Of a stretch of DNA of 33,705 nt, positions 1 through 33,705 are shown one piece after another. The stretch's first letter is position 1; every line of letters begins with the position of its first letter. The notes beneath the pieces were generated by a model, which was given only the letters and a program-made list of their open reading frames with translations, was not told where the DNA came from and made no database searches. The DNA is from Gammaproteobacteria bacterium (GTDB lineage Bacteria; Pseudomonadota; Gammaproteobacteria; Arenicellales; JAANXG01), in the NCBI GenBank assembly GCA_024639325.1, contig JAHEIO010000024.1, positions 1-33,705 on the forward strand, read 5' to 3'. The position numbers and the translations under genes were made by a program.

Positions 1-8
1 GATGTGTT

Positions 9-256
9 GCTAGCCCGCATTTCTCACCAGGATCCCGAGCGATTGCGCAGGACAGGTGCCGATGAACGCCGGGCTGGAGTGAGATGCATAGCCGGTGCTA
101 TGGATCGAATGAAGCCCAAGTGCATCGGGGCCTGGACCAGCCAGCGCCGGGATAGGCGTTTCCAAGACACACTGTTTCTTGGACAAATCCATAGACCTCA
201 ATGTTTGCCATGCTTAACGAGATTCTATAGCCGCCTGGTGAGAAATGGGGGCTAGC
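9..256. repeat. MITE-like element with 22-bp terminal inverted repeats
   Basis: Positions 9-30 and 235-256 are inverted copies of each other with 21 of 22 bases matching. Each outer end carries GCTAGC, so a duplicated CTAG target is possible but cannot be separated from the palindromic ends. If CTAG is the target, the repeat proper starts CCCGCATTTCTCACCAG. The 204 bp between the ends code for nothing recognisable and contain a small hairpin (87-92 with 97-102). The size, ends and lack of a transposase fit a non-autonomous element mobilised in trans. The ends remind me of IS1380-type termini, but that is from memory and uncertain. Confidence 0.6.
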
Positions 257-637
257 TTCATACGGCGGGATCATCGTTCGACTTGTCGTGCTGCGATAGA
301 AATAGTTTCATTTCAGTACGCCGATGATGTGATTCCCGCTGCTCGAAGGGGCTTTGTCGGGGCGTACGATGCTTGAATACATTGCTTTGCGCATTGAATA
401 AACGGCGATTCTATCATTGAGACTGTTTCGCGTCCCGAGGCTGAAACGGCGCTGGTGTAAGATACGGATTCTGCCCTTCAACAAGCTGGAAGATTTGTAC
501 CATGGGCTCCGTGGGCAGCGTAAGGCGAATCTGGTAAGTTGAGCTGAATAGGTCTGTTACAGGTTGAAGTGCCGCGCAATCATGCGGCACTATTCACTTT
601 CCGCTCTATTGCGGCTTACCCTTGGAGGATCAAATCG
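257..637 (+). other. Non-coding leader upstream of the polyamine-type ABC operon
   Basis: No convincing gene is seen in these 381 bases. The stretch presumably holds the promoter of the ABC operon, but I could not pick a clear -35/-10 pair; TTGAAT near 374 followed about 17 bases later by GAATAA is one weak possibility. The last 70 bases contain a stem-loop (annotated separately) and the ribosome binding site TTGGAGG at 622-628, about 10 bases before the first ATG of the operon. Confidence 0.4.
568..591 (+). promoter_or_regulatory. Stem-loop in the 5' leader of the ABC operon
   Basis: AGTGCCGC (568-575) pairs perfectly with GCGGCACT (584-591) around an 8-base loop, about 30 bases before the ribosome binding site of the binding-protein gene. 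There is no U-tract directly after it, so it is not a typical intrinsic terminator. It could stabilise the mRNA or control translation; the role is inferred only from position. Confidence 0.4.
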
Positions 638-1798
638 ATGAATAACAAGATTTTGCGCGGAATGACTATCGCGTCAACAGTGTCGTCTCTGATTGTCCTG
701 CCCGCACTGGCTGAAATGAAAAGCAGTATTGGTGCGGCAGAGGGCGCGGTGGACATCGTCGCCTGGCCAGGATACATCGAGAGAGGTGCCACGGATTCCA
801 ATTTCGACTGGGTAACGGACTTCGAAAAGAATACCGGCTGCGAAGTGAGGATCAAAACGGCCAATACGTCTGACGAAATGGTTGCCCTTATGAACGAGGG
901 TGGTTTCGATCTGGTAACCGCTTCCGGTGATGCGAGCCTGAGGCTGATTGCCGGCGGCAGGGTACAGGTGGTCAACACCGATCTCGTTCCAAGCTGGAAA
1001 CGGATCGACGAGCGTCTGCATAACGCGCCGTGGCATACCGTCGACGGCAAACACTACGGCGTTCCATATCAATGGGGCTCAAACGTACTCATGTATAACA
1101 CCGAGGCCTTCAAGTCCGTACCGGAGAGCTGGAACGTAGTTTTCGAGGAAATGACGCTGGACGACGGCAAATCCAACAAAGGCCGAATTCAGGCGTTCGA
1201 CGGCCCTATTTACATCGCAGACGCTGCGTTGTACCTGATGGCCCACAAGCCCGAGCTCGGCATCAAGGATCCTTACGAACTGAACCAGGAGCAGTTCGAT
1301 GCCGCGCTGGATCTGCTTCGACAACAGCGCAAAATCGTGAACCGCTATTGGCATGACGCGTTCGTGCAGATCGACGACTTTACCAATGAGGGCGTAGTTG
1401 CCTCCGGTTCGTGGCCGTTTCAGGTAAATCTTCTACGCGGCAATGACCAGCCGATCGCCAGCACCGTACCGAAAGAAGGCGCCACCGGATGGGCCGACAC
1501 AACCATGATGCACATCGATGCGGCGCATCCGAATTGCGCCTATATGTGGCTCGAGCATTCGATCAATCCAAAGTTGCAGGGCGATCTGGCCGCGTGGTTC
1601 GGCTCCGTCCCGGTCACGCTCGATGCATGCCAGGGCAACACGCTTCTGGGGGACGATGGCTGCGGGGTCAACGGCCTCGGCAATTTCGAGCGCATACATT
1701 TCTGGCGGACTCCGCAGACGAAATGCGCGAGCCAGGAGAGTTGCGTACCGTACTACCGCTGGGTGACGAGCTACATCGCGGTGCTTGGCGGGCGCTAG
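638..1798 (+). CDS. ydcS: Polyamine-type ABC transporter substrate-binding protein (YdcS-like)
   Basis: Periplasmic binding protein of about 386 residues that would capture a small cationic solute, probably putrescine or another polyamine, for the ABC importer encoded by the next three genes. The ATG at 638 follows a good TTGGAGG site and gives a clear signal peptide (residues 1-25, cleavage after ALA). An earlier in-frame GTG at 569 lies in the leader stem-loop and would bury the signal peptide, so I reject it. The early motif VAWPGYIERG, then DWVTDFEK, TASGDASLRL and GVPYQWGSN, and a cysteine-rich C-terminus are typical of the YdcS branch of PotD/PotF-like proteins. The family identity is good; the ligand is inferred. 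E. coli YdcS has also been linked to polyhydroxybutyrate synthesis, which the sequence does not address. Confidence 0.88.
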   Translation: MNNKILRGMTIASTVSSLIVLPALAEMKSSIGAAEGAVDIVAWPGYIERGATDSNFDWVTDFEKNTGCEVRIKTANTSDEMVALMNEGGFDLVTASGDASLRLIAGGRVQVVNTDLVPSWKRIDERLHNAPWHTVDGKHYGVPYQWGSNVLMYNTEAFKSVPESWNVVFEEMTLDDGKSNKGRIQAFDGPIYIADAALYLMAHKPELGIKDPYELNQEQFDAALDLLRQQRKIVNRYWHDAFVQIDDFTNEGVVASGSWPFQVNLLRGNDQPIASTVPKEGATGWADTTMMHIDAAHPNCAYMWLEHSINPKLQGDLAAWFGSVPVTLDACQGNTLLGDDGCGVNGLGNFERIHFWRTPQTKCASQESCVPYYRWVTSYIAVLGGR

Positions 1799-1800
1799 CC

Positions 1801-2820
1801 TTGTCTACAGCGGTGGCCCTGGATGGCGTGAGCCAGCAATTTGGGTCGGTTGTCGCCGTTGATGATGTCTCGCTGACCGTAGAGAGCGGGGAGTTCTTCT
1901 CCCTGCTCGGTCCATCGGGGTCAGGCAAGACCACCTGTCTGCGAATGATCGCGGGATTTGACCTCCCCACTACAGGACGCATCGTGATAGGCGGTGAGGA
2001 TGTTACGTCTGTTCCGCCATACAGGCGGACCGTAAACACCGTGTTCCAGGACTACGCCCTTTTCCCGCACATGAGTGTAGCCGAGAATGTGGCGTATCCG
2101 TTGATGGTGCGTGGCTCGGATAAACGGACGCGGGTGCAGCGCACAAATGAAATGCTGGAACTCGTCCAGCTCAGCGGGCTTGAGAATCGCAGACCCGGTG
2201 CTTTATCCGGCGGTCAGCGTCAGCGTGTTGCCCTGGCAAGGGCTCTGATCAACGCCCCACCGGTTTTGCTGTTGGATGAACCACTGGGTGCATTGGACCT
2301 GAAACTGCGGCAGCAAATGCAAATCGAACTCAAGGCTCTTCAGCGACAGCTGGGCATCACGTTTATTTACGTTACCCACGACCAGGAAGAAGCGCTGTCG
2401 ATGAGCGATCGACTCGCGGTTTTCAGGGAGGGCCGCATTGAACAGGTGGGGTCGCCGCAATCGGTATACGATACTCCCAAAACAGCATTCGTTGCGGGAT
2501 TTGTCGGCAGCGCCAATATCCTCACCCGGGAGCAGGCCGAAGCGCTGGGGCTTTCGCCGGTAACTACCGCGCTTCGGCCCGAGAAAATCCACTTGCATAT
2601 CAACGGAGACGGGTCACAAAAAGGTCTGGTTCACTGTCAGGGCAGACTCGTTGGGAGACAGTTTCTCGGCATCAACACGCGTTTCGAGGTCGAGATATCG
2701 CAGGGTTTGGTGCTCGACGTGATTCGGCAAAACACATTGGATCAGATCTTGCCCGAGCCCGAACAACAGGTGACCCTGTCGTGGCGTGTTGAAGACGTGC
2801 GTATGCTGGAGCCCGTATGA
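1801..2820 (+). CDS. Polyamine-type ABC transporter ATP-binding protein
   Basis: Cytoplasmic ATPase subunit (about 339 residues) that powers the importer. All nucleotide-binding motifs are present: Walker A GPSGSGKT (37-44), Q-loop VFQDYALFPH (81-90), signature LSGGQ (135-139), Walker B LLLDEP (156-161) and the switch histidine H193 in YVTHDQEEA. The C-terminal third resembles a TOBE-type regulatory domain, as in PotA/PotG/YdcT. I chose the TTG at 1801, two bases after the preceding stop, because the domain begins there; the GTG at 1813 is an alternative. A much earlier in-frame ATG at 1489 would lie inside the binding-protein gene and add unrelated residues. The stop overlaps the next gene by four bases (ATGA), so translation is probably coupled. 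Confidence 0.92.
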   Translation: MSTAVALDGVSQQFGSVVAVDDVSLTVESGEFFSLLGPSGSGKTTCLRMIAGFDLPTTGRIVIGGEDVTSVPPYRRTVNTVFQDYALFPHMSVAENVAYPLMVRGSDKRTRVQRTNEMLELVQLSGLENRRPGALSGGQRQRVALARALINAPPVLLLDEPLGALDLKLRQQMQIELKALQRQLGITFIYVTHDQEEALSMSDRLAVFREGRIEQVGSPQSVYDTPKTAFVAGFVGSANILTREQAEALGLSPVTTALRPEKIHLHINGDGSQKGLVHCQGRLVGRQFLGINTRFEVEISQGLVLDVIRQNTLDQILPEPEQQVTLSWRVEDVRMLEPV

Positions 2821-3761
2821 CCGACATCACAATGACCGCGGCGGGCTGGCCGCGAATGCGACGCAAGCTGAGCGACGGACTTTTTCAGCATCCCGTTCTC
2901 TTCCTGCTATTGCTGCTGGCGCCGCCGCTGATTTGGCTGGGGATTATCTACCTCGGTTCACTGTTCGCCCTGCTGGCGCAAAGTTTCTTCTACATCGATG
3001 AATTCTCCGGCGTCGTTGTGAGGGAATTCAGCCTGCGAACGTTTGCGGAATTATTCACACCGGCAAACATGGATATCGTTTTGCGCACTGTGGTCATGGC
3101 GGCAACGGTCACCGTTGCCGCCGCTGTGATTGCTTTCCCACTAGCTTACTACATGTCGCATTACACCGGTCCAGGCATGAAGGCGGTGTTCTATTTGGCA
3201 GTGATGCTGCCGCTCTGGTCGAGTTACCTGGTGCGAGTGTACGCGTGGAAGCTGATACTGGCCCATGAGGGCATCATCAGCTGGTTTTTTGCACGCCTTG
3301 GTCTCTCCGGCCTGCTGGATGGTATTCTCGCCATTCCGATCATCGGGGGAGCGTCACTGTCGGTGAGCTACATCGGCATGTTCCTGGTATTTTTGTACAT
3401 CTGGCTGCCCTTCATGATTCTTCCCATCCAGGCCGCGATCGAGCGTATCCCGCGCAGTTTGCTCGATGCGTCGGCGGACCTCGGCGGCCATCCTGGGCAG
3501 ACTTTCCGCAAGATCGTTCTGCCTCTGGCTTTCCCCGGTGTGGTGGCCGGGTCGATCTTTACTTTTTCTTTGACGCTGGGTGACTACATCATCCCGGGGA
3601 TCATCGGGTCGTCACGACTGGTCATCGGGCAGGCCGTTTATGTCCACCAGGGAACGGCAGGTAATATTCCCCTGGCGGCGGCATTTTCCGTCGTGCCTAT
3701 CGCTATCATGGCGATATACCTGACAATTGCCCGCAGGCTGGGTGCCTTCGATGCCCTCTGA
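2817..3761 (+). CDS. Polyamine-type ABC transporter permease, PotB/YdcU-like
   Basis: Inner-membrane permease of 314 residues, the first of two that form the translocation channel. It shows about six hydrophobic segments: one near residues 21-50, four in the central part and one at the C-terminus. It has the binding-protein-dependent permease loop that docks on the ATPase (DASADLGGHPGQTFRKIVLPLAFPG region, starting near residue 217). A long periplasmic loop after the first segment (about residues 50-75) is typical of the PotB class. The start codon overlaps the ATPase stop (ATGA). Gene order binding protein-ATPase-permease-permease matches both ydcSTUV and potFGHI of E. coli. Confidence 0.9.
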   Translation: MTDITMTAAGWPRMRRKLSDGLFQHPVLFLLLLLAPPLIWLGIIYLGSLFALLAQSFFYIDEFSGVVVREFSLRTFAELFTPANMDIVLRTVVMAATVTVAAAVIAFPLAYYMSHYTGPGMKAVFYLAVMLPLWSSYLVRVYAWKLILAHEGIISWFFARLGLSGLLDGILAIPIIGGASLSVSYIGMFLVFLYIWLPFMILPIQAAIERIPRSLLDASADLGGHPGQTFRKIVLPLAFPGVVAGSIFTFSLTLGDYIIPGIIGSSRLVIGQAVYVHQGTAGNIPLAAAFSVVPIAIMAIYLTIARRLGAFDAL

Positions 3762-3788
3762 TCGGCCGGCATTGGGGTAGGTCCACTT

Positions 3789-4604
3789 ATGCGGGCAATT
3801 CGTCGAGGTCGCGTGCCCTGGGGACTGCGCCTTTCCGCAACCGCCGTAATTCTGTTTTTACACCTGCCGCTGCTGCTTATCATCGTGTATGCGTTTACCA
3901 CCGAAGACAAGTCCTATCAGTGGCCGCCGCCCGGGCTTACCCTTAAGTGGTTTGCCGTGGCCTGGCATCGCCAGGACATCTGGGACGCCATCTGGCTATC
4001 CGTAGAAGTGGCAATGGCGTCCACTCTTGTTGCGTTGATACTTGGCACGCTCGCCGCAGCCGGTCTTTACCGCAGCCGGTTCTTCGGCCGCGAAGCGATA
4101 TCGCTGCTTATAATCCTGCCGATTGCGCTGCCCGGAATCATCACCGGGATCGCGCTTCGCTCCGCGTTCAACATCGCGGAGATCCCTTTCAGCTACTGGA
4201 CCATCGTTCTCGGTCACGCAACGTTCTGTGTCGTGGTCGTCTACAACAACGTCATCGCCCGCTTCAGGAGAACCTCGGCCAATCTTGTAGAGGCATCGCT
4301 GGACCTGGGGGCTGACGGTTTGCAGACATTTCGCTACGTCGTACTGCCCAATATCGCCACCGCGTTGCTGGCCGGCGGGATGCTCGCTTTCGCACTCAGC
4401 TTCGACGAGGTGATCGTAACTACGTTTACGGCGGGACAGCAGTCTACGCTGCCGATATGGATGCTCACCGAACTCGTGCGACCCCGGCAGCGGCCGGTGA
4501 CCAACGTGGTGGCGGTATTCGTAATTTTGGTGACGTTCATTCCCATATTGGCGGCGTACTATCTGTCACGTGATACCGTGCACGTTGATGGGTCCGGAAA
4601 GTGA
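3789..4604 (+). CDS. Polyamine-type ABC transporter permease, PotC/YdcV-like
   Basis: Second inner-membrane permease (271 residues) of the importer. It has the PotC-class layout: an N-terminal membrane segment (about 17-36), a periplasmic loop with [10 protein letters not shown], four further segments, and the ATPase-contact loop with [10 protein letters not shown] followed by [10 protein letters not shown]. The C-terminus ends after a last membrane span (about 238-258). It starts 27 bases after the preceding permease with a GGGGTAGG ribosome binding site. The stop region (GTGA at 4601-4604) overlaps a possible start of a truncated downstream frame described separately. No terminator is visible after it; fxsA converges from the other strand. 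Confidence 0.9.
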
Positions 4605-4792
4605 CGAATCAAGGGTTGAGTGTGGACGCGACGCATGAACCGGTGGCCGGCGGCTGCAAGTGCGGCGCGGTGGTCATTTGTCCATTTTCCGGTATTCTCC
4701 TTCGATCGTCTGTCGTGGCGTCTGCTGTTCTCCGGCAGCCGAGCCCCGGCTCGGCGTGGAAACAACGCCCTTTGAAAGAATGTACTTTATGA
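4601..4792 (+). pseudogene. Possible remnant of a GFA/CENP-V-type zinc protein N-terminus
   Basis: A frame opening with GTG at 4601 overlaps the permease stop in the usual GTGA manner. After about 16 residues it reads AGGCKCGAVVI. Proteins of the glutathione-dependent formaldehyde-activating (GFA/CENP-V) family typically begin with a GGCxCGAV zinc motif at this distance from the start. After that the frame runs antisense into the 3' end of fxsA and shows no further family resemblance, ending at 4792. It may be a gene cut off by rearrangement, or chance. The motif is seen; the relic interpretation is inference and weak. Confidence 0.22.
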
Positions 4793-5114
4793 TAGACCGG
4801 CGCAGGGGCGGAGTCAGAAAGACGAAACCCACCGCGTCGGTGAAGAACCCCGGGGTCAGCAGCAGTGCGCCGGCTACCAGAAGAAACAGACCCTCGAACA
4901 TCTCCATGGCGGGCAGCTGCCCCTGATCCAGCTGGGTGCGGATCCGCTGGACGGTGGAGAAGCCCTGGGTACGTACGAGAAACGCTCCGAGTACCGCGGT
5001 GAACACCACGGAAAAGATGGTCCACCCCACGCCGATCACTCCGCCGATTTCGATCAGCAGATAGATTTCGACCAACGGGACCAGAAAAAACAGCAGCAGA
5101 AGGAATGGGAACAT
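4674..5114 (-). CDS. fxsA: FxsA family inner-membrane protein
   Basis: Small polytopic inner-membrane protein, 146 residues. E. coli FxsA (YjeG) was named for relieving phage T7 exclusion by the F-plasmid PifA protein when overproduced; its normal role is unknown. The family features are present: hydrophobic N-terminus ending in VPLVEIYLL, a second span (about 25-46), the QxxxGQxP segment at 62-69 (QLDQGQLP), then AGALLLTPGFFTD (about 81-93) and the basic cytoplasmic tail after LTPPLRR. The tail is short and charged. In many gammaproteobacteria fxsA lies beside groES-groEL; here the neighbours are an alpha/beta hydrolase (7 bases upstream, same strand) and the converging ABC operon. It is probably co-transcribed with the hydrolase. 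Confidence 0.93.
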   Translation of the reverse strand: MFPFLLLLFFLVPLVEIYLLIEIGGVIGVGWTIFSVVFTAVLGAFLVRTQGFSTVQRIRTQLDQGQLPAMEMFEGLFLLVAGALLLTPGFFTDAVGFVFLTPPLRRSIIKYILSKGVVSTPSRGSAAGEQQTPRQTIEGEYRKMDK

Positions 5115-5121
5115 GTCGGTA

Positions 5122-5865
5122 TTACACCTGATTCCAGAGATCGTCTAGTTGCTGACACATTAATGGAATTGCGGCACTCAGTCGATGGTCGCCGCCCGCT
5201 ATGATTTCCAGGTTGACGCAAGGAGAACGTATGTTTCGCTGTAGTTCCCGGCTGTCATCGACGGGCAGGAGCTCATCGAATTCGCCGTGCAGTATGTTGA
5301 CGGGAAAGTGGAATTCCCACGGTCCGGGATTGGCGTATTCGAGGGCATCCTCATAGAAACCGTATTGCAGCGCGAATTCACCCCCCTCGTAGTAATCGGG
5401 GAACTTCATAATCCCCTGTTTGCGCCAGAGATCGATTTTTCCATCTGGCAGTGATTTGAAATGCCGGGCAACGAATCGGACTGCCGGCGCGATAAGCAGC
5501 AGCCCACAGACGGATTCCGGTCTGCGCTGTGCAGCCTGCAGCGATATTACCGCGCCAAGGCTGGAACCGACCAGTATCACCGGGTGTCCAATATGATCGA
5601 ACACGGAAAGGAGGTCGTCGACGGATCGGCCGATGGTGAATTGGGCAAATGTGTCGCTGCCCGGGCCGCAATTTCGCTGGTTGTAGCGTATCCACGACCT
5701 GCCACGCTTCGCGGCGTGCCCGGCGAGCGAAACCGCCTTTTCACCGTCGCAGTGGGAGCGAAAACCGTGTATAAAAACACCGCCCGGTATTTCGCCTTGG
5801 AGCCGATAACCCTTCAACGCGGGGTCATTTGGCGGCCATCGAAAACGGGTTTCCTTTGTCGGCAT
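5122..5865 (-). CDS. Alpha/beta-hydrolase of unknown substrate
   Basis: Cytoplasmic serine hydrolase-fold protein, about 247 residues with no signal peptide. The nucleophile elbow is GSSLG (100-104, S102), the oxyanion-side motif is FIHGF (31-35), and the probable acid and base are D197 (HGEFDELLPV) and H227 (GGDHRLS), so the catalytic triad appears intact. It belongs to the small esterase/peptidase-like hydrolases; no feature identifies the substrate. I placed the start at the ATG at 5865 because the fold begins shortly after it; earlier in-frame starts at 5931 and 6000 would overlap the divergent cutA. The ribosome binding site is weak, so the start is uncertain. It lies 7 bases upstream of fxsA on the same strand. 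Confidence 0.8.
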   Translation of the reverse strand: MPTKETRFRWPPNDPALKGYRLQGEIPGGVFIHGFRSHCDGEKAVSLAGHAAKRGRSWIRYNQRNCGPGSDTFAQFTIGRSVDDLLSVFDHIGHPVILVGSSLGAVISLQAAQRRPESVCGLLLIAPAVRFVARHFKSLPDGKIDLWRKQGIMKFPDYYEGGEFALQYGFYEDALEYANPGPWEFHFPVNILHGEFDELLPVDDSRELQRNIRSPCVNLEIIAGGDHRLSAAIPLMCQQLDDLWNQV

Positions 5866-5924
5866 CGATCGGTATCGGCCTAGTGGGATATGGGATTCAT
5901 GATAAACGTTGACGTAAACTAAGG

Positions 5925-6248
5925 GTGACATCGGATAGATGTCAATTCGTGACGTGTCCCTGCCCGGACCGGGAGGAGGCCGGCCGGATCGGTGGCGCAC
6001 TGGTCGGAAAGGGTCTGGCGGCCGCGGTCAACATCGTCCCACAGGACTCTGTCTACCGGTGGCGGGGGCAAGTCATGGAGACAAGGGAATATCTGCTGAT
6101 CATCAAAGGTCCACGGAATAGCTACAAACTGATCGAACGTACGATTTTGGATATGCACTCTTACGAACTGCCCGGCATCGCGGCAGTACCGGTGGTGGAT
6201 GGTTTCGAGCCCTATCTCGAGTGGATCGGGCGTGGGGGTGCGGGATGA
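5925..6248 (+). CDS. cutA: Divalent-cation tolerance protein CutA
   Basis: Small trimeric cytoplasmic protein of the CutA1 family (107 residues), linked to copper/divalent-cation tolerance and structurally related to PII signalling proteins; its molecular role remains debated. Family landmarks are visible: TCPCPD near the N-terminus, LVGKGLAAAVNI (27-38), SVYRWRGQV (42-50), EYLLIIK (55-61), and HSYELPGIAAVPV (78-90), followed by the terminal YLEWI. The start is a GTG at 5925 preceded by AAGG; an in-frame GTG at 5949 is possible. Its stop overlaps the dsbD start by four bases (ATGA), the same cutA-dsbD pairing found in E. coli. It is divergent from the hydrolase gene. Confidence 0.93.
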   Translation: MTSDRCQFVTCPCPDREEAGRIGGALVGKGLAAAVNIVPQDSVYRWRGQVMETREYLLIIKGPRNSYKLIERTILDMHSYELPGIAAVPVVDGFEPYLEWIGRGGAG

Positions 6249-8482
6249 GAACTCTGTTTGGCCTGGTGGCGCTTTGGGCAACCGCGACAGCCGCAGCATA
6301 CGCCCAGAGCGATGAACTGCTCGAACCCGAGAGGGCGTTTGCGCTTTCCGCAATGGCGTCAACTCCGGAACGGCTGTCGTTCACCTGGAACATTGCCGAT
6401 GGCTACTATATGTATCGGGACAAGTTCCGCGTCGAAGTGAAATCCGGCGAGGCCACCATCACAGAACTCGTCATGCCGGAAGGCAAGATGAAATCCGATG
6501 AGTTTTTTGGTGATCAGGAGGTATACACCGGTACGAAAGTCATCCACGCGCTTCTGGATCGCAATGGCGCCTCGCAACCAATCGACCTGGTAGTCGAAAT
6601 AACCGGCCAGGGCTGCAACGAACCCGTCGGCGTGTGTTACCCCCCGCTCAAACAGACTGTCTCGCTGCAGCTTGCGGAATTGGACGATGATGCGGTCAGC
6701 GCTTCTTTCCCGCCCGCAGAGCCGCTACCCGAGTCGAATTCTGGTGTCAGTTCACTGCAATCACTTAGGGACCTTCTCGGCGGGGTCCAGGGCGAACAGA
6801 CATTCCTGAGCCCCGAAGAGGCCTTTCGCTTCGACATGTATGCCCGGGACCCGGCCAATCTCGCCATCCGGTTCGATATCGCTGCAGGGTATTACCTGTA
6901 TCGCGACAAAATCAGTTTCAGGAGTCAGACCGATGGCGTCGGCCTGGCGGCCTACCAATTGCCACTTGGTGTCGAGAAAGAAGACGAATACTTCGGTAAA
7001 ACCGTGGTCTATTACGGTGGATTCGATACTTCGCTGCCGCTGCTGAATCATGAGCAGGGCGGTGGCAAGGCCACGTTCGTCGTAACCTATCAGGGCTGTG
7101 CCGAAAAGGGCATTTGCTACCCACCCATCGAAAAGAATGTCGTGGTCGACCTGCTGCCTTTCCAGGCGGCGTACGCCGCAGCTTCAATACCTCAAGAAGT
7201 GGCCGAAACCGCCGCCGACGGTTTCTGGGGCTATGTCATCGGCGCCTTCGGAGTGGGGCTGCTGCTCACTTTCACGCCCTGCGTTCTCCCGATGGTGCCG
7301 ATCATGTCGAGCTTCATCGTGGGGCAGAGCGATGGCACCAGCCGGATACGCGGCGGTATGCTCTCCGTCGTATATGTGTTGGGTACAGCAGTCACCTACA
7401 CGGCCGCGGGCGCCCTGGCGGGCGCCACCGGTGATCAGCTGCAGGCGTATTTCCAGAATATATGGTTCATAGGATTTCTCAGCACTATCCTGCTGATTCT
7501 GGCCCTGTCCATGTTCGATCTCTACGAACTGCAGATGCCGAGTTTCATTCAGTCCGGTCTGCAGCAAAAGACGCAGGGTATGACCGGAGGCGGTCTGATC
7601 ATGGTCTTCCTGCTGGGTGTGGTATCGGCGTTGATCGTGGGCGCATGCGTTTCTCCGTTGTTGATTGGTGCGCTGGGCGTGGCCATCCTGGAGGGCGATC
7701 CGGTACTGGGTGGTGCGATCATGTTTGCCATCGCAATGGGCATGGGCGTGTTCCTCGTGCTGATTGGTGTTGGTATGGGCAGTCTGGTGCCGAGGGCGGG
7801 GCCGTGGATGGCATATGTAAAGTACGGATTTGGCGTGGTTCTGATCGGAACCGCAATCTACCTGCTGGGCACGATTCCCTGGATTCCGGTGCTATACCTC
7901 TGGTCGGCCTTGCTTATTGTCACGGCGGTATACTGCGGCGCTCTTCATGCCCTTCCGGACGGCGCTAGTGGCTGGCGCTATCTGTGGAAGGGAATCGGTG
8001 TGTTCATGTTGGCCTGGGGCTTGCTCGCACTCGTGGGCGGGATGAGCGGCGGTCGCGATGTTCTGAAACCGGTGGATTTAAGAGCCTGGCGCACCCAGGC
8101 CGGTGACGCGTCGGGCGGGCACCTGCAGTTCACCGTGGTGAATAATCTGCAAAGCCTTGGTGAACAGCTTGCATCCGCCCGGCTGAGCGGTAAGCCCGCG
8201 ATGCTCGATTACTACGCCGATTGGTGCGTGGATTGTTTGCGTATGGAGGAGAGCACCTTCACCGATCCCCGGGTCTTGCAGGCCATGGAGGACTTTGTAC
8301 TGGTCCAGGTCGATGTTACCGACGCCACCGATCCGTCCGCCAAGGCGGTCAAGACACGCTACGGGGTCTACGGCCCTCCAGCCATGTTGTTCTTCGATGG
8401 CGACGGCCGGGAGCGCTCTGATCTCAGGCGCTACGGTTACATGTCACCGCGCGAGTTTCTCGCTCACGTCGACCAACTTTGA
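6245..8482 (+). CDS. dsbD: Thiol:disulfide interchange protein DsbD with duplicated N-terminal domain
   Basis: Inner-membrane reductase (745 residues) that carries electrons from cytoplasmic thioredoxin to periplasmic disulfide isomerases and cytochrome-maturation proteins. After a signal peptide (1-20) come two consecutive nDsbD-like domains: about 24-142 with cysteines C124 and C131, and about 187-304 with C285 and C291, both followed by YPP. E. coli DsbD has only one such domain (usual total about 565 residues). The first copy has six residues between its cysteines, the second the usual five. The membrane domain follows (about 328-600) with redox cysteines C346 (TFTPCVLPM) and C468 (GACVSP), then a thioredoxin domain with CVDC (661-664). 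ATG at 6245 overlaps the cutA stop; an in-frame upstream ATG at 6221 would spoil the signal peptide. Confidence 0.95.
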   Translation: MRTLFGLVALWATATAAAYAQSDELLEPERAFALSAMASTPERLSFTWNIADGYYMYRDKFRVEVKSGEATITELVMPEGKMKSDEFFGDQEVYTGTKVIHALLDRNGASQPIDLVVEITGQGCNEPVGVCYPPLKQTVSLQLAELDDDAVSASFPPAEPLPESNSGVSSLQSLRDLLGGVQGEQTFLSPEEAFRFDMYARDPANLAIRFDIAAGYYLYRDKISFRSQTDGVGLAAYQLPLGVEKEDEYFGKTVVYYGGFDTSLPLLNHEQGGGKATFVVTYQGCAEKGICYPPIEKNVVVDLLPFQAAYAAASIPQEVAETAADGFWGYVIGAFGVGLLLTFTPCVLPMVPIMSSFIVGQSDGTSRIRGGMLSVVYVLGTAVTYTAAGALAGATGDQLQAYFQNIWFIGFLSTILLILALSMFDLYELQMPSFIQSGLQQKTQGMTGGGLIMVFLLGVVSALIVGACVSPLLIGALGVAILEGDPVLGGAIMFAIAMGMGVFLVLIGVGMGSLVPRAGPWMAYVKYGFGVVLIGTAIYLLGTIPWIPVLYLWSALLIVTAVYCGALHALPDGASGWRYLWKGIGVFMLAWGLLALVGGMSGGRDVLKPVDLRAWRTQAGDASGGHLQFTVVNNLQSLGEQLASARLSGKPAMLDYYADWCVDCLRMEESTFTDPRVLQAMEDFVLVQVDVTDATDPSAKAVKTRYGVYGPPAMLFFDGDGRERSDLRRYGYMSPREFLAHVDQL

Positions 8483-8525
8483 CGGGCAAACGCCGCGCCG
8501 ACTGTAAATTGCACCAGGGCGACTG

Positions 8526-9080
8526 ATGCGGGTAAAGTTGAAGAGAATCACGGCTTACGTTTTGTTCGGTGGCATGGCGCTCGTCTCCGGCATGGTGATA
8601 TCGTTGTACCTGGGCCCGACGCAAACGCTGCCGGTGGCCGACCACCGTGAAGTCTCTAATATCCCTTTGGTCGACCGTCCGCTTGCCGATCTCGGCGGAC
8701 GAACCCGATATCTGCGGGAATGGCAGGGCAAAAACCTTCTGGTCAATTTCTGGGCAACCTGGTGCGCCCCCTGCCGAGAGGAGATTCCTCTCCTGCAGAG
8801 CACCTGGGACCGCTACCGGGATCGTGGCATCGAGGTCATCGGTGTGGCTTTCGACGAGGAAAATCCGGTGAAGGCTTTCCGTGACGAATTGAAAATCCGC
8901 TACGAGCTGCTGCTGGCATTCGATGATCCGTTCTCTCTGCTCAGCCTGTCAGGCAACGAGGTGGGCGGCCTGCCGCACAGCGTGTTGCTAGACGTCAATG
9001 GAAACGTACTGGCGTCCCATACCGGTATTCTCACCGAAGTACTGCTCGAAGAGTTGATTCGAACCCACTTTTTTCGTTAA
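8526..9080 (+). CDS. TlpA-family thioredoxin-like protein, membrane anchored
   Basis: Periplasmic thiol-disulfide protein of 184 residues. An uncleaved N-terminal anchor (about 9-28) is followed by a TlpA/ResA-type thioredoxin fold with the active site WATWCAPC and the cis-proline region GGLPHSVLLD. Such proteins reduce apocytochrome c or other periplasmic disulfides and often take electrons from DsbD. DsbD is encoded immediately upstream (43-base gap), which supports that link. In many gammaproteobacteria aroQ (3-dehydroquinate dehydratase) lies between this gene and accB; here there is only a 130-base gap with no gene. The exact partner protein cannot be told from sequence. Confidence 0.9.
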   Translation: MRVKLKRITAYVLFGGMALVSGMVISLYLGPTQTLPVADHREVSNIPLVDRPLADLGGRTRYLREWQGKNLLVNFWATWCAPCREEIPLLQSTWDRYRDRGIEVIGVAFDEENPVKAFRDELKIRYELLLAFDDPFSLLSLSGNEVGGLPHSVLLDVNGNVLASHTGILTEVLLEELIRTHFFR

Positions 9081-9210
9081 CTTCTCCGAATCAGCGGCCA
9101 TTTTCGCCGATTATGTGGGGAACTGGACTTTTTTGCAGAAATTCGGCAGACTTCCGCGCTTTCCCGGACAATTCCCAATATCGCTGCGAACAGAGGCGAA
9201 AAAGAAGATT

Positions 9211-9660
9211 ATGGATATTCGAAAAATTAAAAAGTTGATCGAATTGCTGGAGGAGTCGAATCTGACCGAGATGGAAATCAGGGAGGGCGAGGAATCGATA
9301 CGGCTCAGCAGGGCAGGGCCCGCATATGTAACGGCCCAACCACAGATCCACCAGGTCACGGGTCCGCCGATCATTGCGGTACCGGATTCAGTCGCGCATG
9401 CCGTCCCCGAGGACGCCGTTCCGGAAGGACATCTGGTCACCTCTCCCATGGTCGGAACTTTCTTCTCGGCACCCAAGCCGGGAGCCAGGCCTTTTGCCGA
9501 GGTCGGGAGCCATGTCGAAATCGGGGACACGCTGTGTGTCATAGAGGCGATGAAGATTTTCAACCAGATCGAGGCGGACAAAGCCGGAGTCATCATTTCC
9601 GTCCTCAAGGAAAATGGCGAGCCCGTGGAGTACGGGGAGCCGCTGTTCATCATCGACTGA
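9211..9660 (+). CDS. accB: Biotin carboxyl carrier protein of acetyl-CoA carboxylase
   Basis: Carries biotin between the biotin carboxylase (AccC) and the carboxyltransferase in the first step of fatty-acid synthesis. 149 residues: an N-terminal helix region ([16 protein letters not shown]), a flexible Pro/Ala/Val-rich linker (about 35-72), and a biotinyl domain with the biotin-accepting lysine K115 in IEAMK. The residue after the lysine is Ile, where Met or Leu is usual. The protruding thumb characteristic of the bacterial protein is present around [10 protein letters not shown] chose ATG 9211 because the family begins MDIRKIK; an upstream in-frame start at 9115 adds unrelated sequence. It lies 7 bases before accC and is surely co-transcribed with it. 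Confidence 0.96.
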
Positions 9661-9667
9661 CGCGGAC

Positions 9668-11008
9668 ATGATCGAAAAGCTAGTCATAGCCAACCGCGGC
9701 GAAATAGCGCTGCGCATTCAACGGGCCTGCCGCGAGTTGGGGGTGCGCACGGTAGCCGTACATTCCGAGGCCGATCGTGATGCAAAGTATGTCAAGCTGG
9801 CGGAGGAATCGGTTTGCATCGGTCCGCCCCAGGCGACAGAGAGTTACCTCAATACACCCGCCGTCATTGCCGCCGCGGAAGTGACGTCCGCGAACGCGAT
9901 CCATCCAGGCTATGGCTTCCTGTCGGAAAACGCCGATTTCGCTGAGCACGTCGAACAAAGCGGGTTCCTGTTCGTCGGGCCGAAAGCCGAAACCATCAGG
10001 CTGATGGGAGACAAGGTTTCCGCGATAAGGACAATGAAGGAGGCCGGTATCCCGTGCGTCCCGGGATCGGATGGACCGCTGGGAGAGGACGACGAGGAAA
10101 ACCTGAAAATCGCGGAGCAGATTGGCTATCCGGTAATCATCAAGGCGGCAGGCGGCGGTGGTGGTAAGGGCATGCGCATCGTCTACACGGAGAGTGCGCT
10201 GCTGAATGCAATATTACTGACCCGTGCCGAGGCCGGCGCTGCGTTCAACAACGACGTCGTTTACATGGAAAAATTTCTGGAAAGTCCGCGGCACATCGAG
10301 TTCCAGGTGCTGGCGGACGAATACGGAAACACCATTCACCTGGGCGATAGGGATTGTTCCATGCAGCGCCGTCATCAAAAAATCGTGGAAGAGGCGCCCG
10401 CTCCGGGTATCGGCGACGATCGCAGGGCCGAGATGGGTGAAAAATGTGCGGAGGCGTGCAGAAAAATCGGCTATCGCAGCGCCGGAACCTTCGAGTTCCT
10501 GTATCAGGACGCGGAGTTCTATTTCATCGAGATGAATACGCGAATTCAGGTTGAGCACCCGGTAACGGAAATGGTCACCGGCGTGGACCTCGTCAAGCAG
10601 CAAATACGGATCGCCTCCGGTGAACGGCTGGATCTGCACCAGGACGACGTCGTCATACGCGGGCATGCGATCGAGTGCAGGATAAACGCGGAAGACCCGG
10701 ATAGTTTCTTTCCCTCACCAGGCCGCGTCGAACAATACCATCAACCGGGAGGGCCCGGAATCCGAGTCGATTCGCATATATACAATAGCTACGTTGTCCC
10801 GCCGTACTACGATTCCCTGATCGCCAAACTTGTCGCGTATGGCGCTTCGAGGCACGAAGCGATGGCGCGTATGCGGAGCGCATTGAGTGAAATGGTTGTG
10901 GACGGTATCAAGACCAACATACCGCTGCATCGAAAAATCATGTCGGACAGGGGATACATCGACGCCGAATTCACCATCCACTACATCGAGCAGTCTGTCG
11001 CGAAGTAA
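9668..11008 (+). CDS. accC: Biotin carboxylase subunit of acetyl-CoA carboxylase
   Basis: ATP-grasp enzyme (446 residues, E. coli about 449) that carboxylates the biotin of AccB with bicarbonate and ATP. Residue numbers match E. coli: K116, K159, the glycine-rich loop 162-166, C230, and the metal/catalytic set E276, E288, R292 and E296 ([14 protein letters not shown]). The N-terminal domain starts [11 protein letters not shown] and the C-terminal domain contains [12 protein letters not shown]. The start ATG at 9668 is 7 bases after the accB stop. The next gene, prmA, begins 5 bases after its stop, giving the accB-accC-prmA cluster found in many gammaproteobacteria. Confidence 0.97.
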
Positions 11009-11013
11009 CGGCC

Positions 11014-11886
11014 TTGTCGCACCGGCAAATCCGGTTTCGGGTGCCAAGAGGAGACTCGGAAGCCCTGAGCGATGCGCTCACCGAGTTGGGCGCGTTGGCC
11101 GTCATGCTGCAAAACGGTAGTGCCGAAGGCTTCTACGAGGCGGCCTACCCGCATGAACCGGATTGGTCTGAGATCGATGTAACCGGCATGTTCGATGAGT
11201 CCACCGATGTCGCGGGTGTAGTGGATACCATACGATCGATGTTCGGTTCGTTCACCGATCAGGGCGTAACCACGCTGGAGGACAGGGACTGGGTGCGGGT
11301 TTGGCTTGCCGGCTTCGAACCGGTGCAGGCAGGGAAGGATCTTTGGATAGTTCCGAGCTGGTTAACGCCTCCGTTCAAGGAAGCCGTTAATCTTATCGTC
11401 GATCCGGGGCTGGCGTTCGGAACGGGAACCCATCCGACAACCGCGATGTGCCTTGCCTGGTTGGGTGAAAACCGGCCTGCTGGCCTCGATGTGGTGGATT
11501 TCGGCTGCGGATCGGGGATACTGGCAATTGCGGCATTGAAATTGGGGGCGGCACGGGCCTGGGGTATCGATGTCGATCCGCGCGCGCTGGTGGCCAGTCG
11601 TGAAAATGCGGAACGAAACAGCGTCGCAGACCGGTATTCCGCCTGCACGCTTGGTAAGATGCCTGAGAATATCTGCGCGCAACTGGTGATGGCGAACATC
11701 CTGGCCCGGGTTTTGATCGATCTAAAGGATGATCTCGTATCTCTGGTTTGCAAAGATGGAGTTATACTCCTCAGCGGAATCCTGCGGGAGCAGGTAAAAG
11801 AAGTGCGGGAAATGTTCGAGCCGACGTTCGAGTTTCGTGAAGTACAGCGGGAAGAGTGGTTTTTACTGACCGGGATCAAACGTTAA
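11014..11886 (+). CDS. prmA: Ribosomal protein L11 methyltransferase
   Basis: SAM-dependent enzyme that methylates amino groups of ribosomal protein L11 in the cytoplasm. The 290-residue length is normal. Visible features are an N-terminal L11-recognition domain, the family signature DPGLAFGTGTHPTT (130-143), SAM-binding motif DFGCGSGILAIAA (162-174), IDVDP (185-189) and the catalytic-loop MANIL (226-230). The start is a TTG at 11014; no ATG or GTG lies between the accC stop and the conserved N-terminus. It is tightly linked to accC. Knockouts in other bacteria have little growth effect, so the gene is conserved without an obvious strong phenotype. Confidence 0.95.
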   Translation: MSHRQIRFRVPRGDSEALSDALTELGALAVMLQNGSAEGFYEAAYPHEPDWSEIDVTGMFDESTDVAGVVDTIRSMFGSFTDQGVTTLEDRDWVRVWLAGFEPVQAGKDLWIVPSWLTPPFKEAVNLIVDPGLAFGTGTHPTTAMCLAWLGENRPAGLDVVDFGCGSGILAIAALKLGAARAWGIDVDPRALVASRENAERNSVADRYSACTLGKMPENICAQLVMANILARVLIDLKDDLVSLVCKDGVILLSGILREQVKEVREMFEPTFEFREVQREEWFLLTGIKR

Positions 11887-11905
11887 GATATTCACGCGTT
11901 AACTT

Positions 11906-13087
11906 ATGTACACAAAGTGTCCGAACTGCAGCACGATATTTACCGCAACGGATGAAGATCTGGAGGCGCAACAGGGACTTGTCCGCTGCGGTCGCTGTCG
12001 GGAAGTGTTCAGTGCGTCTTGGAACCTCGTCAATTCCATTCCCGGCGAAGAACAGCGTGAAACCGCGACCTCTTTCGTTGATTCCGGTGATGCGGCTGAC
12101 CTGCCCACCGCGGCAGGCGACCTGCCGGATGGTACCTCCGAGAAACCTCAAAAATGGACCGTATCTGAACAATCTCCGGATCTCCCCGGGGCGGCAGAGG
12201 ACGCGGTTACGGAAACTTTGACGGTTACGGATTTTGCGACGACAGAAGAGGTGGAACACCTGGGTGACTACGCAGATGCTTCCGCACCGCGGAAGCCGCC
12301 CATGCCGGATACCGAGATTGAATCGTCTCCGGGAACCCTGGTAACGGAGCTGAACGTTCCGGGTGATGTCGATGAGGAAATCGTCATCGAGGCGCCGACA
12401 AACCTGTGGAACCTAAATGACGATCGCGAATTGCTCGAATCCGGCACCGAAACAACGTCCGACGTTTCCGCCGATCAGCAGGGGCCGCAGGAACTGCCGG
12501 GTGAGCAAAGCGGCCGCCGTGCCGGGGTCACAGGCCCGGGGCTGAAGCCTGAGCTGCGTATGATCGCCCTTGCCCGCCAGGCCGACGATGTCAAGCTGGT
12601 TGAGATTCCACACCCCAAACCAATACGGTCCGCTGCTTGGACGGCAGCGGCGCTCGTTCTTGTAGTGGCTGTCTTCTGGCAGCTCAAGCAGTATTATCTG
12701 ACCGAGCTCGCTGAAATCCCATCGCTGCGCGAACCTTTGGAGGCAATTTGTGAGTACACGTCCTGTACGGTCCCTCCTCGCACCGATATCAAGCGCGTGG
12801 ACCTGGCCAGCACCAGTGTTGATCCCCACCCTGCTACCCCTGGAGCACTGAGAGTCAGTGCAAACCTGATCAATCGCGCGACCTTTACGCAGCCCTTCCC
12901 ACCGCTGGAAGTGACGCTGACCGATACGGAGGGAGCGGTGGTTGGCCGCCGGACCTATTTACCCCATGAGTATCGCGCCGGATCACCGGGTGACATGTCT
13001 CCGAATGTGCTGGAAAGAGTGGATCTTGATCTCGCGCAGCCGGCACACTCCGCCGTCGGTTACGAGATACAGCTGGTTGCACGATAA
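11906..13087 (+). CDS. Zinc-ribbon and DUF3426 domain membrane protein
   Basis: 393-residue protein of unknown function. It starts with an MJ0042-type zinc ribbon: C5, C8, C28 and C31 (CPNC and CGRC). A long acidic, low-complexity middle part (about 45-230) follows, then a single membrane span (about 242-261), and a C-terminal DUF3426 domain with CEYTSCTVPP and NRATFTQPFPPLEVTL. The architecture places the zinc ribbon and acidic linker on one side of the membrane, probably cytoplasmic, and the DUF3426 domain in the periplasm. Genes of this type commonly follow prmA and precede dusB-fis in gammaproteobacteria, which fits this position (20 bases after prmA). No biochemical role is established to my knowledge. 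Confidence 0.85.
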   Translation: MYTKCPNCSTIFTATDEDLEAQQGLVRCGRCREVFSASWNLVNSIPGEEQRETATSFVDSGDAADLPTAAGDLPDGTSEKPQKWTVSEQSPDLPGAAEDAVTETLTVTDFATTEEVEHLGDYADASAPRKPPMPDTEIESSPGTLVTELNVPGDVDEEIVIEAPTNLWNLNDDRELLESGTETTSDVSADQQGPQELPGEQSGRRAGVTGPGLKPELRMIALARQADDVKLVEIPHPKPIRSAAWTAAALVLVVAVFWQLKQYYLTELAEIPSLREPLEAICEYTSCTVPPRTDIKRVDLASTSVDPHPATPGALRVSANLINRATFTQPFPPLEVTLTDTEGAVVGRRTYLPHEYRAGSPGDMSPNVLERVDLDLAQPAHSAVGYEIQLVAR

Positions 13088-13141
13088 CCAGTTAAACGGG
13101 CCGGCCGGTAGAATTTTTCGGATGAATTTTGCTTGTCAAGC

Positions 13142-13170
13142 TTTTCCACACCGCGTGTCGGTAGTATCAT
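13142..13170 (+). promoter_or_regulatory. Weak candidate promoter for the fis transcript
   Basis: TTTTCC (13142-13147) and TATCAT (13165-13170) are 17 bases apart, in a stretch that is AT-richer than its surroundings, about 265 bases upstream of fis. The -10 is reasonable and the -35 is poor. fis promoters are normally strong and growth-rate controlled, so this would be an upstream promoter at best. Start-site mapping is the decisive test. Confidence 0.25.
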
Positions 13171-13220
13171 ATTAAGTTCTTTGTCTCAAACGAATAAGAG
13201 CCCATAAAAACGGAAATTGG

Positions 13221-13255
13221 GCCGCATCGGTTTAATAATCAAAGTTAAATGCGGC
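13221..13255 (+). promoter_or_regulatory. Hairpin in the fis leader region
   Basis: GCCGCAT (13221-13227) pairs with ATGCGGC (13249-13255) across an AU-rich 21-base loop. The right arm includes the ATG that opens a 58-codon frame, so folding would hide that start. No T-tract follows. A regulatory role is only suggested by the position in an unusually long gene-free stretch before fis. Confidence 0.35.
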
Positions 13256-13425
13256 ACCTAGGGCTGAACGAGAGCCGGCCGATTCGGTGGAGAAGCTCGG
13301 CACGAAACCATCAGGAGGATAAAAAAATCGGTGTCCATACCCGTTATCGCCAGTGGTCGTTCGGGCAGATCAAGAAACACCTGCGCAGCGCAGGATTGTT
13401 TGTACCAGAGATAGAGCCGCAATAG
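13249..13425 (+). CDS. Possible small basic protein or leader ORF upstream of fis
   Basis: A 58-codon frame from ATG 13249 to TAG 13423-13425, ending 9 bases before the fis start. The product is basic, with the C-terminal part reading RYRQWSFGQIKKHLRSAGLF. I recognise no family, and it does not resemble the C-terminus of DusB, which usually precedes fis. The ATG has no good ribosome binding site. Oddly, a near-perfect site AGGAGG (13313-13318) lies inside the frame, 8 bases before an ATC codon in the same frame and 12 before a GTG in another. Real translation is uncertain. If translated, it could be coupled to fis. Confidence 0.25.
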   Translation: MRHLGLNESRPIRWRSSARNHQEDKKIGVHTRYRQWSFGQIKKHLRSAGLFVPEIEPQ

Positions 13426-13434
13426 AGATACATT

Positions 13435-13686
13435 ATGAGCACCGTAAAGCAGAGGACAAAAGATCCATTATGTCATTGCGTGAGGCGCTCTCTGAAACGT
13501 TATTTCAAGGATATGAACGGCGAAGAGCCCAACAACCTCTATCAGATGGTGATCAGCGAAATCGAAAAACCGCTGCTGGAGGTGGTGATGGAACAATCGG
13601 AGAGCAATCAGACGCGAGCCGCCAAATATCTAGGAATCAACCGGAACACGTTACGCAAGAAACTCAAGCAATATAATCTCGAGTAA
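13435..13686 (+). CDS. fis: DNA-binding protein Fis
   Basis: Nucleoid-associated homodimeric DNA-bending protein that regulates rRNA and many other promoters and assists site-specific recombination. 83 residues; E. coli Fis has 98, the difference being the mobile N-terminal beta-hairpin arms, which look shortened here. The dimer helices contain LKRYFKDMNG and NNLYQMVISEIEKPLLEVVM, and the helix-turn-helix NQTRAAKYLGINRNTLRKKL (58-77) is nearly identical to the family. The start ATG at 13435 has only a weak GAGA-type ribosome binding site. In most relatives dusB lies directly upstream; here the upstream 347 bases lack it. purH follows 69 bases later, a common linkage. Confidence 0.93.
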   Translation: MSTVKQRTKDPLCHCVRRSLKRYFKDMNGEEPNNLYQMVISEIEKPLLEVVMEQSESNQTRAAKYLGINRNTLRKKLKQYNLE

Positions 13687-13755
13687 CCGCCAATCCCTGA
13701 GCCCGTTCCGCCAATCGCGACGCCATTTCCCATTCATCCCGACTCGGAACAAATC

Positions 13756-15324
13756 ATGCATCCTCATAAGCCGACAATCAGACACGCGTTGATAAGCGTG
13801 TCGGACAAGACAGGTATCGAAAGCCTTGCACGTGAACTGCGTGATCTCGGTATCGAAATCATATCTACCGGAGGGACCGCGCAGATTCTGAAGGACAACG
13901 GTCTGGCCGTTACCGAGGTCAGTAATCTAACGGGATTTCCGGAAATCATGGGCGGACGCATCAAGACGCTGCACCCATTGGTGCACGGTGGGATCCTGGG
14001 CCGTCGCGGCACCGACGATGAAATCATGCGAAAACTAGGAATTCACCCAATCGACCTGGTTATCGTAAACCTCTATCCGTTCGAGCAGGCGACCTCGCGG
14101 CCCGAATGCACGATGGAGGAAGCGATAGAAAACATCGACATCGGCGGCCCGGCCATGGTCAGATCGTCGGCGAAAAACTTCAAGCACATCACCGTGTTGG
14201 TCGATCCGTCCGATTACGCCGAGGTGCTGTCGCAGATTAAGGCGCATGGGATAACCGATCTCGCAACCCGGTACAGGCTGGCGTCGACGGCGTTCGAATA
14301 CACCGCCCGCTACGACGGCTTGATAGCCAACTATTTCGGCGCCAGGGACCCGGACGGAGTGGCCGGGAAATTCCCGCACAGCATCAATCTCCAGTTCAGA
14401 AAGAAAGAGATATTGCGATACGGTGAAAATCCCCACCAGCGGGCCGCTTTTTACTCCGAACCTGCTGCCGCTGCGGATACCATCGCCGGTGCGGAGCAGC
14501 TTCAGGGCAAGGAGCTTTCTTACAACAATATCGCGGATACCGATGCGGCCCTGGAATGCGTCAAGCAGTTCACGGAGCCCTCGTGCGTCATCGTCAAGCA
14601 TGCGAACCCTTGCGGCGTTGCCACCGGTGAATCGATACTCGAGGCCTATGAACGAGCCTACGCCACCGATGCAGAATCTGCATTCGGCGGGATCATTGCT
14701 TTCAACGCTGGTCTGACGGCGGATGTCGCGAAGGCCATTGCGGATAGGCAATTCGTTGAGGTCATCGTTGCACCGGATGTCCAACCGGCGGCGATGGAAG
14801 TTTTATCCGCGAAGAAGAATGTAAGGGTGCTGAGGTGCGGCGAATTGAATCCGGTAGCCGAAGAATATCTGGATTTGAAGCGAGTCAACGGCGGGCTTCT
14901 TGTGCAGGACCGGGATGTGGATCTGTATGCCGACCGCGAGACGGTTACGTCAAGAAGCCCCGATGAATCGGAATCGGAGGATTTGCTGTTTGCCTGGCGC
15001 GTTGCCAAGTTCGTCAAGTCAAACGCCATTGTCTACGCAAAACGACGTGCGACCATTGGTGTCGGCGCCGGGCAGATGAGCCGCGTCAATTCCGCCCGGA
15101 TCGCTGCCATAAAGGCGGAACACGCCGGTCTCGAGGTCAAAGGGTCCGTTATGGCTTCTGATGCATTCTTTCCATTTCGCGACGCCATAGATACCGCTGC
15201 CGCGGCCGGTATTACCGCGGTGATACAGCCGGGCGGATCGATGAGAGACGAAGAAGTCATTGCCGCGTGCAACGAACACCGCATCGCCATGGTGTTTACC
15301 GGAATGCGGCACTTTAGGCACTAA
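13756..15324 (+). CDS. purH: Bifunctional AICAR formyltransferase / IMP cyclohydrolase
   Basis: Catalyses the last two steps of IMP synthesis: formylation of AICAR with 10-formyl-THF and ring closure. 522 residues, normal for the family. The N-terminal cyclohydrolase domain (about 1-200) begins [14 protein letters not shown] and contains STGGTAQ and the GGRIKTLHP motif; the transformylase domain carries the catalytic K281-H282 pair in KHANPCG and the later SDAFFPFRD motif. The C-terminus ends with the typical TGMRHFRH. It is the first of three purine genes here (purH, purD, purE), with a 108-base gap to purD that contains its own promoter-like elements. Confidence 0.97.
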
Positions 15325-15374
15325 CAACCGGGAAAGTGTAGTTTTTCCTTGACCCGGAAATGAGCGATGGATTT

Positions 15375-15402
15375 CTTGGCCGGCCAAGATAGAAAGTATA
15401 CT
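15375..15402 (+). promoter_or_regulatory. Promoter-like site with palindrome upstream of purD
   Basis: A perfect 14-bp palindrome CTTGGCCGGCCAAG (15375-15388) is followed 8 bases later by TATACT (15397-15402), a good -10 hexamer. Transcription would start near 15409, about 24 bases before the purD ATG. The palindrome covers the expected -35 region, so a bound protein could repress or replace -35 contacts. It does not look like the E. coli PurR box. The palindrome is seen; promoter and operator function are inferred. Confidence 0.45.
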
Positions 15403-15432
15403 GCCACCGGTCTTAAGCAATAACGAAAGGTC

Positions 15433-16719
15433 ATGAAGGTACTGATAGTCGGTGGTGGCGGGCGTGAACACGCAATGGCATGGAAAGCGGCGCAGTCGGC
15501 GCGGGTAGAGCAAGTTTTCGTCGCCCCGGGCAATGCCGGCACCAGCGCCGAGCCCGGAGTGAAAAATGTCGATATCGGTGCTGAAGAAATAGATGCCCTG
15601 GTCGCCTTATCGGTCGACAAGCGGATCGATCTTACCGTGGTGGGTCCCGAGGCGCCTCTGGTCGGGGGTATAGTGGACGAGTTCCGGCAGCGCGGGTTGC
15701 GCTGCTTTGGGCCCAGTCGTGAAGCCGCACAGTTGGAGGGCTCCAAAAAATTTTCGAAGGATTTCATGGCCCGCCATGACATTCCGACGGCGGCGTATCG
15801 GAGTTTTGACAGCGTGCCGGATGCCGAGCGCTACATAAATGCGGTTGGCGCCCCTCTCGTCGTGAAGGCCGACGGCCTGGCGGCCGGTAAGGGCGTCCTG
15901 ATTGCACGAGAGGAGCGTGATGCGCTAGAGGCGGTAAGACAGTGCCTTGAATCCAACCGATTTGGATCCGCCGGATCGACCGTGGTTATCGAAGAATTCC
16001 TGGTCGGAGAAGAGGCAAGTTTCATCTGCATGGTCGACGGCTCGAACATCCTCCCACTGGCGAGTTCACAGGATCACAAGGCCAGGGATGACGGAGACCG
16101 GGGACCCAATACCGGCGGCATGGGCGCCTACTCCCCCGCGCCCGTTGTTACCGATGCCCTGCATGCGGATATCATTGCGCGGGTGATCAGGCCTACGGTC
16201 CTGGGAATGGCGGAGGACGGAATCTCCTACACCGGTTTTTTGTATGCCGGCCTGATGATTGCCGACGATGGTGCCGTCAAAGTTCTCGAATACAATTGCC
16301 GCTGCGGGGATCCTGAAACACAACCGATTTTAATGAGAATGAGATCGGACCTCGTCGAGTTGTGTGAACATGGCGTCAGCGGACGACTGGATGAGGTCGA
16401 AGTCGAATGGGATCCCAGGGTTGCGCTGGGTGTAGTAATGGCGGCTGGGGGCTATCCCGGTGATTACGACAAGGGACATGAAATTTACGGCCTGGATCGG
16501 GCGGCATCGGCCCATGTCAAGACGTTTCACGCCGGCACGCAGATCAAGGATGGGAAAATCGTGACCAGCGGTGGACGGGTGCTATGCGTAACGGCGTTGG
16601 GCGGTACGGTCGGTGATGCCCGGGAAGCGGCTTATCGGGCCGTTTCCAGTATAAAATGGAAAGACGCATTCTACAGGTCCGACATAGGACACAGGGCTTT
16701 GTACCGTGAAGACCTTTAG
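15433..16719 (+). CDS. purD: Phosphoribosylamine-glycine ligase (GAR synthetase)
   Basis: ATP-grasp enzyme joining glycine to 5-phosphoribosylamine to form GAR, the second step of purine synthesis. 428 residues, the usual length. Landmarks are MKVLIVGGGGREHA at the N-terminus, GPEAPLVGGI, the ATP-binding KADGLAAGKGV, HKARDDGDRGPNTGGMGAYSPAP, and NCRCGDPETQPIL (family NxRxGDPE). The start ATG at 15433 has a closely spaced GAAAGG upstream. It lies between purH and purE, consistent with a purine gene cluster, possibly with its own promoter. Confidence 0.97.
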   Translation: MKVLIVGGGGREHAMAWKAAQSARVEQVFVAPGNAGTSAEPGVKNVDIGAEEIDALVALSVDKRIDLTVVGPEAPLVGGIVDEFRQRGLRCFGPSREAAQLEGSKKFSKDFMARHDIPTAAYRSFDSVPDAERYINAVGAPLVVKADGLAAGKGVLIAREERDALEAVRQCLESNRFGSAGSTVVIEEFLVGEEASFICMVDGSNILPLASSQDHKARDDGDRGPNTGGMGAYSPAPVVTDALHADIIARVIRPTVLGMAEDGISYTGFLYAGLMIADDGAVKVLEYNCRCGDPETQPILMRMRSDLVELCEHGVSGRLDEVEVEWDPRVALGVVMAAGGYPGDYDKGHEIYGLDRAASAHVKTFHAGTQIKDGKIVTSGGRVLCVTALGGTVGDAREAAYRAVSSIKWKDAFYRSDIGHRALYREDL

Positions 16720-16803
16720 CCGATATCGGGGTCACTCGCGATATCGATCACGCCGCCATGATCGGAATATTCATTTCTTTCACCTGACATAGATACGAGA
16801 CCA

Positions 16804-17304
16804 ATGACAAAAAAATTCGTTGCCGTACTGATGGGTTCAGATTCGGACCTGGAAGTCATGCAGAACACACTGGACACCCTGAGCAAGCTCGAGATCCACT
16901 GGGAGGTAAAGATCACCTCCGCACACCGCACACCCGCTGCAACCCATCAATACGTAAAGGACGCCGATCAACGCGGTTGTGCCGTATTCATCGCTGCTGC
17001 CGGTCTAGCCGCGCATCTCGCCGGCGCGGTGGCTGCGTTGACGCTGAAACCGGTGATCGGTGTGCCCATGGATGCTGGCCCGTTGCGGGGCCAGGATTCA
17101 CTTCTGTCCACGGTGCAGATGCCCGGTGGCGTCCCGGTTGCCTGCGTCGCGATAGGCAAGGCGGGCGCAAGGAATGCGGCTTATCTGGCGGCACAGATCA
17201 TCGGTGTTTCCGATGAACGCATCGCCCGGAATCTGCTACTGGACCGGGAAGAAAATGCAAATCAGGTCCTCGCAAAGGACAGGGCACTGCAGCAGAATCT
17301 ATAG
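16804..17304 (+). CDS. purE: N5-carboxyaminoimidazole ribonucleotide mutase
   Basis: Converts N5-CAIR to CAIR in purine synthesis. The 166-residue class I PurE sequence has GSDSD (11-15), SAHRTP (39-44, catalytic H41), the [15 protein letters not shown] segment and [16 protein letters not shown]. Class I PurE normally depends on PurK to make N5-CAIR, and purK commonly follows purE directly. Here the next gene is tsaC, so purK must lie elsewhere, or a different CO2-dependent route is used. The 84-base gap from purD shows no clear promoter. Confidence 0.96.
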
Positions 17305-17343
17305 CGCGCAAAGCGCGACCCTCAGCCTGCATGCCCCGCCAGT

Positions 17344-20086
<2,743 letters not shown>

Positions 20087-20127
20087 CCAAGCCGACGCAA
20101 AGCCGAACAAGTCAGCGACGGGGCGCA

Positions 20128-20577
20128 CTAGTGTACGGTAAAGTCCCCGCTGCTATCGGTTTCGCTAGAGTCGATGATGTTACGGATCGATTCCGGAGTC
20201 GGTGATGCGTGGTGGAGAATTATTCGCCAGCCTTCGCTGGTGCGCCGGTAAACGTTGGTGGCCAAGATGGTAAATTCCTGAGCCACGCTAGAGCCGACAT
20301 GGATATGTTCGTTGACGAAGTGTATAGCAAGCCCCTCACTTCTAACCAAGTTCAATTCATCTACTCTGAAGCACATGCGCGGCGAATTGGCCATGATTTG
20401 CCGCCAGCTGTCGCGAATTTCCACGGGACCGGTCAATCGTGGCCCGTGGGGATGTATGCAGACGATGTTGTCATCCGTGGACCACACCGCCATCATTGCT
20501 TCGAGGTCCGCACTTTCGAACGCGGCATAAAAAGCGGTTTCGGCCTGTGTGGAGGTTTCCAGGTTGGCGTCTTTCAT
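20128..20577 (-). CDS. SnoaL-like / DUF4440 family protein
   Basis: 149-residue NTF2-fold protein of the SnoaL-3/DUF4440 kind, a cone-shaped alpha+beta domain used as small-molecule-binding protein or as enzyme. The family pattern is clear: helical AETAFYAAFESADLEAMMAVW, then DDNIVCIHPHG, GPVEIRDSWRQI, and the terminal beta sheet with WRIILHHASPTP. The function is unknown. The ATG at 20577 overlaps the tolC stop (ATGA), so translation is coupled to tolC, which is unusual company and might hint at a role linked to export. It converges with waaA, with no obvious terminator in the 41-base gap. Confidence 0.8.
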   Translation of the reverse strand: MKDANLETSTQAETAFYAAFESADLEAMMAVWSTDDNIVCIHPHGPRLTGPVEIRDSWRQIMANSPRMCFRVDELNLVRSEGLAIHFVNEHIHVGSSVAQEFTILATNVYRRTSEGWRIILHHASPTPESIRNIIDSSETDSSGDFTVH

Positions 20578-21920
20578 TGCAACCAGCTGTTTACCTGTAC
20601 GATGTCGTCTCTGCGCAGATCTCCCACGACCGCTTCCAGAGCCAACCGGTTAAGAATGTAATCGTATCGACTCCTGAGATGGTCGCGCTGCGCCCTGAAC
20701 AGATCGCGTTGTGCATCGAGCACATCGATGTTGGTATTCAAGCCCGCGTCGAATCCCTCCTGCTTGGCCTCCACGGCGCTTTCACTTGCCAGCACCGCCT
20801 TGTCCAGCGCCTCGACCTGCCTGATCCTGGTGATTGTGTTCAAAAAAGCGGAGCGCGCGATCTGTTCGGCCGAGCGGCGGGCGCTTTCGGTTCTTTCCTG
20901 GGCCGCCTGGTATCGGAATCCCGCTTCCTTCGTTCTGGACACAACCACACCACCTTCGAGAATCGGCAGTGTCAACTGCACCATCGCATCCGTACCCTCG
21001 GTGCGAAACGCGGGTCCTGAAATACTGCCGTCATCATCGATAACATTATGGTTCACTACGAAATCCAGAACCGGCAGATGACCGGCCTTTTCTCTTTCTA
21101 TCTCCTGCAGCGCGATTTCCTCGGTTCTTTTGCTGGCCGCCAGTTCCAAATTGTTGGCGATTGCCCGTTGTACCCAGGTATCGATATCGTTTGGCTGCGG
21201 AGAGATAAGTGGTGCATCGGGTTTGAGCCTTACCAGTGCGCTGGGCGGTACCTGGCCGATCAGTTCCGCCAGTGACTGGCGCGCATTTTCGAGAAGATTG
21301 TATGCCTCGATTTCTTCTGCCTCCGCCAGGCTGAATCTGGCCTGGGCCTCGAACAGGTCAGTGGTCGTTCCCAGTCCGACCTGCAGGCGTTCTTCCGCCA
21401 GTTCCAGTTGTCGCTGAAGCGCTTTCCGGTTTGCCACCGTCAGGTCAATATTGTCCCTGGCCGCCAGTACGGCAAAATATCTGTCAACGGTTCGTATTAT
21501 CAGGTCCTGACGTGCGATGGAAAAATCCACATCGGATTCCGCCGCCCTTGTTTTCGACTGCCTGTAGGTCAGTATCTTGCGGCGATCGTATATCGATTGC
21601 CGGAACTGGATGTAGTAGTCGGTGCTGCCATATGTGGCCGAACCGTCAGTGACGACGTCGCCGCCGGCGGCGAAATTATTTCCCCCGGTTCTTTCATCCC
21701 GGACCCGGCCCAGCCCCGCGCCTGCGGAAAGTGCGGGGAGCAGCAGGCTCCGGGCCGTGGTTGGCGCCTGCTGCTCCGCGCGATACTCCGCGGCATCTGC
21801 GCCGAACGTGGCGTCGTTGGCCAGGGCGAGTTCATAAATGGAGATGATGTCGATTGCCCCCGCCGTCCGCACGAGCGCGACGAAATACAGGACAAACAAG
21901 AATCCGAATCTGATAATCAT
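20574..21920 (-). CDS. tolC: TolC family outer-membrane efflux protein
   Basis: 448-residue trimeric outer-membrane channel of the TolC type, the exit duct for type I secretion and RND/MFS/ABC efflux pumps. A signal peptide (1-22, ending AGA) is followed by two outer-membrane-efflux repeats rich in long amphipathic helices. ELALANDATFGADAAEYRAEQQ at the start and a later AKQEGFDAGLNTNIDVLDAQRDLFRAQRD stretch with the family LNTxxDVLxAQ pattern are characteristic. It follows the pcm-like gene by 52 bases on the same strand and is translationally coupled to the SnoaL-like gene. Divergent RND adaptor and pump genes lie just beyond pcm, so it may serve that pump. Confidence 0.93.
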   Translation of the reverse strand: MIIRFGFLFVLYFVALVRTAGAIDIISIYELALANDATFGADAAEYRAEQQAPTTARSLLLPALSAGAGLGRVRDERTGGNNFAAGGDVVTDGSATYGSTDYYIQFRQSIYDRRKILTYRQSKTRAAESDVDFSIARQDLIIRTVDRYFAVLAARDNIDLTVANRKALQRQLELAEERLQVGLGTTTDLFEAQARFSLAEAEEIEAYNLLENARQSLAELIGQVPPSALVRLKPDAPLISPQPNDIDTWVQRAIANNLELAASKRTEEIALQEIEREKAGHLPVLDFVVNHNVIDDDGSISGPAFRTEGTDAMVQLTLPILEGGVVVSRTKEAGFRYQAAQERTESARRSAEQIARSAFLNTITRIRQVEALDKAVLASESAVEAKQEGFDAGLNTNIDVLDAQRDLFRAQRDHLRSRYDYILNRLALEAVVGDLRRDDIVQVNSWLQ

Positions 21921-21972
21921 CGACTGTGAAGATCGGCGATTGATTTATGCCAACTCGCCGGCGATGTGCTGA

Positions 21973-22626
21973 CTAGAAAACAAACCGGGTTGGACGGATG
22001 GCATTGATCAAAGGCGGCAGACTGGTATCGAACAACGATGATCTTTTTATCGATCCGTCTTCGAGCTTCATAACCAGAACCGCCTCCATGATGGGCTCCG
22101 TGCCGACAATGGCGGCCAGTCGCCCGCGTGGGTTCAGATTGTCGATAAAACGCTGCGGCAAATCGGGTATCGATCCGGTCAGGACGATGACATCGTAGGG
22201 ACCGTTCCCGCCCCATCCTTGCGAAGCGTCACCCTCGGCGAAGCTGATATTGGTGAAATCCCGTGCCCGCAACTTCGCCCGCGCTGATTCCAGAAAGTCG
22301 GCAAAAATGTCGACGCTGTCGACTTCGGCGGCAAAGCTTGCCAGCAACCCGGTCATATATCCGCTGCCCGTTCCAATTTCCAGCACGCGATCCTTTGGCC
22401 CAACGTTCAACTCCTGAAGCAATCTCGCCTCCTGTTTGGGCTGCATCATCACCTGTCCATGGGCCAGCGAGACATGGGTATCGACGAACGTCAGCGCCTG
22501 CTGATCCTCCGGAACGAATTCTTCCCGAGGCAGCGTGGACAGCAGTTCCAGCACCCGCGAATCCAGGACATCCCACGGCCTGATCTGCTGTTCTATCATG
22601 TTGAAACGGGCTTGTTCGACGTTCAT
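21973..22626 (-). CDS. pcm: Protein-L-isoaspartate O-methyltransferase-like protein
   Basis: 217-residue SAM-dependent methyltransferase of the PCMT family, which normally repairs isoaspartyl residues in aged proteins. Visible motifs: EQQIRPWDV (12-20), PREEFVP (33-39), AHGQVMMQP (55-63) and the SAM-binding EIGTGSGYMTGLLA (83-96). Canonical enzymes have GHGQTISQP at the 55-63 site; the substrate-contacting serine is replaced here, so isoaspartyl activity is doubtful and a different acceptor is possible. The start ATG 22626 has a good AAGGGA site 6 bases upstream; an in-frame ATG at 22647 is less likely. Divergent paralogues of this kind next to tolC occur in other proteobacteria as I recall. 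It is first in the pcm-tolC-SnoaL run. Confidence 0.85.
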   Translation of the reverse strand: MNVEQARFNMIEQQIRPWDVLDSRVLELLSTLPREEFVPEDQQALTFVDTHVSLAHGQVMMQPKQEARLLQELNVGPKDRVLEIGTGSGYMTGLLASFAAEVDSVDIFADFLESARAKLRARDFTNISFAEGDASQGWGGNGPYDVIVLTGSIPDLPQRFIDNLNPRGRLAAIVGTEPIMEAVLVMKLEDGSIKRSSLFDTSLPPLINAIRPTRFVF

Positions 22627-22682
22627 AGGTATCCCTTGAAAGGCCAAAATACGGTATTGTGGAAAGGGTAAGCCCTTTAGTG

Positions 22683-22708
22683 GCTTGGTGCAACCAAGCA
22701 GGTATACT
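22683..22708 (+). promoter_or_regulatory. Operator-like dyad and -10 box between pcm and the RND operon
   Basis: GCTTGGTGCAACCAAGC (22683-22699) is a perfect 7-bp inverted repeat around a 3-base centre. TATACT (22703-22708) follows after 3 bases and would be the -10 of a promoter reading into the adaptor gene at 22750. No good -35 is present at the usual spacing, so an activator bound at the dyad, or a repressor site over the spacer, is plausible. A second small dyad, AAAGGG with CCCTTT (22663-22678), lies beside it towards pcm. No regulator gene is encoded next to it. Confidence 0.5.
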
Positions 22709-22749
22709 CTCCATCATTCTGCGCGGGCCGACCGACTTGCTGTAAACAC

Positions 22750-23868
22750 GTGAAAAATTCATATCATCTGAGTTTATGGTCTTTACTTTTCTGCAGCACG
22801 CTGGGCTTTCATGGTTCGGCCAATGGGCAGATGGAAGAGGTGTCACTGGTTCGAGTCGACGCCGTACGGGTCGAGCCCGTGACGCAGACCGTTCCGGTGA
22901 TCGGTCGGCTGGTGCCGACACAGGCCGGCAGCATCTCGGCGCGAATCGACGGTCCGGTGAGCGCCGTGCACGTGCAGATCGGAAATCGCGTAACCAGGGG
23001 CGAGGTCGTGGCCGAACTCGACACCGCGGCGCTGGAGGTTCAACACACGATTGCCGACGCGCGGCTCGGAGAAGCGCAGGCGCTGCTCACGACCCGTAAG
23101 GCCGAGCTCGATCTCGCTCGCCAGGAAGTGAAGCGACTAAAAGGCATCAAGAACACGGCGGTGACTTCCAGGGCCGTGGTCGACGACGCCGTACAGAAAG
23201 TAGTCATTGCCGAGGCAAAGGTGAACGAGGCGCTGGCTGCGGTAAATTCCGCCGCGGCCGGCAAGCAGATGGTAGAGCTCAGCCTGGAACATACCAAGGT
23301 CAGAGCGCCGTACGCCGGTGTGATCGTAACGCGTTCCACCGAGGCCGGCGCATTCGTCAAAACCGGCGAGACCGTGGCCGAGATCGTCGCTGATGAATCC
23401 CTCGAAGTCGAGGCTGATATCCCGTTCGACCGATTGTCCGGCTTAGATGAGGGGACCGGTGTTCTCATCGTCCTTGACGATGGCAGTGAACACAGCGCCG
23501 TGGTAAGAGCCATTGTTCCGCAGGAAGACAAACTGACCCGGACCCGGGCGACGCGTTTTATTCCTCAATTCAGGAAAAGGCCAAAACGCCTGGCGGTAGA
23601 TCAAAGTGTGACGTTGAACATCCCGGTGGGCGCGCCACGCTCCGTGTTGTCCGTTCACAAGGATGGGATCATCAGGCGTCAGGGCAAGGAGTTGGTCTAC
23701 GTCGTGGTGGACGATGTTGCCGAGATCAGGCCGGTCGAGCTGGGAGTTGCGGTGGGCAGCCGTTTCGAAGTCCTGGGCGGTTTGAAGGAGGGAGAGCCGG
23801 TCGTGGTGCGAGGTAATGAACGCTTGCGACCGGATACGAAGGTGTCAGTAGACAGGGGATCGTCGTGA
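22750..23868 (+). CDS. RND efflux periplasmic adaptor (membrane fusion) protein
   Basis: 372-residue HlyD/AcrA-type adaptor linking an inner-membrane RND pump to a TolC channel. N-terminal signal peptide (about 1-26, no lipobox cysteine), then a biotinyl-lipoyl half motif SISARIDGPVSAVHVQIGNRV, a helical hairpin rich in Ala, Glu and Arg (about 98-165), the second lipoyl half VRAPYAGVIVTRSTEAGAFV, a beta-barrel (about 215-285) and a membrane-proximal domain to the end. It is shorter in the hairpin than AcrA. The start is GTG 22750; the ribosome binding site is weak. The stop overlaps the pump start (GTGA). The pump substrate cannot be inferred. Confidence 0.92.
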   Translation: MKNSYHLSLWSLLFCSTLGFHGSANGQMEEVSLVRVDAVRVEPVTQTVPVIGRLVPTQAGSISARIDGPVSAVHVQIGNRVTRGEVVAELDTAALEVQHTIADARLGEAQALLTTRKAELDLARQEVKRLKGIKNTAVTSRAVVDDAVQKVVIAEAKVNEALAAVNSAAAGKQMVELSLEHTKVRAPYAGVIVTRSTEAGAFVKTGETVAEIVADESLEVEADIPFDRLSGLDEGTGVLIVLDDGSEHSAVVRAIVPQEDKLTRTRATRFIPQFRKRPKRLAVDQSVTLNIPVGAPRSVLSVHKDGIIRRQGKELVYVVVDDVAEIRPVELGVAVGSRFEVLGGLKEGEPVVVRGNERLRPDTKVSVDRGSS

Positions 23869-26800
23869 ACCTGATCCACACCGCCATACACCGTCCCATT
23901 GCGGTGATATCTGCGGTGCTGATGACGGTTCTGTTCGGCCTGGTTGCGCTTCGGACCATTCCTATCCAGCTCGCCCCGGACGTCAATCGGCCGATCATCA
24001 CCGTCACCACCTACTGGCCCGGTGCGGCGCCGGCAGAGGTCGAGCGAGAAATCGTCAATCGTCAGGAAGAGCAGTTCTCCGGCCTCGAGGGCCTGGAAAC
24101 CATTACCGGACGAGCGGAACCCGGGCGCAGCCAGATTTCCCTCGAGTTTTCCGTTGGAGCCAATATGGATAGGGCGCTGTTGCTGGTGGCGAACCGGCTC
24201 GATCGTGTGCCGAGCTATCCGGACGAGGTCGATCAACCAACGCTGGATACAGCGGGCAGCGAAGACAATGCCATTGCCTGGTTCATATTGAATCGCAGTA
24301 AAGGCAACGACCGCCCTGTGCACGAGTACGGCGATTTTGTCGAGGATGTCGTCAAGGAGCGTATCGAGCGCGTACCGGGGGTCAGCCGGGTGGATGTCTA
24401 CGGCGGAGGTGAGCGTCAGATCGAGATCGTGGTGGAGCCTGAGCTGCTCGCCCAATACCGTCTGACGATCCCCGCGCTTGCCAACGCACTTCGGGCGGCG
24501 AACGCCTCCATGTCCGCCGGCGATGTGGACGAGGGCAAGCGCCGCTACGTGGTGCGTGCGGAAGGTGAGCTGAATTCCCTTCAGGCAGTGCGCGCTGTCG
24601 TCGTGCGATCCAACGACCGGACCACAGGCGGCGGACTGGCCCGAGTGACGGTTGGTGACATCGCGGAAGTCCGTTTCGGATTCAAGGACCCCACCGCAAA
24701 CATCCGGCTACTGGGAGAGGACTCGCTGGCGATGAGCGCCAAGCGTCAGACCGGCGCCAACGTGATCGAGACCATGTCGGGAATCCGCCAGGCCGTCCTG
24801 GATCTCAATGAGACCGTGATCCCGGGTTCCGGAATTACTTTGCGACAGGTCTACGATGAGACCGTGTATATCAATTCGGCCATCGATTTGGTCAGGCAAA
24901 ATATCTGGATAGGCGGCTCGCTGGCGATAGTGATCCTGCTGCTCTTTCTTCGCTCCTTGAGGGCGACGCTGGTGATCGCGGTGGCCATTCCTGTGTCGGT
25001 TATCGGTGCCTTCGTCGCCATGGCGGCGATGGGGCGCTCGATCAACGTCATCTCTCTGGCGGGCATAGCATTCGCGGTCGGGATGGTGGTTGATGCGGCC
25101 ATCGTGGTGCTGGAGAACATCTACAGGCTCAGGGAGCAGGGCCATAGTGCCGCCCAGGCCGCCTACGAGGGTGCGCGGCAGGTCTGGGGGGCGGTGCTGG
25201 TGTCGGCCCTGACGACGGTGATGGTGTTCATCCCGATTCTCGTCATGGAACTCGAGGCCGGGCAGTTGTTTCGGGATATTGCGGTGGCCATTTCGGTATC
25301 GGTGATGCTTTCGCTTCTGGTTTCCACCACCGTCATTCCGGCCATTTCACAGCGGCTGTTCGAGTTTTCCGGCGCGGCAGGCGAGGAGAAGTCGATTCGA
25401 CGCCTGCGCGTCCCCGTCGTTGACCAATTTGGAGAAGCATTTAGCAAAATGGCGGCCGGCTACACGCGCGCAGTCGTCGCGAACCGGGTTCTTGCGCTGG
25501 TGCTGGTGTCGGTGGTCACCCTTGTCGCCGGCGCGCTGGCGTGGATGTATTTACCGAAGCTGGAATATCTGCCCGAGGGGAATCGAAACCTCGTGTTCGG
25601 GATCATCATACCGCCGCCGGGGTACAACCTGGAGACCACCGCCGAAATCGCATCGGGCATCGAACAAGCGACACGACCGTACTGGGCGATAGAAACCGGT
25701 CCAGAGTCCGACCCTGGGGGACCGCCCAAGATCGAGCGATTTTTCTATGTAGCCACCCGCGCCACTACTTTCCTGGGTGCCATCGCCACCGATCCGCAGC
25801 GAGCGGGTGAGTTGATTCCAATTCTGGAAGGGCCGGTATTCAGCGAACCCGGGACCTTTGGCTTCATCAATCAACCGTCGATCTTCGGTCGGGGCATCGG
25901 CGGCGGGCGTAAGATCGAGCTCGATATCTCCGGGCCGGATATTGAGCAACTGCTGGGCATAGCGCTTCGCTCGATGGGCAAAATCGCACGTGAGTTTCCA
26001 CTGACCGAGGGCAATCAGCTGCGGCCCAATCCGGGCCTCGAGCTGGGGGCACCGGAGATACGCGTGGAGCCCGACCGAATCCGGCTGGCGGACAACGGCG
26101 TAACAGCGCGTGAATTGGGAGAAACCGTAGATGCATTCAATGATGGGCTGCGAGTTGCCGAAGTCACGGTAGGGAGCGAACGCCTGGATCTGGTACTGCG
26201 AGGCAGGCAGGATGCGGTCACCGAGACCCAGGGAATCGGGAGTCTGCCGGTGATAACGTCCGCGGGCCGCATCGTCCCGGCAAGCACTCTCTCCAACATC
26301 ATCATGACTTCAGGGCCCACCGAATTGCGGCATCGCGAGCGGCAGCGAACGATTACCATCGAGATACGGCCCGCTCCCGGCACACCACTGGAGGCTGCAC
26401 TGGATACCGTGCGCGAATCGGTTATGCAGCCGCTCATCGAGGAAGGACTGCCTCCGGGTGTGAAGCTGCTCATTTCCGGCACCGCCGACCAGCTCAACCA
26501 GACCTGGGATGCCATGGTGATCAATCTGGGCCTGGCGATGGTGATTGTTTATCTGGTGATGGCGATTCTGTTCGAGAGCTTTATTTATCCGCTGATCATT
26601 CTGCTGTCCGTTCCGGTGGCCGCCGCCGGCGGCGTTGGCGGGCTCGTTGTTCTGAACATGTACACGTTTCAGCCACTCGACATGCTCACCCTGCTTGGTT
26701 TCGTCATCCTCATCGGCATAGTCGTCAACAATGCGATTCTGCTCGTCCATCAAGCGCTGCACCACTTTCGTGAAGATCACATGGATGCTGGTGCCGCAAT

Positions 26801-27059
26801 CATCACCGCGACCCAGAACCGTATCCGGCCGATATTCATGTCCACCCTGACTAGCGTCTTCGGCATGCTGCCCCTGGTGCTGTTCCCAGGCGCCGGTTCG
26901 GAGCTCTATCGCGGCCTCGGTTCTGTGGTCGTGGGAGGTTTGTCCTTGTCGGCCATACTCACGTTGATCCTGGTACCGCCCCTGATGGGCGTGTTGGTTG
27001 CCCCTCTGGAACAGCGCCGGCGCCGGCGCTTGCAGAAAACCGTCATTGCCGAACAATAG
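23865..27059 (+). CDS. RND family efflux pump, inner-membrane transporter
   Basis: 1064-residue proton-driven HAE-type RND transporter with the standard 12-span plan: first span (about 13-33), large periplasmic loop, spans 2-6, second span set, and final spans near 980-1045. Compared with AcrB, the proton-relay motif in span 4 reads VVDAAIVVLEN: the first aspartate is kept (D410) but the second is alanine. In span 10 the relay lysine position is asparagine (VVNNAILLV, N955). Single-Asp versions occur among RND subfamilies (heavy-metal CusA types have VDAA), but the rest, with GEDSLAMSAKRQTGANVIET and a long loop, is HAE-like. GTG 23865 overlaps the adaptor stop. A long palindromic repeat follows 42 bases after the stop. 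Confidence 0.94.
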   Translation: MNLIHTAIHRPIAVISAVLMTVLFGLVALRTIPIQLAPDVNRPIITVTTYWPGAAPAEVEREIVNRQEEQFSGLEGLETITGRAEPGRSQISLEFSVGANMDRALLLVANRLDRVPSYPDEVDQPTLDTAGSEDNAIAWFILNRSKGNDRPVHEYGDFVEDVVKERIERVPGVSRVDVYGGGERQIEIVVEPELLAQYRLTIPALANALRAANASMSAGDVDEGKRRYVVRAEGELNSLQAVRAVVVRSNDRTTGGGLARVTVGDIAEVRFGFKDPTANIRLLGEDSLAMSAKRQTGANVIETMSGIRQAVLDLNETVIPGSGITLRQVYDETVYINSAIDLVRQNIWIGGSLAIVILLLFLRSLRATLVIAVAIPVSVIGAFVAMAAMGRSINVISLAGIAFAVGMVVDAAIVVLENIYRLREQGHSAAQAAYEGARQVWGAVLVSALTTVMVFIPILVMELEAGQLFRDIAVAISVSVMLSLLVSTTVIPAISQRLFEFSGAAGEEKSIRRLRVPVVDQFGEAFSKMAAGYTRAVVANRVLALVLVSVVTLVAGALAWMYLPKLEYLPEGNRNLVFGIIIPPPGYNLETTAEIASGIEQATRPYWAIETGPESDPGGPPKIERFFYVATRATTFLGAIATDPQRAGELIPILEGPVFSEPGTFGFINQPSIFGRGIGGGRKIELDISGPDIEQLLGIALRSMGKIAREFPLTEGNQLRPNPGLELGAPEIRVEPDRIRLADNGVTARELGETVDAFNDGLRVAEVTVGSERLDLVLRGRQDAVTETQGIGSLPVITSAGRIVPASTLSNIIMTSGPTELRHRERQRTITIEIRPAPGTPLEAALDTVRESVMQPLIEEGLPPGVKLLISGTADQLNQTWDAMVINLGLAMVIVYLVMAILFESFIYPLIILLSVPVAAAGGVGGLVVLNMYTFQPLDMLTLLGFVILIGIVVNNAILLVHQALHHFREDHMDAGAAIITATQNRIRPIFMSTLTSVFGMLPLVLFPGAGSELYRGLGSVVVGGLSLSAILTLILVPPLMGVLVAPLEQRRRRRLQKTVIAEQ

Positions 27060-27100
27060 AGATCTTGCTCCATTGCGATCCCGCAATTTCAAGTATCAGC

Positions 27101-27204
27101 ATGAATCCGGGCGACCTTTCCGAGACACGCCGCGAATACATCCTTGTAGGCTCAGCGCCAGCATCCCTGCTGGCGATGGTCTCGGAAAGGTCGCCCGGAT
27201 TCAT
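27101..27204. repeat. 104-bp palindromic repeat (MITE/REP-like)
   Basis: Positions 27101-27126 and 27179-27204 are perfect 26-bp inverted copies. The 52-base centre contains a further perfect hairpin, CGCCAGCA/TGCTGGCG (27156-27163 and 27168-27175, loop TCCC), and a small one, TACA/TGTA around TCCT. The centre phrase ATACATCCTTGTAGGCTC resembles intergenic repeats I remember from several gammaproteobacteria, but I could not check. It lies between the RND pump and the DadA-like gene. As RNA it would fold into a very stable structure and could end or protect the pump transcript. Only one copy is in this window. Confidence 0.7.
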
Positions 27205-27253
27205 CTTCAGTGCCATCTTTCTCGAATAGTTCAGGCTAAGGAACCTTTGATTA

Positions 27254-28510
27254 ATGACTGGCTCAAGGGAATATGACGTTGCCGTGATCGGCGCGGGAAT
27301 TGTCGGGGCTTCGACGGCTTTGTGGACACAGGCCGACGGCCACGAAGTCCTGCTTCTTGATCGACAAATTCCCGGCAGCGGGGCGTCCTATGGCAACGCC
27401 TGTACCATTGCCAGTTACGCCTGCGTACCGATCAATTCGCCGGATATTTTTCCCCGCCTGCCCGGTCTGCTTTTCAGCGGGGACAGTCCACTGCGCATCG
27501 ATTGGTGGTACGCCTTGACCCATCCGACCTGGCAGGCGGCATTCCTGCGCAACTGCACCAGGCGGCGCGTGGAAAGCACAAGCAGTCACCTTGGCAAGCT
27601 GTTGGCCTTGACCGATGCGGGCATCGACCCGTTGATTACTCGCAGCGATGCGCAAGGCTTTTTCTCAGACCGTCGCGGCCTGGTATACATATACACGAGT
27701 GAGCGCGGTTATGAGTCGGCCCGATCGGACACGGAAACACGACGACGACACGGCGCGGACATCGTGGAGTTGAACGCCGCGGAGTTTCGGGAACTCGAAC
27801 CCAATGTCCGAATGCCGGTGCATCGCGCGTTGTCGTTCGAAAAAACCCGGGTAGTGCGTGACCCCCAGGGTTTGGTGCAGGCTTACGTCGACCGGTTCGT
27901 AGCGGACGGTGGTCAGTTCATGCAATTGGGTGTCACCGAGATAGCTCCCAGTGTAGATGCTGTGACCGTGGTCCTCGACAATGGCTCTAGAATAACCTGC
28001 AGGCGGCTCGTCGTTGCCGCCGGGGCCTGGTCACGGTCGATTGCGGGGTCGGGCGCGGAAGACCTGCCGCTGGATACGGAGCGTGGCTACCACATCCTGT
28101 ACGGGGATCACGGCCATCTCGTCCGCCAACCGGTGGCCTGGGCTGAGGGTGGGTTCTATGCGGTGCCCATGGCGCAGGGTCTGAGGCTGGCCGGCACGGT
28201 GGAACTCGCCGGCCTGGAGGCGGAACCGAATCCGGGCAGGATCGAATACCTTCGCCGCAGGGCTCGACAGATGTTCGGAGACATCGGCCAACCCGATGAC
28301 ACCTGGCTGGGATTCCGCCCGACGTTTCCTGACGCGTTGCCCGTGATCGGTCGGTCGCATCGCTCCGACAGAGTCATCTTTGCCTTTGGGCACCAGCACA
28401 TCGGTCTGACACTCGGAGGTGCGACCGGGATGCTGGTCGCTGACCTGGTGACGTCGAGAAAAACCTCGATAGATCTGACGCCCTATAGTGCCCAACGATT
28501 CGTCAGCTGA
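27254..28510 (+). CDS. FAD-dependent amino-acid dehydrogenase, DadA-like
   Basis: 418-residue DAO-family flavoprotein, similar in length and layout to the small subunit of D-amino-acid dehydrogenase (DadA), which oxidises D-amino acids to 2-oxo acids and passes electrons to the respiratory chain. The FAD-binding fold starts VAVIGAGIVG (9-18) and continues to LLLDRQIPGSGASYGNA, where the DadA family has a similar SFANAG motif. Later motifs are RRLVVAAGAWS, ERGYHILYG, and the C-terminal GFRPTFPDALPVIGRS and GHQHIGLTLGGATGMLVADL. Substrate and partner are unknown; related members act on D-hydroxyproline or other amines. A ribosome binding site AAGGAA lies near 27238-27243. The gene stands alone. 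Confidence 0.85.
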   Translation: MTGSREYDVAVIGAGIVGASTALWTQADGHEVLLLDRQIPGSGASYGNACTIASYACVPINSPDIFPRLPGLLFSGDSPLRIDWWYALTHPTWQAAFLRNCTRRRVESTSSHLGKLLALTDAGIDPLITRSDAQGFFSDRRGLVYIYTSERGYESARSDTETRRRHGADIVELNAAEFRELEPNVRMPVHRALSFEKTRVVRDPQGLVQAYVDRFVADGGQFMQLGVTEIAPSVDAVTVVLDNGSRITCRRLVVAAGAWSRSIAGSGAEDLPLDTERGYHILYGDHGHLVRQPVAWAEGGFYAVPMAQGLRLAGTVELAGLEAEPNPGRIEYLRRRARQMFGDIGQPDDTWLGFRPTFPDALPVIGRSHRSDRVIFAFGHQHIGLTLGGATGMLVADLVTSRKTSIDLTPYSAQRFVS

Positions 28511-28522
28511 AATGCCGCGTTG

Positions 28523-28548
28523 CCGGAAACCGGATTCTTATTTTTTTT
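28523..28548 (+). terminator. Weak intrinsic-terminator-like sequence after the DadA-like gene
   Basis: A short stem CCGG-AAA-CCGG is followed within about 7 bases by eight T residues, 13 bases after the DadA-like stop. The T-run overlaps the last codons of yajD on the other strand. The stem is only four pairs, so termination may be inefficient. Confidence 0.3.
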
Positions 28549-28915
28549 GTAGTAAATCCCTTAGATCGGAAAAGGGCTTGTGCGTCGCTGCCGCCGGTTC
28601 TTTTGCCGTAACGCCGAACCAGGCGCCGTCTCCACGAATGTGCTCGGTGTATTTCTGGTGCTCCCAGTCGTGACAGTAGAGGCAGAGGTTTTCCCAGTTG
28701 CTGCCGTCCGGGGGATTGTTGTCGTGATCGTGGTCCTTGTGGTGGACCGTCAGTTCATGCAGATTCTTGCGGTCGAATTCCCGACCGCATCGTGCACAGA
28801 TCCAGGGGAACAAGCGCAACGACTGTTCGCGGTAACCGCTCATTCGCTGGTCGGCCTGTCGTCGCGCGTTCGCGACAACCTCGTCTAGTTTGGCGGAATT
28901 CGGGGATTTGGCCAT
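28538..28915 (-). CDS. yajD: YajD family HNH nuclease
   Basis: 125-residue small HNH endonuclease-like protein. The HNH core is complete: zinc-binding C40 and C43 (CARC), LTVHHKDHDHDNNPPDG (55-71) with the catalytic histidines, SNWENLCLYCHDWEH (72-86) with C78 and C81. This is the pattern of E. coli YajD, whose biological target is unknown. The start ATG 28915 is preceded by AGG. The C-terminal region (about 95-125) is charged and has no known domain. It is last in a minus-strand series behind the 75-aa gene (33-base gap). It converges with the DadA-like gene. Confidence 0.88.
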   Translation of the reverse strand: MAKSPNSAKLDEVVANARRQADQRMSGYREQSLRLFPWICARCGREFDRKNLHELTVHHKDHDHDNNPPDGSNWENLCLYCHDWEHQKYTEHIRGDGAWFGVTAKEPAAATHKPFSDLRDLLQKK

Positions 28916-28948
28916 AACTAACCTGGCCGCTCTGCCGCAATATGCGGG

Positions 28949-29176
28949 TTAGCCGACTTCCCGGTCGCCGTGGTCGTACCAGCCGACGTGCGGATGGCTG
29001 CTTTCCTGCTCCAAACGGATGTCCATGCCGAGCACTTCCAGCATTTTTTCTATATTGACTCCGGCAAACTCGATTTTCAGCCGCGCCAGGTGCTGTCTGT
29101 TGAGAAACAACGTATTGGGCGGATAACCGTGTTCTTTCTGAAAATCAGCTGCAATGCGGTTGATATGGCTCAACAT
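28949..29176 (-). CDS. Small uncharacterised protein (75 aa)
   Basis: I do not recognise this gene. The ATG at 29176 has a good GAGG site 8 bases upstream, better than the earlier in-frame start at 29266, which would add a cysteine-rich unlikely tail. The product is soluble, slightly acidic and without cysteine. It begins with a helix (MLSHINRIAADFQKEHGY), has a middle PNTLFLNRQHLARLKIEF and ends SHPHVGWYDHGDREVG. It looks like a compact alpha/beta domain, and the arrangement is reminiscent of short hypothetical proteins in other gammaproteobacteria. It follows the divergent enolase by 120 bases on the same strand and precedes yajD, so it may be transcribed with either. Confidence 0.65.
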   Translation of the reverse strand: MLSHINRIAADFQKEHGYPPNTLFLNRQHLARLKIEFAGVNIEKMLEVLGMDIRLEQESSHPHVGWYDHGDREVG

Positions 29177-29296
29177 CGTGTGATCCTCGATTGATCGCGA
29201 TATTTGCAAGTATGGCATAACATATGTTTGACAGAGATAAAACCCGTATCCGTTCAAAAGACACAAATGGTCGACCTGGGGCAGGAATCCGGCCCA

Positions 29297-30577
29297 TTAC
29301 CGCGGTTGCACGATCTTTCTCCCCGCAAACACTGCATTCTTCTTGCTGAGACAACGCTCGATGCGCAGGAGTTCATTCCACTTGGCCATGCGTTCGCTGC
29401 GGGCAAACGAGCCTACCTTGATCTGCCCCGCATTCGTCGCCACCGCAAGATGCGATATAAGCGTGTCCTCGGTCTCACCCGAGCGCGCCGACACCACGGG
29501 ACGCCAGCTTGACGCCTGGGTCAGTCGGATCGCAGCCAGGGTCTCGGTCAGGGTTCCGATCTGATTGGGTTTGATCAACACCGCATTGGCCAGGTTGCTC
29601 TCTACGCCTTTCTCGATCAGATGGATGTTGGTTGTAAACAGGTCGTCACCAATGAGTTGAATACGTTCCCCCAGTTCGGATCGAATCGACGCCCAGCCGT
29701 CCGGGTCCTGGTCCGAGAATGGGTCTTCCAGTGACACGATGGGATAGTTGGCGCACCATGCCGTGAACAAGCCGAGGAGTTCGTCACGGCTCAACGCACG
29801 GCCTTCCAGGCCGAATCGATATAACGCACCGTCATATAGCTCACTGGCCGCGACATCCAGCGCGATTGCCACGTCTTTACCAGGCGTATAACCGGCAAGT
29901 TCAATGCACTTCATGACCGCGTCGAGCACCTGGGTGTGACTGTCGAATTCCGGCCAGTATCCGCCCTCATCGGCGACGCCGAAATACTTCTTATGTTCCC
30001 GCATCCAATCTCCGGCGGCATGGTATACGTTGTGAGTGATCTCGAGACTCTGTGGAAAATCTTCTGCACCGACGGGGATGACAAGAAAGTCCTGGATATC
30101 CGTTCGCCATGCGCTGTGGGCTCCTCCACCAAACAGCTGGATCTGCGGCATCGGCATCAGGTACTCGCGACCGCCACCCAGATAATGGAACAGTGGCACC
30201 CGATCAACCGCGGCTGCTGCTTTGGCCACAGCCATCGATACCGCCAGGATTGCATTGCCACCCAGCCGGGATTTGTTCATGGTCCCGTCGAGGTCACACA
30301 TCGTATGGTCTACGGCTTCCTGGTCGAACACGTCCATGCCCTCGACAACGGGTGCGATTTCGCCTTCTATATTGCGCACCGCCGAGAACACGGCATCCCC
30401 CCTCAGCCGCCGCGGATCGCGATCACGGAGTTCGAGCGCCTCGGTGCGCCCGGTGGACGCCCCGGAGGGCACAAGTCCCGAGCCCACCGCACCGTTTTCC
30501 ATCGTGACGGTGCACTCCACGGTTGGTTTGCCGCGGGAATCGTATATCTGGAATGCCTCAACACGCTTGATTTTCAT
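29297..30577 (-). CDS. Divergent enolase-like protein
   Basis: 426-residue enolase-family protein. Retained (yeast numbering in brackets): loop serine S41 (S39), E204 in ADEGG (E211), metal ligands D241 (D246), E284 (E295) and D311 (D320), the catalytic base K336 (K345), R365 (R374) and K387 (K396), H154 (H159). Changed: the conserved glutamate of DIQEF is aspartate (D163; E168 in yeast) and the histidine of SHRSGETED is alanine (A364; H373). Both normally contact substrate. Canonical enolase makes phosphoenolpyruvate from 2-phosphoglycerate; with these changes another 2-phospho-acid is possible, or reduced activity. The start ATG 30577 overlaps the stop of the upstream kinase gene (ATGA); an in-frame GTG/ATG further upstream lies inside that gene. 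The normal partners pyrG or ftsB are absent. Confidence 0.85.
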   Translation of the reverse strand: MKIKRVEAFQIYDSRGKPTVECTVTMENGAVGSGLVPSGASTGRTEALELRDRDPRRLRGDAVFSAVRNIEGEIAPVVEGMDVFDQEAVDHTMCDLDGTMNKSRLGGNAILAVSMAVAKAAAAVDRVPLFHYLGGGREYLMPMPQIQLFGGGAHSAWRTDIQDFLVIPVGAEDFPQSLEITHNVYHAAGDWMREHKKYFGVADEGGYWPEFDSHTQVLDAVMKCIELAGYTPGKDVAIALDVAASELYDGALYRFGLEGRALSRDELLGLFTAWCANYPIVSLEDPFSDQDPDGWASIRSELGERIQLIGDDLFTTNIHLIEKGVESNLANAVLIKPNQIGTLTETLAAIRLTQASSWRPVVSARSGETEDTLISHLAVATNAGQIKVGSFARSERMAKWNELLRIERCLSKKNAVFAGRKIVQPR

Positions 30578-31584
30578 GGTGTCGTACCCTGCTCCATGGC
30601 GTCTATTCGTTGCGCCCAAAGGCTGCAGATTTCGTCCACTGCAAATATCCGCCGCGGCAGCAGCGAGTAGACGAAGTCACGTACAACCTGCCTCGACAAG
30701 TCGTCTTCAAGGTACTCTACGGGAGACTTTCCATCTACGCGGGCCAGCATCAACATCAGCAACAAACGTCCCGTGCGCTGTTCCATATCCGGTTCGATTT
30801 TTGGGAAACAGGCGCGGTAGCTATCCCAGCCCGCGGGTACCAGCGACAGGTAGCGGTGATAGTTGCCACGATCCAAAAGGGTTTTGAGCAGGAAGTGATT
30901 GAACAGGAAAGCCGCGTCGAACGCGGGTTCACCAAACCAGGCCACTTCACAATCGAGCAGCACCATGGCGTCCGAGCCAATCATGATGTTCTTGGGGCTG
31001 AAGTCCCCGTGTATCAAACACCGGCGGGTTTCCTCCAGCCGCCTTGCCTCGTCTTTGATCTGTTTGCTGAGCGGCGGGTGCCGTGCGGCGGTCGTCAACA
31101 GGTAGGGCTCGGTGCGCAGCGCGTGAAAGGACCGGGTCGTGTCGAACTGCCGCTTCAGCGATGGGTCGCCCCAGGTTTTCCGATGAATCGTACCCAGCAT
31201 GCCGCCGGCCTGCCGCGCCAGATCGGAATCCACATCGCCCGCCATCAGCATTGACTTCCAGTTTTTGCTGTGCGCGAGGTATTCCATGGCGAAGTAGTTG
31301 AGTTCCGCGTTGCAGTGCAGAATCCGCGGCATGGACCGAGGAAGGAAACCCGATACGTGACGGATGAACCGCTGTTCCGTAACATTGCGCGACACATCCA
31401 CCTGCCAGTCGTCTTTGACCTTCAGCCTGTCGAGGGCCTGCTTGACCACGATCCTGCGCTTGCCGTCGTCGATCAAATAGATGTCCGATGACACGCCGCC
31501 CGACATCGGCGTCACGCTGGATCCCGAGGCACGCAGCAATCCGCATTGAACGAGGTCGTTCTCGATCTGCTCAATGCGCGTCAC
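30574..31584 (-). CDS. APH/MtnK-type small-molecule kinase
   Basis: 336-residue protein of the aminoglycoside phosphotransferase/choline kinase fold. Visible kinase residues: K48 (IVVKQAL), the catalytic IHGDFSPKN (191-199) with D194 and N199, and the metal-binding DCE (211-213) followed by FGEPAFDAAF. The last pattern resembles 5-methylthioribose kinase (FYGPxGFD) more than antibiotic kinases, so a sugar, sugar-acid or similar alcohol is a more likely substrate than an antibiotic. The start is GTG 31584 with an AAGG site 7 bases upstream. Its stop overlaps the enolase-like gene start, so the two proteins are made together. A divergent MFS gene begins 60 bases away. Confidence 0.82.
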   Translation of the reverse strand: MTRIEQIENDLVQCGLLRASGSSVTPMSGGVSSDIYLIDDGKRRIVVKQALDRLKVKDDWQVDVSRNVTEQRFIRHVSGFLPRSMPRILHCNAELNYFAMEYLAHSKNWKSMLMAGDVDSDLARQAGGMLGTIHRKTWGDPSLKRQFDTTRSFHALRTEPYLLTTAARHPPLSKQIKDEARRLEETRRCLIHGDFSPKNIMIGSDAMVLLDCEVAWFGEPAFDAAFLFNHFLLKTLLDRGNYHRYLSLVPAGWDSYRACFPKIEPDMEQRTGRLLLMLMLARVDGKSPVEYLEDDLSRQVVRDFVYSLLPRRIFAVDEICSLWAQRIDAMEQGTTP

Positions 31585-31644
31585 GTCCGGACCTTAGTAA
31601 TCGAAATAGCTGTTAGACTTCGCGGTTTTGCAGGAATAAAATCC

Positions 31645-32829
31645 GTGCCGGCACGCTTCAGGACCCCCGAATACCTTTTGATCTTCCTCGCGATCGGGTC
31701 TTCGCTGTCGTTTTCCGTCTGGCATGCCCTGCTCAACAACTTTGCCGTAGAGCAGGCGGCGTTTACGGGAAGGGAGATCGGGATCCTGCAAAGTCTGCGC
31801 GAGGTGCCCGGATTCCTGGCTTTCACGGCGGTCTTCCTTCTGCTGGTCATAAGGGAGCAGGTGTTTGCCCTGCTGGCGGTTTGTCTGCTGGGCATCGGTG
31901 TCGCCATGACGGGATTCATGCCCAGCGAGTATGGTCTGTATTTCACCACCGTACTGATGTCCGTCGGATTCCACTACTATTATACGTTGCAGCAATCGCT
32001 CACACTGCAATGGATAGACAAGGGCCGCTCTCCAGTGGTCATGGGGCGGCAGTCATCCGCTTCGTCCATTGCGGCGTTGATTGCTTTCGGCAGCATCTGG
32101 CTGGGAACGGAATATCTCGACATCGAATTCAAGTGGATGTACCTGGCGGCAGGAGGCATCGCGTTATTGATTGCTCTCGGGGCCTGGTTGATGTTCCCCC
32201 ACTTTTCACACAGCGTGCCGCAGCGCAAACATCTGTTTCTCCGCAGGCGCTACTGGCTTTACTACGCGCTTACATTTATGAGCGGCGCGCGCAGGCAGAT
32301 ATTCATCGTGTTCGCCGGGTTCCTGATGGTGGAGAAATTCGGTTTCTCGGCGGCGGATATCGCGCTCCTGTTTCTCATCAACCACATCATCAATGCACTG
32401 CTGGCCCCTAAAATCGGTCGTTTCATTGTCCGCTTCGGAGAGCGTCTCGCGTTGACCTTGGAGTATCTCGGACTGATCGTTATTTTCATCGCCTACGCCA
32501 TCGTAGAAGTGGCATGGATTGCGGCACTGCTATATGTTCTCGACCATGTGCTGTTTGCCATGGCTATAGGCATAAAAAGCTATTTCCAGAAAATTGCCGA
32601 TCCCGCGGATATGGCATCCACCTCGGGCGTGTCCTTTACCATCAATCACATTGCCGCGGTCGTTATTCCCATCACGTTCGGCTTTATCTGGCTGCACTCC
32701 CCTGCCGTTGTTTTCCTGGCCGGTGCCGCGATGGCGGTTGTATCATTATTGCTGGCCCGGTTGGTGCCCGTCGATCCGGGTAATCGGGGTCAGAGAACAA
32801 TTGTTGGTAATATAAGCATGCTCAAATAA
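31645..32829 (+). CDS. MFS transporter with mobile-element-derived C-terminus
   Basis: 394-residue polytopic protein with about twelve membrane spans in two halves, as in the major facilitator superfamily; a basic loop after the sixth span (SVPQRKHLFLRRRYW) separates them. The substrate is unknown. I chose GTG 31645 because AGGAA lies 8 bases upstream and it directly precedes the first span (MPARFRTPEYLLIFL); an earlier TTG at 31546 overlaps the divergent kinase gene. Residues 379-394 (GNRGQRTIVGNISMLK) are encoded by the left inverted repeat of the RAYT element and adjoining bases, so the natural C-terminus has been replaced. The last span ends before this, so the protein may still work. Confidence 0.85.
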   Translation: MPARFRTPEYLLIFLAIGSSLSFSVWHALLNNFAVEQAAFTGREIGILQSLREVPGFLAFTAVFLLLVIREQVFALLAVCLLGIGVAMTGFMPSEYGLYFTTVLMSVGFHYYYTLQQSLTLQWIDKGRSPVVMGRQSSASSIAALIAFGSIWLGTEYLDIEFKWMYLAAGGIALLIALGAWLMFPHFSHSVPQRKHLFLRRRYWLYYALTFMSGARRQIFIVFAGFLMVEKFGFSAADIALLFLINHIINALLAPKIGRFIVRFGERLALTLEYLGLIVIFIAYAIVEVAWIAALLYVLDHVLFAMAIGIKSYFQKIADPADMASTSGVSFTINHIAAVVIPITFGFIWLHSPAVVFLAGAAMAVVSLLLARLVPVDPGNRGQRTIVGNISMLK

Positions 32830-32857
32830 TGGAATTCATCATGCAAGGGAGTTGCAT

Positions 32858-33550
32858 ATGCCTAGGAAGCCACGCTTTCACCTACCTGGTTATCCCCAGC
32901 ACGTCATTCAGCGCGGTAACAACCGCGAACCGTGCTTCTTTGAAGCGGCGGATTTTCGTTTTTACCTGGATAGCCTTGGCAAGGCCTGCGTCCGGTTTGG
33001 GTGTTCGGTGCATGCGTACGTGTTGATGACCAACCACGTACATCTGTTGCTGACGCCACACGCGGAGCATAGTATTTCCCAAGTCATGCAGTCGCTGGGG
33101 TGTCGCTATGTGCGTTACGTTAACCAGGCCTATCTACGCACGGGCACCTTGTGGGAAGGCCGGTACAGGGCCGGCCTGGTGGAGGCGGACGGGTACCTCC
33201 TGAGTTTGTATCGCTATATCGAGATGAATCCCGTGCGCGCGGGCATGGTTACGGATCCGGCAGATTATCCGTGGTCCAGTTATCGCTCTAACGGCAAGGG
33301 CGAGCCGGATCCGCTTATTACGCCCCATGCCTTGTATTTAGGCCTCGCTGCAGAGGCGAAAACAAGATTTCGAACATATCGCGCGCTGTTTGGCACACCC
33401 CTCGATTCCGATCAGCTTCAAGAAATCCGGCACACCGTGAACCATGAGTTAGCGCTGGGTAACGATCGTTTCAAAGACAATGTCGAGTCCATGACCCATC
33501 GGCGAACGCGCCTTGGCCAAGCCGGCCGACCAAGGAATAAACTGAATTAG
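32858..33550 (+). CDS. REP-associated tyrosine transposase (RAYT, Y1/IS200-like)
   Basis: 230-residue HUH-type DNA transposase. The N-terminus MPRKPRFHLPGYPQHVIQRG is typical of the family, the HUH metal-binding motif is HVH (60-62, in TNHVHLLLTP), and the likely catalytic tyrosine is Y120 in YRYIEMNPVRAG (118-129), followed by DPADYPWSSYRSN. These enzymes cleave single-stranded DNA at REP palindromes and are thought to have spread REPs; most are single-copy and domesticated. The ATG at 32858 has AGGGAG 7 bases upstream; a TTG two codons earlier is less likely. The coding frame is complete, so the enzyme may be active. It lies between inverted repeats (see the element entry). Confidence 0.9.
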   Translation: MPRKPRFHLPGYPQHVIQRGNNREPCFFEAADFRFYLDSLGKACVRFGCSVHAYVLMTNHVHLLLTPHAEHSISQVMQSLGCRYVRYVNQAYLRTGTLWEGRYRAGLVEADGYLLSLYRYIEMNPVRAGMVTDPADYPWSSYRSNGKGEPDPLITPHALYLGLAAEAKTRFRTYRALFGTPLDSDQLQEIRHTVNHELALGNDRFKDNVESMTHRRTRLGQAGRPRNKLN

Positions 33551-33583
33551 CGAACAGTCTTGGAATATTAGAAAAAATTGTTC

Positions 33584-33619
33584 TCTGACCCGGTTTACCG
33601 ATTCTGACCCGGTTTACCG
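33584..33619. repeat. Direct repeat at the right end of the RAYT element
   Basis: TCTGACCCGGTTTACCG occurs at 33584-33600 and again at 33603-33619, a 17-base identical unit with a 19-base period. The first copy is part of the right inverted repeat. Doubling may reflect slipped transposition or two nested ends. Confidence 0.7.
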
Positions 33620-33624
33620 GTTTA

Positions 33625-33705
33625 CTATTCGCGTGCTTTCTTATCCAGCGACCTCAGGTAGGCGAGCTTCTCAGCGATTTTCTGTTCCAGGCCGCGGGGC
33701 ACCGG
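33625..33705 (-). CDS. 3' end of an unidentified gene (partial)
   Basis: The last 26 codons and TAG of a frame that enters from beyond the window edge. The visible residues are charged and helix-forming (GLEQKIAEKLAYLRSLDKKA). There is no recognisable motif. It ends 5 bases after the RAYT element boundary, so the element may also have affected this gene's end. Coding is supported only by the open frame and helical composition. Confidence 0.4.
   Translation of the reverse strand, partial: PVPRGLEQKIAEKLAYLRSLDKKARE

Follow-up and report, generated by a model that had tools for sequence, protein, structure and literature searches.

A tandem-alpha DsbD of Gammaproteobacteria with two apparently redox-competent N-terminal domains

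DsbD carries reducing power from the cell interior outward, for the maturation and repair of proteins outside; textbooks describe it as a relay with a single head, by which periplasmic isomerases and cytochrome c maturation are kept reduced. In ScsB, only one of the two immunoglobulin domains is known to carry a catalytic pair. The periplasmic N-terminal part of the Proteus mirabilis ScsB (PDB 6c29) is said to hold tandem immunoglobulin folds (Furlong et al. 2018). No description of a DsbD with two N-terminal (alpha, or nDsbD) domains was found among the papers listed from one open-access library, a coverage outside which the subscription literature largely falls. Passages of PMC8900818 present ScsB as a membrane reductase of the alpha-beta-gamma type, and those of PMC7347389 on nDsbD describe how, in E. 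coli, one such domain hands electrons to DsbC, CcmG and DsbG.

The protein described here is encoded on contig JAHEIO010000024.1 of assembly GCA_024639325.1, analysed as one stretch of 33,705 nt (hereafter the window). Its domains follow the same order as in the DsbD proteins of E. coli and Neisseria meningitidis, with the same catalytic cysteine pairs, the nDsbD fold and the cap loop, and it shares with E. coli a cutA gene just upstream. Its score against NCBIfam PRK00293 (594.2 bits; cut-off 330) identifies it as DsbD, and it holds an alpha domain with a cysteine pair, twice, a DsbD_TM domain with two cysteines, and a gamma domain with CxxC. Unlike the E. coli and N. meningitidis proteins, which have one alpha, it has two; the single alpha is a trait of the characterised E. 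coli member, and not of the family models. Both matches to DsbD_N (PF11412; cut-off 25 bits) have E-values, about 1e-28 and 1e-30, that exclude chance as their source, and no third DsbD_N was found at E <= 0.001 in the window's own assembly (95.6% complete, 352 contigs). The sequence-only reading had proposed two tandem nDsbD-like domains at 6317-7153, with cysteine pairs before YPP spaced C-x6-C and then C-x5-C, ahead of one membrane and one thioredoxin domain. This was borne out in each respect: two DsbD_N matches each have their own pair, spaced as described, Pfam places a single DsbD_TM and a single thioredoxin-type domain behind them, and the proposed span is accurate to about 10 bases (Table 1).

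The open frame at 6221-8482 (+) comprises 753 codons, with GTG 6221 as an alternative start; ATG 6245 is the likelier start of dsbD. The cutA stop and this ATG overlap as ATGA (6245-6248), which suggests coupled translation. The thioredoxin-fold protein encoded just 3' of dsbD scores 85.8 bits against ResA and 71.9 bits against TlpA, both below the NCBIfam cut-offs, and is a possible DsbD partner. Towards the far end of the window, an enolase-like frame (29297-30619, -) overlaps a phosphotransferase/kinase-like frame (30574-31584, -), both so judged by eye, with a transporter-like frame (31546-32829, +) beside the pair, an odd setting for an enolase. Near the window end, the frame at 32852-33550 (+) has, by eye, the look of a REP-associated (Y1-type) transposase.

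Table 1. Features of the dsbD locus. Positions are window nucleotides; residue numbers of the window DsbD count from GTG 6221.
Feature	Position	Strand	Basis
cutA, directly 5' of dsbD	5925..6248	+	Pfam CutA1, 93.6 bits
dsbD, alpha1-alpha2-beta-gamma	6245..8482	+	Pfam, NCBIfam PRK00293
Probable signal peptide of dsbD	6245..6304	+	Judged by eye, no predictor
nDsbD (alpha) copy 1, residues 31-149	6311..6667	+	Pfam DsbD_N PF11412, 100 bits
Copy 1 pair C132-x6-C139, GC-NEPVGV-C-YPP	6614..6637	+	Sequence read
Linker alpha1-alpha2	6668..6796	+	Middle pLDDT under 50, model residues 143-149 and 159-162
nDsbD (alpha) copy 2, residues 193-308	6797..7144	+	Pfam DsbD_N PF11412, 105.9 bits
Copy 2 pair C293-x5-C299, GC-AEKGI-C-YPP	7097..7117	+	Sequence read
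Membrane (beta) domain DsbD_TM, C354 (7280), C476 (7646)	7226..7873	+	PF02683, 240 bits
C-terminal thioredoxin (gamma), WCVDC, C669/C672 (8225, 8234)	8144..8398	+	PF13899 (Thioredoxin_7), 51.7 bits
TlpA/ResA-like thioredoxin-fold protein, WCAPC, just 3' of dsbD	8526..9080	+	AhpC-TSA/Redoxin match

Searched singly against the PDB by sequence, copy 1 matches nDsbD at 1.7e-15 and copy 2 at 9.3e-21, with each recovering both the E. coli and the Neisseria nDsbD chains. Both copies are also predicted to fold like crystallised nDsbD. AlphaFold2 modelled the two alphas together (61 relatives aligned) with a mean pLDDT of 88.3, the cores mostly above 90 and the linker of low confidence; a pTM of 0.53 means that the mutual orientation of the two domains is not fixed in this model. 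Copy 1 modelled alone gave a mean pLDDT of 94.2. The best VIA match of the copy 1 model is 1vrs_C (Z 16.5, rmsd 1.7, 112 residues aligned), and that of the copy 2 model is 6dps_D (Z 16.8, rmsd 1.6, 117 aligned), so structure prediction, the check proposed by the sequence-only reading, gives an nDsbD fold with Z of about 16 to each and points to no copy lacking the fold. Matches to viral E1, the adaptin appendage and others, scoring far below nDsbD, were set aside as the common sandwich fold.

The architecture is not peculiar to this genome. An even sample of the class, 75 genomes with that of the window among them, has DsbD_N in 70, and 27 of these 70 have two copies in one frame, so that the survey of domain copy number suggested with the initial reading finds the tandem to be far from rare. 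The other 43 genomes, with no visible tandem, comprise 38 with a single-alpha protein that has a membrane match, the partial frames L231 and L269, and three genomes (G012, G023 and G029) with a Pfam DsbD_N match and no match in the custom profile. In G012 the match is weak (E 2.3e-6) and sits close to the C-terminus of a protein of 823 aa (L270:3973-6444, -) that does not look DsbD-like; the N-terminal part of this protein resembles, by eye, the DUF255/thioredoxin type. In a larger draw, 339 of 370 genomes carry DsbD_N, and many of them give at least two matches. Within the window's own family, the pair was seen by eye in one frame in 10 of 12 relatives, with the other two on short frames. Taken together, the class-sample and family counts make the tandem a widespread architecture. 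A similarity look-up returned 80 loci, a set biased towards the query, and in 74 of them a single frame encodes both alphas together with a membrane and a thioredoxin domain. Thiobacillus denitrificans RG (L081), Methylotetracoccus oryzae (L046) and Methylolobus aquaticus (L068) have the same two-alpha architecture and both cysteine pairs, with no architectural difference seen; compared with the window protein along the best segment, they are only 37-40% identical (40, 39 and 38%). A draw of 80 genomes from the phylum included 20 from the window's class; of the 60 from elsewhere in the phylum, 21 carry DsbD_N, and no tandem was seen by eye in these 21, a count that a strongly diverged first domain would escape with this model.

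Both cysteines are kept in both copies in all 27 tandem proteins of the class sample. The same holds in a similarity-biased alignment of 94 tandem proteins, from which seven rows were dropped (L002 and L086 as duplicate loci, L052 and L069 as partial or broken): C103 and C109 (E. coli numbering, as below) are present in every row of both copies, as are Y40 and Y42, with the cap-loop residues D68 (100% in copy 1, 96% in copy 2) and G72 (98% and 97%) nearly so. The median identity between the two copies of a protein is only 41% (range 35-55%; 38% in the window), which makes them about as divergent as copies taken from different proteins, so retention of the cysteines does not simply reflect recent duplication, and selection appears to maintain both pairs. 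On this comparative evidence both alphas of the tandem DsbD are apparently redox-competent.

With the predicted folds and the conserved pairs, two donors on one relay is the natural reading. Electrons would pass from cytoplasmic thioredoxin to the membrane domain, on to the C-terminal thioredoxin domain and from there to either alpha, each of which would reduce periplasmic thioredoxin-fold partners (DsbC-type proteins, CcmG and perhaps the TlpA-like neighbour). The protein would thereby act as one membrane relay with two docking heads on a flexible tether, gamma reducing both heads, both heads acting on partners, and the partners overlapping. That the two alphas are redox-competent and work mainly in parallel, on largely overlapping partners, is the reading we consider probable.

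A less likely reading, the one offered from the sequence alone, keeps gamma feeding both alphas and has each head favour different periplasmic partners. The clearest difference between the copies lies at the position of E. coli Y100, the third codon before the first active-site cysteine. It is aromatic in 26 of 27 second copies and 34 of 38 single alphas (one unreadable), and in only 7 of 27 first copies, the other 20 being non-aromatic and the residue usually small (copy 1 versus copy 2, Fisher p 9e-8, kinship ignored); the window has G in copy 1 (6605-6607) and Y in copy 2 (7088-7090). Among the sequence features, this one hints most strongly at unequal roles. Cap position 70 varies in both copies: F or Y occurs there in 18 of 27 first copies, 11 of 27 second copies and 10 of 38 singles, as read with a simple motif that could not be placed in 2, 1 and 10 rows respectively; in the passages of PMC7347389, 134 surveyed nDsbD sequences have F or Y there in 53%. 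The spacing contrast between the window's two pairs, which the initial reading had also seen, is real and does not carry over into evidence for specialisation: among the 27 tandems, 6 have C-x6-C in copy 1 and 4 have C-x6-C or C-x7-C in copy 2, and 4 of the 38 singles have C-x6-C. As a functional signal it was rejected in favour of ordinary loop variation.

Partner genes speak on both sides of this reading. The window genome holds two DsbC_N matches and one CcmG over the cut-off, with seven weaker matches to the CcmG model, the TlpA-like neighbour among them. DsbC_N is enriched in tandem genomes (26/27, versus 31/43 of the other genomes with DsbD_N; p 0.012, kinship ignored), whereas CcmG at E <= 1e-30 is about equally frequent (22/27 versus 33/43, p 0.77). 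DsbC-type and CcmG-type genes occur together in 22 of the 27 tandem genomes, and also in 24 of the 43 without a visible tandem. A TlpA-like gene lies 3' of dsbD in 15 of 26 tandem and 10 of 38 single-alpha loci (p 0.018); the 27th tandem (L221), which had no membrane match in the script and so stands outside the neighbour table, has no such neighbour. However, cutA adjoins dsbD in 23 of 26 tandem versus 14 of 38 single loci (p 4e-5), and among cutA-linked genes the association vanishes (15/23 versus 8/14, p 0.73), so that the TlpA-like neighbour was discarded as the reason for a second head; an independent-pairs test on it had 5 pairs only, putting significance out of reach. The example offered with the sequence-only reading, in which one copy would serve the TlpA-like protein and the other an isomerase, gains no specific support from these counts. 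Its broader proposal of two terminal donors on one relay holds at the level of sequence and prediction, in the folds and in the pairs kept in 27/27 and 94/94 proteins, and lacks support in the division of partners. As the single nDsbD of E. coli serves several partners, and both partner types are encoded in 24 of the 43 genomes that show no tandem, a need for separate ones does not follow, although there may be one.

Nor do the copies form two clean clades, which also speaks against specialisation. Trees of the alpha domain require 7 changes for copy 1 in a quick version (180 rows) and 13 in a careful one (92 rows), yet a single clade for copy 1 is not rejected (AU p 0.34), and a single duplication leaving two clean clades does not emerge from these trees; the domain alignment, of 117 columns, is too short to settle the number of duplications. 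In four proteins the copies are nearest each other (L220, support 98/84; L235, 93/83; L218, 83/67; L245, 83/74), and separate or recent duplications, or homogenisation, are possible in lineages such as these. When the membrane and thioredoxin domains are put on a quick tree, tandems and singles interleave, with 10 changes, at least 5 of them forced by supported branches, and all 26 tandems included fall in one group of 43 alongside 17 singles (modest support of 81, midpoint root). This interleaving implies that one alpha is often enough, and a fair reading of the tree would be the loss of one head in several lineages.

A serial relay, in which gamma would reduce alpha2, alpha2 would reduce alpha1 and alpha1 alone would meet partners, is very unlikely. 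Alpha2 does adjoin the membrane domain, and the linker between the alphas is flexible; against this, many DsbDs have one alpha only, and in the passages of PMC7347389 on nDsbD the domain exchanges with thioredoxin-fold proteins (cDsbD, DsbC, CcmG and DsbG), an exchange between two immunoglobulin-fold alphas not being described there. Also very unlikely is that one copy serves as a mere spacer or docking domain, as one of the two immunoglobulin domains of ScsB does: the ScsB N-terminal domain in 6c29 is the structural match of copy 1 that follows the nDsbD entries (Z 10.8, 112 residues; in a second comparison Z 10.5, 111 residues, at 15% identity; copy 1 alone aligned in both), but both copies keep their cysteines in every tandem protein compared. 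A Foldseek alignment to 6c29 over both domains has an rmsd of 18.6, and ScsB is absent among the PDB chains listed by the tandem sequence profile at E <= 10.

A further arrangement occurs in a sister family (f202) of the same order as the window, in which five genomes (G447, G455, G460, G466 and G476) have DsbD split in two genes; a sixth, G471, with fragmentary frames, was left out of this survey. The first gene (L198 and L271-L274, the latter four being loci of the order survey and outside the class counts) encodes 626-672 aa with two alphas and beta, without gamma, and is followed by a TlpA-like gene. The second, located elsewhere (L293-L297), encodes a beta'-gamma protein of 458-499 aa. 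In the alignment, the gamma CxxC is intact in all five beta'-gamma proteins, and both beta cysteines are kept in all five alpha-alpha-beta proteins. Beta' has a cysteine at both positions in G460 and at the first alone in G466, and lacks both in G447, G455 and G476; Pfam DsbD_TM matches the beta' of G466 (37 bits) and gives no match in that of G447. Judged from these sequences the arrangement looks like a natural split of DsbD, and with gamma on a separate polypeptide, gamma would have to act in trans. It is conceivable, though we put it forward tentatively, that tandem DsbDs are two-headed hubs, with unlike partner choice or reactivity in the two heads, the entrance of copy 2 being as in singles (aromatic at position 100) and that of copy 1 remodelled, and that one sister lineage runs such a hub with gamma on a second polypeptide that, in the majority of the genomes examined, no longer has its own catalytic cysteines in the membrane part.

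The tandem DsbD is a variant of domain architecture, and not a new mechanism. More than a third of the class-sample genomes with DsbD_N (27/70) have a DsbD with two heads in which both active sites are kept, and such proteins let one ask whether a reducing hub of this kind is limited by its docking sites or by partner specificity.
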